Made by a program: the position numbers and the translations under genes. Below are positions 1-64,000 of a stretch of 64,000 nt of DNA, piece by piece. The stretch's first letter is position 1. Each line of letters starts with the position of its first letter. Location: assembly GCF_904846605.1 (NCBI RefSeq), contig NZ_CAJHBI010000010.1, positions 1-64,000 on the forward strand, read 5' to 3'. The notes beneath the pieces are model-generated. The model searched no databases and was not told where the DNA came from. It saw only the letters and a list, made by a program, of their open reading frames with translations. The DNA comes from Psychrobacter sp. 72-O-c (GTDB lineage: Bacteria > Pseudomonadota > Gammaproteobacteria > Pseudomonadales > Moraxellaceae).

Positions 1-28
1 CAGTATAATTCGGTTAGGTTATCCATGT

Positions 29-96
29 AAGAAGTCCTTTTTGCTGTCGTTTGTCTTGGTAAACTTACTTTAGCGTATTAGGACTTCTTTTTTTAT
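29..96 (+). terminator. possible terminator hairpin, long loop
   Basis: A perfect 10-bp inverted repeat (29-38 with 80-89) is followed on the plus strand by a T-run. The roughly 41-nt loop is long for an intrinsic terminator, and the T-run lies over the end of sdhB, so this is only a candidate. It could end a plus-strand transcript coming from the left of the window. Confidence 0.3.
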
Positions 97-806
97 CTTT
101 TTCTTCGCTTATCCCGAACTGAGGTTAAATTACCAATTGCTTTAGTTGGGTTCAAACCTTTTGGGCAATACAACACACAATTCATAATACCTCGGCAACG
201 GAATAAACTAAACGGATCTTCTAAACGTAACAAACGTGCCCGAGTATCCGTATCGCGGCTATCAACAGCGAAGCGATTAGCGTTCAATAGCGCTGCTGGT
301 CCTAAGAACTTATCAGGGTTCCACCAAAACGATGGGCAAGCGGTTGAACAGCAAGCGCATAAAATACACTCGTATAGACCGTTTAGCTTTTCACGTTGCT
401 CAGGTGATTGCAGGCGCTCGGTTGGCGGTGGTGGCTGATCATTGATTAAGAACGGGTGAATCTTTTCATATTGCTCATAAAATTGGTTCATATCAATAAC
501 CAGATCACGAACAACCGGCAGACCTGGTAGCGGACGAATAGTTACCTTCTCAGGCAAGTCGTTCATGTTAGTTAAACAGGCCAAGGCGTTTTTACCATTG
601 ATGTTCATACCATCAGAGCCACAAATACCTTCACGGCAAGACCGGCGAAAAGTGATGGTTTCATCTTGTTGTTTAAGGCGTATTAATAGATCAAGCAACA
701 TACGATCTGAATCTAATAATTCAATCGTATAGCTTTGCATGCGCGGCGCTGCGTCCTTATCAGGGTCGTAGCGATAGATTTCGATGGTTCGAGTACCTCT
801 GTTCAT
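93..806 (-). CDS. sdhB: succinate dehydrogenase iron-sulfur subunit
   Basis: SdhB carries electrons from the flavoprotein SdhA to the membrane quinone site (TCA cycle, complex II, inner membrane). All three cluster motifs are visible: [11 protein letters not shown] plus a later Cys for the 2Fe-2S centre, [12 protein letters not shown] for 4Fe-4S, and [14 protein letters not shown] for the 3Fe-4S and 4Fe-4S ligands. The frame is open to 854, but I chose the ATG at 806 (237 aa, [15 protein letters not shown]) because it matches the usual family N-terminus and has GGGAG upstream. SdhB normally follows sdhA; the DNA upstream here does not encode an SdhA C-terminus, so the gene is separated from its usual partner. 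Function is certain; operon integrity is not. Confidence 0.95.
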
Positions 807-1266
807 AACTCTAAACTCCCGATACAAGTAATGGTCGGTGTACAAAGGATACAACCTCAGGTTGGATAGGTTGATGAGGCAGTAGTAACTTCCTTTTTAC
901 GGAATTCGTCTTTCTGTTTAACTATATACTAATCGTGTACCTAGTAGTCCCCCTATTTGAACGAATAGTACTGGCTCATTAACACCTTAATTATAGTAGG
1001 TCTTATAATATTTATTGGGTATACTCTAGGATTTGCTCGCTGAGGGGGTGATGTTCATGCTGGGCACGCTCTTTTTAATAAGGAGTAGTGACAGGCATAT
1101 TTTTATAGGTGTCTAATCTGTATAGTACGTCATTGGATACTGAAATAGAGAGAATTAGAGTATCTAGCGTGGTTTTATAAGCTATCTCTGGAAATAAGAA
1201 TAAAAAAGGAAGAATGAGGTAGCATCAGAAATGAAGTACAAATTTAGATAAACAGGGAGTTAGAAA
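807..1266. other. gene-free junction between sdhB and the AtoE-like gene
   Basis: About 460 bp with no convincing gene on either strand. It separates two genes pointing away from each other, so promoters for both should lie here, but I see no clear -10/-35 pair. No SdhA-like peptide is readable, so the break in the sdh operon lies in or near this stretch. Confidence 0.6.
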
Positions 1267-2586
1267 ATGAAAGGAATCACACGTTTTTCGAATAGCTTGA
1301 TGGAGAAGTATTTACCGGATCCATTTTTATTCGTCATTATCTTAACAGTAGTCATTTTTGGACTGGGCTTAGGCTTAACCGATTCTTCACCTGTACAGAT
1401 GGTGGCGTTTTGGGGTGAAGGGTTCTGGGCGTTACTCGCGTTCTCGATGCAAATGGTGCTGGTGCTAGTAACTGGTTTTGTATTGGCAAGCAGCCCAATA
1501 TTTAAAAAAGGGTTAGGCAAACTTGCGAGTTTCGCAAATTCGCCAGGTAGTGCGATTATCTGGGTAACCGTAGTGTCACTTGCAGCAAGCTGGATCAACT
1601 GGGGATTTGGGCTGGTTATTGGGGCGTTATTCGCAAAAGAATTAGCGAAGCGTGTTCAACATGTCGATTACCGTTTGCTGATTGCCAGTGCTTATTCTGG
1701 ATTTATCATTTGGCATGCCGGATTTTCTGGATCGATTCCGTTGTCAATTGCGACAGAAGGACATCCGTTCGTTGATAAAATCGGTATCATTCCAACGAGT
1801 GCAACGATTTTTGCTAGTTATAACTTAATTATTATTGCTGCATTAGTTATTATCGTCCCTTTATTGAACCGTTTAATGATGCCGAGCAGAGAAGATACGG
1901 TCACGGTGGATCCGAAAGTTCTAGTTGATCCGGTCATTGAGGAACTTCCGGCAAAATCAAATATGACCCCAGCAGAGCGTTTGGAAAACAGCTGGATTTT
2001 ATCGATGGTCATCGGTGCAATGGGGATTGCCTTTGTCGTTTATTACTTCGCACAAAATGGATTTGCGTTAACGCTCGACTTGGTTAACTTTATGTTTTTG
2101 TTCCTTGGAATTATATTCCACGGAACGCCTCGAAAGTATTTGATTGCCGTTCAAGAAGCCGTCAAAGGAGCGGGCGCCATCATCGTTCAATTTCCGTTTT
2201 ATGCAGGAATTATGGGAATGATGACGGCATCCGGTTTGGCAGGAGTTATGTCAGAAGCCTTCGTCAGCGTTTCGACAGCGGACACGCTGCCACTTTTCGC
2301 ATTCCTAAGTGCCGGACTGGTCAACTTCTTCGTCCCTTCAGGTGGTGGACAATGGGCCGTTCAAGCGCCAATTATGTTAGAAGCTGCGGAAATGCTTGGT
2401 AGCGACCCGGCGAAAGTTGCCATGGGTGTTGCATGGGGAGATGCTTGGACAAACATGATCCAGCCATTCTGGGCATTACCAGCACTGGCAATCGCTGGAC
2501 TGAAAGCCAAAGACATCATGGGCTTTTGTCTCATTGTGCTGGTTGTCAGTGGCGTTGTGATTGGTTTAGGGTTGTTGTTCTTGTAA
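1267..2586 (+). CDS. short-chain fatty acid transporter, AtoE family
   Basis: A 439-aa polytopic membrane protein of the AtoE/short-chain fatty acid transporter family (E. coli AtoE is about 440 aa), expected to import acetoacetate, butyrate or similar acids. Hydrophobic segments run the whole length, with the conserved NFFVPSGGGQWAVQAP stretch near residue 358 and the N-terminal KYLPDPFLFVIILT motif. AGGGAG precedes the ATG. No acetoacetate-CoA transferase or thiolase lies beside it. Codon choice (many GGA, GCA and TTC codons in long runs) differs from the neighbouring genes and looks Firmicute-like. Together with the IS end at 2667-2697 this suggests horizontal acquisition (inference). The exact substrate is unknown. 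Confidence 0.85.
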   Translation: MKGITRFSNSLMEKYLPDPFLFVIILTVVIFGLGLGLTDSSPVQMVAFWGEGFWALLAFSMQMVLVLVTGFVLASSPIFKKGLGKLASFANSPGSAIIWVTVVSLAASWINWGFGLVIGALFAKELAKRVQHVDYRLLIASAYSGFIIWHAGFSGSIPLSIATEGHPFVDKIGIIPTSATIFASYNLIIIAALVIIVPLLNRLMMPSREDTVTVDPKVLVDPVIEELPAKSNMTPAERLENSWILSMVIGAMGIAFVVYYFAQNGFALTLDLVNFMFLFLGIIFHGTPRKYLIAVQEAVKGAGAIIVQFPFYAGIMGMMTASGLAGVMSEAFVSVSTADTLPLFAFLSAGLVNFFVPSGGGQWAVQAPIMLEAAEMLGSDPAKVAMGVAWGDAWTNMIQPFWALPALAIAGLKAKDIMGFCLIVLVVSGVVIGLGLLFL

Positions 2587-2596
2587 ATAACACACT

Positions 2597-2658
2597 TCTA
2601 ATAGCCTGTAGTTTGGTCTCCTAGCTAGGACTCAAAAGCCAAGCTATAGGTTATTAGA
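2597..2658 (+). terminator. long imperfect hairpin after the AtoE-like gene
   Basis: Arms 2597-2616 and 2639-2658 pair at 17 of 20 positions, and the differences keep G-U pairing possible. The loop holds a perfect 12-bp palindrome (TCCTAGCTAGGA, 2619-2630). It starts 10 bp after the AtoE stop, as a transcription terminator would, but no T-run follows, so an IS-derived palindrome is equally possible. Confidence 0.4.
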
Positions 2659-2666
2659 ATCAATAT

Positions 2667-2697
2667 TCTAAGTCACCGACAATATCGGGGTGGTTCA
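2667..2697 (-). mobile_element. IS3-family terminal inverted repeat remnant
   Basis: Read on the minus strand from 2697, this begins TGAACCACCCCGATATTGTC, closely matching the IS3-family end at 7037 and the one at 8535. The GACAATNNCGGGG block and the GGTTCAGTTC edge are shared with the 7037 copy. No transposase sequence remains here. It marks an old junction at the right side of the foreign-looking AtoE gene. Confidence 0.55.
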
Positions 2698-2737
2698 GTT
2701 CGCAAGCTTTGCCTTTTAGAGACACAAATATGAAGAC

Positions 2738-3538
2738 TCAAAGCAGCCCTTTATAAAGGAAAAAACAGCTCACAACGAATAACAACACTGCAAAACATTT
2801 CTTTAATATTTGTGGTGATAACATATGAGCTACTTTCGCCCCTAACTTAGCTGTGAAAAAACTCATGCTACCAATACCTAAAAATGCATAAACGTGTACA
2901 AAGCCAATCGTATTGGGAACATTTACTTCCTGCTGCATCCCAAAAATCATAAAGCCTAAAGCACCGGCAATGGCAATAGGCAGGCCACACGCAGCTGACG
3001 TTCCAACCGCTTTTTGCATGACCACACCATAACGATTGAGATAAGGCACCGTTAAGCTGCCGCCGCCGATATCGAAAATTGCAGAAGCGACACCTATACC
3101 AGCCCCTGCAGCTAATTGCTTAGGCGTTGAAGGAAGTACTTTATTGGCATCTATCAGTTTTTTGCTACCAGTAAACATGGTCAATGCGACCCAAAGCAAA
3201 AACAGGCCAACCATTAACTGAAGATGAACCCCAGAGAGCCATCCTGCAATCCCTGCGCCTACAAAGGATCCAATCGCCATTCCTGGTGTCAGATTTTTAA
3301 AGACAGGCCACAAGACGGCGCCCTTTTTATTATGTGCCATTAAGGAACTGATAGAGGTGACAATAATAGTCGCCAATGAGGTACCTAGAGCCAGATGCAT
3401 AATAGTGTCAGCACTGTAACCCATTTGGGTAAAGACGATATATAACAGTGGCACGATGATCGTTCCACCGCCCACACCAAAAAGCCCCGCAGCAAATCCT
3501 GCTAGAGCACCTATTATTAAGAAAATAATTAATTCCAC
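2738..3538 (-). CDS. TauE/SafE (TSUP) family permease
   Basis: A 266-aa inner-membrane protein of the TSUP family, which moves sulfite, sulfonates or other organic anions. The two half-repeats of the family are visible: GALAGFAAGLFGVGGGTIIVPLL at the N-terminus and GAGIGVASAIFDIGGGSLTVPYL in the middle, each followed by several membrane helices. The length is typical. It stands alone, facing the foreign AtoE-like gene. The methionine-synthase operon lies upstream on the same strand but is separated by a terminator at 3685-3711. A sulfur-compound substrate would suit that setting, but this is inference. Confidence 0.85.
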   Translation of the reverse strand: MELIIFLIIGALAGFAAGLFGVGGGTIIVPLLYIVFTQMGYSADTIMHLALGTSLATIIVTSISSLMAHNKKGAVLWPVFKNLTPGMAIGSFVGAGIAGWLSGVHLQLMVGLFLLWVALTMFTGSKKLIDANKVLPSTPKQLAAGAGIGVASAIFDIGGGSLTVPYLNRYGVVMQKAVGTSAACGLPIAIAGALGFMIFGMQQEVNVPNTIGFVHVYAFLGIGSMSFFTAKLGAKVAHMLSPQILKKCFAVLLFVVSCFFLYKGLL

Positions 3539-3642
3539 GGGATATTTACTTCACAATTTGATTTAGTTTTATTGGCGTAGGCTGGGTTTTTAATCAAGTT
3601 TTTAGTTAAACTTTAGAACTTGGTAAGTGTCATAGTATACGG

Positions 3643-3666
3643 AAATTCTATTTAAAGAATTTCCCT
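3643..3666. promoter_or_regulatory. perfect 9-bp inverted repeat upstream of the TSUP gene
   Basis: GGAAATTCT and AGAATTTCC are separated by six bases. The site lies about 105 bp upstream of the TSUP start and downstream of the flavin reductase terminator. It has no T-run, so an operator is more likely than a terminator; no regulator is identified. Confidence 0.35.
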
Positions 3667-3684
3667 TGCAAAGCTATGAGCTAG

Positions 3685-3711
3685 GAAATAATAAAGGTCT
3701 GGGAGACCTTT
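3685..3711 (-). terminator. Rho-independent terminator of the mesX-mesD-flavin reductase operon
   Basis: AAAGGTCT and AGACCTTT (3693-3700 and 3704-3711) form a perfect 8-bp stem with a 3-base loop. On the minus strand it is followed by a T-rich tract (ATTATTT). It lies about 65 bp beyond the flavin reductase stop. Confidence 0.7.
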
Positions 3712-3774
3712 GTCCTAGTGCAAGAGAAAATTTATAATTTTCTAGCAGTGCAATTTTTTAACGCTTCTCATAAC

Positions 3775-4278
3775 TTAAGCGATTTCTACTTGACCCACTT
3801 GATGATAAGTACGATTAAAATAAACCAAACTTTCTTCTTGTTGACTGTGTTTGATTGCGACAACACGACACATAAAAATACTATGCGTTCCAACTTCCTG
3901 AACTTGCTCAATCTCACAATCAAAACTGACCAACGCATCTTCTAAAACAGGGGCACCTGTTGCTAATTCAGTCCAAGAACCCTGTTTAAATCGCTCTTCT
4001 GAACTTAATTTGGATGCAAATGCATTGGATATCTGTTCATGCTGTGCGCCTAACACATTGACACTTAGAATTTTATTTTCAATAAAATGGGCATGTGACC
4101 GAGACGTCTGATTCATACAGACCAGCAATGTTGGTGGTGTGTCTGTGACGCTACATACCGCAGACGCAGTAAACCCATGAAGACCAGATGTGCCTTCTGT
4201 GGTGACCACATTGACCGCAGTCGTTAACGAAGACATGGCATTTCTAAAGTCGGTTGCTTCAATCATATCTTTAATCAT
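3775..4278 (-). CDS. flavin reductase (HpaC/RutF-like)
   Basis: A 167-aa flavin reductase-like FMN-binding domain protein that reduces FMN or FAD with NAD(P)H and supplies it to a partner oxygenase. The family core is visible: MSSLTTAVNVVTTEG, GLHGFTASAVCSVTDTPPTLLVC and the SVNVLGAQHEQISNAFAS segment. An AGGA lies 8 bases before the chosen ATG. It is the last gene of a minus-strand set with mesD and mesX, 136 bp after mesD. In related bacteria a flavin reductase accompanies the oxygen-dependent MesD/MesX pair, so it probably supplies reduced flavin to MesX (inference from context). Confidence 0.85.
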   Translation of the reverse strand: MIKDMIEATDFRNAMSSLTTAVNVVTTEGTSGLHGFTASAVCSVTDTPPTLLVCMNQTSRSHAHFIENKILSVNVLGAQHEQISNAFASKLSSEERFKQGSWTELATGAPVLEDALVSFDCEIEQVQEVGTHSIFMCRVVAIKHSQQEESLVYFNRTYHQVGQVEIA

Positions 4279-4414
4279 TGCTGCAATCCTAAATTTGATT
4301 ATCGTTTGTTTCTAGATGAAGCTAGGGCTACTTAATGGTCTACTCAGATTTGTTCAATCAAACCGAATGAACCAATTTGATGAGACTCTTCATACATCTT
4401 GAGATCGATAAGTG

Positions 4415-5443
4415 CTAGGCAGTCAGTTCTTTACGAACGATTTCTGCGCCTGCACTTAAAGCATTCAGCTTGCCTCGTGCAACTTGGCGAGACAAGGGTG
4501 CCATGCCACAGTTGGTCGAAGGATAGAGCTTGTCAGCATCGACAAATTGAAGTGCTGTTCTAAGCGTATTGGCAACTTCTTCAGGGGTCTCAGTATTGTT
4601 GGTTGCCACATCAATGGCACCGACCATTACTTTTTTACCGCGAATCAATTCCAACAAATCCATTGGCACACGTGAGTTTTGACATTCGAGTGAGATAATA
4701 TCGATCTTAGACTGTTGCAGTTTAGGAAACGCTTTCTCATATTGGCGCCACTCTGAACCCAGTGTTTTTTTCCAATCTGTATTGGCTTTAATGCCATAGC
4801 CGTAGCAAATATGGACCGCCGTTTCACATTTTAGACCTTTGATGGCACGCTCTAAAGTGGCAATACCCCAGTCATTCACATCATCAAAGAACACATTAAA
4901 TGCCGGTTCATCGAATTGGATAATATCAACACCAGCCGCTTCTAATTCTCTCGCTTCTTGATTGAGTATGATAGCAAATTCCCAAGCCAATTTTTCACGG
5001 CTTTTATAATGACCATCATATAGCGTATCAATCATCGTCATCGGGCCTGGCAGTGCCCATTTGATTGGCTTATTGGTTTGCTGACGTAAAAACTTAGCAT
5101 CTTCAACAAAAACAGGCTTTTGACAGCTCACAGCACCAACCACTGACGGCACACTCGCATCATAGCGATTACGAATTCGAACGGTCTCACGCTTTTCAAA
5201 ATCTACGCCATCAAGATGTTCAATAAACGTGGTCACAAAATGCTGACGGGTCTGCTCGCCATCACTGACAATATCAATCCCTGCAAGCATTTGTTCCTGC
5301 AATGACACCCGCAGGGCATCTTGTTTGCCTTCAATCAGTTGTTCACCTTCTAATGCCCAAGGTGACCAAATTTTCTCAGGTTCTGCAAGCCAAGAAGGTT
5401 TCGGTAAACTGCCAGCAGTTGATGTCGGTAATAATGTTGTCAT
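4415..5443 (-). CDS. mesD: MesD-type folate-independent methionine synthase core protein
   Basis: A 342-aa protein homologous to the C-terminal catalytic half of MetE, without the N-terminal half that binds polyglutamyl folate. It should transfer a methyl group to homocysteine. Zinc ligands expected from MetE are in place: His211 and Cys213 in HICYGYG, Glu253 in SLECQN and Cys312 in STNCGM. MesD is the published name of a short MetE-like family that works without 5-methyl-THF polyglutamate and needs the DUF1852 protein MesX and oxygen; the adjacent DUF1852 gene identifies this copy. The start ATG is the family start. About 200 bp containing a palindromic repeat separate it from mesX. Its importance rises because metE in this window is frameshifted. 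Confidence 0.88.
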   Translation of the reverse strand: MTTLLPTSTAGSLPKPSWLAEPEKIWSPWALEGEQLIEGKQDALRVSLQEQMLAGIDIVSDGEQTRQHFVTTFIEHLDGVDFEKRETVRIRNRYDASVPSVVGAVSCQKPVFVEDAKFLRQQTNKPIKWALPGPMTMIDTLYDGHYKSREKLAWEFAIILNQEARELEAAGVDIIQFDEPAFNVFFDDVNDWGIATLERAIKGLKCETAVHICYGYGIKANTDWKKTLGSEWRQYEKAFPKLQQSKIDIISLECQNSRVPMDLLELIRGKKVMVGAIDVATNNTETPEEVANTLRTALQFVDADKLYPSTNCGMAPLSRQVARGKLNALSAGAEIVRKELTA

Positions 5444-5513
5444 GTTGACTCATCTTCTATGTTTTAATTTTTTATAGTTGGTGCTAAATAAAGTAGATAC
5501 ATTGTATTTTCAC

Positions 5514-5600
5514 GCGCGACTGGGATAAATTTTTCTTGCTTGCTGTGTCTACGCTGACAGAGGCTGCAAAACGTTTGTTAAAGTAGCATCCCAGTCTCGC
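5514..5600. repeat. dispersed palindromic repeat, copy A (between mesX and mesD)
   Basis: Outer arms 5514-5526 and 5588-5600 pair at 12 of 13 positions (GACTGGGAT against ATCCCAGTC at the inner end). The enclosed core, TTGCTTGCTGTG then ACGCTGACAGAGGCTGCAAA, recurs at 48299-48374 and, inverted, at 49803-49875. Here it sits inside the operon between mesX and mesD. Confidence 0.7.
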
Positions 5601-5641
5601 TATATCTTTTTAACATCGTATTGGCTATATATTTAGGCCAG

Positions 5642-6649
5642 TTAGGCGGCGTGTTTTTTAGCAGCTTGATTCTTAACATCATAGCTTGCAGCCCATTCCT
5701 CAAGAATGGCTTGGTATGGCTTGATGAACTGCTCTTCAGTAAATTTACCTTGCGTCACCGCCATCTGGCTGCGCTCTTCACGGTCATACACAATTTGAGT
5801 CAGTGAATAATCTTGGTACTTCAAACTTGGCTGATACACTTGACCTGCTGTAGAGTTGGCATTGTAGATTTCAGGTCGGTAGATCTTTTGGAAAGTTTCC
5901 ATGGTACTGATAGCACTTATCAGCTCAAGATCGGTGTAATCACTCAGCAAGTCACCCGCAAAATAAAACGCTAAAGGCGCAGCACTATTTGCAGCCATGA
6001 AGTAGCGAACGGTTAAGCCCATTTTGTGAAAGTAGTCATCGGTTAACGAATACTCATCTTGTTTGTATTCAACCCCTAATATAGGATGCTGATTAGCAGT
6101 ACGGTGATAAGTTTTACTGGTTGAAACACTGATGCAAATCACAGGTTTTTTATTAAAGTTGGCTTTATATGCCTCTGAGTTCAACAAGTATTGGAACAGT
6201 TTGCCATGTAAATCACCAAAATGCTCTGGCGTTGGTGATGCTAAGTTTTTATTGCTATGTTCTGACAGTACGACGCTAAAGTCGTAATCGCGTACATAAG
6301 ACGAGAAACTGTTGCCGATCATACCGTCAATACGCTTGTTGTCTTTGTGGTCAACAATAGTTGTTTTCAACGTCTCGATTACAGGGAATGTATTACCCTT
6401 GCCTTCAATATCCATATCTGCAGAAATGATGTCAACTTCAACAGAATAACGGTCTGCTGTCGGGTTATCCCAATGCGCCAAAGCGTTAAAACGATTATTG
6501 ATCATTCTTAGTGTTTTGCTTAAGTTCTCTTGACGATGCTCGCCACGGGCCAAATTCGCAAAGTTAGTCGTAAGACGCGTGCTGTCTGCAGGATGATAGT
6601 TTTCATCAAAACGAATGCTCTTGATTGAACAGGTAAATTCTTTACTCAT
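5642..6649 (-). CDS. mesX: MesX, DUF1852 partner of MesD
   Basis: A 335-aa DUF1852 protein. DUF1852 proteins occur almost always beside MesD and are needed for MesD-dependent methionine synthesis in the presence of oxygen; the chemistry is unresolved, with an oxygenase-like step that makes the methyl donor suspected. No signal peptide or membrane helix is visible, so it should be cytosolic. The N-terminus MSKEFTCSIKSIRFDENYHPADSTR and the uninterrupted length fit an intact gene. It leads the minus-strand operon mesX-mesD-flavin reductase. Its promoter region at 6723-6768 shares ordered elements with that of metE, which suggests common control by methionine status (inference). Confidence 0.87.
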   Translation of the reverse strand: MSKEFTCSIKSIRFDENYHPADSTRLTTNFANLARGEHRQENLSKTLRMINNRFNALAHWDNPTADRYSVEVDIISADMDIEGKGNTFPVIETLKTTIVDHKDNKRIDGMIGNSFSSYVRDYDFSVVLSEHSNKNLASPTPEHFGDLHGKLFQYLLNSEAYKANFNKKPVICISVSTSKTYHRTANQHPILGVEYKQDEYSLTDDYFHKMGLTVRYFMAANSAAPLAFYFAGDLLSDYTDLELISAISTMETFQKIYRPEIYNANSTAGQVYQPSLKYQDYSLTQIVYDREERSQMAVTQGKFTEEQFIKPYQAILEEWAASYDVKNQAAKKHAA

Positions 6650-6722
6650 GGTGATTCGCTACCCTAATTATCTGAGATAAAACCAAATTTCTGTATGGGA
6701 TAAATCATACCTGAACCAATAC

Positions 6723-6768
6723 ATGAATAAAAACGACTTAACTTAAATTAAAGATGAATAATATTCAT
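6723..6768 (-). promoter_or_regulatory. methionine-type control region of mesX (MetR-like box)
   Basis: On the minus strand the order is ATGAATATTATTCAT (6754-6768), TTAAGTTAAGT (6736-6746), then TTTTTATTCAT (6723-6733), ending 73 bp before the mesX start. The first element contains TGAA-N5-TTCA, the known MetR consensus of enterobacteria. The same three elements in the same order and orientation lie before metE at 45612-45656. Confidence 0.6.
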
Positions 6769-6876
6769 GTTTATAAGTTCATGGTATGAAAGAGGAGTGG
6801 ACAGCGGAAATTTTGACTACTGACTTAATGAACAATTAAGCCTGTAAAAGATTTTAAATTTATGAATTATAAATAC

Positions 6877-7037
6877 TTAAGAGGTGACTTGGTATACATC
6901 TAATGTAGAAGGGTAGTCGCTCGCCGCTTCAATCAGTATGCAAACGGCGCGCGCTTTAATCTCAGGAGTGTAGGTTTGTCTTTTCATTGTCGTATTCTCA
7001 TAGAATGTTGAGTCTCCGACAATCCCGGGGCGGTTCA
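6877..7037 (-). mobile_element. IS3-family left end with OrfA start, truncated
   Basis: Reading leftwards from 7037 on the minus strand, TGAACCGCCCCGGGATTGTC is the left end of an IS3-family (IS51-like) element. An ATG at 6987 then opens MKRQTYTPEIKARAVCILIE, the usual start of the OrfA helix-turn-helix protein. Similarity stops near YPST (about 6905) and the frame closes at 6877. The rest of the element is missing here. Confidence 0.75.
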
Positions 7038-7145
7038 GTTCAACACGCCCTAATCAAAATATAATTTTTCCATCCTTATCATCTTTTATTCAGTTAAAAT
7101 CATTATTATTCAACAACGCAGTAGAAATACGGTTACACAACTAAT

Positions 7146-8066
7146 ATGCAACAGATTCTTGATGATATTGCCGCAGAGATGGCCAGTGAAACCGAACGTG
7201 GAAAAGTGGCGGATTATATTCCGCAATTGGCCCATGTAGATCCAAACCAGTTTGGTATTGCGGTAGCGACACCTGATGGGCAAATATATGCAGCGGGTGA
7301 TGCGAACACACTATTTTCGATACAAAGTATCTCCAAGGTATTTACTTTGACTATTGCCCTTGGCAAGTTGGGTGATGCGCTCTGGACCCATGTTGGTCGT
7401 GAGCCATCTGGCGACCCCTTTAACTCGATCACGATATTAGAGTATGAATCTGGCCGGCCACGTAATCCATTAATCAATGCTGGTGCGATTGCGGTGGTAG
7501 ATGCGATTATGATGGGGCATGAGCCAAAAGCAACATTGGGTGAAATCTTGCAGTTTGTTCACTTTATTGCAGACGATGATTCAATTCGTTTTGACCACAA
7601 AGTGGCCGCGTCCGAAATGGAGCACAAAGACCGGAACGCGGCGTTAGCACACTTTATGAAATCCTTTGGCCTCCTAAAGCACGATGTTGATAAAGTACTG
7701 GGTGTTTATTTTCATCAATGTTCGATTGCGATGAATTGCCAGCAGTTAGCCCGTGCAGGTCTCTTTTTAGTGTCTAATGGTGTCAATCAACACACAAGGG
7801 TAAGGGTGATCAATCCACAGCGGTCCAGGCGGATCAATTCGTTAATGATGATGTGCGGTCACTACGATGGTTCTGGTGAGTTTGCCTACCGTGTCGGACT
7901 GCCAGGTAAAAGTGGTGTTGGTGGCGGTATTTTAACCATAGCGCCAGGTAAAGGATCAATCGCTGTATGGTCACCAGGGCTTGATCATGTAGGAAACTCC
8001 AAACTTGGGTTAAAAGCATTAGAGCGGCTTGTACAGAAAACTGGCTGGTCTGTTTTTTCGAATTAA
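7146..8066 (+). CDS. glsA: glutaminase A
   Basis: A 306-aa serine-dependent beta-lactamase-fold glutaminase (glutamine to glutamate plus ammonia), cytosolic. The catalytic Ser-X-X-Lys is seen in [11 protein letters not shown], followed by the conserved [11 protein letters not shown], the Tyr-containing [13 protein letters not shown] and [12 protein letters not shown]. Length is normal for GlsA (about 308 aa) and the frame is intact. No strong Shine-Dalgarno is visible before the ATG (CACAACTAAT). The gene lies between an IS3 left-end fragment facing away and an IS3 OrfB fragment, so its position may result from IS-mediated rearrangement. Confidence 0.93.
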
Positions 8067-8091
8067 AAGCTATAAATTAACGCTTTTGTAA

Positions 8092-8535
8092 TTGAACATA
8101 ACTAGATTTATGGGAACAATGTCAGCGTTAAATCAAGCGCTAGCAGACAGAAACAAGCCCAAAGATATGATTCATCATAGCGATCGCGGCGTTCAGTATC
8201 TATCCATTCGCTATACTTCTAGTATGGCTGATTGCGGCGTGATTGCTTCCGTTGGCACAACAGGCGATTCATACGATAATGCCTTGGCTGAAACCGTCAA
8301 CGGGCTATATAAGTCTGAGGTGATTGAGTACCTAAAAGAGCAGTAGCATGGGGTGAACGATGTTGAACTGGCAACCCTTGAATGGGTGGAATGGTTTAAT
8401 AAAGCCCGACTGCATAGTGCAATTGGTTATGTCTCACCTTTTGAGTTTGAAAAGCGGTATTATGATAATTTAACCCTGTCAGGCATTGCTGCCTGACTCA
8501 AGTAAACCAGTCTCTGATATAGTCGGGGCGGTTCA
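8092..8535 (+). pseudogene. IS3-family OrfB transposase C-terminal fragment with right end
   Basis: This encodes the second Asp (IHHSDRGVQYLSIRY) and the Glu (NALAETVNGLYKSEV) of the DDE transposase, and the C-terminal ATLEWVEWFN and RLHSAIGYVSPFEF motifs. The first catalytic Asp and everything before it are missing. A TAG at 8344-8346 interrupts the frame where relatives have Trp; reading continues in the same frame to TGA at 8494. The right inverted repeat ends at 8535 (TGAACCGCCCCGACTATATC on the minus strand). The element is inactive. Confidence 0.85.
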
Positions 8536-8650
8536 TTGCAAAAGATCCCGGTTTCGATAGGCCTGCGCGGCTTAGGTGTCGCCTCGCGCCGATCAGAAAG
8601 CCCCACGCGATCGTCAGCCCGCCAGATCAACACCCTTAGGGAGTTCGAAC

Positions 8651-9430
8651 ATGATCCTGAAACTTAACGTCAAACTCCATTATCGGCTCCCCGCGCCGAT
8701 GGACCTTTTGCTTCAGATCGAAGCCGCCGATCTTGTGGATCAGCGGGTGCGTTCGGCTGAGATTTGGACATCAGACGTTGCGCATTTTTCACGGGTCGCC
8801 GCCGATGATGGCATAGGAGAGCGGATTTGGATCCGCACCGAAGGGGATTTTAGCTGCACTTACATCGCAGAAATTGCCGTTGACCGTCCTGCCTTGGACA
8901 TATCGGCACTGCCCCAAGTGCCCCCCCATCTTTTGCCCGGAGAGACGATCAAGCATTTGATGCCGTCTCGCTATTGCCCGTCAGACCAGTTCCAAGCCTT
9001 CGTGGACGCCGAGTTTGGCGATCTCGCTGGCGGCGCACGGATTGCCGCGATGCGCGATTGGATCCAGTCGGCGTTTAGCTATGTGCCTGGATCGAGCAAC
9101 GCACAAACCACCGCGCTCGACAGCTTTGTTCAACGTCAGGGCGTATGCCGCGACTTCGCGCATGTTCTCGTGACACTAGCGCGCGCGTCGTCGATACCGG
9201 CTAGGTTCGCGAGCGTTTATGCGCCCGAGGTGACGCCACAGGACTTTCATGCCGTGGCCGAGGTCTATCTCGGGGGGAGCTGGCACCTCATTGATCCGAC
9301 CGGCATGGCAGATGCCGACACGATGGCCCGCATCGGTGTTGGATCCGACGCGTCCAGCGTCGCGTTCTTAGCCGCGTTCGGATCCATGGAATTGGTCAAC
9401 CAATCGGTATCCGTGACCAGACAAGCTTAG
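8651..9430 (+). CDS. transglutaminase-like family protein
   Basis: A 259-aa protein with an N-terminal beta-rich region and a transglutaminase-like cysteine protease domain. The triad is visible as Cys in RQGVCRDFAH, His in DFHAVAEVYL and Asp in WHLIDPTG. No signal peptide, so probably cytosolic. Members are common in alphaproteobacteria; substrates are generally unknown. I chose ATG 8651, preceded by GGGAG, over the in-frame GTG at 8576, whose extra residues look unlike the family. The high GC content and codon use differ sharply from the flanks. IS3 DNA ends at 8535 and IS110 DNA begins about 9600, so this is probably a captured fragment from an alphaproteobacterium (inference). Confidence 0.85.
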   Translation: MILKLNVKLHYRLPAPMDLLLQIEAADLVDQRVRSAEIWTSDVAHFSRVAADDGIGERIWIRTEGDFSCTYIAEIAVDRPALDISALPQVPPHLLPGETIKHLMPSRYCPSDQFQAFVDAEFGDLAGGARIAAMRDWIQSAFSYVPGSSNAQTTALDSFVQRQGVCRDFAHVLVTLARASSIPARFASVYAPEVTPQDFHAVAEVYLGGSWHLIDPTGMADADTMARIGVGSDASSVAFLAAFGSMELVNQSVSVTRQA

Positions 9431-9434
9431 GGTC

Positions 9435-9457
9435 CTGACCCTAGGCATGCGGGTCAG
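9435..9457 (+). terminator. hairpin after the transglutaminase gene
   Basis: CTGACCC and GGGTCAG form a perfect 7-bp stem with a 9-base loop, four bases after the stop codon. No T-run follows, as is common in GC-rich hosts. Confidence 0.4.
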
Positions 9458-9470
9458 CGTTTAAGACAAT

Positions 9471-9502
9471 GACCGCCGCCATAACAGGAGGCGGCAGTGG
9501 TC
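9471..9502 (-). terminator. GC-rich hairpin ending the convergent minus-strand relic
   Basis: GACCGCCGCC (9471-9480) pairs with GGCGGCAGTGGTC (9490-9502) around a 9-base loop with one bulge. It lies just beyond the stop of the minus-strand reading frame at 9507, where a terminator would be expected. Confidence 0.4.
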
Positions 9503-9506
9503 TCGC

Positions 9507-9599
9507 TCAATCGCTTGCGCGCTCTTCACGTTCTTCACCCTGCGGATCAAGGTCTTCGTTCAACGGATCAAGGGCACGGTAGGCATGCCATGTTGCGTG
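9507..9599 (-). pseudogene. C-terminal scrap of an unknown alphaproteobacterial-type protein
   Basis: An open minus-strand frame ends ALDPLNEDLDPQGEEREERASD and stops at 9507, followed by a GC-rich hairpin. It is cut off upstream by the IS110 fragment. The acidic tail and GC-rich codons fit the donor of the transglutaminase gene, with which it is convergent. About 30 residues are too few to name the family; a chance frame in GC-rich DNA is possible. Confidence 0.35.
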
Positions 9600-10031
9600 T
9601 CCAAGAATAAGCAAGACCAAGATCTGCTACAAACGATTAACGGCGTTGGTCCTGTCGTCTCAAGACAGATGCTGTCCCTAATGCACAATAAAGACTTTAC
9701 TAAAGCGTCTCAGGCTGCTGCCTTCTTAGGACTGATCCCTAAGCAAGTACAATCAGGTACGCTTAAGGGTAGAACCCGCTTAGCTAAGAATGGCTCTAGT
9801 GCTATTAGAGCAAAGCTTTACATGGCAGCGGTGGTATCAACGAGACATAATCCTGATATTAAGGCTCAATATGAGCGACTGCTAGCTAATGGTAAGTGTA
9901 AGATGCAAGCTATCTATGCGGCTATGCGTAAACTGGTTCATATTCACTCCGCTTGCGCTACGCCTTGCGAAACTAAAACAGTCCACTGGACTGTTTCTTA
10001 ACGTTTCTCATTTGGGGTGCTAAAACATTAA
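9600..10031 (+). pseudogene. IS110-family transposase C-terminal fragment
   Basis: This encodes the C-terminal Transposase_20 domain of an IS110-type recombinase: QTINGVGPVVSRQML (helix-hairpin-helix type), AAFLGLIPKQVQSG, KGRTRLAKNGSSAIRAKLYMAA and AAMRKLVHI. The N-terminal DEDD catalytic half is absent; GC-rich foreign sequence precedes it. After LVHI an in-frame palindromic insertion (9945-10007) brings an early stop; the original ending, FGVLKH and TAA, resumes at 10011-10031. Not functional. Confidence 0.8.
9945..10007. repeat. about 63-bp palindromic insertion inside the IS110 fragment
   Basis: Between the codons for LVHI and FGVLKH, which are adjacent or one residue apart in IS110 relatives, lies about 63 extra bases. 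The core is AAACAGTCC-ACT-GGACTGTTT (9977-9997) preceded by CGCTTGCGCTACGCCTTGCG. It preserves the frame but contains a TAA at 9999. It looks like a small mobile palindromic unit; I saw no second copy in the window. Confidence 0.6.
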
Positions 10032-10384
10032 TCACCTTATGAGTCTCAAATAGCCAAAATTGCTGCTTGATTGTACTTTGGTAAGATGGTATCTACAAAA
10101 AGAGCTGTTATCTGGAGCCTTTCCCAAACTCTGTGTAACTGCCATTTAGACTATATCCCAAAGGAACCAATCTTATTAACCCTGAATCAAGTTAATAGAC
10201 CACTCAAAACAGACTGGTACTAGGGAACCACTCTTAACAGACTATTGATAACGAGAGTTTGAGTCCTAAATAGGCAGCCAAACTATCTGCTGTAGTTTTC
10301 TATTTAGCCGCCCTAAAAATCATATCAAACACTCTTATCCCATCAAATATATCAAGTTTTAATAAGACTATTACCTAAAGTGTT
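10032..10384. other. gene-free region with a possible IS256-like end
   Basis: About 350 bp without a supported gene. Position 10114-10141 reads GGAGCCTTTCCCAAACTC then TGTGTAACTGCC, which resembles the terminal repeats of IS256-family elements. This is from memory of such ends and has no transposase beside it. It is consistent with a region repeatedly hit by insertion sequences. Confidence 0.3.
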
Positions 10385-10633
10385 TTAGTCTTTTTTAAAA
10401 CTGTGCATGTCTTCTAAGATAACCGTAAATCTCTCATATAGCCAAGGCTCAATATCTTCAATCACTTGATTGTATAAATGCGGGCCTAGCATTTCAATAA
10501 TGAAATCTAATAAAAAACGAGCGGGTAGGTTGCCAATATCGGTATCGAATTCCTCTTTCATATACTCTCTGAGACTCTCCAAAACTATTTCTTCTGCTTC
10601 TTCGGATAACTTAATTAATGGCTCTTTACTCAT
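10385..10633 (-). CDS. DUF2164 family protein
   Basis: An 82-aa acidic cytosolic protein. The central segment EEFDTDIGNLPARFLLDFIIEMLGPHLYNQVIEDIEPWL matches the DUF2164 pattern (IGxLxAxxLLDFxxExxGPxxYNQ). Function of this family is unknown. It stands alone on the minus strand between IS debris and the SMR efflux gene, with its own leader. Family assignment is by recalled pattern; the frame is intact. Confidence 0.75.
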   Translation of the reverse strand: MSKEPLIKLSEEAEEIVLESLREYMKEEFDTDIGNLPARFLLDFIIEMLGPHLYNQVIEDIEPWLYERFTVILEDMHSFKKD

Positions 10634-10917
10634 AGTAATTACTCCAAAAGATCATTTTTATTTTTTAAAGATTAACTATTAAGGCTTAGTTATAACGGCA
10701 CAGTCTTACTCAAAATATACAGTTATAGGTGAACACTCAGCCAGTAACTAACAACAATGATAAGAAGCAAATAGCGGAGTCTAAATGATAAAGGCACAAA
10801 CTATCTCTTCCAATCTTCCATGAAAGGCTATAAGATACCTTCTGTATGGTTTCTTTATAATCATTTATTAATATTGTTTCAGTTAATAGCGTTTTAATTG
10901 ATAGCGCTGTAACTAAC

Positions 10918-11277
10918 ATGAGCACTTCAACTATGAATCCTACCACTATTGCTTACTTTTATCTTGGCATGGCTATTATCTGTGAGGTGATTGGTACGAC
11001 GTTTTTGGTCAAGTCAGAACAGTTCACCCGCTTAGTTCCGACCCTTATTATGGGTGTGCTGTATGTGTTGTCGTTTTACCTGCTAACGCACACGCTAAAA
11101 ACGTTGCCGTTGGGTATTGCTTATGCCATGTGGGGAGGATTAGGTATTGTTCTAACCTCTATTATTGGCATTATAGTATTTAAACAAAATCTGGATACTC
11201 CCGCAGTGGTCGGCATTGCTATGATCGTCGGTGGTGTGGTGGTAATGAATGTACTCTCCAATTCTGTGGGACATTAA
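10918..11277 (+). CDS. SMR family multidrug efflux protein (EmrE/QacE-like)
   Basis: A 119-aa four-helix small multidrug resistance protein that exchanges protons for cationic compounds such as quaternary ammonium ions. The essential membrane Glu is Glu23 in YLGMAIICEVIGT, and the family signatures GIAYAMWGGLGIVLTSIIG and the LDTPAVVGIAMIVGGVVVMN helix are present. The stop codon abuts the ATG of the TetR gene, so the two are co-transcribed. An ATG at 10933 is an alternative start; neither has a strong Shine-Dalgarno. Whether it exports drugs or the betaine and choline used by the next operon is unknown. Confidence 0.88.
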   Translation: MSTSTMNPTTIAYFYLGMAIICEVIGTTFLVKSEQFTRLVPTLIMGVLYVLSFYLLTHTLKTLPLGIAYAMWGGLGIVLTSIIGIIVFKQNLDTPAVVGIAMIVGGVVVMNVLSNSVGH

Positions 11278-11847
11278 ATGATAGATAATGCTTACAAACG
11301 CAAAAAACAGCCGGAGCTGGTTCGACGTGCTTTGCTTGAGCAAGCGGCACGAATTACGGTAGAGCAAGGGTTGTCTAAAGTTACCTTTCAGGCGGTTGCT
11401 GAGATGGTGGGGGTGACAAAAGGTGGCGTGATGCATCATTTTGCGACTAAAGACGCGCTTATTCTTGCGGTATTCAACGATGCCATGGCAAAGTTTGAGT
11501 CAGAAGTAAATGACGCAATGGCAAAAGACCCAGTGAGTTATGGTTCTTTTACGCGCGCATATATAGATGCCACCATCAGTCTAGGCGAAAAAGGGCAAGA
11601 AGAGTTTAATCACCAAGCAACCTTGTATGTATTGATGCTAGGGGATAGAGACCTTCGCGAGGTTTGGGCCCATTGGTCTAATGAGCAATTACGGAAGCAT
11701 GAACAAACGGATAATACCGAAACATTATGTATGGTGCGCCTGGTAGCGGATGGTATTTGGCTCTCTGATTTTTCGGGTATTAGCATTCCTGATAAAAAGG
11801 CATTACGTCACCGCTTAATACAAATGACCCAGAGTGAGCAGCAGTAA
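11278..11847 (+). CDS. TetR-family regulator paired with the SMR pump
   Basis: A 189-aa TetR repressor: helix-turn-helix at about residues 25-60 (VTFQAVAEMVGVTKGGVMHHFATKDALI), then an all-helical ligand domain. It directly follows the SMR gene (TAA then ATG with no gap), so it probably controls the pump and itself. It is not a typical BetI: the N-terminus and C-terminal domain differ, and a terminator at 11902 separates it from betB. A role in controlling bet genes cannot be excluded. A near-repeat of TAATAGCG/TGATAGCG just before the SMR start could be its operator (weak). Confidence 0.85.
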   Translation: MIDNAYKRKKQPELVRRALLEQAARITVEQGLSKVTFQAVAEMVGVTKGGVMHHFATKDALILAVFNDAMAKFESEVNDAMAKDPVSYGSFTRAYIDATISLGEKGQEEFNHQATLYVLMLGDRDLREVWAHWSNEQLRKHEQTDNTETLCMVRLVADGIWLSDFSGISIPDKKALRHRLIQMTQSEQQ

Positions 11848-11901
11848 ACTATAGCTTTAATCATTTTAATAATTTATAAAAACGACAATTTATTAGGTGT
11901 A

Positions 11902-11926
11902 AAGGGCTTGCTATAGCCCTTTTTTT
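11902..11926 (+). terminator. Rho-independent terminator after the TetR gene
   Basis: AAGGGCT and AGCCCTT pair around a 6-base loop and are followed by a T-run. It ends the SMR-TetR transcript 55 bp beyond the stop and separates it from betB. Confidence 0.8.
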
Positions 11927-11949
11927 GCCGGTTGTCATAAGGAGTAATC

Positions 11950-13452
11950 ATGACTGATTCAACTAATATGAAAAACACTATTGATTTTAACCAAACACAG
12001 ACTGCTTATATTAATGGCAGTTATCTTGCGGTAGACGAGTCGACATCGACTTTCGATAACATTAATCCTGTGACGGGTGAAGTATTAACGACCATTCAAC
12101 AGACGACTACTGCGCAAATTGACCAAGCCGTCATCGCAGCGCAAAAAGGTCAGAAAGTCTGGGCAGCAATGACCCCTGTTGAGCGTAGTCGTATTTTGTT
12201 AAACGCAGTTGCAATACTACGCGAACGTAATGACGAGCTTGCGATGCTTGAAACTATGGATACCGGCAAAGCAATCTCTGAGACTAAATATGTCGATATC
12301 GTCACTGGTGCCGATGTCATTGAATATTATGCGGGGCTTGCGCCAACTATTGAAGGCCGTCAAATTCCTCTTCGTGATACCAGTTTTGTATATACCCGTC
12401 AGGAGCCATTAGGCGTTATCGCGGGCATTGGCGCATGGAACTATCCGATTCAAATCGCTATGTGGAAAGCGGCTCCTGCGTTAGCGGCTGGTAATGCGAT
12501 GATTTTTAAACCTTCTGAGATGACGCCTTTATCAGTCTTAAAACTGGCAGAAATCTTCACTGAAGCTGGCTTGCCGGATGGGGTCTTCAACGTGGTACAG
12601 GGTAATTATGAGGTTGGCGAAGCGCTTACCCAGCATCCTGACATCGCTAAAGTATCGTTTACTGGCGGCGTATCGACTGGCAAAAAAGTCATGTCTAGCG
12701 CCGCAACGTCGTCGCTTAAAGACGTCACGCTTGAGCTTGGTGGTAAGTCGCCGCTAATCATATTTGACGATGCCGACCTTGATACTGCCGCTGATATCGC
12801 TATGATGGCAAACTTCTATAGCACCGGTCAAGTATGTACCAATGGTACGCGCGTGTTTGTTCCTAAGGCTTTGCAAGCCAAATTTGAGCAAGCTATTTTA
12901 GAGCGTGTCCAGCGTATCAAGTTAGGAGATCCTATGGATGAGAGCGTCACTATGGGGCCATTGGTAAGCTTTCCGCATATGGAAAGAGTGCTCGGTTATA
13001 TTGAACAAGGTAAGGCTAGCGGTGCTCGGTTATTGTGTGGCGGCGAGCGAGTAACGGAAGGGTCACTTGCTAACGGAGCCTACGTTGCACCGACCGTCTT
13101 TAGCGATTGCACTGATGATATGAGTATCGTACGCGAGGAAATCTTTGGTCCGGTCATGTCGATATTGACTTATGAGACCGAAGAAGAAGTCATTCGCCGC
13201 GCCAATGATACCGTGTACGGTTTAGCCGCTGGGGTTGTGACTGCTGATTTGAATCGGGCGCATCGCGTGATTGCTCAAATCGAAGCGGGTATCTGCTGGT
13301 TAAATACTTGGGGTGAGTCGCCAGCGCAAATGCCAGTAGGCGGCTACAAACATTCAGGTATTGGCCGCGAGAACGGCATGCAAACTCTTGAACACTATAC
13401 TCAAACTAAGTCTATTCAAGTAGAGTTGGGCGCCTTTGAGTCAGTATTTTAA
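11950..13452 (+). CDS. betB: betaine-aldehyde dehydrogenase
   Basis: A 500-aa NAD(P)-dependent aldehyde dehydrogenase that makes glycine betaine, an osmoprotectant. The catalytic Cys296 (TGQVCTNG) and general base Glu262 (LELGGKSP) are present, as is the betaine-aldehyde type segment [35 protein letters not shown] precedes the ATG. It begins the bet set: betB, 77 bp, betA, then betT, all on the plus strand. A betI repressor, usually first in this operon, is absent from the window. Confidence 0.95.
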
Positions 13453-13529
13453 TGGCGAGTTTTTAAGGTTTGTTTTAGCGATTATTTTTTAATATCTGCT
13501 ATTTAACTACTAATATTGAAGAGGTTTTT

Positions 13530-15230
13530 ATGTCATCAACCATACCTGAATATGACTATATCATTGTCGGCGCAGGGTCAGCGGGAAACGTGTTGGCCAC
13601 GCGCTTGACTGAAGATGCCGATATCAAGGTGTTGCTATTAGAAGCAGGTCGTCCGGACTATCGGCTAGACTTTCGCACGCAAATGCCAGCAGCTCTGGCG
13701 ATGCCTTTGCAAGGGACAACCTACAATTGGGGCTATAATACTGATCCTGAGCCCTATATGAATAACCGGGTCATGGATTGTGGTCGCGGTAAAGGGCTTG
13801 GCGGCTCATCTTTAATCAATGGGATGTGCTATATCCGTGGTAATGCCTTGGATTTTGACGATTGGGCTAAGATAGAAGGTCTAGAAGACTGGACCTATGC
13901 GGACTGTCTGCCCTATTTTAAAAAGTTAGAAAACTGCGATGCTGGCGAGAATGACTATCATGGCGTGGGCGGTCCTGTCGAAATGACTACCTCAAAGCCA
14001 GGGGTTAATCCGCTGTTTCAAGCGATGATTGAAGCGGGCGTGCAAGCCGGCTATCCTCGCACCGAAGATTTGAACGGCTATCAGCAAGAAGGCTTTGGGC
14101 CGATGGATCGCTTTGTCACTCCAAATGGCCGTCGCGCTTCGACTTCCCGAGGCTATCTTGATACTGCTAAACCGCGCAGTAATATCACGATTTTGACTGG
14201 CGCGCTCACTGATGTGATCTTGTTTGATGGCAAACGCGCTATTGGTGTCAAAGTGGAACACGAAGGTAAGACCAAGAATTTCCATGCTTCTCGTGAAGTC
14301 ATTGTCTCATCAGGCGCGATTGCAACGCCGCAATTACTCCAGCGTTCAGGTATCGGTCCTGGTCAATGGCTCAAGGAATTGGGTGTGCCTGTGGTGTTAG
14401 ATTTACCGGGCGTTGGCAACAATCTACAAGACCATTTAGAACTTTATATGCAATATGAATGTACCCAACCGGTCTCAATTGCTCCTGCTAATAAATGGTG
14501 GAATAAGCCCGCTATCGGTGCAGAATGGTTATTTAAAGGTACTGGGCTGGGAGCGTCTAACCAGTTTGAAGGTGGCGGTTTTATCCGTACGGATGAGACC
14601 TTTACCCATCCCAACATCCAGTATCATTTTTTACCGCTTGCGGTTCGTTATGATGGCCGCAGTGCCAGCGATTCTCATAGCTTTCAAGCGCATGTCGGCT
14701 CTTTGCGTTCACTGAGTCGCGGCCGAGTGAAATTGACTTCGCGTGATCCAAGCGCGCATCCCAGTATCTTATTTAACTATATGTCTCATGATCAGGATTG
14801 GCGTGAGTTCCGTGCAGCGATGCGTATCACTCGTGAAATTATCCATCAGCCGGCACTCGATCCTTACCGTGGGCGTGCTATCTCTCCAACGGACGATTTG
14901 GTCACCGACCAACAGCTAGATGACTACGTTCGTGAAAATAGCGAAACCGCTTATCATCCCTCATGCACTTGTGCGATGGGTGAACACAAAGACGCGGTAG
15001 TTAACGGAGAGGGGCTAGTCCATGGTATTGAAGGACTGCGCGTCGTGGATGCGTCCATTATGCCCAACATCATCAGTGGCAATCTCAACGCGACCACTAT
15101 TATGATGGCAGAAAAAATTGTCGATAAGATGAGAGGCAAGAAGCTGCCACGGTCGAACGCAGATTACTACGTTGCGAATGGTGCGCCGTTAAGAGGTGAG
15201 CCAATGCGAGATTATAGCCCTGCTCGATAA
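13530..15230 (+). CDS. betA: choline dehydrogenase
   Basis: A 566-aa GMC-family flavoenzyme, membrane-associated, oxidising choline to betaine aldehyde. The FAD-binding [16 protein letters not shown] lies at the N-terminus, the GMC signature [20 protein letters not shown] at about residue 84, and the active-site HPSCTCAMG with [13 protein letters not shown] near the C-terminus. Length matches E. coli BetA (556 aa). GAGG lies upstream of the ATG. It works with BetB (next upstream) and receives choline from BetT downstream. Confidence 0.95.
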
Positions 15231-15368
15231 ATAGCTGCTTAATAAGTGGCTGTTTAACAAGTGACTGTTCGATAAAGGTATTTTTTATCCATGCCTTTAT
15301 TATAAAAGCCAGTTCACTAAAATAACGACAAGTTAAAAACAAAATAATGGCCATATAAAGATAACTAT

Positions 15369-15427
15369 CAAAGTTCGATTTATCAAAGTTCGATTTATCA
15401 ATGCACTATTTATCAATGCTCTATTTG
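15369..15427. repeat. 15-bp tandem repeat, about four units
   Basis: Two identical units CAAAGTTCGATTTAT are followed by two diverged ones (CAATGCACTATTTAT, CAATGCTCTATTTG) in the betA-betT gap. A similar degenerate array (CTGCTTAATAAGTGG-like) lies just after the betA stop. These look like replication-slippage products with no coding role. Confidence 0.75.
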
Positions 15428-15515
15428 TTGGTATTGCCTGCTTTTATGACGCCATGATGGTATGGCGGACAAGGTAATATCAGTTTGTGATTAATTTTAC
15501 CTATTGAGGTCTTCT

Positions 15516-17561
15516 ATGAACAGCTCGCCCTCAAAGGATGCGACGCAAACCCTGAGTCTAAATAAAACGGTTTTTTTAGGCTCAGCTATTATTTCTATTT
15601 TATTAATTATCTGGACTATTTCTTTTCCAGATTATAGTCAGGCCTTGCTCAGCTCAGGAATGTCATGGGTATCAGAGAGTCTTGGCTGGTATTACATGCT
15701 AGTGGTTGCGGCCTATAGTATCTTTTCTCTATTCGTAGGCTTTTCTAAATATGGCGACATCAAGCTTGGTCAAGACCACGAAAAGGCGCAGTTTCCCTTC
15801 TTAGCATGGGCGGCGATGCTATTTTCAGCAGGTATTGGTATTGACTTGCTGTTTTTTGGTGCCTCCGAGCCCTTAATGCATTACCTCACGCCACATGCTG
15901 GACTTACACCAGCCAGTGAAGAGGCCATGCGAGAGGCAGTCGCCCAAACCTTTTTACATTGGGGACTTCATGGCTGGGGCATTTATGCGTTAATTGGTAT
16001 GGCGTTGGCCTATTTTGCTTACCGTAAAAATATGCCGCTGGCGCTTCGTTCTCCCTTAACTCCTATCTTTGGTGAGCGCTTAATTAAGGGCTGGCTGGGT
16101 GATGGTATCGATACCTTTGGCGTCGTGTGTACGCTAATGGGTATTGCGACCAGTCTAGGGATTGGCATACTACAGGCCAACGCAGGACTGACGCATGTAT
16201 TCGGTATTGAATCGAGCAAAATGGTTCAGACTTTTATCATCGTCGGCGTGGTCGCGGCAGCGGCTATCTCAGCCATGACTGGTGTAGAAAGGGGTGTCCG
16301 TCGCCTGTCTGAGTTCAATATGATATCAGCTATACTATTACTGGTTGCCATGTTGGTGATGGGCAATACGGTTTATCTGCTTAATACCTTCACCCAGAGT
16401 ATAGGTCTATACTTTCAAACGATCGTTGCGAAGACCTTTGATGTCTATGCTTACGATGGTACTGCTGGTGCCGAATGGAAGTCTGGCTGGACGATATTTT
16501 TCTGGGCATGGTGGGTTGCATGGGCGCCGTTTGTGGGCCTGTTTATCGCGCGAATCAGCCGTGGCCGTACCTTACGTGAGTTCGTATTTGGCGTGATGTT
16601 TATTCCATTGGGCTTCATCTTCGCATGGTTCTCTATTTTCGGTAACTCTGCGATAGACTTAGTAGCCAATGGCGCAACTGAGCTTGGTGAAATTGCTGTT
16701 AATGATGCCGCGATGGGTATGTTTGCGTTGTTTGAGTATTATCCGTACAGTGATGTGTTGTCACTTGCTGGTGTTATTATTGGTTTGGTATTCTTTATCA
16801 CCTCAGCTGACTCAGGCGCTTTAGTATTGGCCAATCTTAGCTCAAGAGGGATGACCAATGATACCGATGCTCCTGTTTGGTTACGTTTATTTTGGGCAGC
16901 GGCGACCGGTCTTATCACGCTAGGCTTGCTATTTGCCGGCGGATTTGCCTCACTGCAATCGGTTTCTGTTATAGCAGGATTGCCGTTCTCAATTATTTTA
17001 GTGCTCTATATGGTATCTATGTGGAAATCACTCAAAGAAGAGGGCAACAAACGCAAAGCCAGTACCGTAGGTACAGCTAATGTGTTGGATAATGGCAAGA
17101 GCTGGAAGGCTCGCTTACAACGTATTGTCAGCTTTCCTGGACATACACAAGTTGAGCGCTTTTTACATAACGTTGTATTGCCAGCCATGACTGAGGTTGA
17201 AAAAGAGCTACAAGAAGGCGGACTTAAGACCGCTTTGATCGTCCGTAATCTTGAGCATATTGGTCAAGATATAGATCAAGGTAAGGACCAAGAGAGTGTT
17301 CAAATAGAAGGTCTGAAACTACAGGTCGGCCATGGCGATCAAGATGACTTTATTTATGAGGTCAATTTGGTGAAAGCTGAGCGACCTAACTTTACGCTTA
17401 ATACTTCAAGTAAACTTGCTGAGTATTACTATAGGGCGGAGGTGTTCTTAAGTGATGGCTCGCAAGAGTATGATCTGGTTGGCTACACTAAAGAGCAAGT
17501 ATTGGTCGATATTCTCAATCAATATGAGCGTCATATGCAGTATCTACATTTAGAACGCTAG
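15516..17561 (+). CDS. betT: BCCT-family choline transporter
   Basis: A 681-aa betaine/choline/carnitine transporter with twelve predicted membrane helices and a long cytosolic C-terminal tail (from about residue 510), as in E. coli BetT, where the tail tunes osmotic activation. The family signature is visible: WTIFFWAWWVAWAPFVGLFIARISRGRTLREF, with the tryptophan-rich segment that forms the substrate box. I chose the ATG at 15516, with GAGG 9 bases upstream, over an in-frame TTG at 15504. It imports choline for BetA and BetB. A terminator follows at 17641. Confidence 0.93.
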   Translation: MNSSPSKDATQTLSLNKTVFLGSAIISILLIIWTISFPDYSQALLSSGMSWVSESLGWYYMLVVAAYSIFSLFVGFSKYGDIKLGQDHEKAQFPFLAWAAMLFSAGIGIDLLFFGASEPLMHYLTPHAGLTPASEEAMREAVAQTFLHWGLHGWGIYALIGMALAYFAYRKNMPLALRSPLTPIFGERLIKGWLGDGIDTFGVVCTLMGIATSLGIGILQANAGLTHVFGIESSKMVQTFIIVGVVAAAAISAMTGVERGVRRLSEFNMISAILLLVAMLVMGNTVYLLNTFTQSIGLYFQTIVAKTFDVYAYDGTAGAEWKSGWTIFFWAWWVAWAPFVGLFIARISRGRTLREFVFGVMFIPLGFIFAWFSIFGNSAIDLVANGATELGEIAVNDAAMGMFALFEYYPYSDVLSLAGVIIGLVFFITSADSGALVLANLSSRGMTNDTDAPVWLRLFWAAATGLITLGLLFAGGFASLQSVSVIAGLPFSIILVLYMVSMWKSLKEEGNKRKASTVGTANVLDNGKSWKARLQRIVSFPGHTQVERFLHNVVLPAMTEVEKELQEGGLKTALIVRNLEHIGQDIDQGKDQESVQIEGLKLQVGHGDQDDFIYEVNLVKAERPNFTLNTSSKLAEYYYRAEVFLSDGSQEYDLVGYTKEQVLVDILNQYERHMQYLHLER

Positions 17562-17640
17562 CCAATCTAGACCGTTAACTATAGTTAGCAAGTTATTATA
17601 CTGTGATCTAGTGCAGCGTAAGTTCTATACAATAAAGAAA

Positions 17641-17672
17641 AACTCCAGTTAAATAGCTGGGGTTTTTTTTTG
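17641..17672 (+). terminator. Rho-independent terminator after betT
   Basis: ACTCCAG and CTGGGGT pair (one G-T wobble) around an 8-base loop, followed by a long T-run, about 80 bp after the betT stop. Confidence 0.8.
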
Positions 17673-17727
17673 CTTATTTTTTGTGGTTAAGTCAGCTCAC
17701 TTTACGGTATAACACTGATTTTGCTTA

Positions 17728-18360
17728 TCAAACGGTTTGTGATTCAGGCATAGACATTGCCCGCCACAAGATAGTAAATAACGCATCAAACTCATCAGTA
17801 ATGGGACCGGGATGTTGCCGGATGATATGCATGAGTCCCAGTCGGCTGATAAAACCCATATAGACATCAAACAGGGTATAAAGCGGTACGGCATCGTTTA
17901 GGATGCCGCGGCTTTGGCCATCCGCTAATACCGTCAAAAACGCATCAAGCAGCATTCTATTCTCATAAATAGCAATGTTACGGTAGCGAGATACTGGCAC
18001 CGCCGTCGATAGTACCATCACCGCATTCGGGTTTGAGTCAACAAAATCAAAACAGACCCATAGTGTTTTACGCAAACGTTCTTTAACGCTATCAATGCCT
18101 TGCAGGTGATCAATCATACGAGCAGCCAATCGTGCCAACACCCGATCCAATATAGTATAAATAACGGTTTGTTTGTCACCAAAGTATTTATACAGTGTTT
18201 GCAGCGACACATTGGCGCTATTGGCAATCTCAGTCATGGTCACCTCACTGGCATCACGACCATCGAATAGGTGTAACACCGCTTGCTCAATTCTATCGAG
18301 CGTTGATTGGCGCATGGCTGAAAGCGGGGCAGTGGTAATAGAGGGTTTAGGACTGCTCAT
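17728..18360 (-). CDS. TetR-family regulator of the adjacent beta-oxidation cluster
   Basis: A 210-aa TetR repressor. The N-terminal helix-turn-helix reads VTMTEIANSANVSLQTLYKYFGDKQTVIY; the rest is a helical ligand domain. I chose ATG 18360 (GGA upstream) rather than the in-frame TTG at 18372. It is divergent from the acyl-CoA dehydrogenase gene, and the 350-bp gap holds two copies of GTAAT-N4-ATTACC, a likely operator. An acyl-CoA ligand is plausible by analogy with other TetR regulators of fatty-acid genes (inference). Confidence 0.85.
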   Translation of the reverse strand: MSSPKPSITTAPLSAMRQSTLDRIEQAVLHLFDGRDASEVTMTEIANSANVSLQTLYKYFGDKQTVIYTILDRVLARLAARMIDHLQGIDSVKERLRKTLWVCFDFVDSNPNAVMVLSTAVPVSRYRNIAIYENRMLLDAFLTVLADGQSRGILNDAVPLYTLFDVYMGFISRLGLMHIIRQHPGPITDEFDALFTILWRAMSMPESQTV

Positions 18361-18404
18361 ATAAGTATCCAAGGTAGAGTAAGAGAATCAGTTGACCTTG
18401 ATAT

Positions 18405-18436
18405 CATCAATCATTAATGGCATCAATCATTAATAG
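18405..18436. repeat. 16-bp tandem duplication
   Basis: CATCAATCATTAATGG is followed directly by CATCAATCATTAATAG, in the leader of the TetR gene. It is one of several short tandem duplications in this window. Confidence 0.6.
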
Positions 18437-18463
18437 AATGGGAACAAAAATCAGTTATCAAGA

Positions 18464-18478
18464 GTAATCAGGATTACC
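18464..18478. promoter_or_regulatory. GTAAT-N4-ATTACC palindrome, copy 1 (TetR operator candidate)
   Basis: GTAAT-CAGG-ATTACC, about 104 bp upstream of the TetR start and 233 bp before the acyl-CoA dehydrogenase start. The same pattern recurs at 18581-18596 and at 28865-28879. Confidence 0.5.
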
Positions 18479-18580
18479 ATAATTTAAGTAGCTATTGCTT
18501 GAGACGCTGTTATTTGTCAGTATGCTTATTAGTTACAAGGAAAGGCAAGCAAATAAAGGCATACCTTATCATTTTTTATT

Positions 18581-18596
18581 GGTAATTATTATTACC
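18581..18596. promoter_or_regulatory. GTAAT-N4-ATTACC palindrome, copy 2 (TetR operator candidate)
   Basis: GGTAAT-TATT-ATTACC is a perfect 6-bp-arm palindrome about 115 bp before the acyl-CoA dehydrogenase start. It fits an operator for the divergent TetR regulator. Confidence 0.55.
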
Positions 18597-18710
18597 CTTA
18601 TTCTCAGGTCGTAGAACAAATGAGAGGACAGGCTTATTTATGAGTTGCCGCAAATGACCCTTGATGATTTTATAAACCCGATTTATTAACCCAAGACCAA
18701 GGATGGACCC

Positions 18711-19862
18711 ATGACGATTGAATGTTTTAAGCCCAGATGGATAGATGAAGAGATTGAGATGTTGCAAGAGAGTGCGCTCAAGTTGTTTAAAAAATGGGAA
18801 GCGCACGACGAAAAATGGCGTGAAAACGGTATGCTCGATCGTGAAGCTTGGTTGGAGGCGGGCGAGATGGGGTTTTTATGTGCGTCCATGCCAGAAGAAT
18901 ACGGCGGCGCAGGTGGTGACTTTCGCCATGAAGCGGCGCTTATTTATGCGCAGTCAGAAGCCAATCAAGCAGGTTTTGGCGGCTTTTTGCATTCCGGTAT
19001 TGTGGCGCCTTATATCCTACATCACGGAACAGAAGCGCAAAAGCAAGCATGGCTCCCTAAAATGGCAACGGGTGAGATGATTGGGGCGATTGCGATGACT
19101 GAGCCAGGTACCGGCTCCGATTTGCAGAACATCAAAACTTATGCGGTCAAAGAGGGTGACGATTATATTATCAATGGCTCAAAGACCTTTATTACCAATG
19201 GTCAATTAGGCAATTTAATTATTGTGGCGTGCAAAACCGATAGAGAAAAAGGCGCCCAAGGCGTGTCGCTGATCGTGGTTGATACGGATAATGCCCCAGG
19301 GTTTGAGCGCGGCAAAAAGCTAAAAAAACTTGGGCTGGCATCGCAAGATACCTCGGAGCTGTTCTTTACTAATATGCGCGTACCGCAAGCAAACTTATTA
19401 GGTACTGTAGAGGGCATGGGCTTTATGCAGTTGATGCAAGAGCTACCGCAGGAGCGTCTAATTGTAGCGCTTGCCGGTATTGGAGCGATGAAGCTGGCGC
19501 TGGACTTGACCATTGACTATACCAAACAGCGTACTGCCTTTGGCAAACCGGTATGGAGCTTTCAAAATACCCGCTTTAAGTTGGCAGAGTGCAATACTCA
19601 TTATATTGCCTCGAGTGCCTTGTGTGATGCGGCTATTGAGGCACTGTTAGAGAAAAAACTCACGGTACAACATGCCGCATTGATAAAGTATTGGGTGACT
19701 GAAAAGCAATGCATCGTGATGGATGAATGTGTGCAATTATTCGGTGGTTACGGCTACATGATGGAATACCCCATTGCGCGCTTGTATGCAGATGCGCGGG
19801 TACAAAAGATCTATGGTGGTACTAACGAGATCATGAAAGAGCTGGCATCACGCTTTATGTAA
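18711..19862 (+). CDS. acyl-CoA dehydrogenase
   Basis: A 383-aa FAD-dependent acyl-CoA dehydrogenase that catalyses the first beta-oxidation step. FAD/substrate motifs AMTEPGTGSDLQNIKT and YGGYGYMMEYPIARLYADARVQKIYGGTNEI are visible. The position holding the catalytic Glu in medium-chain enzymes is Gly (IYGGTNE), so the base is probably Glu248 in LPQERLIVALAG, as in the isovaleryl/long-chain type. AAGGA precedes the ATG. It is the first gene of a plus-strand set with thiolase, FadB-like enzyme, CoA-transferase and ligase. A 45-bp copy of a closely similar 3' end survives at 28888-28932. Confidence 0.92.
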   Translation: MTIECFKPRWIDEEIEMLQESALKLFKKWEAHDEKWRENGMLDREAWLEAGEMGFLCASMPEEYGGAGGDFRHEAALIYAQSEANQAGFGGFLHSGIVAPYILHHGTEAQKQAWLPKMATGEMIGAIAMTEPGTGSDLQNIKTYAVKEGDDYIINGSKTFITNGQLGNLIIVACKTDREKGAQGVSLIVVDTDNAPGFERGKKLKKLGLASQDTSELFFTNMRVPQANLLGTVEGMGFMQLMQELPQERLIVALAGIGAMKLALDLTIDYTKQRTAFGKPVWSFQNTRFKLAECNTHYIASSALCDAAIEALLEKKLTVQHAALIKYWVTEKQCIVMDECVQLFGGYGYMMEYPIARLYADARVQKIYGGTNEIMKELASRFM

Positions 19863-19911
19863 TACCATTCTGACCCGTCAGTTTTGATCAGCTCGTACTA
19901 TTCATCATTTA

Positions 19912-19937
19912 ATTGAGGAGACTATTGTCTCCTCAAT
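19912..19937. other. perfect 11-bp hairpin between acyl-CoA dehydrogenase and thiolase genes
   Basis: ATTGAGGAGAC and GTCTCCTCAAT enclose a 4-base loop. No T-run follows, so it is not a classical terminator. Inside the presumed operon it could act as an mRNA-processing or stability structure that sets different expression of the flanking genes. Confidence 0.5.
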
Positions 19938-19973
19938 ACTTCATTATTTATCAACTATAAATAGGGATTTTTT

Positions 19974-21182
19974 ATGACTGAGACCGCTTATATCTATGAT
20001 TCAATTCGAACGCCCCGCGGTAAAGGAAAAAAAGACGGGGCGCTTTATCAAGCGACACCCATTTGGCTCGTCCGCACGCTATTGAAAGAGATGCAACAGC
20101 GCCACAATCTCGATACTAGCTTGGTCGATGATGTGGTGCTTGGCTGTGTGACACCCGTTGGTGAACAAGGCTCAGACATTGCTCGCATCGCAGTCCTTGA
20201 TGCTGGCTGGCATCAAAGTGTGGCTGGTTTAACTTTATCGCGGTTCTGCGCATCAGGTCTTGAATCTATTAACCTTGCAGCCGCCAAAGTCATGTCAGGT
20301 ATGGAGGATATGGTCGTAGGCGGCGGCGTTGAGTCTATGAGCCGTGTACCGATGGGGTCTGATGGCGGTGCTTGGTATATGGATCCTCGCGTTAACGAGG
20401 CCACAGGTTTTGTGCCACAAGGCGTCGGTGCAGATACGATCGCCACGTTACAAGGCTTTAGTCGCACGGACGTCGATGAGTTTGCTGTCGAATCACATCG
20501 CCGCGCAGCCAGCGCTTGGGATAATGGATACAATGATAAATCAGTCGTTCCTGTCACTGATCTTAACGGCATGTTGTTGTTAGACAAAGATGAAACTATC
20601 CGTCCTAATACTGATGTTGCAACCTTAGCTGGTCTCAATCCTTCGTTCGTTATGCCCGGTAAAATGGGCTTTGATAGCGTGATATTGGATAAATACACGA
20701 CGATCGAAAAAGTCAATCATGTCCATCATGCGGGTAACTCGTCAGGTATCGTTGATGGTGCCGCCCTTTGCTTAATTGGCAGCGCTGCTGCTGGTAAAAA
20801 AGTAGGTCTAAAACCGCGAGCAAAAATCACTATGGCCGCCGTGATTGGTTCTGAGTCAACGATTATGCTGACGGGTCCAACCCCTGCATGTCAAAAAGTG
20901 CTTGATAAAGCAGGTATGCAAGCGTCAGATATCGACCTTTGGGAAATTAACGAAGCCTTTGCTGCCGTACCGCTAAAAACGGCAAGAGATTTTAATGTCT
21001 CGCTAGATATCGTTAACGTTAATGGCGGTGCTATTGCTATGGGTCATCCGCTTGGTGCCACTGGAGCCATGTTGATGACGACCGTACTTGACGAGCTAGA
21101 ACGGCGAGATCTAAAAACGGCAATGATTACACTATGCGTCGGCGGCGGCATGGGCATCGCTACCCTCATCGAGCGCGTATAG
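19974..21182 (+). CDS. acetyl-CoA C-acyltransferase (thiolase)
   Basis: A 402-aa thiolase performing the last beta-oxidation step, cleaving 3-ketoacyl-CoA with CoA. The acyl-accepting Cys92 is in [11 protein letters not shown], the His of [17 protein letters not shown] and the second Cys of TLCVGGGMG complete the site. AGGG precedes the ATG. It follows the acyl-CoA dehydrogenase by 111 bp and precedes the multifunctional FadB-like gene. A thiolase plus a FadB/J-like protein normally form a complex. Confidence 0.93.
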
Positions 21183-21272
21183 ATCAATAAACCGTTATCA
21201 ATTTAGAGTGTCATTAGTTAGAAGAGTGCCATTAATTAGATTGGAAGCAACCGCATATAAAAGGGATTTAGG

Positions 21273-23465
21273 ATGACTATAAATAGCACAGATAAAATGG
21301 ATAGCGTAAACGCTATTAATGCATTGGCAAACTTTGTTGCCCAGCGTGATGATGATGGTATCGTCACAGTAACAATTGATCAAAACGATCGCAGAATGAA
21401 TGTCATCGGCGATGGGTTCACCGAAGCCTTTGCCACACTGACTGATAGCTTTATGGCAGATGAGTCTGCTAAAGGCTTGATCTTAACCTCAGGCAAAGAC
21501 ACCTTCGTTGTCGGTGCCGATATTGATTCGTTGGGTAACATCAAAACTGCTGAACAAGCGTTTGAGCTGGTTGAAGACCTTAAGGGTAGCCTACGTAAAC
21601 TTGAAAAGTCAGGAAAACCTGTAGTAGCTGCCATGACAGGTACGGCGCTAGGCGGCGGTCTTGAGATTGCTTTAGCTTGTCATTATCGTATTGCTATTGA
21701 CTCGCCTAAGACTAAGCTCGGTCTGCCAGAAGTCAAGTTGGGTCTGCTGCCCGGTGGTGGTGGCACTCAGCGTCTACCACGCTTGGTCGGTATCCAAAAA
21801 GCACTTGAGTTAATGACTCAGGGTACAGAATTGCGTCCTGGAGCCGCGAGAGACATCGGTCTTATCGATGCGACTGCCAGTGATCAAGCAGATATACTAC
21901 AGCAAGCCAAAGAGTGGATCAAAGCCAATCCTAAAGCGCAACAGCCATGGGATAAAAAAGGGTTTAAAATTCCGGGCGGCGACAGCAAGCATCCCAGCGT
22001 TGTACAGATATTTTCTATAGCACCAGCAATGGCGAACCAAAAATCACATGGCAACTATCCTGCTATTACACACATTATGTCGTGTGTGTTTGAAGGCTGT
22101 ATGGTCGACATCGATACAGGTTTAGAAATCGAATCTCGTTATTTTGTGGCCTGTGTGCTCTCTGCCGAATCGAACAATATGATCAACACGCTTTGGACAC
22201 AGCTTAACAGCATTAAAAAAGGTCAATCACGTCCTGATGGCTTTGATAGATACAAGACCAAAAAGGTCGGTGTTCTGGGTGCTGGCATGATGGGTGCAGG
22301 TATTGCTTACGTCACTGCAAAAGCAGGAATAGAGGTCGTATTACTGGATACCGAAATCGCGGGTGCTGAGAAAGGTAAAAGTTATTCAACCAAGATTCTT
22401 GATAAAGCCATTAGCCGTGGTCGTTCAACTGAAGAGAAAAAACACACTTTATTGAGTAAGATTAAAACCACGGTCTCTTATGATGATCTTGAAGGCTGTG
22501 ATCTGATCATCGAGGCCGTCTTTGAAAATCGTGACATTAAGGCAAAATGTACCCAGCGATCTGAAGCGGTTATTCCTGAGTCAGCGGTCTATGCCTCGAA
22601 TACATCGACATTGCCAATCACCGGCCTAGCAACTGCCAGTAAGCGCCCGAACCAGTTTATCGGTCTGCATTTCTTCTCACCAGTCGATAAGATGCCATTG
22701 GTTGAGATTATCATGGGTGAGCAGACCGATGATGAAACACTAGCCAAAGCTTTTGACTATGTATTACAAATTGGTAAGACCCCAATCGTCGTCAATGACA
22801 GCCGTGGTTTCTATACCTCGCGCGTATTCTCAACGTATGTGTCAGAAGGTATCACTATGCTAGGTGAAGGGGTTCATCCACGCAGTATCGAAGTGGCGGG
22901 TATGAAAGCAGGTATGCCAATGCCGCCATTAGCGCTACAAGATGAAGTGTCTTTAAGTTTGGTTATACATATTACTGAACAGACCAATAAAGACCTAGAA
23001 GCTGAAGGTAAGCCTCCGGCCAATCGTCCTTCTTATGACGTGCTAAAAGTCGTAGGTCAAGAGCATAGCCGTGAAGGCAAAAAAGCGGGTAAAGGATTTT
23101 ACGACTATCCAGAAAATGGCGAGAAGCACTTATGGCCTGAATTGACCAATTTATTCCCCACAAGTGCAGAGCAGCCATCACAACAAGACGTAGTTGACCG
23201 CTTATTGTTTATTCAAGCCAACGAATCAGCCAAATGCTATGAGGAAGATGTCGTACGCTCTGTCGCAGATACCAACGTTGGCTCTATCTTTGGTTGGGGC
23301 TTTGCGCCGCAGCATGGTGGCACGCTACAGTTCATCAATGCGATGGGCGTAGACAAGTTCGTTGCGCGTAGCCGTGAGCTTGCTGAGCAGTATGGCGACC
23401 GTTTTGCACCAGCACAAATCGTAGTAGACATGGCTAAAAAAGGCGAGGAGTTTACCGATGCCTAA
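21273..23465 (+). CDS. fused enoyl-CoA hydratase / 3-hydroxyacyl-CoA dehydrogenase (FadB/FadJ-like)
   Basis: A 730-aa two-function beta-oxidation enzyme. The crotonase half (about residues 15-200) shows GKDTFVVGADIDSL and TALGGGLEIALACHYRIA with PEVKLGLLPGGGGTQRLPRL. The NAD-binding half starts at about residue 325 (KKVGVLGAGMMGAGIAYVTAKAG), followed by NTSTLPITGLA, GLHFFSPVDKMPLVEI and a C-terminal domain with GWGFAPQHGGTLQFINAMG. The stop overlaps the next gene by 8 bases, indicating translational coupling. Substrate range (straight or branched chain) cannot be read from the sequence. Confidence 0.93.
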   Translation: MTINSTDKMDSVNAINALANFVAQRDDDGIVTVTIDQNDRRMNVIGDGFTEAFATLTDSFMADESAKGLILTSGKDTFVVGADIDSLGNIKTAEQAFELVEDLKGSLRKLEKSGKPVVAAMTGTALGGGLEIALACHYRIAIDSPKTKLGLPEVKLGLLPGGGGTQRLPRLVGIQKALELMTQGTELRPGAARDIGLIDATASDQADILQQAKEWIKANPKAQQPWDKKGFKIPGGDSKHPSVVQIFSIAPAMANQKSHGNYPAITHIMSCVFEGCMVDIDTGLEIESRYFVACVLSAESNNMINTLWTQLNSIKKGQSRPDGFDRYKTKKVGVLGAGMMGAGIAYVTAKAGIEVVLLDTEIAGAEKGKSYSTKILDKAISRGRSTEEKKHTLLSKIKTTVSYDDLEGCDLIIEAVFENRDIKAKCTQRSEAVIPESAVYASNTSTLPITGLATASKRPNQFIGLHFFSPVDKMPLVEIIMGEQTDDETLAKAFDYVLQIGKTPIVVNDSRGFYTSRVFSTYVSEGITMLGEGVHPRSIEVAGMKAGMPMPPLALQDEVSLSLVIHITEQTNKDLEAEGKPPANRPSYDVLKVVGQEHSREGKKAGKGFYDYPENGEKHLWPELTNLFPTSAEQPSQQDVVDRLLFIQANESAKCYEEDVVRSVADTNVGSIFGWGFAPQHGGTLQFINAMGVDKFVARSRELAEQYGDRFAPAQIVVDMAKKGEEFTDA

Positions 23466-24549
23466 TAGCACATCTAGCATGTCATCAAGTATTGGTCATA
23501 TGACTGATTGCTTACAAGGATTGCGAGTCGTCGATTTGACTCGCAATCTACCAGGACCTTTTGCAACCCGTCTGCTTGCCGATTTAGGAGCAGAGATCAT
23601 CAAGATTGAGCCCAAAAATGGTGATCCTGCCCGCGCATTAGGGGGACTGTTTGAAGCTTTAAATCACGGTAAGACTATTGAAAAATATGACTTCCGTGAT
23701 CCTGAAGGTATCGAGTCAATCAAGGCGCATCTAAAAGACGCGGATGTCATGCTCGATAGCTTCCGTCCGGGAGTATTGGAAGGCATGGGTTTAGATGCCA
23801 AGACCATTCATGCCATCAATCCACAGCTGGTTATCGTATCCATCACTGGGTACGGGTCAGAAATTGGTGACGATATTAAGCATGAGTGGGCTAATAAAGC
23901 CGGTCACGATATCAACTTTATGGCCATGAGTGGCGTCCTTGATCAGTTAAAGACTGCTGAAGGCGAGCAGGCCATGCCTAACATCCAGTTTGCAGATCTG
24001 GCTGGTGGTAGTGATACCGCAGTGATTGCGTTATTGGCTGCTGTATTCGCCGCCCAGCGGACGGGTAAAGGTCGACACGTTGCAGTCAGTATGACCCACA
24101 GCTTATACCAGCATATGGTCATGCCAAAGGCAACGGGGGCGCTAGTCAAAAGCTTCTCAGGTCAGAATCCACCGCCACAGTACGATTTCTTAGGTGGGCT
24201 GCTGCCTTGTTATCGTCTGTATAAAACGTCAGATGATCGCTATATGGCAGTGGGCTCTCTAGAGCTCAAGTTTTGGCAAGGCTTGTGCGACGTGCTAGAA
24301 CTGCCTGAGCTAAAAACCAAGCACTGGCAACTCGGGGTAATGCCCAACATGCCGGACAGTAAAGATGCTGCCAAGACAGTCACGGAGACCTTTGCCAGCC
24401 AGCCGCTTCGCTATTGGCAGGAGACCTTTGCGTCAGCAGATGTTTGCGTAACGCCTGTTTTGACTTTAGGAGAAGCCAAATTGCATCCACTATTTGCGCA
24501 TCAAGATGAACACCATGCCACATCTGGATGGCAACAAGTTGAATATTAA
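23458..24549 (+). CDS. CaiB/BaiF family (class III) CoA-transferase
   Basis: A 363-aa class III CoA-transferase or alpha-methylacyl-CoA racemase-like protein. The N-terminal signature is clear (GLRVVDLTRNLPGPFATRLLADLGAEIIKIEP), as is the DVMLDSFRPGVLEGMGLDAKTI segment and the catalytic-region Asp in IQFADLAGGSD, as in racemases. The 8-base overlap with the FadB-like gene ties it to beta-oxidation. A racemase would make 2-methyl-branched acyl-CoAs accessible to the dehydrogenase, so branched or isoprenoid fatty acids are a plausible substrate of the cluster (inference). Confidence 0.87.
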   Translation: MPNSTSSMSSSIGHMTDCLQGLRVVDLTRNLPGPFATRLLADLGAEIIKIEPKNGDPARALGGLFEALNHGKTIEKYDFRDPEGIESIKAHLKDADVMLDSFRPGVLEGMGLDAKTIHAINPQLVIVSITGYGSEIGDDIKHEWANKAGHDINFMAMSGVLDQLKTAEGEQAMPNIQFADLAGGSDTAVIALLAAVFAAQRTGKGRHVAVSMTHSLYQHMVMPKATGALVKSFSGQNPPPQYDFLGGLLPCYRLYKTSDDRYMAVGSLELKFWQGLCDVLELPELKTKHWQLGVMPNMPDSKDAAKTVTETFASQPLRYWQETFASADVCVTPVLTLGEAKLHPLFAHQDEHHATSGWQQVEY

Positions 24550-24605
24550 AAAATAGTAAATGCTACTATAAAAAGTGACTCATTAATTACCAAGGAAGGT
24601 ATGTT

Positions 24606-26294
24606 ATGAATAAATTTTGGACGGACAGTTATCCTGAGGGCGTAAGTGCTGAGTTAACGTGTGAGCATAGAACGCTACTTAATTTTTTTGATAATACATT
24701 TGCTAAATATGCTCAAGCAGAACTGAGTACCAACATGGGGGTGACGTACTCTTATGAGCAGATTGATACTATATCTCGAGATATTGCAGCCTGGATTCAG
24801 AGTCTAGGGCTGGCGAAAGGCTCTACCGTTGGAATTATGATGCCCAATGTCAATCAGTATTATCCCATAGTTGTCGGGGTAATTCGTGCGGGGATGGTTC
24901 TTACGACCATCAACCCTTTATATACCGGACGTGAACTTAAGCATCAATTGATGGACTCAGACGCCCAAGCAATATTCATCTTAGAGCCATTCTGCGAGAC
25001 GTTAGAAAAAGTCATTCATGAGACCGGTATTAAATCCGTGGTCATCAGCACGATTGGTGACATGCTGGGAACGATAAAAGGCAACGTAGTGAATTTGGCG
25101 GCCAAGCATATTAAAAAGGCCATCCCAAGCCACGGGTTAAAGTCGAACTCAAGCTATAAGGTAGTCAGCTTTAAATCTGTAGTAAAGCAAGGTAAGTCTT
25201 TGTCTTATTCTCGCCCTGTGGTTCAGCCTGATGATTTAGCGATGTTGCAATATACAGGCGGGACGACTGGGGTTGCCAAAGGGCTTTTAGTGACTCATCA
25301 TAATGTAGTAATAGCGACCGCTCAATTTGAAGAATGGTTCAATCCTGTTTATAAAAATCTGCCTAAAGATACTCAAATCAATACTATTGTTGCTTTACCC
25401 TTGTACCATATTTACGCTTTTGTTGTTTTTCTGTTAGGGGTACGCGTGGGTCAGCACCTCACGTTAGTGACCAATCCGCGTGATATCGACGGCTTTGTTA
25501 AAATATTAGGGCAGCGACCGTTTCATATTCTCCCGGCGGTCAATACCTTGTATCAAGCTTTGCTCAACAACCCTAAATTTGAGAGTCTTGATTTCTCGGA
25601 ATTAAAGTTGTCGCTGTCAGGCGGCATGGCGGCAACACCAGCAACAGCGAAGAGATGGCAAGACACTACCGGTTTGCCAATTATTGAAGGCTGGGGCATG
25701 TCAGAGAGCTTAGGCGTTGGTACTGCCAATCCGCTTATCAATACTGAGTACAACGGCAACATTGGTTTACCACTACCCGGTGTTGACATCAACATCCGTG
25801 ATGAAGAGGGAAACATTCTCGCGCTGGGTGAAGTCGGTGAGATGTGTATCAAAGGCGATAATATTATCTCAAGTTATCATAAAATCGATAACGCCAGCTT
25901 CTTTACGGTTGATGGCTACCTCAAAACTGGTGATGTGGCTTCGATGAATGAGCGGGGTTATATTCAGATATACGATCGCAAAAAAGACATGCTTATCGTC
26001 AGTGGTTTTAACGTATTTCCGAATGAAGTAGAAAACATCATTGAGATGCACCCTAAGGTTGCTGAGTGTTCAGTGGTCGGGGTCGATGATGAGAGCCAAG
26101 GTCAGTCAGTCAAAGCTTATGTCGTAAAATCTGACAACAGCGTCACTGAGCAAGAGATTAAAGACTTTTGTAAAGAGAGTCTGGCCGGTTATAAACGTCC
26201 GCGTCACATTGAGTTTATAGATGAGCTACCCAAATCTACAGTCGGTAAAATATTACGCCATGAGCTGCGAAAAAAAGCGAGTCAAGCTTCCTAA
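24606..26294 (+). CDS. fadD: long-chain fatty acid-CoA ligase
   Basis: A 562-aa acyl-adenylate-forming ligase that activates fatty acids to acyl-CoA. The P-loop YTGGTTGVAKG lies near residue 216, GWGMSES near residue 360, then the GYLKTGDVASMNERGYIQIYDRKKDMLIVSGFNVFP region and the catalytic Lys in LPKSTVGKILRHELR near the end. An AAGGAAGG-like site precedes the ATG. It closes the beta-oxidation set, 56 bp after the CoA-transferase. The exact chain length preference is unknown. Confidence 0.92.
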   Translation: MNKFWTDSYPEGVSAELTCEHRTLLNFFDNTFAKYAQAELSTNMGVTYSYEQIDTISRDIAAWIQSLGLAKGSTVGIMMPNVNQYYPIVVGVIRAGMVLTTINPLYTGRELKHQLMDSDAQAIFILEPFCETLEKVIHETGIKSVVISTIGDMLGTIKGNVVNLAAKHIKKAIPSHGLKSNSSYKVVSFKSVVKQGKSLSYSRPVVQPDDLAMLQYTGGTTGVAKGLLVTHHNVVIATAQFEEWFNPVYKNLPKDTQINTIVALPLYHIYAFVVFLLGVRVGQHLTLVTNPRDIDGFVKILGQRPFHILPAVNTLYQALLNNPKFESLDFSELKLSLSGGMAATPATAKRWQDTTGLPIIEGWGMSESLGVGTANPLINTEYNGNIGLPLPGVDINIRDEEGNILALGEVGEMCIKGDNIISSYHKIDNASFFTVDGYLKTGDVASMNERGYIQIYDRKKDMLIVSGFNVFPNEVENIIEMHPKVAECSVVGVDDESQGQSVKAYVVKSDNSVTEQEIKDFCKESLAGYKRPRHIEFIDELPKSTVGKILRHELRKKASQAS

Positions 26295-26575
26295 TAATTG
26301 AGCCAGAATAGGTTGGATGACCGTTTATCCTTGATGAAGGTTTGAGAGTCTCATCAAGTATGTAAATGTACCAATGCCAGTCAATCCAACGACCCTCTAT
26401 TACTGACCGACATACACCTTAAAAAAAGCCGCTATTACCTAAATATAAATGAGGTATATCGGATTTTTGTGTGTGATGTAAATTCAATAAATAGGGTTAT
26501 AACAAGGCAGTTATTGTACAAACCGCTGACCTATAAACCTTTATAGATAGCTTGGCGTAAATCAGATTGGTGGCT

Positions 26576-27667
26576 TTAATAGCCTTGCTTTTTCAGTCCG
26601 GCATAGCCTGCCAGTCTCTTTCGCTCCGTATCACTAAATTGACTGCGTTCCAGCTGATCTATCTGTACTTGAGCTTTGGTTTCGCTACCGGCATTTTTAA
26701 TCAGCGCTTGTCGCTTAGTTTGATACTGATTAAATCGAGCATCAAAGTTAGCATCTTCCGTATCGACAATGGCTAAACGTGAAGCTGCTGCTTCGCCAAC
26801 CAACCCACGGCGCATGACAAATAACTCTTCTTTACTAGCGCCTTTGGCTTTCATCTCTTCAGTACGCTGGGTAAGCTCACCAAAATTGGCTTGTTTTTGG
26901 AAGTTTTGCTTAATCTCTCCTTCTGGCAATCGGCTAATATAGTCCTCACGGCTGGTCTTTTTTTGTGCCGCATTCAAGCTATTGTCTTGTTCAATGCTTA
27001 CCATAGCAACGCTGTAGTCTTCATAAGCATCTTCTCCTCCAAAGAATGCTTGAATGGTGTTCTCATCGAACAACTTTTGGCGTATGCGATTGACATCTTG
27101 ACCACGTTGGGCAATCAGATTGAGATCTAACTTACCCGCTTGGGTAGCTTGCATTTGTAAATTGCCATAACTGTCTTGTAGGCCGTCGAGCTCTTTTAGA
27201 TAGGATATATATTGGTGAAATATGTCAATGGCTGAGCTGGCCGCTGGCTCTGGCGTATGATGGCGAATATAGGCTTCTACTCTGGCAACGATAGTCGCTT
27301 CATTTTCCTCGCCCATGGCGGATAGGAAATAATCAAATAAGCGCCGCAGCCCTTCTGTGACTACCAGCTGTTTATTTTCATCAATAATAATCTCGCCATC
27401 GACATCAGTATCTTGTAAAGAGCGGGGCATGCGCTCAAGCCCTGTGGTAAAGGCAGTTGACGCCTTGCTATTAGTTGCTTGGGTCTCGGCATCAGTAGCA
27501 GTGGTATCATCTGTCGTAGAGACTGTAGTGGTTGAGGTGGCAGTATTGGTGCCCGTAACAGTCGTAGGCGCTGAGTTCGGCTTTAGCCACCAAATAAGGC
27601 CAGCGAGGAGTGCCAAGACTAACAAGGCAATAATGATAATGGTCTGAGTGTTGCGTTTGTTGTCCAT
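26576..27667 (-). CDS. lifO: lipase-specific foldase (lipase chaperone)
   Basis: A 363-aa lipase chaperone that folds a secreted lipase in the periplasm. An N-terminal membrane anchor (residues 9-28, IIIIALLVLALLAGLIWW) is followed by a Thr/Ala-rich linker (residues 30-70). The family signature RxxFDYxLSAxGE is present at residues 108-120. The long helical lipase-embracing domain follows. The normal partner, a secreted family I lipase gene directly upstream, is missing; an IS3 relic occupies that place, followed by an intracellular-type hydrolase. The chaperone therefore appears orphaned locally. Confidence 0.88.
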   Translation of the reverse strand: MDNKRNTQTIIIIALLVLALLAGLIWWLKPNSAPTTVTGTNTATSTTTVSTTDDTTATDAETQATNSKASTAFTTGLERMPRSLQDTDVDGEIIIDENKQLVVTEGLRRLFDYFLSAMGEENEATIVARVEAYIRHHTPEPAASSAIDIFHQYISYLKELDGLQDSYGNLQMQATQAGKLDLNLIAQRGQDVNRIRQKLFDENTIQAFFGGEDAYEDYSVAMVSIEQDNSLNAAQKKTSREDYISRLPEGEIKQNFQKQANFGELTQRTEEMKAKGASKEELFVMRRGLVGEAAASRLAIVDTEDANFDARFNQYQTKRQALIKNAGSETKAQVQIDQLERSQFSDTERKRLAGYAGLKKQGY

Positions 27668-27694
27668 AAAAACGTCAGCATCCTTGCAGTAATT

Positions 27695-27890
27695 GAACTC
27701 TTCCGGTTATATAGGAGATCGTTTTGTTGAAGTCAGGCCGCTAAACCTGAAAAGTTAAGATTATCATAATACATTGCCGCAAACTTAAAAGGCGACCCAT
27801 AACCGATTGCACTGTGCAGTGTGCAGACGCTTTTTGTTCAACCAATTAACCCAGTCAGTCTTTCAAACAATTAGGCACCTCAGACTTATT
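27695..27890 (-). pseudogene. IS3-family OrfB tail with degenerate right end
   Basis: On the minus strand the scraps read KSEV-NCLKD, then WVNWLNKKRLH, then SAIGYGSPFKFAAMYYDNL and NFSGLAA-stop, a close match to the OrfB C-terminus at 8092-8496. A perfect 7-bp tandem duplication (27813-27826) shifts the frame between RLH and SAIGY. About 20 codons between LKD and WVNW are deleted. The terminal repeat decays to TGAACTCTTCCGG at 27695. It lies directly upstream of lifO. Confidence 0.75.
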
Positions 27891-27912
27891 ATGCTTAATT
27901 GCATTCATTACA

Positions 27913-28716
27913 TTAATCACAGTGGTTTCGTAGTTGCTCATCAATATGTCTGGCAATAATATCAGGGTCTTTTATCCATGCACCGTGTGGATTACCGGTT
28001 ATACGCTCAGGTAGTTTTACAGAAATTAAGGTCGATTCGGCACAAAGATTGGCGAGATTTTGGGTGGATTTATAGGGGGCATAGCTGTCACCTTCGATAT
28101 AAAAATACAATCCACGGCCTTTGCCAGCATTCAGATCACCTTTGATAAAGTCATAACGACCTGTCAGTGCGGTATGGCACCAGTCATTCATGATGCCCTT
28201 AGTCTCTCGATCGCCAAAACCAATTTTATAGCCGGGGAAATAGCCATAAATAATAACCAGTGGCTTGAATATTGCGATCGCTCGCAGGATGTTTAATCGG
28301 CCCCAGCCTTGCCAGTTTTTATAGTGTAAATTTCCTGTGGCTACCGCAATCACTGGGATGTCTGTTAATGCGCTATAAATAGTTGCCATATGTCCACCTA
28401 AGCTATGACCCAGAAGATATGTTTTTTTATTTTCTGAATAGCCTAACAAAGGCGGTATAAAGTGCGAGACGATATCTTGATAGTTATAATTAACACTGCG
28501 GTCTAGTTGCGGTTCATTCTCGCCGCAGCAGGGATAATCTGCTCCGATCACGGTATAGCCTTTGGTCGTTAAATGCTCAAAAAATTGGCCGTATTTTTGT
28601 AGTGGCACCCCGATAGCAGTCATAAACACCAGCGTCGTTTCTCGGTCGTGCTCGGGCTCTGGCTTATGAATGTGTACATTAACGGAATATTGTTTTTTGA
28701 ACGTAAAGGTAGGCAT
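27913..28716 (-). CDS. alpha/beta hydrolase
   Basis: A 267-aa alpha/beta-hydrolase. The nucleophile elbow is GHSLGGH (Ser at about residue 103). The lid-like region WQGWGRLNILRAIAIFKPLVIIYGYFPGYKIGFGDRETKGIMNDW and a C-terminal His in GNPHGAWIKD fit an esterase or acylglycerol-lipase type; catalytic Asp is probably in the IEGDSYAPY loop. No signal peptide, so it is cytosolic and unlikely to be the lipase served by the neighbouring foldase. Possible link to lipid use by context only. Confidence 0.8.
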   Translation of the reverse strand: MPTFTFKKQYSVNVHIHKPEPEHDRETTLVFMTAIGVPLQKYGQFFEHLTTKGYTVIGADYPCCGENEPQLDRSVNYNYQDIVSHFIPPLLGYSENKKTYLLGHSLGGHMATIYSALTDIPVIAVATGNLHYKNWQGWGRLNILRAIAIFKPLVIIYGYFPGYKIGFGDRETKGIMNDWCHTALTGRYDFIKGDLNAGKGRGLYFYIEGDSYAPYKSTQNLANLCAESTLISVKLPERITGNPHGAWIKDPDIIARHIDEQLRNHCD

Positions 28717-28864
28717 CTACATTATCCTCCATGATAAATATAAGGGCTAATGAAGTGTAACGGAAATCCCAAGTAGTGTTTTCTCCATAAGGTCTTTTAT
28801 ATTTACTACAAAGTCACAAATCTTGATGGTAAAATTTTTTGGTTATAAGTATAAATTATTATTA

Positions 28865-28879
28865 GTAATGTTAATTACC
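28865..28879. promoter_or_regulatory. GTAAT-N4-ATTACC palindrome, copy 3
   Basis: GTAAT-GTTA-ATTACC matches the two palindromes between the TetR gene and the acyl-CoA dehydrogenase. It lies 9 bp before the acyl-CoA dehydrogenase tail relic and about 120 bp before the iron alcohol dehydrogenase start, so that gene may once have belonged to the same regulon. Confidence 0.5.
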
Positions 28880-28887
28880 ATTATTAA

Positions 28888-28932
28888 GGTACTAATGAGA
28901 TCATGAAGGAGCCAGCCTCACGCTCTATGTAG
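28888..28932 (+). pseudogene. 3' end relic of an acyl-CoA dehydrogenase gene
   Basis: The 45 bp encode GTNEIMKEPASRSM and a stop, against GTNEIMKELASRFM and a stop in the intact gene ending at 19862. The rest of the gene is absent; operator-like DNA lies immediately before it. This looks like what remains after an internal deletion of a duplicate acyl-CoA dehydrogenase. Confidence 0.75.
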
Positions 28933-28999
28933 AGGCTAGAGATAGGCTCATCATGCTCCTAAAGAAAGTCTGAACTTCACTCAATTACTGGATACCGCT

Positions 29000-30262
29000 A
29001 TGATAAAGTATTTAGGGTACGTAAGCGTCGCAAAAACTCGAGCCAAAGTGTTGGGTGCGGTTACTCGCCTAATTCCCATGCCAAGACCGCTGCTATTCGT
29101 AGGCGAGCAGGCGTGCGATGAGCTGTGCGATATGCTCATTAATGAAGGCAGCACTCATGTATTTATCGTCACTGATGCCGTTCTAAATAAGCTGGGTGTG
29201 CCCTCAAAAGTTACCGACTATCTGGATCAAAAAAATATCCGCTATCAAGTCTATGATGGCATTACTCCTGATCCAACTTCTAAAGTGATTGAAGAGGGAC
29301 TGGCGCATTCGGTTGAAGCTAAATGCGATGCGGTGATAGGGATAGGTGGCGGGTCGGTGATTGATGCTGCCAAAATGATTGCCATGTGCCAAGGTAATGA
29401 TTGCAAGCCGAAGCAGCTTATCGGCCTTTTTAAAGCTAAAAAACCGTGCTTGCCACTATACTGCATTCCTACTACGGCTGGCACAGGCTCAGAGGCGACC
29501 ATAGGTGCGGTAGTATCGGACGATAAAACCCATCAAAAAGCCATCGCTATTGATCCAAAAATGGTGCCACGGGCAGCCGCTATCGATCCAACAATCATGA
29601 AAGGTATGCCACCGCATATTACGGCTGATACCGGTATTGATGTACTCACTCATGCTTTAGAGGCATGAGTGAGCGTGAATGCTACTGCGGAGACCGACTA
29701 CTATGCGGCCTCTGCTGTCAAAGTCGTAATGAAATATCTACCGATGGCTTATAAGGATGGTGACAACCTAAAAGCCCGAGAAGAGATGGGTATGGCTGCT
29801 CATTATGGCGGTATTGCTTTAAACAAAGCGGGGCTTGGTTATGTCCATGCTATCGCTCATCAGTTGGGTGCGTATCATGGCACGCCGCACGGGCGCGCCA
29901 ATGCCATCGTACTGCCTTATATACTTGAGCTCAACCGTAAAGCCAGTGAGAAACGACTGGCAGCGCTGGCAAGAAAGATTGGGGTTGTAAAGAGTAGCCA
30001 AGCCAATGATGGCGATGTAGCGGATCAGCTTATTACTCAAGTAAAAATTTTGCTGGAAACTGTGGGCATCGATCCTATTGTTAAAGATATGCAAACAAGT
30101 AATTTTGATAGTATGGCAAAAGCCGCTGCCAAGGAAGTTAGCGATACTTATGCCGTCCCAGCCTATATGAATGGCGCAGGCATTAAAGATATCTTAATGA
30201 AAATAAAAACGGCGAGTGACAAGGCTATTAAGGAAAAATCAGTTAGTAAACAAGCCTCATAA
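29000..30262 (+). pseudogene. iron-containing alcohol dehydrogenase, interrupted by one in-frame TGA
   Basis: Residues 1-222 and the following 197 residues form one continuous group III alcohol dehydrogenase (about 420 aa). Visible are GIGGGSVIDAAKMIA (NAD binding), the metal ligands Asp and His in DTGIDVLTHALEA, then His in HAIAHQLGAYHGTPHG. A TGA at 29666-29668 replaces the Tyr that usually follows LTHALEA; the reading frame does not change. The TGA sits in the right arm of a perfect 11-bp inverted repeat (29645-29655 and 29663-29673). Re-initiation at the GTG directly after the stop would give only the metal-binding half, so activity is unlikely. The intact enzyme would oxidise an alcohol to an aldehyde, possibly feeding the fatty-acid pathway. 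Confidence 0.88.
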
Positions 30263-30350
30263 CAGGGTGAAGAGATCAAGTTTCATAACGGTATGAATAG
30301 AATATTATTATTGGGATTTAACGACAGCTAGGATTTAACGATAGCAATCG

Positions 30351-30383
30351 AGAAAGGCTCATAATCAAATTGTGGGCCTTTCT
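30351..30383 (+). terminator. terminator-like hairpin after the alcohol dehydrogenase relic
   Basis: AGAAAGGC and GCCTTTCT pair over 8 bp around a 17-base loop; the following sequence is only moderately T-rich. Confidence 0.55.
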
Positions 30384-30681
30384 TGATTGGCTTGAGAGCG
30401 TGGCTGCAGAATATGTGGCTCATACTTGCCGGAATAGAGAAGGGTTCAATAACCATTATCTTCTAAATTCGGCAGATACTCTCCTAAATTAATAGAGTCC
30501 GCTGAGTGCTTGTTAAATCAATGGAGGTCTACATTCCCTCCAGCGGTTTTGAGCGATAATGTCTTACGCATCGTTGATAGTATAGTGGCTTTGTAGACTT
30601 GCTTTCATATTTTAAGAGACTCCTCAAAAAGAATGTTTTAAAGTAAGTGGATAATATTTGTTATTAAAAGGATTGAATGTT
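30384..30681. other. gene-free region with a nested hairpin
   Basis: No gene seen. CCGCT (30499-30503) and GGAGG (30523-30527) pair in order with AGCGG (30542-30546) and CCTCC (30537-30541), giving a bulged nested stem followed by TTTT. It could be a weak terminator or a leader structure for the GNAT gene. Confidence 0.3.
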
Positions 30682-31257
30682 ATGTCCCAACGGACTCTAG
30701 AAACAGAAAGCCTGTATCTTAGGCAGTGGCAGCCAAGCGATTTTGCGATATTCGCTGATATGAATGCTGATCCAGAAGTGATGCGATATTTTCCCAAGTT
30801 ATTATCCGCTACAGTGAGTGATATCATTGCGAATAAATGTCAGCAGCTCATTAAAGATAAGGGTTGGGGATTTTGGGCGGTAAGTCTAAAAGATGGTTCA
30901 GAAAAGAGTGATGCTTTTATCGGTTTTGTGGGCTTGAATGAAACGCATGCTGATCTTCACTTTGCTCCTTGTGTCGAGATTGCTTGGCGACTGCGCAAGG
31001 AGTTTTGGGGACAAGGCTATGCTACTGAAGCCGCGAATGCCTCTTTAAAGTTTGCCTTTGAGGAGCTAGCACTGGATGAAGTGGTCTCTTTCACTGCTGT
31101 TATTAATAAGCGCTCCCAATCAGTTATGGAGCGGCTCGGTATGACCAACACGCAGGACAATTTTTATCATCCTGCGCTTAAGCCAGACCATGTACTTGCT
31201 GAGCATGTCTTATATAAAATTAATCAGCAGGAATGGCGGAAAACTCAAGCCAATTAA
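30682..31257 (+). CDS. GNAT family N-acetyltransferase (RimJ/RimL-like)
   Basis: A 191-aa acetyltransferase of the Acetyltransf_3 (RimJ/RimL) type that transfers acetyl from acetyl-CoA to an amine. The family opening LETESLYLRQWQPSDFAIFADMNADPEVMRYFP and the acetyl-CoA loop AWRLRKEFWGQGYATEAANASLKFAFEEL followed by NKRSQSVMERLGM are clear. I chose ATG 30682 with AAGG upstream over a TTG at 30658. The acceptor is unknown. It stands alone, convergent with the next methyltransferase gene. Confidence 0.87.
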   Translation: MSQRTLETESLYLRQWQPSDFAIFADMNADPEVMRYFPKLLSATVSDIIANKCQQLIKDKGWGFWAVSLKDGSEKSDAFIGFVGLNETHADLHFAPCVEIAWRLRKEFWGQGYATEAANASLKFAFEELALDEVVSFTAVINKRSQSVMERLGMTNTQDNFYHPALKPDHVLAEHVLYKINQQEWRKTQAN

Positions 31258-31273
31258 CCTTTTCTTCAAAACC

Positions 31274-31936
31274 TTACGCCCTCGAAAAAGTCAAAATATG
31301 ACCTTTAAATGGCATGTCCAGATAAGTGGTGTCTTCCGGCTTGATATGTTTGCTACTAAAGCCAAACTCTGCCATTTTTGCGGTCAGTTTGTTTTTGCGG
31401 CCACGACCAGGGTCAACGACGATCACTTCACAGTTTGGATTGGCATGACGTTCGATGAACGCTGCCAATGTAGACACATGCTGGTCTTCATAGAGTAAAT
31501 CGCTACCGATAATCATATCAAAACGACCAAGACCGCTGTTCACTTGTGCCCAATCTAAGCGCTCAAACGCAATCTCTTTACTACTATTCAATAAGGTATT
31601 TCTATCAAGGAAGTACTCGACCGTCGGATGATAGTCCGTCGCAGTGATATCTGCATGCCGATGGTTAAGCAGTAGGCTAGATAATGCCATGCCGCAACCG
31701 ACCTCTAGGATACGCTTGCCAGCGATATCATAATCGAGCATATGGTTGGCTAGCACCAAGCTTGACGGCCATATCACGCCAAATAATGGCCAAGATGCCG
31801 AGCAAATACCTAATTTGAGTGCCTCGTCATTAGGGTCGCTAAATTGTTGGTTATCGCGCAGAGTACAGACATGAATATCGGTATTGCCAATTTCAATCGT
31901 TTGATAACGCACGCGCACAGAAGTAAGCGAAGTCAT
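31274..31936 (-). CDS. class I SAM-dependent methyltransferase
   Basis: A 220-aa Rossmann-fold methyltransferase of the METTL16/lysine-methyltransferase-like (Methyltransf_16) type. Motif I is ILEVGCGMALSSLLL, then ITATDYHP (motif II acid), and FDMIIGSDLLYEDQHV (motif IV region). I chose ATG 31936, preceded by AGGATGG, over an upstream in-frame start at 31993 whose extra residues form an unrelated hydrophobic leader. Its target, a protein or a small molecule, is unknown. It ends 17 bp from the convergent GNAT gene. Confidence 0.83.
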   Translation of the reverse strand: MTSLTSVRVRYQTIEIGNTDIHVCTLRDNQQFSDPNDEALKLGICSASWPLFGVIWPSSLVLANHMLDYDIAGKRILEVGCGMALSSLLLNHRHADITATDYHPTVEYFLDRNTLLNSSKEIAFERLDWAQVNSGLGRFDMIIGSDLLYEDQHVSTLAAFIERHANPNCEVIVVDPGRGRKNKLTAKMAEFGFSSKHIKPEDTTYLDMPFKGHILTFSRA

Positions 31937-32319
31937 AAACCATCCTAAAAAAAGAGCAAGAGTGCAAAATCTGGCAGAGGTTGCCACTATCAAGGGGTGG
32001 GTAGTATTATTTAATGAGTAATGTTATCTAGTGAGTAATATTAACTAAATAAGAGAATTTAAATAATAAGGGTTAATAAAAAGTTAACAAGAAGAGAGTG
32101 GGGATAACTAAGGTGGTTATAATAGTATGCCTGATTGCTGAATAAGTTGTTGTTATTTAGCAGGGTATTCTTATTATTTTGACATTACTGTGATTTAGGT
32201 GTGACAGTTACGAGTAAGGGCTACTGATAGCGGGTCGATGGGGATAGTAATAAGTGATGATTAAGGAAGATGAGGCGCAAAAACATTATATTGCGAAGTG
32301 TGAAGGTAAGCTTGTAAAA
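31937..32319. other. gene-free upstream region of the methyltransferase
   Basis: About 380 bp of AT-rich DNA. Only a 24-codon frame (32257-32331) is open and it runs into the terminator, so I do not call it. No promoter is clear. Confidence 0.5.
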
Positions 32320-32350
32320 AAGTGCGCCTAACAGCAAGCAAGACGCACTT
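32320..32350 (-). terminator. Rho-independent terminator of the roadblock/PAS cluster
   Basis: AAGTGCG and CGCACTT form a perfect 7-bp stem with a 17-base loop, followed by a T-run on the minus strand, 26 bp beyond the last gene of the cluster. Confidence 0.75.
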
Positions 32351-32375
32351 ATCAATAAAACTGATTTAACTTAAT

Positions 32376-32999
32376 TTAACTGGCAAAACGCAGACCGGAT
32401 GTTTTTAGTGCCCAAACCAGCTCAACAAAGGCACGATTATTGGTTAGTGGCTCACCATCGATAATGATAGCGTAGCCCGCCCCATCAATCCATAAAAAAA
32501 CAAAGCTGGTTTCAGGAATCAGTAAATCGACTTGCTGAAAGAATGAGATCGCTTGGCTCTCTACTGACCAGCCGCGTTGCTTTTGACGCAACATAAAACC
32601 TGAGAAGTCAGCGGCGGCGACACACAGCATGTCTGCTTCTTCTTGGCTGTAGCCAATCCGTGCCAAGCAAAACCCTTCATCGGAAGCAATCGCAGCGCGT
32701 CGATTACCTGATAAGCTTGACACCACATAAGGCAAAAACTGATCCAACGGTAGGTTAGGAGCCGGTAAAAATATCGATAGCTTCTCAATCCAGCCTTGTT
32801 CTAAAAAGTCTTCTAGCCATTTATCAGAATAAGTCTCTAACCAATTAGCAGCAAGCATGGTCTCTTGGTGTGACAGTAAGACTTGTAGTGATAGCTGCTG
32901 ATCAGTAGGTTCGTTTTGTGAAAACGCTTCAAAGATACCTGCTGGGGTTAAGGTAAGATAGGTTTTATCGACATTTAAGTAAGACATAGCGGCTACCAT
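32376..32999 (-). CDS. unknown protein with a possible divergent roadblock/LC7 domain
   Basis: A 207-aa cytosolic protein I do not recognise as a named family. The N-terminal half is helical and acidic (LSLQVLLSHQETMLAANWLETYSDKWLEDFLEQGWI). From about residue 105, RRAAIASDEGFCLARIGYSQEEADMLCVAAADFSGFMLRQ resembles in spacing and hydrophobic pattern the roadblock protein at 35345 (SALISNDGLMIASALPSGIDEDRVGAMSAALLSLGDRAGRE). The end FVFLWIDGAGYAIIIDGEPL could be the matching beta strands. Last gene of the cluster. ATG 32987 is an equally good start; neither has a clear Shine-Dalgarno. Confidence 0.7.
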   Translation of the reverse strand: MVAAMSYLNVDKTYLTLTPAGIFEAFSQNEPTDQQLSLQVLLSHQETMLAANWLETYSDKWLEDFLEQGWIEKLSIFLPAPNLPLDQFLPYVVSSLSGNRRAAIASDEGFCLARIGYSQEEADMLCVAAADFSGFMLRQKQRGWSVESQAISFFQQVDLLIPETSFVFLWIDGAGYAIIIDGEPLTNNRAFVELVWALKTSGLRFAS

Positions 33000-33042
33000 T
33001 CATATAAAGTTTTATAGTGAACTTCTTTAATAAAGTTATCAT

Positions 33043-33660
33043 CTATCCTTTGACAGTTTGGTCAAGGCTTTGCTGGCAATTATTCCAGCGCTCATCGAAC
33101 TGCCAGTCACTTTTGCCCAAGCGAAACCAGACGATAGAAAAGGCCAAACGATCATTGCGAGCAACACAGTGGGAGAAAAACTCATTTTCGATTTGCTCAA
33201 TCGTGTTCCAGTTCTCGTTATCGCGCGCCATCATAAGCTCAGCTGTGATATCTTTGGCAATTTCCTTAGCATCGTCACTGCTGATACGTAGTCGCTGCGT
33301 TTGCTCGTTTAATGAGGGTGTTACCAGTACGCTCCAACGGGTTGCAAGCACACTGCTGTGTTGAATGTAAGCTAGCTTATTAATACAGTCGCGAAAAGCT
33401 AGTTCAACATGGGGGTGCAAGCGTCCTTGAATACGAGTAAACATATTGGTAACGTCATAAGGAATGTCATACCAGCAGCCATAAAAGAAGTCAGCTACCG
33501 CACCTTGTAAAGGCTCTTTTTCACTAAGAAGCAATGCTGCATTAATACGTTGTTCGTGAAAATGACGATTATTCGGCGCCAAAAATATTTTGCGCGAGTA
33601 CACGCGAAACAATCGGCGGGCTACCATTTCACTTTCTTTAATAAGCGTTAAGTCACTCAT
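33043..33660 (-). CDS. unknown protein of the roadblock/PAS cluster
   Basis: A 205-aa soluble protein without a signal peptide. I do not recognise it. Notable features are a basic N-terminus (RRLFRVYSRKIFLAPNNRHFHEQRINAALLLSEKEPL), an aromatic middle (ADFFYGCWYDIPYDVTNMF) and an acidic helical stretch (SDDAKEIAKDITAELMMARDNENWNTIEQIENEFF). It lies between the PhnD-like gene and the second unknown gene on the same strand with no terminator between, so it is probably co-transcribed and works with them. Confidence 0.7.
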   Translation of the reverse strand: MSDLTLIKESEMVARRLFRVYSRKIFLAPNNRHFHEQRINAALLLSEKEPLQGAVADFFYGCWYDIPYDVTNMFTRIQGRLHPHVELAFRDCINKLAYIQHSSVLATRWSVLVTPSLNEQTQRLRISSDDAKEIAKDITAELMMARDNENWNTIEQIENEFFSHCVARNDRLAFSIVWFRLGKSDWQFDERWNNCQQSLDQTVKG

Positions 33661-33780
33661 AAGAGTATCTCTGAGGTCATAGTCAACAGTACTGTTTGTA
33701 AAGCTTTCAGCGTCAGCAGGTTGAAAAAATAAGAGGGCAGGCGTCCATCAAGATAGTAGCCAAGATGCTAATTAAAATTG

Positions 33781-34536
33781 CTAATCAAGTAAGGTTTCCA
33801 TCAAATCTATCATGAATTCGGCATCTTCTTCGCTCATGGGCTCAAAGCCTTGCGGGATACCCAGCTCAGCGAGTGCTTCTTTACCGTCATCATCGTTATG
33901 AAAAGCAAGAATCGCATCCGTTAAAGCCACCGCATCGGCAACATTTTCTTTAATCAAGAGTACGTGGCTGATATCCGCTAAATCACTTTCTATCAGTACT
34001 GATAGCTGAGTTTTAGTCAAGCGTGAAAAGCTATGGAATATTTCTGCTAAAAAGAACGCTACTTGAGCATCGCCCTTGATAACTTTTCTCGCGGCTGCTT
34101 GATAATTTTCAGTCACGTCCCAGTTTAGATCTGCTTCTTCTAAATCAACGGCCTCAAGCAATCTTAGCCCGATAAGTTTGACGTCACGGTTGTCTGCCAT
34201 CGCCACGGTAGCACCATTAGTAATATCTTCTAAGCTGTTGATATCGCTACTCGCAGACGCGGCAATAACCATCTCGTCAGATTTTCCGATGGGACGGGCG
34301 ATAGCACGATAGCCTTGTTCACGTATTAATTCAGCGGCATCAAATGGATTGGCATAAATAATATGCACATTACCGGCTTTGATCAGATCTTCTTGTTCAG
34401 CAGAAGAGGTAGGCGTGTTTAAATGCATATGAATGTCAGCACGCTTCTGAATTAAGGTGTTGAACATATGCCAACCTGCAAAACGCTCAGGCGAAAAATC
34501 AGGGGCGATTAATAGGTTATACATTGGTTCACTCAT
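33781..34536 (-). CDS. PhnD-like substrate-binding fold protein without signal peptide
   Basis: A 251-aa protein of the phosphate/phosphite/phosphonate-binding (PhnD-like, type II periplasmic binding) fold: NLLIAPDFSPERFAGWHMFNTLIQKRADIHMHL, VHIIYANPFDAAELIREQGYRAIARP, LEDITNGATVAMADN and AQVAFFLAEIFHSF. Unlike transporter components it has no signal peptide or lipobox, and no permease or ATPase is nearby. It begins 3 bases after the PAS gene stop, with AAGG upstream, so the two are translationally linked. A cytosolic ligand sensor feeding the PAS/roadblock proteins is plausible (inference). Confidence 0.78.
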   Translation of the reverse strand: MSEPMYNLLIAPDFSPERFAGWHMFNTLIQKRADIHMHLNTPTSSAEQEDLIKAGNVHIIYANPFDAAELIREQGYRAIARPIGKSDEMVIAASASSDINSLEDITNGATVAMADNRDVKLIGLRLLEAVDLEEADLNWDVTENYQAAARKVIKGDAQVAFFLAEIFHSFSRLTKTQLSVLIESDLADISHVLLIKENVADAVALTDAILAFHNDDDGKEALAELGIPQGFEPMSEEDAEFMIDLMETLLD

Positions 34537-34539
34537 GAT

Positions 34540-35034
34540 TTAACCTTCCTCATTCTGTTTCATTTCAGCATACTGGGCAATAGCCGCCTCTATCTTGCTA
34601 CGCGATGGCTTACGGCGGACCGAGGTATAGCCAACTGTTTCGCCGCGACGAACATTAGGAACGATGGTTGCATAGACCCAATAATGACTGCCATCTTTGC
34701 ACAAGTTTTTGACATAGCCATGCCATTTTTGGCCAGACTCTGCGGTATCCCACAAGTCCTTATAGGCAGCTTTTGGCATATCAGGATGGCGTAAAATATA
34801 ATGCTGTTTACCGATTAATTCACCTCGATCATAACCACTGATTTCTATAAAAGCATCATTCACGTGCGTGAGGACACCGTCTAGATCGGTACGCGAGACA
34901 ATGAGCTTGCCGTCTGGATAGGGCCGTTCGATACCAGTATCATAAACAGTTCGTGAAGTTCCATCTTGATAAGTCAATGTGACTTGCTCAGCTGTCGTAT
35001 CCGGCTGATTGGCATCAGGGAGTGGAGAACCCAT
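34540..35034 (-). CDS. stand-alone PAS domain protein (aerotaxis-type)
   Basis: A 164-aa protein built around one PAS domain (about residues 40-140) of the type at the N-terminus of Aer receptors: LIVSRTDLDGVLTHVNDAFIEISGYDRGELIGKQHYILRHPDMPKAAYKDLWDT, then KWHGYVKNLCKDGSHYWVYATIVP. Such domains bind FAD or sense redox or energy state. There is no kinase, methyl-accepting or GGDEF output domain, so its output must be through partners. AAGGAG precedes the ATG. It lies between the roadblock gene (310 bp upstream) and the PhnD-like gene (3 bases downstream). Confidence 0.85.
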   Translation of the reverse strand: MGSPLPDANQPDTTAEQVTLTYQDGTSRTVYDTGIERPYPDGKLIVSRTDLDGVLTHVNDAFIEISGYDRGELIGKQHYILRHPDMPKAAYKDLWDTAESGQKWHGYVKNLCKDGSHYWVYATIVPNVRRGETVGYTSVRRKPSRSKIEAAIAQYAEMKQNEEG

Positions 35035-35344
35035 AGTAATCTCCTTTATTTATCGTTGTAATCATTAACATTAAAGAACTGGATTAGAGTCATAAACCTA
35101 AGAACATGTTTCGATATGAGCAATATATTGCTAGTGTTTATTACTCATCAACCTTAGCTTACTCACATGTACTGAGGGGCAAAGTCTTTAATACCCGTCA
35201 GTCTGTATTGGCTCATTAAAATCATACAGCATGTATGGCCTCAACTAATCTTTATAAGACAGCTGATAGTTTTTCATTTAAGCTGCTTATAAAACAAGCA
35301 AGATTAGTAAGTAAATTATAGAAAGCAGCTGATAGAGTCACTGA
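35035..35344. other. leader between roadblock and PAS genes
   Basis: About 310 AT-rich bases with no gene. Its length suggests an extra promoter for the PAS and downstream genes, but I see no distinct motif. Confidence 0.45.
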
Positions 35345-35707
35345 TTAGATAAGTTTTGCTAGGGCTTCTGAGGCGCGCTTGATGTCCAAGAATATCAAGC
35401 CGAGCTTAGCATTCGGTTTTGCCATAATGGTCAGTACCGCTTCATCACCTGATGAGGTCATGATGACATAGCCTTTCTCGCCTTGAATCATAATACGATC
35501 AATACTACCGCGCGCCAGCTCACGCCCAGCACGGTCCCCTAGTGATAGTAGGGCAGCTGACATCGCGCCAACGCGGTCTTCATCAATGCCGGAAGGAAGT
35601 GCTGAGGCAATCATAAGGCCATCGTTAGAAATTAGGGCCGACGCCTCAACGTCTGATGATGAGCTGTTTAAGTCTTCCAATATCTGTTGGAATGAGTCTG
35701 TACGCAT
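35345..35707 (-). CDS. roadblock/LC7 domain protein
   Basis: A 120-aa protein that is entirely one roadblock/LC7 domain: MRTDSFQQILEDLNSSSSDVEASALISNDGLMIASALPSGIDEDRVGAMSAALLSLGDRAGREL, then IMIQGEKGYVIMTSSGDEAVLTIMAKPNAKLGLIFLDIKRASEAL. Such proteins dimerise and, as in MglB, regulate small Ras-like GTPases or act as scaffolds. No MglA-type GTPase gene lies in the window. AGAGA precedes the ATG. First gene of a minus-strand cluster with PAS, PhnD-like and two unknown proteins. Confidence 0.88.
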   Translation of the reverse strand: MRTDSFQQILEDLNSSSSDVEASALISNDGLMIASALPSGIDEDRVGAMSAALLSLGDRAGRELARGSIDRIMIQGEKGYVIMTSSGDEAVLTIMAKPNAKLGLIFLDIKRASEALAKLI

Positions 35708-36301
35708 ATCGCTGTCTCTATAACTGGTTATTGAATAATAAAAAATGTCTATTTATGACACTTAAATTATGGTGCTTAAATTACGACCTTTAAAAATAGC
35801 GGTGTTTCAAGACGCCCTATTGTAATTCCTTACTCTCTATATTGATATAAGATTCTCTACTTGAGAAGCAAATAGTAGGGATTTTTGCTACTTCAGATCT
35901 ATTTTAGCCTTTTATCTGGTATTGGCATTATTTTAATCTACTAAAGTCTGCCAATTATAAATAGTACCTGTCGTCTGTAAAAGTAACTATTTATAGCTAA
36001 TGACATTAATGTTGCGATATGGGCTTGATTTTTTTTATCATCAGGGTAAGTTAAACAGACAAAGTCAATTATCTGACTTTTAAGCGCACGCTAAATACCA
36101 TTCTCTACCTTGTGTCTGTTATATCATCCGTCATATCATTGAGTGAGATGGACATTCGTTAGCCTTCGACACCCTCAAAATGACATACAGATATGATCTA
36201 AAAGCTACTTCGCCTGTTAGAGGCACAATCAGTTGGCTTTCAATCCCATTCGTTTTTATACCTAAAACGACCACAATTTCTACCTTCTTTAAGGAAGATA
36301 T
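35708..36301. other. long intergenic region between the roadblock gene and gdhA
   Basis: About 594 bp between divergent genes. Only a 78-codon minus-strand frame (36131-36367) is open; it overlaps the gdhA start and has no protein-like character, so I do not call it. Promoters for both neighbours must lie here; none is distinct to the eye. Confidence 0.5.
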
Positions 36302-37648
36302 ATGAGTATCAGTCAAGCCATCGAAAAAATTGAAGCACGCTATGCGCATCAACCAGAATTTGTCCAAGCGGTAAAAGAAGTCGCCCTCACTATCAAGCCG
36401 TTATATGACGCGCATCCTGAATATGAAGCCTTAAAGATATTTGAGCGTTTAGTAGAGCCAGATCGTATTTTTAACTTTCGTATTAACTGGGAAAACGATC
36501 AAGGCGAAGTGCAAGTTAATCGCGGCTGGCGTGTCCAGTTCAATAACGCTTTAGGTCCTTATAAAGGGGGTCTCAGATTTCATCCGACTGTGAGCCAATC
36601 TGTTTTAAAGTTCTTAGGTTTTGAGCAAATTTTCAAGAACGCTTTAACCGGTCTGCCAATCGGCGGCGGTAAAGGCGGCTCTGATTTTGATCCTAAAGGT
36701 AAGTCTGAGAACGAGATTCGTCGTTTTTGCTACGCCTTTATGCGTGAGCTGCATCACTTCATCAGTAAAGACATGGATGTACCAGCCGGTGACATTGGGG
36801 TAGGTGGCCGCGAAGTCAGCTACATGTTCGCTATGTACAAAAACTTAACCCGCGAATCTACTGGTGTGATTACCGGTAAAGGCGTTGGTTTTGGTGGTAG
36901 CTTAATGCGTACTGAGGCCACTGGCTACGGTGCGGTATATTTCCTAGAAAATATGCTAGTCACTCAAAAAGAAGATATCAAAGGTAAAAAAGTATTGATA
37001 TCAGGTGCTGGTAACGTATCACTACATGCTGCCGAAAAATGTATCGCCCTTGGTGCCAACGTTATCACAGTATCAGATTCCCGCGGTACACTACATGATG
37101 CTAGTGGTTTTACTCAAGAAAAAATCGATTGGCTAAAAGCTCAGAAAGAACAGAGCAAGCCTTTAGCTGAATATGTTGATATTTTTGGTGGCGAATGGCT
37201 TGCTAAGCAAAAGCCATGGCCCATTAAGGCAGATATCATCATCCCATCAGCGACCCAGAATGAAGTGGATGAAGACGATGCTAAACAGTTGGTTGAGAAT
37301 GGCGTAAAATATGTGGTAGAAGGGGCTAATATGCCGCTTACTGCCGAAGCTATTAATCATATTCGCCTGCATCAGGTGCACTACGCGCCAGGTAAAGCGG
37401 CCAACGCTGGCGGCGTGGCAGTATCAGCGCTTGAGATGTCACAAAACTCAGTACGCCAATACGATACTTTTGAGCAAGTGGATGAGCGCTTAAAATGCAT
37501 TATGAAAGACATTCATGATAGCGCTGCTGAAGCATCAGAGCAGTATGGCCAAACTAAAAATGGTTATATTGACTATATGGCTGGCGCGAACATGGTTGGC
37601 TTTAAACGCGTTGCCGATGCGTTAGTTGCTTATGGGATCTTAAACTAA
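36302..37648 (+). CDS. gdhA: NADP-type glutamate dehydrogenase
   Basis: A 448-aa hexameric glutamate dehydrogenase, making glutamate from 2-oxoglutarate and ammonium. FRINWENDQGEVQVNRGWRVQFNNALGPYKGGLRFHP, the catalytic region GLPIGGGKGGSDFDPKGKSENEIRRFCYAFM and PAGDIGVGGREVSYMF are all clear, then the NAD(P) fold GKKVLISGAGNVSLHAAEKC with a Ser after the GxGxxx motif (VSDSRG), as in NADP enzymes. Length equals E. coli GdhA (447 aa). AAGGAAG precedes the ATG. Monocistronic with a terminator at 37734. Confidence 0.95.
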   Translation: MSISQAIEKIEARYAHQPEFVQAVKEVALTIKPLYDAHPEYEALKIFERLVEPDRIFNFRINWENDQGEVQVNRGWRVQFNNALGPYKGGLRFHPTVSQSVLKFLGFEQIFKNALTGLPIGGGKGGSDFDPKGKSENEIRRFCYAFMRELHHFISKDMDVPAGDIGVGGREVSYMFAMYKNLTRESTGVITGKGVGFGGSLMRTEATGYGAVYFLENMLVTQKEDIKGKKVLISGAGNVSLHAAEKCIALGANVITVSDSRGTLHDASGFTQEKIDWLKAQKEQSKPLAEYVDIFGGEWLAKQKPWPIKADIIIPSATQNEVDEDDAKQLVENGVKYVVEGANMPLTAEAINHIRLHQVHYAPGKAANAGGVAVSALEMSQNSVRQYDTFEQVDERLKCIMKDIHDSAAEASEQYGQTKNGYIDYMAGANMVGFKRVADALVAYGILN

Positions 37649-37733
37649 GCATTAGCCTACAATATCTACTGGCTATGTTTTGTAGCATCTACTGAATATA
37701 CATAGTCAGCAGAGTCTACAATTTTCTTAAAAG

Positions 37734-37771
37734 ACTGCTTCTATCTTAAAGGGTAGACGCAGTATTTTTTT
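37734..37771 (+). terminator. Rho-independent terminator after gdhA
   Basis: ACTGC-TT-CTATC pairs with GGTAG-AC-GCAGT, followed by seven T. It lies 86 bp after the gdhA stop. The remaining 230 bp before the glycosyltransferase operon hold no gene. Confidence 0.75.
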
Positions 37772-37998
37772 GTCCAAAACAAATACTTTTAGCAATCTTT
37801 AAAAGATATTAATTGAGGTATTTCGTATCCTAAGTAACTAATTTAACGCTATTTTTTACATTTTTTACCCAGCGTTACATTAATACGATTTTAAAGACAG
37901 ATCATAAATAACTATTATCAACCCTGTTGGCTAACATGGGATTCATTTATTAACTTGGGTCGATTTATGTCCCTGATGTATATGCCTAAGGATAAGTC

Positions 37999-39867
37999 AT
38001 GACAACCAGTAGGGAAGTCCATACTGCAGCAGGTCCGCTTGCTACCAGTTCGCTTTCTATAAGCAAAGATACGCTAAAACAATATTTTCCTAGTAACAGT
38101 ATTCCTAGCAACAACGAGGTCGATATTGCTTTATCAAGAGATAGTGTACTGAAGATTAGTATAAAAGATAAAAGTATCTTGAAAATTAATGATGCCTTAA
38201 GAGATAGCCGCAGTCAGAATGGCTATTCTAAAGAAAATTTTAAAGAAATTAATGACCATGTTGCTAACTTCAATAGTTCTAATACGTCCATACGTTTAAG
38301 CTTTCAGCTAATGACCCGCGCTGAGCCTGCTGAGATGGTGATAGCGACTATCCGCTCATTGCTGGCGATTAAAGCGGCTGACGATGAGATATTAATCATT
38401 GATAATAACCATATTGAGACCGCACTCTACGAGCCGTTGGCAGATTTTTGTGCTGAACTCGATACACGGCTAAATGTACACTTTTACCACATCGATGCGG
38501 TGGCAGGCTTTAAAGCAGGAGCCTTAAATCTAGCACTAGGGCTTATGAACCCCAATGCTACGCATGTGGTGGTAGTTGATAGTGATTATCAGGCATTGCC
38601 GCAGGCAAGAAGCTCTATCGCTACTGCTATTGATAATTACCCCAATCATGCATTATTACAGTTTCCGCAGTTTTACCGTGATGCTGGCCGAGTCGATGTC
38701 CATAATGAGCTGAATCATTATTTTAATTATCATTTATACCGGCCCTTTAATCGCCAGCGTGCGTTATCGACAGGGACTTATGCAATTATTCGCCGTAGCG
38801 CCTTGCTAGATTTAGGCGGTTGGTCGGGCGCTTCTCTCACAGAGGACGCGCAGATGGGGGTGTTGATGCATCAGCACGGTTTGCGCAGCCAGTTTATTCC
38901 TGAGGTAATCGCTACCGGCTTGTTGCCTACTACCGTCGGTGATTTGATGAGTCAGCGTCGGCGCTGGATTTATGGCAATATGCAAGTACTCAATAGCTAT
39001 TTCTCCATAATCTCGCGCCTTTCTACAGATACGTGCCCGTCACCAAATAGGTCCATAACAAACGCTCTTGGTGAGCGCTTAGCCTATATACGGGCTCATT
39101 TATCGCAGCTTAGCGCTTGGGTGAATTTTACTGGTATTTTCATCCTGTTGCATATCTGTACCTTACTGATTATCGGTAGTGCGCTGCTTTTGAATGTAAG
39201 TATTGGTTTAACATCGCTAATAATGCCTTTGTATTTGGTCTATGCCAGCTACGGGGTATTTTTAGCTAGACGTCTATGGGCGTATAGTCGGGACCGCGAG
39301 CCGCTTAATCAGCAAGTAAGGAATGGTCATAGTCAGAGCATTAGTAATCCAAGCGTTAGCAATAAGCTACAGGCATGGGCTTTGCACCTTAATTTTTGGG
39401 AGCTTGGAGCGTTGTCATGGTTACCAGTGTTGTGGGGACGTGATAAGCCCTTTATTTGTACACCCAAACAAAAATATATGCGCACGCGACGTACGGCATG
39501 GATGTCTAATATAGTCGCGTTACCCAAGCTGCTATTGATACTCAACATGATAACGGCAGTCATTGTGTCGCCCTTATCGCCGCTCTATTCTCCAATACTG
39601 TTTTTCTGTGCTATCACTGTCTGCCTGCTAAAGTTATGGGCCGCAAAAGTCATGTTTGCCAATTATAGTTATGGAGAGGTAGCAACGAGCACTTCTTTAC
39701 CATTAGCTAAATCAGTTTCAAATATTAGGTTGGTAGCCAACACTAAGGTAACTAAAATTAAATTAAGTAAAACTAAATCACCTGAGGTCCAAATCTTTAA
39801 ACCAAAAAGTAAACCTGTAATCTCTCTATTTGAAGATGATAACGCTGTTAATCAGTGGCCTTTATAG
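37999..39867 (+). CDS. membrane glycosyltransferase family 2, synthase-like
   Basis: A 622-aa GT2 enzyme with the four processive-synthase motifs: Asp135 (LIIDNNH), DSD at 194-196, TED at 281-283 and QRRRW at 319-323. After the catalytic domain come two pairs of membrane helices (about residues 375-430 and 510-550) and a basic soluble tail. This resembles cellulose, hyaluronan or curdlan synthase-like proteins and argues for polymer synthesis or transfer at the inner membrane. A polar 95-residue N-terminal extension is unusual. AAGGA precedes the ATG. First of four glycosyltransferase genes on one strand with short gaps; the product is unknown. Confidence 0.82.
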   Translation: MTTSREVHTAAGPLATSSLSISKDTLKQYFPSNSIPSNNEVDIALSRDSVLKISIKDKSILKINDALRDSRSQNGYSKENFKEINDHVANFNSSNTSIRLSFQLMTRAEPAEMVIATIRSLLAIKAADDEILIIDNNHIETALYEPLADFCAELDTRLNVHFYHIDAVAGFKAGALNLALGLMNPNATHVVVVDSDYQALPQARSSIATAIDNYPNHALLQFPQFYRDAGRVDVHNELNHYFNYHLYRPFNRQRALSTGTYAIIRRSALLDLGGWSGASLTEDAQMGVLMHQHGLRSQFIPEVIATGLLPTTVGDLMSQRRRWIYGNMQVLNSYFSIISRLSTDTCPSPNRSITNALGERLAYIRAHLSQLSAWVNFTGIFILLHICTLLIIGSALLLNVSIGLTSLIMPLYLVYASYGVFLARRLWAYSRDREPLNQQVRNGHSQSISNPSVSNKLQAWALHLNFWELGALSWLPVLWGRDKPFICTPKQKYMRTRRTAWMSNIVALPKLLLILNMITAVIVSPLSPLYSPILFFCAITVCLLKLWAAKVMFANYSYGEVATSTSLPLAKSVSNIRLVANTKVTKIKLSKTKSPEVQIFKPKSKPVISLFEDDNAVNQWPL

Positions 39868-39945
39868 CCCTAATTTTTATAACTTTACTTCCTTATTCCT
39901 ATCTCATTCCTATTTTATTACTGGCTCACTTATCTTGGATATTTC

Positions 39946-41328
39946 ATGACATCTACCCCTGTAGCTAATACATCAAATACGACCAATTGTCGTATTATCC
40001 ATAATGAAAAAGGCGTCAAAACGACGAAACAATCAAAAACCCCTATATTACGTATTGCGATTATCGCGCACTCTCTATATCCGATCGCTGAGCCGTATGC
40101 TGGTGGGCTTGAAATGATCACTCAGCTGCTCTGTGATGAGTTAGTTGCCCAAGGACATAAGGTATTACTTTACGCACATTCGGACAGTCAAACACAGGCC
40201 ACACTAATCCCGTTACTCACGCGCGCGCAGTTTGAAGCGATGGTCTATGACAATGAGCATGATTCAGTGGGCATGAGCCGTGAGGAGCTGTATCAGTATT
40301 TAGTTTATCAGCGTGCGATGCACGATATTATTACTCGTGATGAGCGCGGTGAGATTGACGTGGTACACAATCACAGCTTGCATCATATCCCGATGATGCT
40401 TGGTCAGGCGTTTGGTTCACGGTGTTTTACCACTTTTCATACGCCTATTTTTCCGCAGCTACGTTTGGCGCTGTTGACTCTACGGCAAGGTACGAAAACT
40501 CAGTTTACGGCGATTAGTGGCCATCAGCAGCAATTATTTGATGAATTTGTGCCGTCTTATGTGGTTTATAACGGGATTGATGTGCAGTCATTTACCGCTA
40601 ATATTCAACCTATTAAAGATGAGGTTTACTTTTGGTACGGACGTATTTGTCCCGAAAAAGGCACGCATCTAGCGATGGAGTATTGCCAAGCGGCTGGTAA
40701 GCGTCTGGTTATTGCCGGCCCTAAAAGCAATGAGGATTACTTTAATCACTATGTTGCTCCGCTATTGGCAGAAGACGACAAAGTTAGTAAAGAGAGGGGC
40801 ACGCCAGCGTTATTTGATTATGTCGGACATTTAAGCAAAGCCGAAATCAATGATTATCTAGGTAACGCAACCGCACTATTATTTACTAGTACTTGGGATG
40901 AGCCTTATGGGTTAACGCTGGCTGAGAGCTTGGCCTGTGGTACGCCCGTGATTGGTTTTGATGTGGGCGCTAGCGCTGAGATTGTCACGCCAGACAGCGG
41001 AATTATCGTACCTAAGATGGACAAAGAAGCGTTTGTCCAAGCCTTTGCTGATATTAATACTATTTCACGGCAAGCATGTCGCAACCACGCTGAGCAATTT
41101 TGTTCAGTGGCGGCGATGGTAGACGGATATGTGCAATTATATAAACAAGCCCTAAAAGACAAATCTGTTGACCAAAATCAAGAAGCTGATAATAAACAAC
41201 CCGACCTTGTTAATAAACCGAATATACCAATCAACCTTGATCAAACGTTTTCTCGTACTTTACATGCGGTGAGCAAAGATAAGTCAGCTGCTATAAAAAA
41301 TAGCGAAATAAAAGCATCTGTTTTTTAG
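39946..41328 (+). CDS. glycosyltransferase family 4
   Basis: A 460-aa GT-B fold enzyme. The N-terminal domain opens RIAIIAHSLYPIAEPYAGGLEMITQLLCDELVAQGHKVLLYAHS; the nucleotide-sugar site is FWYGRICPEKGTHLAMEYC and the retaining GT4 motif EPYGLTLAESLACGTPVIGFDVGASAEIV. A polar tail of about 60 residues follows the catalytic domain. No membrane helix. It lies 78 bp after the GT2 gene and 12 bp before the next, so they form one operon. Donor sugar and acceptor unknown. Confidence 0.85.
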   Translation: MTSTPVANTSNTTNCRIIHNEKGVKTTKQSKTPILRIAIIAHSLYPIAEPYAGGLEMITQLLCDELVAQGHKVLLYAHSDSQTQATLIPLLTRAQFEAMVYDNEHDSVGMSREELYQYLVYQRAMHDIITRDERGEIDVVHNHSLHHIPMMLGQAFGSRCFTTFHTPIFPQLRLALLTLRQGTKTQFTAISGHQQQLFDEFVPSYVVYNGIDVQSFTANIQPIKDEVYFWYGRICPEKGTHLAMEYCQAAGKRLVIAGPKSNEDYFNHYVAPLLAEDDKVSKERGTPALFDYVGHLSKAEINDYLGNATALLFTSTWDEPYGLTLAESLACGTPVIGFDVGASAEIVTPDSGIIVPKMDKEAFVQAFADINTISRQACRNHAEQFCSVAAMVDGYVQLYKQALKDKSVDQNQEADNKQPDLVNKPNIPINLDQTFSRTLHAVSKDKSAAIKNSEIKASVF

Positions 41329-41340
41329 GGGATTACTATC

Positions 41341-42585
41341 ATGCGTATTGGCTATTATGCCCATCATCATGGCTCAGGTCACTGCCGACAAGCGGACAAA
41401 ATAGCGGCACTATTACCGCTTAAGTTACGGCAACAGTTGACCGTATTTACCAGTCTAGCTGCTGATGCTTATCGATTTATTACTATAACTGAGGAGCAAA
41501 TTGTTCGTCTTAGTGCGGAAGATGAGCGAGCAGACGATGTGCTGCCAGGTCGTGCTGGGCAGTATTGGCAGCCGAATAGTCTGCACTATTCTCCCGTTGG
41601 TAATAGTGATATTCAAACGCGCAGCTGGCAAATATTGGATGGCGTCAAACAGCGTCAGATTGATCTCATGATTGTTGATGTCAGTGTCGAGGTCGCAATG
41701 CTATGCCGCGTTGCTAGCGTGCCTTATTTATATGTCAGACTGGCCGGTATTCGTGATGATACGCCACACGTTAATGCCTTTACTGGTGCACTGGGGTTGC
41801 TCGCTCCTTATCCGCTAGTATTGGAAGCTTTGATGACCCCAGATTGGATGCGCCAAAAAACCTTATATCTTGATTTTTTAGCCGCTACCAATAGTGAACC
41901 ATTGACCTATGAAGCCTTTATCCAAACGCTAACGAGCTTAACCACTGAAACTGCTAGAACCACTGATGCTGCTGTTGTTGATCGTTTACGTGCAACGGAT
42001 AACATGGCCATGCAAATAAGTTTAGATAAACGGCAAGCAACGATAATTACCGTGATTAAAGGCTATGGCGGTCACGAGGCTATTGATACAAAACTGCCCG
42101 AACTACGCTGCGCATTGCCCGATGCCTTTATCATATCGCTTGGCCCTATTGATGATGACATGCGCAAATTTGTCGATATTGCTGCTCATGTTGATGATGT
42201 GACACCATTTATTGCTCATAGTAATTGGCTGCTAATGGCTTGCGGTCTTAACGGTATTGCGCAAGCGTATCGCTATGCGACGCCGCTAGTAGTACTGCCC
42301 GATAATCGCCCGCATCAAGAGCAAGAAGTTATGGCGGAGGCTTTGATCGCTCAAGGTCGCGCGCTGAGTTGGGAGCAATTTATGGGTCAGATAATAGAAG
42401 GAAAGATTCAGGATATGCCATTAGTGTATGAGAATAATGAGTACCTTAATGGAGAAAACAAATTTGACGATGGCTCTCATTCGCCAGCTCAAACCTTTAT
42501 GGACAGCATCGCTACATTCCCAGCACCCAAATTATGGTTTGAGGAATGGCTACTACCGCAGCTGGGATTACACCTTGAGATTTAG
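41341..42585 (+). CDS. MurG/GT28-like glycosyltransferase
   Basis: A 414-aa GT-B fold protein. It opens MRIGYYAHHHGSGHCRQADKIAALLP, the GxGH loop typical of MurG-like enzymes, and has the C-terminal nucleotide-sugar region LLMACGLNGIAQAYRYATPLVVLPDNRPHQEQEVMAEAL. Families with this layout act on lipid-linked or surface glycans. A good AGGGG precedes the ATG. It lies 12 bp after the GT4 gene. A role in the same glycan as its neighbours is inferred from the operon. Confidence 0.78.
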   Translation: MRIGYYAHHHGSGHCRQADKIAALLPLKLRQQLTVFTSLAADAYRFITITEEQIVRLSAEDERADDVLPGRAGQYWQPNSLHYSPVGNSDIQTRSWQILDGVKQRQIDLMIVDVSVEVAMLCRVASVPYLYVRLAGIRDDTPHVNAFTGALGLLAPYPLVLEALMTPDWMRQKTLYLDFLAATNSEPLTYEAFIQTLTSLTTETARTTDAAVVDRLRATDNMAMQISLDKRQATIITVIKGYGGHEAIDTKLPELRCALPDAFIISLGPIDDDMRKFVDIAAHVDDVTPFIAHSNWLLMACGLNGIAQAYRYATPLVVLPDNRPHQEQEVMAEALIAQGRALSWEQFMGQIIEGKIQDMPLVYENNEYLNGENKFDDGSHSPAQTFMDSIATFPAPKLWFEEWLLPQLGLHLEI

Positions 42586-42628
42586 CAAACTTCACGATAA
42601 TAAATAAGCATTATAAAAGAGACAGTCA

Positions 42629-43675
42629 ATGACCTTAGTGACAACAAATGAGCTGACAGTCAACAACCCGACAGCTACTTCTACAACCATCCCTGTTAGT
42701 GTAATTACTACCTGTGATGGCCGTAACCGTCATCTCTATAATCTGCTCAGTAGTCTAGCGCAAAGTAGCGTTAGACCTGATGAAGTCATTATTGTAAACG
42801 ACGATGCTGACCCTGAGTGGCTGGCTCAATTTCCTTTAAATATTGTACAAATACCAACGACCGCTGGTGCATTATTGGAAAGTGACTTTAACACGCCAAA
42901 GATAGATACAGATATAGAGACAGTGCTTAAGACCGGATTTGATATCGGCCGTAATCGTAATAGTGGGGCTGCCCATGCCAAACATGACGCGCTAATATTT
43001 TTAGATGTCGATTGTATTGTTGCGCCAACCTTCATTGAGCAGTTAAATGCTAAATTACAAGCGCATCCTGATGCGTTGCTGATGGGTCAGCCACGTTATC
43101 TTACTCGACCTTTAACAGATGCCGAGGGAGCGCAGCTACAGCAAGGTAAATTACCCAAAGAAAATTTAGATAAACTGTCCGTCTATAATCCTTATCGCTA
43201 TAACTTTGAGTTGGTCATTGACGATGGAGTAGCTGAAAACGATAAGCAAACGCCCATTGAGCAGACCCAAGATTATGGCGCATTTTGGAGTTTATGCTTT
43301 GCCATATCGCAATCGAAATTTGAGCAGATTGGCGGTTTTGATACGCATTATGTTGGCTATGGGGCTGAAGATACTGATTTTGCTTTTACGGCGCGCGCCT
43401 TAAATATCGACTTTTACTTAACGGCTGATGTGATTTATCACCAACAGCACAGCGTTTATCGACCGCCGCTCAACCATTTGGACAGCATTGTCGTTAATGC
43501 CAATCGATTCTACGATAAATGGCAACATTGGCCAATGGCGGGTTGGCTTACGGAGTTTGCATATATGGCGCTGATTCATTGGCAGGCGGAACAGACAGAT
43601 CCGATTGGTATCATTCGTCAGCCAAGTGCGGTTGAAATTGAAGCAGCGCATTGCCCCGATGCGCCTTATGTTTAG
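42629..43675 (+). CDS. glycosyltransferase family 2 with GT7-type C-terminal domain
   Basis: A 348-aa GT-A fold enzyme: VSVITTCDGRNRHLYNLLSSLAQSSVRPDEVIIVNDD at the N-terminus, the metal-binding ALIFLDVDCIV (DVD), and the galactosyltransferase C-terminal signature FEQIGGFDTHYVGYGAEDTDFAFTARAL. Members make short side chains or chain ends rather than polymers. It closes the four-gene operon. No membrane segment. The sugar is unknown. Confidence 0.83.
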   Translation: MTLVTTNELTVNNPTATSTTIPVSVITTCDGRNRHLYNLLSSLAQSSVRPDEVIIVNDDADPEWLAQFPLNIVQIPTTAGALLESDFNTPKIDTDIETVLKTGFDIGRNRNSGAAHAKHDALIFLDVDCIVAPTFIEQLNAKLQAHPDALLMGQPRYLTRPLTDAEGAQLQQGKLPKENLDKLSVYNPYRYNFELVIDDGVAENDKQTPIEQTQDYGAFWSLCFAISQSKFEQIGGFDTHYVGYGAEDTDFAFTARALNIDFYLTADVIYHQQHSVYRPPLNHLDSIVVNANRFYDKWQHWPMAGWLTEFAYMALIHWQAEQTDPIGIIRQPSAVEIEAAHCPDAPYV

Positions 43676-43790
43676 ATGATTTAACTTCTGAAATTTCTAT
43701 CGGTTGGTTGAGAGCGTTTAGTTACGAGGTTAAGCCCCTTGATTCATCATCTAGTGTTGCACCGTAACCTAGATCTTTATATCGCAGCTT

Positions 43791-44621
43791 TTAATACTGG
43801 CGAATAACGTCCACACCATAAGGTACTTTTGCCATCTCTTGACGTTCAAACTTCCAGTTGTGTCCCTGCCAAAAATGCTCGGTTTTATCTTCATCATTAA
43901 AGCCAATCATCACTATCTGTAGCGGCACTGTAGAATTTTGCAGCTGCTGCACATGCATACGCGCTGCTAATAGCAGTCGATATAACAAAAAACCTGACGA
44001 CGGCGCAGATGAATGAATGTCAGAAAAGTGAGGATAATCGGCGACTACTGGATGCCGCTCTGAGAGCACGCGACAATGCTCATCACTATTCAATAAATGT
44101 TTTAACGCCTCTGGAATAGTTAATATCCGGCTTGCAGTCACTGGATCGTCATGCGGACTTGGGTCTTCATCTGGCAATGGGAACTGATAGTGGACATTAC
44201 TAGATAGCAGCCCAAGCGGGGCGTGCTTAGCCATCTCGTTAATAGCAGTCACCTTGTTACTTCTGGGTGGTAAGCCAAAATGTAGCTTGCTATCGCCCAT
44301 CTGGCGAAAAAATAACAGTTTGGGCAGAGCACGCGCTAGTGGATGATTTACAAAAAAATCAGCATGAATGAAATCATTAAACAACACCAACATATCTGTC
44401 GGTTGCAGCAAGACCTCAAGGCTTGATCTATCTATAGAAGGATTGTTAGCGATACATACAATACGCTTTTGTTGCGCTAAGGCATCTTGGATGACAGACG
44501 GTAAACTATCAAAAGCAACCGCCGCTTCAGAATGGATAGCAAGGTCAAAACAAGAGCTGTTATCGTTATTTGTACTTTTATCGGACAGTAAGTCTGGCAT
44601 ATTTAGTGAGGTATTTAGCAT
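43791..44621 (-). CDS. unknown protein convergent with the glycosyltransferase operon
   Basis: A 276-aa soluble protein. I do not recognise the family with confidence. KRIVCIANNPSIDRS followed by DMLVLFNDFIHADFFVNHPLARALPKLLFFRQMG, and later SAPSSGFLLYRLLLAARM and LQIVMIGFNDEDKTEHFWQGHNWKFERQEM, resemble the layout of GT29/sialyltransferase-like bacterial proteins (name-the-moment motif, then an S-S-G-x-L helix, then a Gly-Phe loop and His-x-W). This is a weak structural impression. It faces the operon from 115 bp away, so an associated role in the same glycan is possible. Confidence 0.6.
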   Translation of the reverse strand: MLNTSLNMPDLLSDKSTNNDNSSCFDLAIHSEAAVAFDSLPSVIQDALAQQKRIVCIANNPSIDRSSLEVLLQPTDMLVLFNDFIHADFFVNHPLARALPKLLFFRQMGDSKLHFGLPPRSNKVTAINEMAKHAPLGLLSSNVHYQFPLPDEDPSPHDDPVTASRILTIPEALKHLLNSDEHCRVLSERHPVVADYPHFSDIHSSAPSSGFLLYRLLLAARMHVQQLQNSTVPLQIVMIGFNDEDKTEHFWQGHNWKFERQEMAKVPYGVDVIRQY

Positions 44622-44856
44622 AGGAGCATGAGTGGCCTAGTAAGAAGAAACGAGTAAAACGATAATAAATTAGGGAGCATATTATACCGTTTGCTGACTC
44701 AAATAAAACGAGTATGTATGGGTCAGCGGTTCATAACACATTGATGCTACATTACGATACTTTTTTGACTCAAAGTTGCCTCTAGGCAGACGTATAATGA
44801 TACCAATATCAAAGATTAGTATCAAAAATTAATAATACAGTCAAGGAGATAACATC

Positions 44857-45441
44857 ATGAAAATAATATTAAAAAGCTTTCAGCCAACAATATTAAGCGC
44901 TTGTCTCACAGTAGCGTTAACTGCCGGCCTGCTAAGTACCACAGTAAGCGCGGCTACTCAGACCACAAAATCAAGCGAAGTGCGTGCTGCTCAAACAAGT
45001 AAAATTAGCTTAAAACAAGCGATTAAAATCGCGAATAAGAAGGCCTTAGGAACGCTTATCAGTGCTGAGTTCGATAATAATGACGATAAGGCACAAGGCG
45101 GTGTCTATGAGATAGAATTTAGTACAGAAAGTCAAAATTATGAAATTAAAGTCGATGCTAACACTGGTAAAATCATTACTATTGAAACTGGTCGTCTAGA
45201 TAGTGGCGACGTTGCTGACTATAAGACCCTCAAGCAAGCAAACTTCAATATTATGAAAGCTATGAGTATTGCTGAGAAAAAAACAGGGGGCCGTGTAATA
45301 GAAATCGAATTTAAAAATGACCGTGATTATAATGACCATACCTCATATTACGAAATTGAAATGCTTAAAGAAGACCATATCGTTGAGCTAAACGTTAATG
45401 CCAACACAGGTGAGATATTCAATAGTAAGGTTAAAAAATAA
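44857..45441 (+). CDS. secreted protein with two PepSY domains
   Basis: A 194-aa exported protein. A signal peptide (residues 1-32, SACLTVALTAGLLSTTVSA before ATQ) is followed by two PepSY domains: KISLKQAIKIANKKALG to VDANTGKIITIE, and NFNIMKAMSIAEKKTGGRVIEIEF to VNANTGEIFNSKVKK. PepSY domains are thought to inhibit proteases or bind metals in the periplasm. AAGGAG precedes the ATG. Monogenic with its own terminator. Target unknown. Confidence 0.85.
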   Translation: MKIILKSFQPTILSACLTVALTAGLLSTTVSAATQTTKSSEVRAAQTSKISLKQAIKIANKKALGTLISAEFDNNDDKAQGGVYEIEFSTESQNYEIKVDANTGKIITIETGRLDSGDVADYKTLKQANFNIMKAMSIAEKKTGGRVIEIEFKNDRDYNDHTSYYEIEMLKEDHIVELNVNANTGEIFNSKVKK

Positions 45442-45498
45442 GATCAAAAAATAGATAAACAAGACGCTATTAAAAGTAGAGAAATTTAAAAAAATCAA

Positions 45499-45539
45499 AA
45501 AGACATCTGTTAGTAGTTGCTAGCAGGTGTCTTTTTTTA
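45499..45539 (+). terminator. Rho-independent terminator after the PepSY gene
   Basis: AAAGACATCTG and CAGGTGTCTTT pair with a mismatch around a 13-base loop and end in a T-run, about 60 bp past the stop. Confidence 0.8.
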
Positions 45540-45611
45540 TAGGAAAGTTAAACATGGTTAAAAGTGTTCTAGGTGGGAAAAAGAATAGAGAGACTCAGCT
45601 AAAATATCAAC

Positions 45612-45656
45612 ATTAGTAATATTCATCTTAAGTTAAGTAAATTGATTTTTATTCAT
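45612..45656 (+). promoter_or_regulatory. methionine-type control region of metE
   Basis: The order is ATTAGTAATATTCAT (45612-45626), TTAAGTTAAGT (45628-45638), then TTTTTATTCAT (45646-45656), ending 93 bp before the metE start. The same ordered elements precede mesX. The third overlaps TGATTTTTATTCA, one mismatch from the MetR pattern TGAA-N5-TTCA. Confidence 0.6.
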
Positions 45657-45749
45657 CTAAACAATCAGCTATGATTACTTCATAAAATATATTCATCACA
45701 TTACTTAAATACTGAGTATTTTATCTCAAATATAAGTATGGAGTAACAC

Positions 45750-48162
45750 ATGACTACCTCAATCCCACAATCTATCTCGAAAAATACCGTACCTGGCCAT
45801 ATCCTAGGCTACCCACGTATCGGCGATAAGCGTCAAACCAAATTTGCATTAGAGCATTACTGGAAAGGTAAAAAAGACAAGGCGACTACCCAAGCTGCGC
45901 TAGCAGAAGTCTTTACTACCAATATCCAAGACCAAATCGATGCGGGCCTTGATGTTATCACTACGGGCGATTTTGCCCATTATGACCTAGTGCTAAGCCA
46001 AGCTGTCGCCTTCGGTGTGCAGCCACCTCGTTTTGCTGGTGCCGAAACTTTAGATACCTTTGATCGTCAGTTCTACTTTGCTCGTGGTCGTGACCATACG
46101 GGTCAGTATGAAGACAATGCGGCTTGGCAAATGACTAAATGGTTTGATACCAACTATCATTACTTAGTACCTGAATTAGAAGCCGATGAAGACTTTAGTA
46201 ATACGGATTTTACCCAAGTATTTAAGCAAGTTACAGATGCTAAAGCCATTATTGAAAACAGCGGTAAAACCGATAAAGCATTAAAAGTAGTATTGGTTGG
46301 TCCGGTAAGCTTTCTATATTTGGCTTTCTCAAAGCTTGATGACAAGCTGGAACATCTTGATAAATTGCTGCCAGTTTATCAAGCTGGAACATCTTGATAA
46401 ATTGCTGCCAGTTTATGCTGATTTGTTAAATCAGTTGGGCGAGCAAGGTGTTGATTGGGTACAGATGGATGAACCTATCTTGTCATTGGATTTAGACGGT
46501 CAGTGGCAGCAAGCGTTTGAGCGTGCCTATAACGGCCTACAACAAACACCGCCACAAATTATCGTTGCCAACTACTTTGATACCTTGGGCAATAACTGTC
46601 ATATTGCTTGTAACTTACCCGTTAGTGGCATCCATATCGATATCACCCGTTCAAGTCAGCCTAAGCAATATGTGACGCAAGTAATTGATCATCTGCCAAG
46701 TCATAAACTGCTGTCTATCGGCGTCGTCGACGGTCTAAGTGTCTGGACCACTGACCAAGCTCGAGTGCAAGATATCTTAACAGAGGCCAATGAGCGCTTA
46801 AATACCTATCATAATCAGCCTAAAACTGGTGATGGCAAAGACAATCAACGTTTATGGGTTGGTACTGGTTCTTCATTACTACATTTACCCGTTGATTTAA
46901 CCTCAGAAGATGTTCCTGAAAATTTGAAGGGCAAACTGGCCTTTGCCAAGCAGAAACTAAGCGAAGTCGTTATTTGTGCCAAATTAGCAACAGGTGAGCT
47001 ACAACCTGATGTCACCGCAACAGATATTAGTTTGTCGCCAACTCAGTCAGACGCGCAAGTTCGCGACGGTGTGTTTAGCGACCGTTATGCTAAGCAGGAA
47101 GCCAAGCTTAATTTGCCATTATTACCAACGACTACGATTGGTTCATTCCCGCAGACCGCTGAAATTCGTAAAGCCCGCCGCCAATGGAACAATGGTGAGT
47201 TGAGCGATAGCGATTATCAAGACGCCATGAAAGCTGAGATTCGTCAGTGTGTGACCGACCAAGAAGAGTTAGGTTTGGATGTATTAGTTCACGGTGAAGC
47301 CGAACGTACGGACATGGTTGAATATTTTGCTCAGTACTTAGATGGTTTTTGGTTGGCTAAAAATGGTTGGGTACAAAGCTACGGTACGCGCTGTGTCCGT
47401 CCACCAATCGTGGTAGGTGACATTAGCCGTCCAAAAGCCATGACCGTCGACTGGATCAGCTACGCGCAAAGCCTAACCAACAAGCCAATGAAAGGCATGT
47501 TGACCGGGCCAGTAACCATGTTGAACTGGTCGTTTGCGCCAAGCGATGCAGCCACCCGTGATATCTTGCGCTTACAAATTGCCGAAGCGATTAATCAAGA
47601 AGTCAGTGATTTACAAGACGCAGGAATTGGTATTATTCAGATTGATGAGCCGGCATTCCGTGAAGGCTTACCGTTAAAGCAAGCTGAACATGCGAGCTAC
47701 TGGAAGCAAGCGGTCGATAGCTTTAAGCATTCTGCCAGCTCTGCCCAGCCTGAAACTCAGATTCATACCCACATGTGTTATTCAAGCTTCCATGATTGCT
47801 TGCATCATATCTCTGCCATGGATGCTGACGTTATCACGATTGAAACAGCACGCTCAGGCTTGCAATTGCTAGACGCTTTTAAAGTTGACGGCAATATTGA
47901 TGGGGCCGATGGTTCTACCAATACTGAACGCGGCTATCAAAATGCTATCGGCCCAGGCGTCTATGACATTCATAGCCCGCGCGCGCCTGATAGCGATGCT
48001 ATGCAGATTGTAATCGATGAAGCCCAAAAGTACATTCCGATTGAGCGCTTATGGATCAACCCAGATTGTGGTCTAAAAACGCGTAACTGGGAAGAAGTAC
48101 GTCAACAGCTGCGTAACATGGTCGAGATGACTCATATCGTCCGTAAAAAATACGTCGCCTAA
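45750..48162 (+). pseudogene. metE: cobalamin-independent methionine synthase, frameshifted
   Basis: MetE transfers the methyl group of 5-methyl-THF-polyglutamate to homocysteine. The N-terminal half (HILGYPRIGDKRQTKFALEHYWKGK) is read to 46379. The C-terminal catalytic half (LPTTTIGSFPQTAEIRKARRQW; Zn ligands in HTHMCYSSF and NPDCGLKTR) is in another frame. A perfect 37-bp tandem duplication (46343-46379 repeated at 46380-46416) causes the +1 shift; the first frame stops shortly after it. Deleting one copy restores a 791-aa protein. All else looks intact, so the lesion is recent and could revert by recombination or slippage. A short C-terminal piece might be made by re-initiation but would lack the folate-binding half. 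Confidence 0.93.
46343..46416. repeat. 37-bp perfect tandem duplication within metE
   Basis: Two identical copies, each starting CAAGCTGGAACATCTTGATA and ending CCAGTTTAT, abut at 46379/46380. Because 37 is not a multiple of three, the duplication breaks metE. The identity of the copies points to a recent event. Confidence 0.95.
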
Positions 48163-48198
48163 GTTTTTAGCGTTATAAGTTTTTTATTCTTATAAACC

Positions 48199-48232
48199 AA
48201 AAAGCCTCAATCATTAATTGATTGGGGCTTTT
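48199..48232 (+). terminator. Rho-independent terminator after metE
   Basis: AAAAGCCTCAATCA pairs with TGATTGGGGCTTTT (one G-T wobble) around a 4-base TTAA-type loop, about 40 bp after the metE stop. Confidence 0.75.
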
Positions 48233-48298
48233 CTTGGATAGTGAACCAAATATGAGACTTGTACATTTAGTATTAAACAAAATAGAGCTATGGGTTCA

Positions 48299-48374
48299 TG
48301 TAGCTGGTAAAAATTTCCTTGCTTGCTGTGTGACTGCGTCACTCCAGAGGCTGCAGAAATTTCTCCCAACCACA
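48299..48374. repeat. dispersed palindromic repeat, copy B (between metE and hutI)
   Basis: The core CTTGCTTGCTGTG then CAGAGGCTGCA matches copy A. The arms (TGTAGCTGGTAAAAATTT and AAATTTCTCCCAACCACA) pair imperfectly (13 of 18). It lies between convergent 3' ends of metE and hutI. Confidence 0.65.
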
Positions 48375-48411
48375 TTTTATTCGTTGCAGAGTGGGTTCAG
48401 ATATTTCGACA

Positions 48412-49737
48412 CTAGCCTTTACTCCACTGACCTTGACGCATAATATCCTCAATAGGGTTGAGCCCAATTTGATAGCACAAGTCCGCAGGGCGGGTTATAT
48501 CCCAAAGCGCTAGATCAGCATCACAGCCTACTTCTATCCGGCCCTTTTTAGACAACCCTAGTGCTTGAGCAGCATTAATAGTAGCTCCTGCTAACACCTC
48601 TTCAGGGGTTAAATAAAACAGCGTACAGCCCATATTCATCGCGAGTAATAGCGATGTCAGCGGTGACGTGCCCGGATTACAGTCGGTTGAAATAGCGATA
48701 GCAACTTGATGCTTACGCAGCGCATCTATCGGTGGTAGCTTGGTATCACGCAAAGTATAAAAGGCACCGGGTAATAGCACCGCAACAGTATTACTGGCTG
48801 CCATTTTTTCAATATCTGCCTCTGATAAATGCTCTAAGTGATCGCTTGATAGGCCTTGGTATTCGGCAACTAAGGCACTACCGCCTATATCAGACAGCTG
48901 CTCAGAATGGAGTTTAACAGGGAGACCTAATGAGCGGGCAACTTCAAAAACGCGTCTGATTTGCTCTGAGCTAAAAGCAATATTTTCACAAAATCCATCA
49001 ACCGCATCGACTAGACCTTCTTTATGTAGGATCGGCAGCCACTCGCAGACTTGCTCAATGTAGTCGTCCGCACGGTCTTTATACTCAGGTGGCAAAGCAT
49101 GAGCGGCTAAGTAGGATGTGCTGACATGAATGTCGTATTTGTCACCAAGTTGACGTGCAACGGTGAGCATTTTGCGTTCAGTATCTAAGTCCAGACCATA
49201 GCCGGATTTGATTTCGATACTGGTCACGCCTTCTTTTATAAGCGCTAGAAGACGTTTTTCACTTTGGGCAAATATCTCCTCAATACTGGCTGCGCGAGTC
49301 GCACTGACGGTCGCGACAATACCGCCGCCTTGTGCTGCAATATCTTGGTAACTGGCGCCGTGTAGACGTGCCTCAAATTCATTGCTGCGATTACCGGCAT
49401 AGACTAGGTGGGTATGACAGTCGATTAGCCCTGGTGTTATCCAGTTGCCCACAGCATCTTTGATTTGAGCGGCTTGATAATGAGAAAGATGCGGGGTCAT
49501 CTGTTCGTTCGAGCCAATCCACGCAATCGTACCTTCCTTTATACCGATAGCGGCGTTTTCTAACTGACCGTAAGGTGCGTGGTCTGCCGATGTTGATTTA
49601 CCGTTTTCTTTACTGTCGATATGCACATCAAAACCATAATGCGCTGAAAAAGTGGCAAGATTGGCATTAATAATAATTTGATCGAACGATGTCATGGTTG
49701 TGGTATCAGTGGTCGTCTGGTTTGTAGTGTTAGTCAT
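48412..49737 (-). CDS. hutI: imidazolonepropionase
   Basis: A 441-aa amidohydrolase opening the imidazolone ring in histidine degradation (third step). Metal-binding HTHLVYAGNR, SIEIKSGYGLDLDTE, the KLHSEQLSDIGGSALVAEYQGLSSDHLEHL block and STDCNPGTSPLTSLLLAMNMGC are all clear. The chosen ATG has CAGGAG upstream; an in-frame ATG at 49695 is an alternative that matches the start of many homologues and would remove a Thr-rich leader. Last gene of the hut operon. Confidence 0.94.
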   Translation of the reverse strand: MTNTTNQTTTDTTTMTSFDQIIINANLATFSAHYGFDVHIDSKENGKSTSADHAPYGQLENAAIGIKEGTIAWIGSNEQMTPHLSHYQAAQIKDAVGNWITPGLIDCHTHLVYAGNRSNEFEARLHGASYQDIAAQGGGIVATVSATRAASIEEIFAQSEKRLLALIKEGVTSIEIKSGYGLDLDTERKMLTVARQLGDKYDIHVSTSYLAAHALPPEYKDRADDYIEQVCEWLPILHKEGLVDAVDGFCENIAFSSEQIRRVFEVARSLGLPVKLHSEQLSDIGGSALVAEYQGLSSDHLEHLSEADIEKMAASNTVAVLLPGAFYTLRDTKLPPIDALRKHQVAIAISTDCNPGTSPLTSLLLAMNMGCTLFYLTPEEVLAGATINAAQALGLSKKGRIEVGCDADLALWDITRPADLCYQIGLNPIEDIMRQGQWSKG

Positions 49738-49802
49738 AATATACTCCTGCTAGGGGTTAATTATTTGTCTCTAATAGTCGGTTCACTTTGAAACAAATAC
49801 AG

Positions 49803-49875
49803 TGTGACTGATAGAAATTTTTGTAGCCTCTGTCACGCTGGCGAACAGCACGCCAGAAAATTTTTATCAGTCACG
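49803..49875. repeat. dispersed palindromic repeat, copy C (between hutG and hutI)
   Basis: Perfect 10-bp arms GTGACTGATA (49804-49813) and TATCAGTCAC (49865-49874) enclose the inverted core (GTAGCCTCTGTCACGCTGGC). The core matches copies A and B while the arms have a different sequence that nevertheless pairs. Confidence 0.7.
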
Positions 49876-49900
49876 CGGATTCATATTCATATCTGTTTTA

Positions 49901-49943
49901 CTTCGTATCGACTATTACTTCGTATCGACTATTACTTCGTATT
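49901..49943. repeat. 17-bp tandem repeat, 2.5 units
   Basis: CTTCGTATCGACTATTA occurs twice in a row and then CTTCGTATT, beside repeat copy C in the hutG-hutI gap. Probably slippage-derived. Confidence 0.75.
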
Positions 49944-49998
49944 GAATATATAGGTATCTGGTTTATTTCGAACTGACTACAGCCAATCTATATGCCAG

Positions 49999-51051
49999 TT
50001 ATAAAGTTAATAGGTGTTGCTCAATGATGGTGGCTAAAAGTCGAGCAGCAACTTTACAGCTGCGTTGGTCACTATCATAGGTCGGGTTAATCTCAGCGAT
50101 ATCTGCTATTTTTACTTTTCCGGACGCCATAATAGTTTTGACAGCCCGCTCAACGAAGCTCAGCTCGATACCATAGGCAGCGGGTGCGCTGACTCCAGGT
50201 ACCACGCTAGAAGGAAAGCAGTCCATATCAATGGTCAAATAAACCACATCAACCTGATTGATAAAGGCTTCAATCTGAGCGGCAAGTGTTTCCCACGCTT
50301 GATAATAGCAGTCCTCATCACTGATAACGCGCACACCCAAACTGTCGGCACGATCAAACAGCGCTGCGGTGTTGGAGAAGCGGCTTACCCCAATACAGCA
50401 ATAGTGAAAAGGCTGCTGATATTCAGTAAGGTGTTCTGCGATTTGGCGAAAAGGGGTGCCGGAAGTGGCCACATCAGATTGACGAATATCAAGATGGGCA
50501 TCAAAGTTAATGATGCCAATAACGGGGGTAGTCGGTATGTCGGCCGTATTGTTTTCACTGGTGTTACCATTAGCAGCCTGCTGAAGCGCCTGCCATAATC
50601 CTAAAAAGCTACCATAGGCCATCGCATGTCCGCCGCCAAGACCAATAGGCAGACTACTTCTTTGAATAACGTTACTGACAACACTGGCATATTGCTGCTG
50701 GGCTTGCTCAAGCAGTTGCTCGGCAAAACCATCGTCATCATCACAATGAATATCGCCGGCATCGCCTAACAAAGTCTGTAGTTCATCATTAAAACGTTGC
50801 TGTAGTTCAGCGATAACGGGCAGCTTAGCAAACGCGCTACGAATCAGTGGCGGTGCGGCTCTTGCGCCAACGCGTCCTTGATTGCGCCTAACACCTTGAT
50901 CGCAGGCAAAGCCAACCAGCCCGATACGCTGCTGCTCATAAGGCTGTGCCAGCTGATACCAATAGCAGGCGCGCTCGCTTTCAAATGGCTCCGAGCGTCC
51001 TGTCCATCGTGTCATATCAGCAGCAGTTTGGCTAACGGCTGTTATAGTCAT
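49999..51051 (-). CDS. hutG: formimidoylglutamase
   Basis: A 350-aa arginase-family manganese enzyme splitting formiminoglutamate into glutamate and formamide. The binuclear-metal motifs are GLGGGHAMAYG, IINFDAHLDIR and YLTIDMDCFPSSVVPGVSAPAAYG. AAGGAG lies 7 bases before the ATG. Between hutH and hutI on the minus strand; 261 bp with repeats lie before hutI. Confidence 0.94.
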   Translation of the reverse strand: MTITAVSQTAADMTRWTGRSEPFESERACYWYQLAQPYEQQRIGLVGFACDQGVRRNQGRVGARAAPPLIRSAFAKLPVIAELQQRFNDELQTLLGDAGDIHCDDDDGFAEQLLEQAQQQYASVVSNVIQRSSLPIGLGGGHAMAYGSFLGLWQALQQAANGNTSENNTADIPTTPVIGIINFDAHLDIRQSDVATSGTPFRQIAEHLTEYQQPFHYCCIGVSRFSNTAALFDRADSLGVRVISDEDCYYQAWETLAAQIEAFINQVDVVYLTIDMDCFPSSVVPGVSAPAAYGIELSFVERAVKTIMASGKVKIADIAEINPTYDSDQRSCKVAARLLATIIEQHLLTL

Positions 51052-51104
51052 CGCTGATCTCCTTTAAAATGAATTTGAAGATATCTGTTTATTTAGAAAG
51101 AACC

Positions 51105-52664
51105 TTATTTAGAAAGGTACCAGTCATTGCGCATTTCCTGCCAATACTCCGTTAAAGAACGACTGAGTATCAACTGCTTGGCCGCTTCAATATCTGGAGC
51201 TAAGTAACGGTCTTTATCATAAAAAGTAACTTGCTTACGTAATAGATGATGAGCTGTCGTCAATGGCTCTGAGGTATCAAGCCCGCGATGAAAATCAATA
51301 CCTTGACCCGCTGCTAATAACTCGATACCGATAATGGTCGCCGTATTTTGCGCCATTTCATATAAACGTCTTGCACAATAGGTTGCCATAGAGACATGGT
51401 CTTCTTGATTGGCAGAAGTTGGGATGCTATCGACACTGCCAGGATGGGCGATGGACTTATTCTCAGAGGCTAATGCCGCTGCGGTAACGTGAGCAATCAT
51501 AAAGCCGGAGTTCAAGCCAGCATTATCGACTAAGAACGGTGGTAGACCTGATAAGGTTGCGTCAATTAATAAAGCTACGCGGCGCTCAGACATCGAACCA
51601 ATCTCAGCAATCGCTAAGGCTAATATATCAGCAGCAAACGCGACTGGCTCAGCGTGAAAGTTACCACCTGAGATAGCAACTGGACCATCTTCGTTATTAA
51701 AGATAAGCGGATTATCCGTCACGGCATTGGCTTCAATTAATAAGGTTTGGCCCGCTTGATTGATAATATCAAGGCAGGCACCCATTACTTGTGGCTGACA
51801 ACGTAAGCAGTAGGGGTCTTGTACTCTATCGTCTTGTTCCCCTTGGTGTGAAGCGCGAATGTCACTACCTTCAATCAAACTTCTAAGCGATTTGGCAATT
51901 TCGATTTGCCCATGATGACCACGAACCTCATGAATACGTGCATCGAATGGCGCATCTGAGCCTTTTGCCGCATCGATAGACATTGAGCCGACGATAGTTG
52001 CCGATTCTAATAAGTCACGTGCTAAGAAATAGCCCCGTAGCGCTAGAGCGGTTGAGACTTGGGTACCATTAATTAAGGCTAGGCCTTCTTTGGCGGCAAG
52101 GGTAATGGGCTCAAGACCATGCTGTGCTAGAGCGTCAGCGGCTGGCACGCATTTACCATCGACATAGACATCTCCTTCACCCATTAGCGCTAGGGTCATA
52201 TGGGACAGAGGCGCTAAATCACCGGACGCACCGACTGAACCTTTAACAGGAATATGCGGGGTAATCTGATTGTTAATTAAAGCCAATAAACCATCGACTA
52301 CTGCGCGGTGTACTCCAGAAACGCCTTGTGATAGACTGGCAACCTTCATGACCATAATCAGCCGAACCACGCCGTCTGGTAAGGGTTCACCAGTACCAAC
52401 AGAGTGCGACACAATTAGGTTGCGCTGTAGTAGCTCAAGCTGATCATCGTTAATTCGCGTCTTTGCCAATAAGCCGAAACCGGTATTAATACCGTAGGCA
52501 CTTTTATCACGAGCGATGATGGTTCGTACATCTTCGTGCGAGGCATCTATCGCGTCGTACGCGCTATCGGGTAGCGAGAAGGTAACGGGCTGGTCATAAA
52601 TATCGCGTAACATTTCAAAGCTTAATTGGCGCGGGTTTAGAATTAGGTTTTTTACTGTGGTCAT
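51105..52664 (-). CDS. hutH: histidine ammonia-lyase
   Basis: A 519-aa enzyme converting histidine to urocanate and ammonia. The Ala-Ser-Gly that forms the MIO electrophile is in [16 protein letters not shown], and [20 protein letters not shown] and [14 protein letters not shown] are family signatures. The frame is open to 52751, but I chose ATG 52664 ([16 protein letters not shown]) because AGGAA is 8 bases upstream and the family starts here; the upstream extension would overlap the transporter gene. Confidence 0.94.
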
Positions 52665-52738
52665 AACAGTGTTCCTGTTTATATTAGTTATATAATTCGT
52701 TTTATTTGTCTTATAAAAAATTGTTGAGTGAAGAGTAG

Positions 52739-54121
52739 CTAGGCAATCCAACTAAAATACATGGCTAATTGTCCAAAAGCTGCAGCCAATAAAATACTAA
52801 GCACCACCCGTTGAAACCAAATAACGACCATTTTGCCTACTGACAATGGAATTTCGGTTGCCAGCACACAAGGAATCATTGCTGAAAAGAACAGTATGCT
52901 GCTAATTGATATGACGCCTGCGACATAGCGGGTCAAAATCTCAGCATCACTTAGCAATAATGCAGGCAAGAACATCTCAGCAAGTCCAGCTGACATACCT
53001 TTGGCAGCCACTAAAGGGTCTGGCAATCCGCCTAACCACGTAAACGGATAAAGTAATAAACCTAGCACGTCAAATACAGGCGTATATTTGGCTAATAACA
53101 AACCTGTCAAGCCGACAGCAATGATAGAAGGCACAATGGCGGCAGCCATAATAATGCCGTCTCTAAAATTAGACCATAAGATATGTTTGAAATCAGTAGC
53201 GCGGCGTGAGGTAGCAAGCCCTAAATCTAACGCGGCTGCTAGACGAGTACCTTTTTTATAAGTTAAGTCTGGACGTTCTACTTCATTGTCAGCGCGACTG
53301 ATGGGTGGAATACGAGCAGTGATAGCGGTGACAATAAAAGTAATCACGAGCGTCGACCAAAAGAACATATTCCAGAATTCCATTAACCCTAAGGTTTTGG
53401 CGACAATAACCATAAATGCCGCTGATACCGTGGAAAAACCGGTCGCAATAATAATGGCTTCACGAGCAGAGTATTGTTTTTGTAGATAAACGCGGTTAGT
53501 AATTAATAAGCCAATAGAATAACTGCCGACAAAAGAGGCAACAGCATCAATGGCTGATGTACCTGGAGTTTTCCAAATGGGCTTCATGATAGGCTGCATC
53601 AATACCCCAACCATTTCCAGTAGGCCAAAGCCGACTAAAAATGCTAAGATTAACGCACCAATAGGAACAATCATACCAACCGGGAGCGCCAGTTTTTCGA
53701 ACAAAAACGGCAGCATGTCCTTTTTCATCATAAAGTCAGGCGCGGCACCGGTGACATACATAACCGCCAATACCAGACCGATGACTTTAAATACGGTCAA
53801 TATCGTATTGGTGATATCTTTACGCCACGAGCCATCATAAAAAGGCTTACCCACCCCATAGACCATGAGTAAGAATAATAGTACTACTGCAAGGGTGTGC
53901 TGCTGAATGACCAGATAAGTTGCGCCGTGATCAAACAAAATAGTGCTTTTATCACCGATAGTAAATGGCACAAAAAACATAACTAAACCTATCGTACTAA
54001 ATACGATCAGCTGTAATATTGCGATAGGTGTTGATAGTAGCTTTTCAGGTGGCGTCATATCGGGCGTAGTGTTAGCAGGTTGCCCAGATTTCCCATGCTT
54101 AATGGCATCTTGCTCAGCCAT
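52739..54121 (-). CDS. YjiH-type nucleoside-recognition (Gate) membrane protein in the hut operon
   Basis: A 460-aa polytopic membrane protein with the Gate domain of nucleoside-recognition proteins ([50 protein letters not shown]) repeated in the second half ([24 protein letters not shown]). About eleven hydrophobic segments. Such YjiH-like proteins recur in hut operons and probably transport histidine or urocanate, but this is inferred from context. It lies between hutU and hutH. Confidence 0.8.
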
Positions 54122-54223
54122 ATTATCCTCCTTGATAAAATGTCGGTTATGTTTTTAACTTACTTAAGCAATGAATATTTAAGCACTAATCATCTACCTA
54201 AGCACTGCTCATTTAAGCGCCAG

Positions 54224-55966
54224 CTACTTAATCATGGGAAGATTTAAACCATAGTCTTTAGCGGTTTTAATCGCCAGCTCATAGCCGGCATCTGCATGAC
54301 GCATCACGCCTGAACCGCAATCATTGACCAATACTCGAGCTAAGCGTTTGGCGGCGGCATCAGTACCGTCAGCGACGATAACCATACCCGAATGCTGTGA
54401 GTAGCCCATACCAACGCCGCCGCCATGATGCAGTGACACCCAAGTTGCGCCGCCTGCGACATTTAGTAGACCATTTAATAATGCCCAATCAGATACCGCA
54501 TCTGAGCCATCTTTCATACTTTCCGTCTCGCGGTTAGGACTGGCAACTGAACCGGTATCTAGATGATCACGGCCGATGACGATAGGGCCCTTTAGCTCGC
54601 CACTTTTGACCATTTCATTAAAGGCAAGTCCTGCCTTATCACGCTCACCCAAACCTAGCCAGCAGATACGTGCAGGCAATCCTTGAAATTGGATGTGCTC
54701 TTTTGCCATATCAAGCCAGCGATGGATGTGAGTATTTTCAGGGAACAGCTCTTTGATTTTTTGGTCGGTCTTATAGATATCTTCTGGATCACCAGATAGA
54801 GCGACCCAGCGAAACGGGCCTTTACCTTGGCAAAATAGCGGACGAATATAAGCGGGCACAAAGCCTGGAAAGTTAAAGGCATCTTTAACCCCTTCATCAA
54901 ACGCCACTTGGCGAATATTATTACCATAGTCGGTCGCTGGGATATTCATAGCTTGCAAGTCTAAAATTGCTTGTACGTGTACCGCGCAAGACTCAGCAGC
55001 AGCCTTAGTCAATGCAGCATGTTGATTATGATCTTCTTGCGCCGCTTTCCACTCTTCCACACTCCAACCACTAGGGAGATAGCCGTTGATTAAGTCATGA
55101 GCTGAGGTTTGGTCTGTTACTAAGTCTGGTTTCATATCACCTGCATCCGCACGCTTTACCATTTCTGATAATATGTCGGCGGCGTTACCAAGTAGGGCAA
55201 TAGACACCGCTTCACCAGCATCGGTATGCTGTTTTATCAGCTCGTAAGCGTGATCTAAGTCATCTGCTTGCTTATCGACGTAGCCGGTACGCAGACGAAA
55301 ATCGATACTGGATTGTTGGCATTCAATATTTAATGAAGTTGCCCCCGCAAAGGTCGCGGCTAATGGCTGCGCGCCGCCCATACCACCAAGACCAGCGGTC
55401 AAAATCCAGCGTCCTACCCAGCTGCCATCATAATGCTGACGACCTGCTTCGACAAAGGTCTCATAGGTTCCTTGGACGATACCTTGGGTGCCAATATATA
55501 TCCAGCTACCAGCGGTCATCTGCCCATACATCATCAAGTCTTTGCGATCGAGCTCGTTGAAATGCTCCCATGTCGCCCAGCGCGGTACCAGATTGGAATT
55601 GGCAATCAATACACGCGGTGCATTTTCGTGAGTCTGAAAGACACCCACTGGTTTACCTGATTGGACTAGTAGCGTCTCGTCATCTTCTAAGACTTTTAAA
55701 GACTCTAGAATCTGATCATAGCTTTCCCAATTCCGCGCCGCGCGACCAATACCACCGTAAACCACCAAGCTTTTAGGATTTTCAGCCACATCAGGATGCA
55801 GATTGTTTTGTAGCATGCGATAAGGTGCTTCGGTCAGCCAGCTTTTGCAATGCAAGGTGCTACCAGTAGGGGCGGCAATATTACGAGTCTCATCGCGGCG
55901 GGTAAATTCATTATTGTTGGTCGCTTCATTATTAGTTCTATTATTAGTTCTATTACTAGTAATCAT
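54224..55966 (-). CDS. hutU: urocanate hydratase
   Basis: A 580-aa NAD-dependent urocanase (second step of histidine degradation). [20 protein letters not shown] binds NAD; the active-site Cys is in [13 protein letters not shown] to [48 protein letters not shown] and [15 protein letters not shown] follow. I chose ATG 55966 with AAGGAA upstream. The first 35 residues are an unusual Asn/Thr-rich stretch made from short repeated codon blocks, absent from typical urocanases, so it may be a slippage-grown leader. First gene of the hut operon. Confidence 0.93.
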
Positions 55967-56096
55967 CGTCGTTCCTTGGGGTCGTCTATTCGTGCCCAAA
56001 AAGGCTATTAATATGAATTATTTAAAATAACCTGCTTAGGGGGTGTTGATGAAGCATGATTAATAACAGCATTAGTATATTAAGATTATTTATAAG

Positions 56097-56108
56097 TTGT
56101 ATATACAA
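56097..56108. promoter_or_regulatory. HutC operator before hutU
   Basis: TTGTATATACAA is a perfect 12-bp palindrome, containing TGTA-N2-TACA, the site recognised by HutC repressors in pseudomonads. It lies in the divergent gap between hutU (131 bp away) and hutC (228 bp away). Confidence 0.75.
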
Positions 56109-56335
56109 ATTATCAGAGACTGTTTTATCTTGCAAGTTTTTTTTAGCCAAGAGTTTAATTATTTGCAATGTGGTTTTTATAGAACGATGAATAGCACCAT
56201 GATTTTGACGATGCCATGATATTATGGCGGCATTAGTGTGATTGATATTGCTGGTTAAAGTTGAAGGCTAAATCTGATAGTTAGAATTGATAATCGATAG
56301 TGGGCACAACAAAAGTAAAAATGACAAAGGTGACG

Positions 56336-57121
56336 ATGGGCATGACCAAACTGAGCACAAAAAAGACAGTTCCTGCGTATCAACGCATTAAAAATGCAAT
56401 ATTAGATAATATTCATCGCGGCAAGTGGCAAGCAGGCGAGGCCATCTCTACAGAAATGGCGTTAGCTGAGCAGTTTGGAGTCTCGAGAATGACCGTGAAT
56501 CGAGCCTTAAAAGAGTTAAGCGAAGAACGAGTATTAGAGCGTCGACAAGGATCAGGAACTTTCGTAGCACAGCAACAGTTTAATCATACCTTCGTTGAAG
56601 TACGTAACATTGCGCAGGACTTAAAGTCAGCGAATCGTGATTATCAAGCGCGGGTGGTGAGTAAACGCAGTATCACCGCTAGCATGCTTGATGAGCGCCT
56701 ACGCCGTAAGTTTGATATCGATGTGCCGAAAGTTTTACCTACAGGGCAAGCGCTTAACAATCAACTAGATAACGATGATGCGCCTGTTCTATATGAAGTA
56801 AAGATTATTCACTTTGCCGATGGTCAGCCGATTCAGTTTGAAGAGCGCTGGGTCGATGCGATAAAAGTCCCGAAGTTCATCGAGCAGGACTTTAGTATTG
56901 TTAATACTAGCGATTACTTAATTGCCAAAATTCCACTTGAGCGCGGCAGTTATACTATTCGAGCATTGGCTGCACCGGAAGAAATCGCCCATGCTTTACA
57001 GGTTGAGGCGCAGTCACCAACCTTAGTGCTCAGCCGGCAGACATATTCATCAGGTCAAGTATTGACTTTTGTCAAGATGTGGCATGCAGGCGATCGGTAT
57101 CAATTCTCAGGGGAGCTATAA
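56336..57121 (+). CDS. hutC: histidine utilization repressor, GntR/UTRA family
   Basis: A 261-aa GntR-type repressor. The winged helix reads QRIKNAILDNIHRGKWQAGEAISTEMALAEQFGVSRMTVNRALKELSEERVLERRQGSGTFVA; the UTRA ligand domain follows (VLYEVKIIHFADGQPIQFEERWVD to LVLSRQTYSSGQVLTFVKMWHAGDRYQFSG). It normally responds to urocanate. I chose ATG 56336, with AAAGG upstream; the frame stays open to a GTG at 56300 and an ATG at 56342 is also possible. Divergent from hutU, with a HutC-type palindrome between. Confidence 0.92.
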   Translation: MGMTKLSTKKTVPAYQRIKNAILDNIHRGKWQAGEAISTEMALAEQFGVSRMTVNRALKELSEERVLERRQGSGTFVAQQQFNHTFVEVRNIAQDLKSANRDYQARVVSKRSITASMLDERLRRKFDIDVPKVLPTGQALNNQLDNDDAPVLYEVKIIHFADGQPIQFEERWVDAIKVPKFIEQDFSIVNTSDYLIAKIPLERGSYTIRALAAPEEIAHALQVEAQSPTLVLSRQTYSSGQVLTFVKMWHAGDRYQFSGEL

Positions 57122-57415
57122 TATTCTTACGCATGCTCACTGTTTTTGTACGTTCCTTCTATCTCAATCGCGATAGTATAGACACAGTCGATCACATTCG
57201 TTTTTAAAGTATTTAACCTTAAAACTTACCATCAGAACTTGCCACTCTAAAAATTGCCGTCTCAAAAACAGCTTTAATGTTAAAACTAGCATTGAAAAGT
57301 ATAGATTTAATCCTCAAATCAAGCAGCCAAAAGCAAATATAATCAATTGAATAAAATATAATAAATTTAATAGAATAAGACCCGTAGCTCATATTTTGCT
57401 GCTAAATCTACTTGT
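57122..57415. other. gene-free region between hutC and the ABC transporter
   Basis: About 290 AT-rich bases with no gene seen; a HutC-type palindrome lies at its right edge (57416-57425). Confidence 0.5.
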
Positions 57416-57425
57416 TGTATCTACA
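57416..57425. promoter_or_regulatory. second HutC-type operator, before the ABC transporter
   Basis: TGTA-TC-TACA fits the HutC pattern TGTA-N2-TACA and lies 70 bp before the binding-protein start. It suggests that the ABC transporter belongs to the histidine regulon. Confidence 0.55.
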
Positions 57426-57495
57426 TCTTAGTAGTTATTTATCTCTGCTACTCGCACTATCTACTCATCCGTATACACTCGAATAAGGACCTCTT

Positions 57496-58326
57496 ATGAA
57501 ACGTCGCGCCCTGTTAACCCTAGCTGTTAGCGCTCTTTTGCTTACGGCTTGTAGTCAGTCTAATACTGACGATGCTAATACTAATGCTGATAATACCGCT
57601 GGTGGCTCAGATTTGCTTCAGCGTATCAATAATGGCGGTACTATTAACGTCGGTACCGAAGGCACTTATCCGCCGTTCACTTATCATGATGTGTCCGGTG
57701 AGCTTACCGGTTATGACGTCGAGGTGACGCGTGCCGTTGCTGATAAATTAGGCGTAACGGTTGATTTCAAAGAAACTCAGTGGGATGCGATGCTGGCGGG
57801 TCTGGATTCGAAGCGCTTTGATATGGTAGCCAACCAAGTCAGCTTGACCACGCCTGAGCGCTTGGCGAAGTACGATAAAGCGACCGCCTATAGCTGGTCA
57901 GGGGCGGTTGCGCTTGCACCAACCGATGACAACCGTTATAGCTCATGGGAGGCATTAAAAGGTCTGCGTTCAGCCCAGTCGCTTTCGAGCAATTATGGTG
58001 AGCTGGCAGAACGCTACGGCGCAGAAATCGTTCCTGTTGATGGGATGGCGCAGGCGATACAATTGGTCAAACAGGATCGCGCTGACTTCACCATGAACGA
58101 TAATCTTGCGGTGTTGGATTATCTTAAAAAGTTCCCAGACAGTAGCCTTGAGATTAAACTGGTCGCGCCAGCAAGTGAAAAGCGTGGTTCTGGTCTGGTA
58201 CTTCTTAAAGGCGATGATGCGGTAGTGGCAAAACTTGACGAAGCTATGGCTGCGCTGCAAGCTGATGGTACATTGACTAAGCTTAGTAATACCTTCTTTG
58301 GTGCTGATATAAGCAAACAAGACTGA
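57496..58326 (+). CDS. amino-acid ABC transporter binding lipoprotein
   Basis: A 276-aa extracytoplasmic solute-binding protein (family 3). The lipoprotein signal ends LLLTACSQ (Cys19). The mature part opens [39 protein letters not shown], close in pattern to the cystine-binding protein FliY/TcyJ. Context (beside hutC, with a HutC-type palindrome) instead argues for histidine or a related amino acid; sequence alone cannot decide. AAGGA precedes the ATG. The stop overlaps the permease start (TGATG). Confidence 0.9.
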
Positions 58327-59063
58327 TGACAGTTTCTATAACGTCAATGTTAGCTGAATTCTTAGCACTATTGCCATTTATGAGCCCTGATCGGGCGCAT
58401 ATTGTCATCACCTCGTTTTGGCCGATGCTTAAAGGTGGTATTTATTACTCGATACCGCTAGCATTAATCTCCTTTGCAATAGGAATGTGTATTGCCTTGA
58501 GTGTGGCGCTGATTCGTATCGTGCCGCGTGTTAGCTGGTGGCATGAGATTATTTATCGCCTCGCGCGAATTTATGTCTCTGCCATACGCGGCACGCCGAT
58601 GTTGGTGCAGCTGTTTATTATCTTCTATGGTCTGCCTAGCATAGGACTTAAGCTCGATCCATTTCCATCAGCAATTATTGCTTTTTCACTTAATATTGGT
58701 GCTTATGCGTCAGAGACTGTGCGCGCGTCTATTTTGTCCATTCCAAAAGGACAGTGGGAAGCTGGCTCGACAGTCGGGCTAACTTATCTACAAACCTTTC
58801 GACATGTGATTTTGCCACAAGCGCTCAGGGTATCGGTACCGCCGTTATCCAATACCTTTATTAGTCTGGTAAAAGACACGTCTTTAGCGTCCTTAGTGTT
58901 GGTCACTGAGCTGTTTAAGCAGGCGCAAATTATCACCGCGCGTAACTATGAGTTTATGCTGGTCTATACTGAAGCGGCGGTTATCTATTGGGGTATTTGT
59001 TTGTTCCTAACCTTTATCCAAGGCAGGCTTGAGACCAGACTTGATCGCTATGTTGCCAAATAA
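58326..59063 (+). CDS. amino-acid ABC transporter permease
   Basis: A 245-aa inner-membrane permease of the His/Glu/Gln/cystine type. About five helices and the EAA-type loop ([37 protein letters not shown]) are visible, with [27 protein letters not shown]. The start overlaps the binding-protein stop by one base, so translation is coupled. A single permease gene means it works as a homodimer. Confidence 0.92.
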
Positions 59064-59105
59064 ACCATTTACCATCCCCACTGTATTGCTAATAATGTAT
59101 TCGCT

Positions 59106-59141
59106 ATAATCAAGATACGCACAATAATCAAGATACGCGCA
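59106..59141. repeat. 18-bp tandem duplication
   Basis: ATAATCAAGATACGCACA is repeated with one change (ATAATCAAGATACGCGCA) in the short gap before the ATPase gene, just upstream of its Shine-Dalgarno. Confidence 0.7.
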
Positions 59142-59153
59142 ATAGGAATTTTT

Positions 59154-59897
59154 ATGATTCAAGTCAACAATATTCACAAAGCCTTTGGTAGCAATCAAGT
59201 GCTTAAAGGCATTGATTTGACCATTCATAAAGGTAAGGTGGTGGTTATACTCGGGCCGTCGGGTTCAGGAAAAACAACATTTCTGCGCTGTCTAAATGCG
59301 CTCGAAATTCCTGATCAAGGCGTCATTGCCTTTGATGATGGCAGCTTAACAGTAGACTTCGTCACTAAGCCTAAGAAGAAAACCTTATTAGCGTTACAAC
59401 GTAAGTCGGGTATGGTATTTCAGTCCTATAATTTATTTCCGCATAAGACCGCACTCGAGAACTTAACCTTAGGGCCCGTAGTGGTACAAGGTAAAAGTAA
59501 AGCAGAAGGTCGCAAACAAGCATTGGCACTACTTGCAAAAGTGGGCTTGTCGGACAAAGCTGATTTATATCCTTTTCAGTTATCTGGCGGTCAGCAGCAG
59601 CGGATTGGTATTGCTCGTGCACTCGCTATCGAGCCTTCGTTACTATTATTTGATGAGCCGACCTCAGCGCTGGATCCAGAGTTAGTGCAATACGTCTTAA
59701 CCACCATGAAGCAGCTGGCGTCTGAGGGCTGGACAATGGTGGTGGTTACCCACGAGATTAACTTTGCTCGTGATGTGGCTGATCATGTGGTACTCATTGA
59801 GGATGGGCACATAGTTGAAGAAGGTAGCGCTGAGCAAATGTTTGAGCTATCAACGCATCCGCGCACGCAGGCGTTCTTACAGCGTATTGAACAATAA
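59154..59897 (+). CDS. amino-acid ABC transporter ATPase
   Basis: A 247-aa ABC ATPase. Walker A GPSGSGKTT at residues 34-42, Q-loop VFQSYNLFPH, signature LSGGQQQRIGIARAL, Walker B LLLFDEPTSALDP and switch His in VVVTHEINFA. An insertion before the Q-loop (DDGSLTVDFVTKPKKKTLL) resembles cystine-type ATPases (TcyN/YecC). AGGAA precedes the ATG. Energises the binding protein and permease upstream. Confidence 0.94.
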   Translation: MIQVNNIHKAFGSNQVLKGIDLTIHKGKVVVILGPSGSGKTTFLRCLNALEIPDQGVIAFDDGSLTVDFVTKPKKKTLLALQRKSGMVFQSYNLFPHKTALENLTLGPVVVQGKSKAEGRKQALALLAKVGLSDKADLYPFQLSGGQQQRIGIARALAIEPSLLLFDEPTSALDPELVQYVLTTMKQLASEGWTMVVVTHEINFARDVADHVVLIEDGHIVEEGSAEQMFELSTHPRTQAFLQRIEQ

Positions 59898-59940
59898 CTG
59901 AAAAGTAGTAATTGAACCATTCACCGTCGTAGTAGTTGCC

Positions 59941-59978
59941 AAAAAAGCCTTTTATTCATATAAATAGAAGGCTTTTTT
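59941..59978. terminator. bidirectional terminator
   Basis: AAAAAAGCCTT and AAGGCTTTTTT form an 11-bp stem around a 16-base loop with A- and T-runs on both sides. It can serve the ABC operon (plus) and the allE gene (minus). Confidence 0.8.
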
Positions 59979-60030
59979 ATTACAAGTAATAAATGACATA
60001 TTCGAATTAACGATTATGCCTCTATATTGC

Positions 60031-60867
60031 TTATCGTGTTGGGCGAATAAACGGCATATGTCTATTCACGTCTTTATATAGTAAGTATCTAAATGGACCA
60101 GGTCCGCCGGCGTAACAAGATTGTGGGCAAAATGCGCGCAGCCACATAAAATCACCCGCCTCAACTTCTACCCATTCACCGTTTAAGTGATATACGGCTT
60201 TACCTTCTAGTACATACAAACCATGTTCCATAACATGAGTTTCATCAAATGGAATCACGCCACCTGGCTGGAAAGTGACTATATTCACATGCATGTCGTG
60301 ACGCATATCAGACTGCTCTGTAAACCTAGTGGTTGCCCATACGCCCCCTGTGTTCGGCATCTCAATAGCTTCAACATCGTGATCGCTTGTTACAAAGGGT
60401 TCGGGCGCATCAATACCTTCTACAAATTGATAAGCTTTGCGGATCCAATGAAATTTAACGTGCTTGCTACTGTTGTTTTTTAACGTCCATTTACATCCCG
60501 GCGGTAAGAAAGCATAGCCACCCGCTTCAAGATGATGCGATTCACCTTCTATAGTCATATCCATTTCACCTTCAACGATGAATACAACACCTTCGGCCTT
60601 TGCATCTAGCTCAGGTTTTTCTGAGCCGCCATTAGGCTCAACTTCGACGATATACTGTGAGAAGGTTTCTGAAAAACCGGTTAAAGGACGTGCAAGCACC
60701 CACATCCGCATTCCTTCCCAAAAAGGTAAATAGCTAATAACAATGTCGGTTAGTACACGTTTGGGAATAATCGCATAACCCTCGGTGAAGATAGCGCGAT
60801 CGGATAGTAACTGTGTTTGCGGAGGCAATCCGCCAGTTGGTGCGTAATAAGTACTTTTTGTAGACAT
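60031..60867 (-). CDS. allE: (S)-ureidoglycine aminohydrolase
   Basis: A 278-aa bicupin enzyme releasing ammonia from (S)-ureidoglycine to give ureidoglycolate in allantoin breakdown. Two cupin folds are visible: EGVVFIVEGEMDMTIEGESHHLEAGGYAFLPPG and FDETHVMEHGLYVLEGKAVYHLNGEWVEVEAGDFMWL, the second with the metal ligands (Glu, His, Gln region FCPQSCYAGG). Last gene of the purine set; 85 bp and a hairpin separate it from a small broken gene. Confidence 0.92.
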   Translation of the reverse strand: MSTKSTYYAPTGGLPPQTQLLSDRAIFTEGYAIIPKRVLTDIVISYLPFWEGMRMWVLARPLTGFSETFSQYIVEVEPNGGSEKPELDAKAEGVVFIVEGEMDMTIEGESHHLEAGGYAFLPPGCKWTLKNNSSKHVKFHWIRKAYQFVEGIDAPEPFVTSDHDVEAIEMPNTGGVWATTRFTEQSDMRHDMHVNIVTFQPGGVIPFDETHVMEHGLYVLEGKAVYHLNGEWVEVEAGDFMWLRAFCPQSCYAGGPGPFRYLLYKDVNRHMPFIRPTR

Positions 60868-60910
60868 TGTTAATGCTCCTTAGTGGTTTTGTGCTGCGAT
60901 AAATTTGTGT

Positions 60911-60948
60911 CTGAACCTTTGATTTTGAATCGTGGAGCAAAGGTTCAG
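60911..60948. other. perfect 11-bp hairpin upstream of allE
   Basis: CTGAACCTTTG (60911-60921) pairs exactly with CAAAGGTTCAG (60938-60948) around a 16-base loop. It lies 44 bp before the allE start and 4 bp beyond the small broken gene. No T-run follows on either strand, so it may be an operator or a leader structure. Confidence 0.5.
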
Positions 60949-60951
60949 TAA

Positions 60952-61135
60952 TTATCTTAAAGTGCTTGGCTGGGATTTCCCTTTAAACACTAAATCAAGT
61001 GCAGCTTGAAAGGCTAAGCTATTGTCAAAATCGTTAGACGTTAGACATAGCTCGGTAGTTTGGATCGTCTTTATTTTGTGTATCGACAACTGCTGCCAGC
61101 ATACTTTTTAGAACACCACCAAAATTATTAATCAT
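60952..61135 (-). pseudogene. small unknown gene broken by a 7-bp tandem duplication
   Basis: From ATG 61135 the minus strand reads MINNFGGVLKSMLAAVVDTQ then NKDDPNYRAMSN, and after a shift DFDNSLAFQAALDLVF then KGKSQPSTLR and a stop at 60952. The shift is a perfect 7-bp tandem duplication (61032-61045); removing one copy yields one 58-aa protein. No known family is recognised. It lies 13 bp after allA and probably relied on the same transcript. No Shine-Dalgarno is seen, so coupling to allA is possible. Confidence 0.55.
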
Positions 61136-61148
61136 CTGACTATAGCGA

Positions 61149-61709
61149 CTAAGCTTGCTTTGCTACTTGAGCATTAGGCTTAGGTTGTTCGCTTTCTAAC
61201 TCAACGCAAACATTCCAATCGCCGATATCAAGCTCATAGCAGTTCTTGCCTTCGCCATTGATGCGATCAATCACTAAAAAATCACAGTCTTTGCCAAGGG
61301 CTAATAGCGGATGATGCCAGACATTAGGGTCATACTGCACGCCTTGATGCGACTTGGCATAGAATACCGTCAAGTCATCCGCAGACTTTGGCGGCTCACC
61401 AGCTTTGGCAACAATGACGACATAGTCCTGACCATTCATCGAAAAGAACGCTTGCGACCCAAACGGATGATATTCCATCACTGATAAAGCAATAGGGCAT
61501 TCACGCATCTTGGCACGGAAGATACTCATCCCAACCGTACCACCGTCAAGTGATGCTTCAGCAATAGCGTGATGGCGACAGGCATAGCCATTATTAATAT
61601 GAAAGCAGTTTTCAGGCGTTTCTTCATCCTTGCCATACGGTTCGATTACCGTACCATATGGTGTAAATTCAGCCTTGGTCAAAGGCTTGGCAATGATTGT
61701 GGTGGTCAT
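61149..61709 (-). CDS. allA: ureidoglycolate lyase
   Basis: A 186-aa enzyme splitting (S)-ureidoglycolate into glyoxylate and urea. Family motifs: [18 protein letters not shown] at the start, [28 protein letters not shown] and [26 protein letters not shown] (metal/substrate His). AAAGGTG precedes the ATG. It lies between puuE and the small broken gene, in the order of the pathway. Confidence 0.93.
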
Positions 61710-62006
61710 GAGTTCACCTTTAGGTTAGTTAGCAATGTCATTTATTTAGTTGTTTTAGCAACTTATTAAGTTATAGATCATCAGTAGTCGATAACGGAGT
61801 TACGGTTCTTCGAGTTTTTATTCGTGAGCGTTTGTACTTGCGCTGCACGATTGTTACGGTTAGGCAGTTTAGCCACAGTTTCCTGCACATATTATTAAAC
61901 GATCAGACCAAGTATCGCCAATACTGGCTTATTTGAACTAAGCCAATAGGGACACAAGATGTCGTTTTTGAGCAATTGGATCACTGAAGCAATAAACTGT
62001 CTAGGG
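61710..62006. other. gap between puuE and allA
   Basis: About 297 bp. A 31-codon minus-strand frame (61781-61876) starts with GTG behind AGGAA and looks somewhat protein-like (basic), but is too short to call. A 7-bp perfect hairpin (61925-61931 with 61939-61945) follows the puuE stop without a T-run. Confidence 0.35.
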
Positions 62007-62987
62007 TTACATCCAGTCTGCGGTGTTGTCTGCAGTCGCTGGATGATTTTCATACCAGTGCTTAGCGATTTCATCGCGGCGGCATACCCAAACATCGGGC
62101 TTACTGGTAATATATTTTAAAAATTGCTTGAGGGCTGGAATACGACCAGCACGACCGATCATCCGGCAGTGTAGACCGATGGTCAGCATTTTTGGCGTAT
62201 GTGCGCCTTCTTCATATAAGGTATCAAAACTGTCTTTTAAATATTGATAAAAAGGTTCGGCGTGGGTAAATCCAGGACTTGAGGCAAAACGCATATCGTT
62301 GGTTTCAAGCGTGTAGGGGATAACTAGGTGCGGCTTGCGAGTGATACTGCTGCCGTCTTGTACTTTGACATTGAGCCAGTAGGGTAGCTCATCAGCGTAA
62401 GAGTCGGAGTCATAAATATAACCGCCTTGTTCGGCGACCAGCTCACGCGTGTTGGGGCTATCACGTCCAGTGTACCAGCCTAATGGCTGTCCGCCAAGCA
62501 TCCGATCAAAGATTTTAGTGGCAGCGCGAACATGCTCACGTTCGGTCTCACGATACATATACTGATAGGTAATCCAGCGTAGACCATGACTGGCTACTTC
62601 ATGACCATCTTCTAATACGCGCTCGATAATATGCGGTGTTTTTTCCGCAGCAGCGGCGCAAGTAAAGGTGGTGATGGGTAGGCCATATTCTTTAAATACG
62701 TCAAGGACGCGCCAAACACCAACACGGCTACCATATTCAAATGCAGACTCAATAGACTGGTGGCGGTTGGTAAACTCAGGTGTGCCTAGGACATCCGATA
62801 AAAAACGCTCAGATTGACCGTCACCGTGAATGACACTGTTTTCTGCGCCTTCTTCAATATTCAGTACAAACTGAACCGCAATTTTTGCACCGCCTGGCCA
62901 GTTTGCTTTCGGTGGATTATCGCCATAGCCTTTTAGGTCGCGAGGATAAGCGTCCTGATCAAAATCACTGGTGATTTTCTGGGTCAT
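62007..62987 (-). CDS. puuE: allantoinase, PuuE (polysaccharide-deacetylase-like) type
   Basis: A 326-aa metal-independent allantoinase of the carbohydrate-esterase-4 fold, opening allantoin to allantoate. Visible: DLKGYGDNPPKANWPGGAKIAVQFVLNIEEGAENSV, YGSRVGVWRVLDVFKEYGLPITTFTCAAA, ERVLEDGHEVASHGLRWITYQYM and LTIGLHCRMIGRAGRIPALKQFL. The gene order puuD-puuE-allA-allE, all on the minus strand, follows the pathway from urate to glyoxylate. Confidence 0.93.
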   Translation of the reverse strand: MTQKITSDFDQDAYPRDLKGYGDNPPKANWPGGAKIAVQFVLNIEEGAENSVIHGDGQSERFLSDVLGTPEFTNRHQSIESAFEYGSRVGVWRVLDVFKEYGLPITTFTCAAAAEKTPHIIERVLEDGHEVASHGLRWITYQYMYRETEREHVRAATKIFDRMLGGQPLGWYTGRDSPNTRELVAEQGGYIYDSDSYADELPYWLNVKVQDGSSITRKPHLVIPYTLETNDMRFASSPGFTHAEPFYQYLKDSFDTLYEEGAHTPKMLTIGLHCRMIGRAGRIPALKQFLKYITSKPDVWVCRRDEIAKHWYENHPATADNTADWM

Positions 62988-63004
62988 TGTAAAGGTTCCT
63001 TTAT

Positions 63005-63038
63005 AACTTAAAGAGTAACTTAAAGAGTAACTTAAAGC
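63005..63038. repeat. 12-bp tandem repeat, nearly three units
   Basis: AACTTAAAGAGT occurs twice and then AACTTAAAGC, just upstream of puuE. Probably slippage-derived. Confidence 0.7.
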
Positions 63039-63137
63039 GAAATAAAATAACTTATAGAAAAATAAGGTGAAGCGAGATAAGGTGGAGAAGTATCAAGAAA
63101 AGCCAGGAATAGCTTGTTAGCGTATCAATATAATATG

Positions 63138-63175
63138 AAGCACGCGGCAACCTAAATCGGTCTGGCCGCGTGCTT
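63138..63175 (-). terminator. terminator after puuD
   Basis: AAGCACGCGGC and GCCGCGTGCTT form a perfect 11-bp GC-rich stem around a 16-base loop, with a weakly T-rich tail on the minus strand, about 50 bp beyond the puuD stop. It may separate puuD from the following genes. Confidence 0.65.
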
Positions 63176-63223
63176 GACATCAGCTGTCAAGCTATAGCTT
63201 TGAAGAATAATAGCTATGACTAA

Positions 63224-64000
63224 TTATAGTCCTGAAGTATACGATAACACCTGCTGACGTTCTTCATCAGTCATCTGAGTGATGTTACCAAGTGGCATAT
63301 AGCCTGTTTGTACCGCAGTCAGGATTTTGGCCTTATGGGCTTTCATATCTTCTGGCGTCTGCAAAATAATGCCAGCGGGTGGAGCGGCAAAACCTTCCTG
63401 AGTAGGCTGAGCGGCATGACAAGTACTGCAGCGTGTCTGCACGATGCCCATAATGGCATCATCAGCTGAGGCGGCAACGGGCACGGCTCCAGCAGTTGCC
63501 ATGTCTGTATTAGCGTCAGCCCCTGGTGGCGTATCCGTCGGAGCATCAGCTACCGGAACAACCGCGACTACTGGAGAAGCCGGTAGCGGCTCAATCGGTG
63601 CTGGACGCATCCAAATGATTAATAGTACCGTTGCTATCGCAGGAATTACTAAGAAACGTGGCTTGCTGTGACCCAAATGCTTTTGGTTAAAGTAGTGACG
63701 AACGGTTGCGGTAATGATACCGACAAATACTAATACCAACCAACCATGGGCATGCGAATACATCATTGGATAATGGTTACTAATCATGGTAAAGATTAGC
63801 GGTAAGGTAAAGTAGTTATTCATGAGCGAGCGGTTTTTGGCCATCAGCGCCAAGTCTGCTACTTCTTTACCTGGTTTGACACCGCGGCGTACGCAATCTA
63901 CGAGTGCACGCTGAGCAGGCATAATTCCAAAGAAGACGTTACCTGCCATTACGGTACCTAGGATGGCACCGATATGGATAAAGGCGGCACGATCACTAAA
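63224..64000 (-). CDS. puuD: urate hydroxylase PuuD, C-terminal part (continues beyond window)
   Basis: The frame is open to the window edge, so the start is outside; 258 residues are visible. PuuD is an inner-membrane urate oxidase with a C-terminal cytochrome c domain. Here the membrane part (AFIHIGAILGTVMAGNVFFGIMPAQ, NNYFTLPLIFTMISNHYP, a helix at FLVIPAIATVLLIIWM) is followed by an Ala/Pro-rich linker and the haem site CSTCHA, with PLGNITQMTDEERQ near the end. It produces 5-hydroxyisourate for the downstream enzymes. Genes for hydroxyisourate hydrolase and OHCU decarboxylase are not in the window. Confidence 0.9.
   Translation of the reverse strand, partial: FSDRAAFIHIGAILGTVMAGNVFFGIMPAQRALVDCVRRGVKPGKEVADLALMAKNRSLMNNYFTLPLIFTMISNHYPMMYSHAHGWLVLVFVGIITATVRHYFNQKHLGHSKPRFLVIPAIATVLLIIWMRPAPIEPLPASPVVAVVPVADAPTDTPPGADANTDMATAGAVPVAASADDAIMGIVQTRCSTCHAAQPTQEGFAAPPAGIILQTPEDMKAHKAKILTAVQTGYMPLGNITQMTDEERQQVLSYTSGL

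Follow-up and report, generated by a model that had tools for sequence, protein, structure and literature searches.

The locus lies in a 64,000-nucleotide stretch of the Psychrobacter sp. 72-O-c genome (the first 64,000 positions of contig NZ_CAJHBI010000010.1; hereafter, the window) and consists of five genes, all on the minus strand, whose open reading frames were confirmed. They encode a single roadblock/LC7 protein resembling MglB (roadblock 1, or robl; 120 aa, 35345–35707), a single-domain Aer-like PAS protein (164 aa, 34540–35034), a PhnD-like protein without a leader peptide (251 aa, 33781–34536), and two proteins that we call u205 (205 aa, 33043–33660) and u207 (207 aa, 32376–32999). 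Directly 3' of the last stop codon, that of u207, is a terminator-like hairpin whose 10-pair stem leads into a U run (32313–32350, minus strand). It has a z-score of -3.0, is equalled in folding by 1 of 200 shuffled sequences, and is absent from the output of a simple consensus scan. The five genes on one strand with a terminator at their end are thus as originally predicted. A promoter-like match upstream of robl (35954–35981) came from a scan that returned 15 sites, against 11.2 ± 3.2 in shuffled sequences, and was discounted.

The domains that had been predicted are also present: Robl_LC7 (PF03259) at 4e-18, PAS_3 at 6e-18 and the phosphonate-binding fold (PF12974) at 4e-39; and, as had been claimed, searches against Pfam and NCBIfam gave no sign of a kinase, cyclase, transporter or GTPase in any of the five proteins. 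Neither u205 nor u207 matched either collection above its cut-off, and an Rfam search of the window was empty. Because the PADLOC defence models matched none of the five proteins at E ≤ 0.01, a role in anti-phage defence was dropped from consideration.

Bacterial roadblock proteins are commonly viewed as regulators of GTPases, and two of the five genes encode such proteins. A profile of the robl family recovers 7f8m (2e-32), 9jue (2e-23), CvnB5 (6e-12) and MglB (3e-5) from the PDB, and the window's protein is 63% identical to the robl of a complete operon (L091) in another family. The AlphaFold model of u207 (pLDDT 86, pTM 0.81) has a small N-terminal alpha/beta region and a C-terminal domain (residues 82–206; 32382–32756, minus strand), and a Foldseek search returned roadblock, MglB and Ragulator chains as its top rows (best E = 0.013). 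In VIA-align this domain superimposes on MglB (6hjm_A; Z = 7.9, 106 residues, rmsd 3.1) and on a Streptomyces roadblock protein (3kye; Z = 7.7, 103 residues, rmsd 3.5), both scores being below the value of 8 under which, by the tool's own warning, a match can reflect a common arrangement. Among relatives of u207, 17 of 26 match PF03259 at E ≤ 0.1 (best 2e-4), the window's protein by itself falling below Pfam detection. Since profile comparison of u207 with robl by hhalign gave nothing (probability 1%), its assignment as a second roadblock protein rests instead on the PDB profiles and the predicted structure, which together place the cluster in the "two MglB" form.

Among solved structures, the PAS protein has its best relative in the PAS domain of E. 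coli Aer (8dik; E = 5e-35), with which it aligns without gaps. Six Aer residues reported to be needed for, or to touch, FAD (His53, Arg57, His58, Asp60, Asn85 and Arg115; PMC9668731, PMC2628428) correspond by spacing to H78, R82, H83, D85, N110 and R140 of the window's protein; in an alignment of 11 rows, Gln replaces His at position 78 in three and Glu or Gln replaces Asp at position 85 in two, and the other FAD positions are invariant. With the Aer-type residues in place, the protein is probably an FAD-binding redox sensor. The PhnD-like protein has PtxB as its best PDB profile hit (2e-6), and the prediction that it would lack a signal peptide stands, in that its N-terminus (MSEPMYNLLIAPDF...) shows no hydrophobic leader by eye. 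An association with phosphate stress, also proposed, finds no support: there is no leader, no ABC gene among the five, as a PhnD-type solute-binding protein would have, and a ligand loop shorter than that of PtxB in the profile alignment. The Pfam domain ends at residue 238, and beyond it lies a conserved C-terminal tail (EFMIDLM[DE]TL; 33790–33828, minus strand), a possible docking peptide, in which columns 237, 240–245 and 248 are invariant over 15 rows and residues 241–250 form the most conserved block of ten across 86 aligned sequences.

The remaining protein, u205, is a relative of the TPR-like proteins that head the complete operon described below. A profile made from its relatives in other families detects it at 1e-7 and recovers 35 of 37 family-set loci overall; 14 of 36 aligned members match TPR_19 or TPR_14 at E ≤ 0.1; and its AlphaFold model (pLDDT 87) is entirely helical. 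A fold search gave no significant match, and the contact of its profile with FimV (4mal) at E = 0.013 was not counted as evidence. The two proteins originally listed as of no known kind, although below the Pfam and NCBIfam cut-offs, can in this way be placed as a second roadblock protein and a TPR relative.

Searching 119 genomes of the family with u207 (E ≤ 0.01) gave matches in 37, of which 36 were clear and one (G040) spurious. The 36 loci, the window included, comprise 20 five-gene sets, 13 seven-gene sets, one seven-gene set truncated where its contig stops, and two that are partly deleted. All 33 loci that have the five genes agree in gene order and strand, which is conservation far beyond chance and answers in the affirmative the proposed check of gene order within the family. 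The two additional genes, one for a small MglA-type GTPase and one for a receiver-like protein, sit between u205 and u207, where the window has a gap of 43 bp (33000–33042) and 14 family relatives have about 2 kb. The complete operon, which is also widespread across Gammaproteobacteria, therefore has seven genes: TPR-like, receiver-like, GTPase, roadblock 2, roadblock 1, Aer-like PAS and PhnD-like. The last two nearly always occur together (in 52 and 14 loci of two sets), with the PAS gene found alone in three loci and the PhnD-like gene in none.

In its seven-gene form the operon corresponds to the Group 3 MglA system, which was described computationally by Wuichet and Sogaard-Andersen in 2014 (PMC4316618), so that the cluster is not, as first supposed, an undescribed system with no match. 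The published group and the relatives of the window share a GTPase with a DAR G5 motif, a partner with a receiver-like N-terminus, a conserved gene neighborhood, and one or two MglB proteins, here robl and u207. The GTPase of the relatives carries the published marks, having DAR in G5 (D154, A155, R156) in all 15 aligned sequences, no Lys in G4, and Thr in TPGQ; and the N-terminus of their receiver-like protein has regX3 and other receivers as its top PDB hits (best 7e-4), such that it corresponds, by architecture and place only, to the partner in the 2014 paper. The word "PAS" does not occur in the main text of that paper, nor do PhnD-like or TPR-like partners appear in its section 18. As for homology to a characterised system, which had been named as grounds for rejecting the prediction, the answer is divided: the ancestral system has been described computationally (PMC4316618), and the only experiments found in the literature consulted concern an mglB of Snodgrassella (PMC11112851). 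The idea of a cytosolic sensor and scaffold set hence survives in its conserved clustering and its ancestral link to an MglA-like GTPase, but not as an isolated new system.

The window differs from Group 3 in having neither the GTPase nor its partner. No MglA-type GTPase (DAR in G5, G4 lacking Lys) was found in the window or elsewhere in its genome by searches with a single GTPase, two Pfam families and a GTPase profile of 15 rows; and the partner with a receiver-like N-terminus, variable linker and winged-helix C-terminus was likewise not found in the genome, and is absent from the locus throughout the window's genus. The suggestion that an MglA-like GTPase elsewhere serves as effector was accordingly right in ancestry and wrong for this genome. 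On a quick tree of 103 rows, the presence of the GTPase changes about four times, at least three of these changes being forced by starred branches.

Several features connect the operon with type IV pili and cell polarity. A FimV/HubP-like gene lies on the same strand directly downstream in 19 loci and a bactofilin gene nearby in 26, although the FimV-like and most of the bactofilin neighbors belong to one lineage (Thiotrichaceae and kin) in which unrelated genes are syntenic too. Canonical PilT, defined as a best match at E ≤ 1e-145, a threshold chosen after inspection of the table, is present in all 36 operon-bearing genomes and in 56 of the 83 other family genomes (Fisher p = 2e-5, kinship ignored), and within the window's genus in 19 of 19 operon-bearing genomes versus 3 of 7 others (p = 0.002, kinship ignored). 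In one group (g10), PilT and PilB homologs are kept by 11 of 12 operon-free genomes, which counts against the operon having been lost there together with pili; since the contrast may thus reflect a split between two clades, the association with PilT is weak support. One operon-bearing genome (G100, 88% complete) has no canonical PilB. From these neighbors, a protoglobin gene in or next to the operon of some relatives, the Aer-type FAD residues and the report that an orphan mglB allele of Snodgrassella alters pilus-dependent motility (PMC11112851), we infer that the system may exert redox-responsive control over type IV pili or polarity.

The explanation that we favor, with moderate confidence, is that the cluster derives from a Group 3 MglA/MglB system whose GTPase it no longer has, and that in it a redox input from the PAS protein reaches type IV pili through the roadblock pair. 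The PAS protein would bind FAD, as its residues suggest, and report the redox or oxygen state of the cell; the PAS/PhnD pair would then act on the two roadblock proteins, with the conserved tail of the PhnD-like protein as a candidate docking peptide; and the roadblock complex would set how active type IV pili are or where they are placed at the poles, doing so directly in the window's genome, without a GTP switch. In relatives that keep the whole operon, the targets of this input would be the GTPase and the receiver-like protein. More tentatively, and as a possibility that we regard as doubtful, MglB-type roadblock proteins might run a GTPase-free module of their own, with a flavin PAS and a PhnD-like adaptor directly switching a heterocomplex of roadblock proteins, so that redox state gates type IV pili; the GTPase would then be an optional addition, lost independently in several lineages.

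It is conceivable that, once the GTPase was gone, the remaining genes became leftovers on their way out that do little. Losses of the GTPase have recurred in several lineages, and within the window's genus the locus is missing from 7 of 26 genomes. Among the family genomes, G023 retains just u205 and u207 at the locus, and G033 has a single deletion that begins within robl and extends to where the PhnD-like gene ends. We nevertheless consider this unlikely, since all five genes are present in 18 loci of the genus, the window included, and are under strong purifying selection there (median pN/pS of 0.027–0.159 across the five genes, 18 sequences); the value for each gene is lower than among GTPase-bearing relatives, a comparison that is only rough because divergence differs between the two sets. 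Moreover, the GTPase-less form is common to a 26-row group of the 103-row tree that contains Neptuniibacter, Amphritea, Pontibacterium and others. That the roadblock partners and the probable sensor are still kept by selection after loss of the GTPase suggests that they can work without it. Quite unlikely, too, is replacement in trans, under which the roadblock pair would still serve a different small GTPase as its GAP/GEF complex. A potential substitute does exist in 10 of 18 genomes without a GTPase at the locus: single-domain paralogs occur in G088, G102, G070 and G006 (E of about 1e-57, versus below 1e-83 for orthologs), and six genomes of the Neptuniibacter group have MglA-like GTPase frames of up to 370 codons. 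But the same search found no match in the window's genome, G074, G051, G118, Motiliproteus (G770) or Halothiobacillus (G771), and just 27-codon relics in G033 and G042; and the only Pfam Arf matches in the window's genome are frames of 492 and 488 codons, too long for MglA.

Two further readings would dispense with pili. The 2014 paper proposes transcription control for Group 3, its fold prediction for the partner being a receiver plus a winged helix (PMC4316618), and the receiver-like N-terminus in the relatives agrees with this; however, the receiver-like protein, not found in the window's genome and absent from the locus in its genus, cannot be the output here, which makes transcription control very unlikely. 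The idea originally advanced, a free-standing redox or phosphate sensor complex unrelated to motility, correctly recognized that the Aer-like PAS and PhnD-like folds are real, but we judge it highly improbable given the presence of two roadblock proteins, the descent from an MglA operon and the FimV-like and bactofilin neighbors, all of which favor polarity or pili, and given the shortened ligand loop of the PhnD-like protein. Roadblock and sensor genes that stay under strong selection after repeated loss of the GTPase offer a natural setting in which to learn how roadblock proteins act alone. The little-studied Group 3 systems would also gain a probable input, either the flavin PAS or, in some species, a haem protoglobin, whose gene is inside or adjoins the operon in seven loci; and such an input would tie oxygen or redox sensing to pilus-based surface behavior in many Gammaproteobacteria.

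In the open-licence literature, supplements aside, no report of a roadblock, PAS and PhnD set, of a roadblock and protoglobin set, or of a GTPase-less Group 3 locus was found among the matches listed, and each of the nearest systems is alike only in part. The Snodgrassella mgl locus, also of Group 3, has two coupled mglB genes and an orphan mglB, but it retains one mglA, and no PAS or PhnD-like partners appear in the relevant parts of its description (PMC11112851). Myxococcus MglA-MglB-SgmX similarly has both a roadblock and a TPR protein associated with the switch that governs the polarity of type IV pili, but includes the GTPase (PMC7519303) and belongs to Group 1 (PMC4316618). Actinobacterial conservons (CvnABCD) combine a roadblock protein, an MglA-like GTPase and a sensor in a conserved operon (PMC4316618, PMC13343842); their sensor, however, is a membrane histidine kinase, and no CvnA-type kinase occurs among the five proteins. 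Campylobacter energy taxis likewise relies on a lone Aer-like PAS protein, CetB, for which signaling in trans has been proposed, but the partner of CetB is CetA, a HAMP/chemoreceptor-type protein (PMC2628428), whereas the window has roadblock proteins and no chemoreceptor among the five genes. The phosphonate- and phosphite-binding proteins PhnD and PtxB share the PF12974 fold, and the window's protein departs from them in its lack of a leader and of an ABC gene among the five, its shortened loop and its conserved tail. The mgl genes treated in the pertinent part of PMC3699543 encode a galactose transporter and have no bearing on this cluster.

The interval 32376-35707 is filled by five open reading frames, all on the minus strand, exactly as the original prediction had it. 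The first three products fall into the Pfam families Robl_LC7 (robl), PAS and Phosphonate-bd (the PhnD-like protein), the closest solved structure of the PAS protein is the PAS domain of E. coli Aer, in keeping with its description as aerotaxis-type, and a hairpin resembling a terminator lies directly 3' of the last gene. The other two proteins, u205 and u207, had been called unknown; the window copies are indeed blank in Pfam, with no match above the cut-off, but u207 is a second roadblock protein. Among 26 u207 relatives, 17 hit the Robl_LC7 model at E≤0.1, the best of them at 2e-4, and u207 profiles searched against solved structures retrieve the roadblock protein CvnB5 (7e-5) and LAMTOR5 (0.01). 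With the predicted u207 model (pLDDT 86, pTM 0.81), Foldseek ranks chains of roadblock, MglB or Ragulator proteins first, all at E 0.013 or worse, and nearly all VIA-align rows are roadblock or Rag/longin-type; MglB aligns over 106 residues at Z 7.9, where values below 8 can reflect a common arrangement. Direct profile comparison of u207 with robl found no similarity. The predicted model of u205 is all-helical. Of 36 aligned u205 proteins, 14 hit TPR families at E≤0.1; the window copy is divergent (11-26% identity to aligned relatives) and was found at 1e-7 by a profile drawn from relatives beyond the family.

When 119 genomes of the family were searched with u207, 36 gave clear matches across four genera (a match in G040 was spurious), and loci of up to 20 kb were taken around 36 of the 37 matches, the window's own excepted. 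The locus is present in 36 genomes including that of the window, with exactly five genes in 20 and seven in 13; the remainder comprise one seven-gene set truncated where its contig stops and two loci with partial deletions. Order and strand agree in all 33 loci that have the five genes. The extra pair, situated between u205 and u207, encodes a receiver-like protein (383-463 aa) and a small GTPase (178-213 aa; eight loci read), and in the window this gap is only 43 bp.

In alignment, the relatives' GTPases carry DAR as their G5 motif, lack a lysine in G4 and contain the TPGQ threonine. The first two are marks common to MglA Groups 2 and 3 in the available text of a 2014 survey (PMC4316618), and the third is an MglA mark according to a published abstract. 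Receiver domains lead the PDB profile search with the receiver-like protein (best 7e-4), no Pfam family being matched in more than one of its 17 members; by architecture and place, rather than by direct comparison, it fits the partner in the Group 3 system as that text describes it. The cluster very probably descends from such a complete, Group 3 MglA-type set. Its parts are ordinary and its ancestral form is known; what is new is the variant that lacks the GTPase and keeps the sensor.

Beyond the family, a robl search of genome contigs gave at least 563 confirmed relatives, and the full order u205 - receiver-like - GTPase - u207 - robl - PAS - PhnD occurs in Thiothrix, Methylomonas, Methylocaldum and others. 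Of the best 80 of these relatives, 23 have all seven genes, 22 are without PAS and PhnD, 27 are without the GTPase only, and eight are other or cut. PAS and PhnD occur together in 52 of these 80 loci, PAS without PhnD in three (L126, which ends at a contig edge, L175 and L178) and PhnD without PAS in none. In a class-wide sample, robl was found at E≤1e-20 in 47 of 369 genomes; of 40 loci read, 11 have all seven genes, 15 are without PAS and PhnD, and 14 are truncated or of other composition; PAS and PhnD occur jointly in 14 and never separately. Some family or order genomes hold a second type of GTPase-roadblock pair, distinct from this operon (L093-L108).

The effector had been suspected to be an orphan MglA-type GTPase elsewhere, and none was found in the window's genome. 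Searches with one GTPase and with one receiver-like protein gave no match, nor did a 15-row GTPase profile that recovered the orthologue in four of four positive controls (G036 and the L187 genome, which are rows of the profile, and G010 and the L148 genome, which lie outside it). PF03029 gave nothing above cut-off, and PF00025 matched two frames (492 and 488 codons), both longer than an MglA would be. A Robl_LC7 search of the same genome returned one protein, u207 being missed by that model. Among 18 genomes without the GTPase at the locus, six gave no match, two only a 27-codon relic, and ten another MglA-like GTPase elsewhere. The 27-codon GTPase-like stretches, each with a stop, are perhaps relics (G033:C1:1353886-1353954 and G042:C4:10219-10296); their genus mate G006 keeps an intact GTPase paralogue. 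MglA-like GTPase domains lie within frames of 318-370 codons in G764, G765, G767 and G769 (Neptuniibacter, Pontibacterium, Neptunomonas), and in the first three these frames are close neighbours.

On a quick, unrooted tree of concatenated robl, PAS and PhnD (103 rows; GTPase in 53, absent in 48, undecided in two), the GTPase state changes four times, at least three of them forced by starred branches. Because the complete form is widespread, we infer losses, not gains. The GTPase-less groups are the window's genus, a pair in genus g7, a 26-row group that includes Neptuniibacter, Amphritea and Pontibacterium, which retains an open reading frame at the receiver-like gene's place, and Halothiobacillus; L222 and L225, outside the tree, likewise lack the GTPase. 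Median pN/pS among 18 sequences of the window's genus, one PAS pair left out, shows all five genes to be under constraint (robl 0.027, PAS 0.105, PhnD 0.115, u205 0.159, u207 0.090), the ratios being rough since pS, at 0.63-0.76, is close to saturation. Against constraint, however, three of the genes are gone from the locus in G023, a single deletion in G033 (L036:11100-11650, minus strand) runs from mid-robl to the last PhnD codons and removes PAS, and the locus is absent from seven of 26 genomes of the window's genus.

How such a system might work is suggested by its parts and neighbours. Judged by sequence, the Aer-like PAS protein would be the input, a putative FAD sensor: the window copy has counterparts of the six Aer residues known to bind or contact FAD (roles from the available text of PMC9668731 and PMC2628428), and two of these counterparts vary in some relatives. 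A precedent is CetB, a lone Aer-like PAS protein proposed, in that part of PMC2628428, to signal in trans. A second hint at oxygen is a single-domain protoglobin gene (PF11563, 2e-20 for L222) in or beside the operon in seven loci (L158, L207, L211, L215, L217, L222, L225), usually between u207 and robl and present also where the GTPase is absent (L222, L225). PAS and PhnD, travelling together, may link this input onward; with its highly conserved C-terminal tail beyond the domain and its shortened ligand loop, the PhnD-like protein appears better suited as an adaptor than as a phosphonate sensor.

The output would be type IV pili or polarity, as neighbours, PilT co-occurrence and an mglB report suggest. 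Among the best 80 of at least 563 relatives (L109-L188), 19 loci, mostly Thiotrichaceae, have a FimV/HubP-like polar landmark gene on the same strand (for example L136:5287-7086), which starts no further than about 250 bp from robl in 11 of them and directly 3' of PhnD in the other eight; 26 loci have a bactofilin gene, 4.3-5.6 kb upstream of robl and in 24 cases on the opposite strand. Both names come from one representative of each checked against family models. Canonical PilT is present in 36 of 36 operon-bearing family genomes, and an mglB allele of Snodgrassella is reported, in the available part of PMC11112851, to affect pilus-dependent motility. Each of these clues is circumstantial, and the idea that redox state would control pili with no GTPase involved is an inference open to test.

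In four g7 genomes, pilT-type genes lie some 7-10 kb from the operon (G006, G033, G042, G022), doubled in tandem in G006, G033 and G022. Three operon-free genomes of the window's genus (G008, G105, G111) match PilB only in part and lack a canonical PilT, their pilus motors apparently degraded. Elsewhere in the window (29000-30262, plus strand), one in-frame TGA at 29666-29668 divides a gene recognised by eye as an iron-type alcohol dehydrogenase into two same-frame open reading frames.
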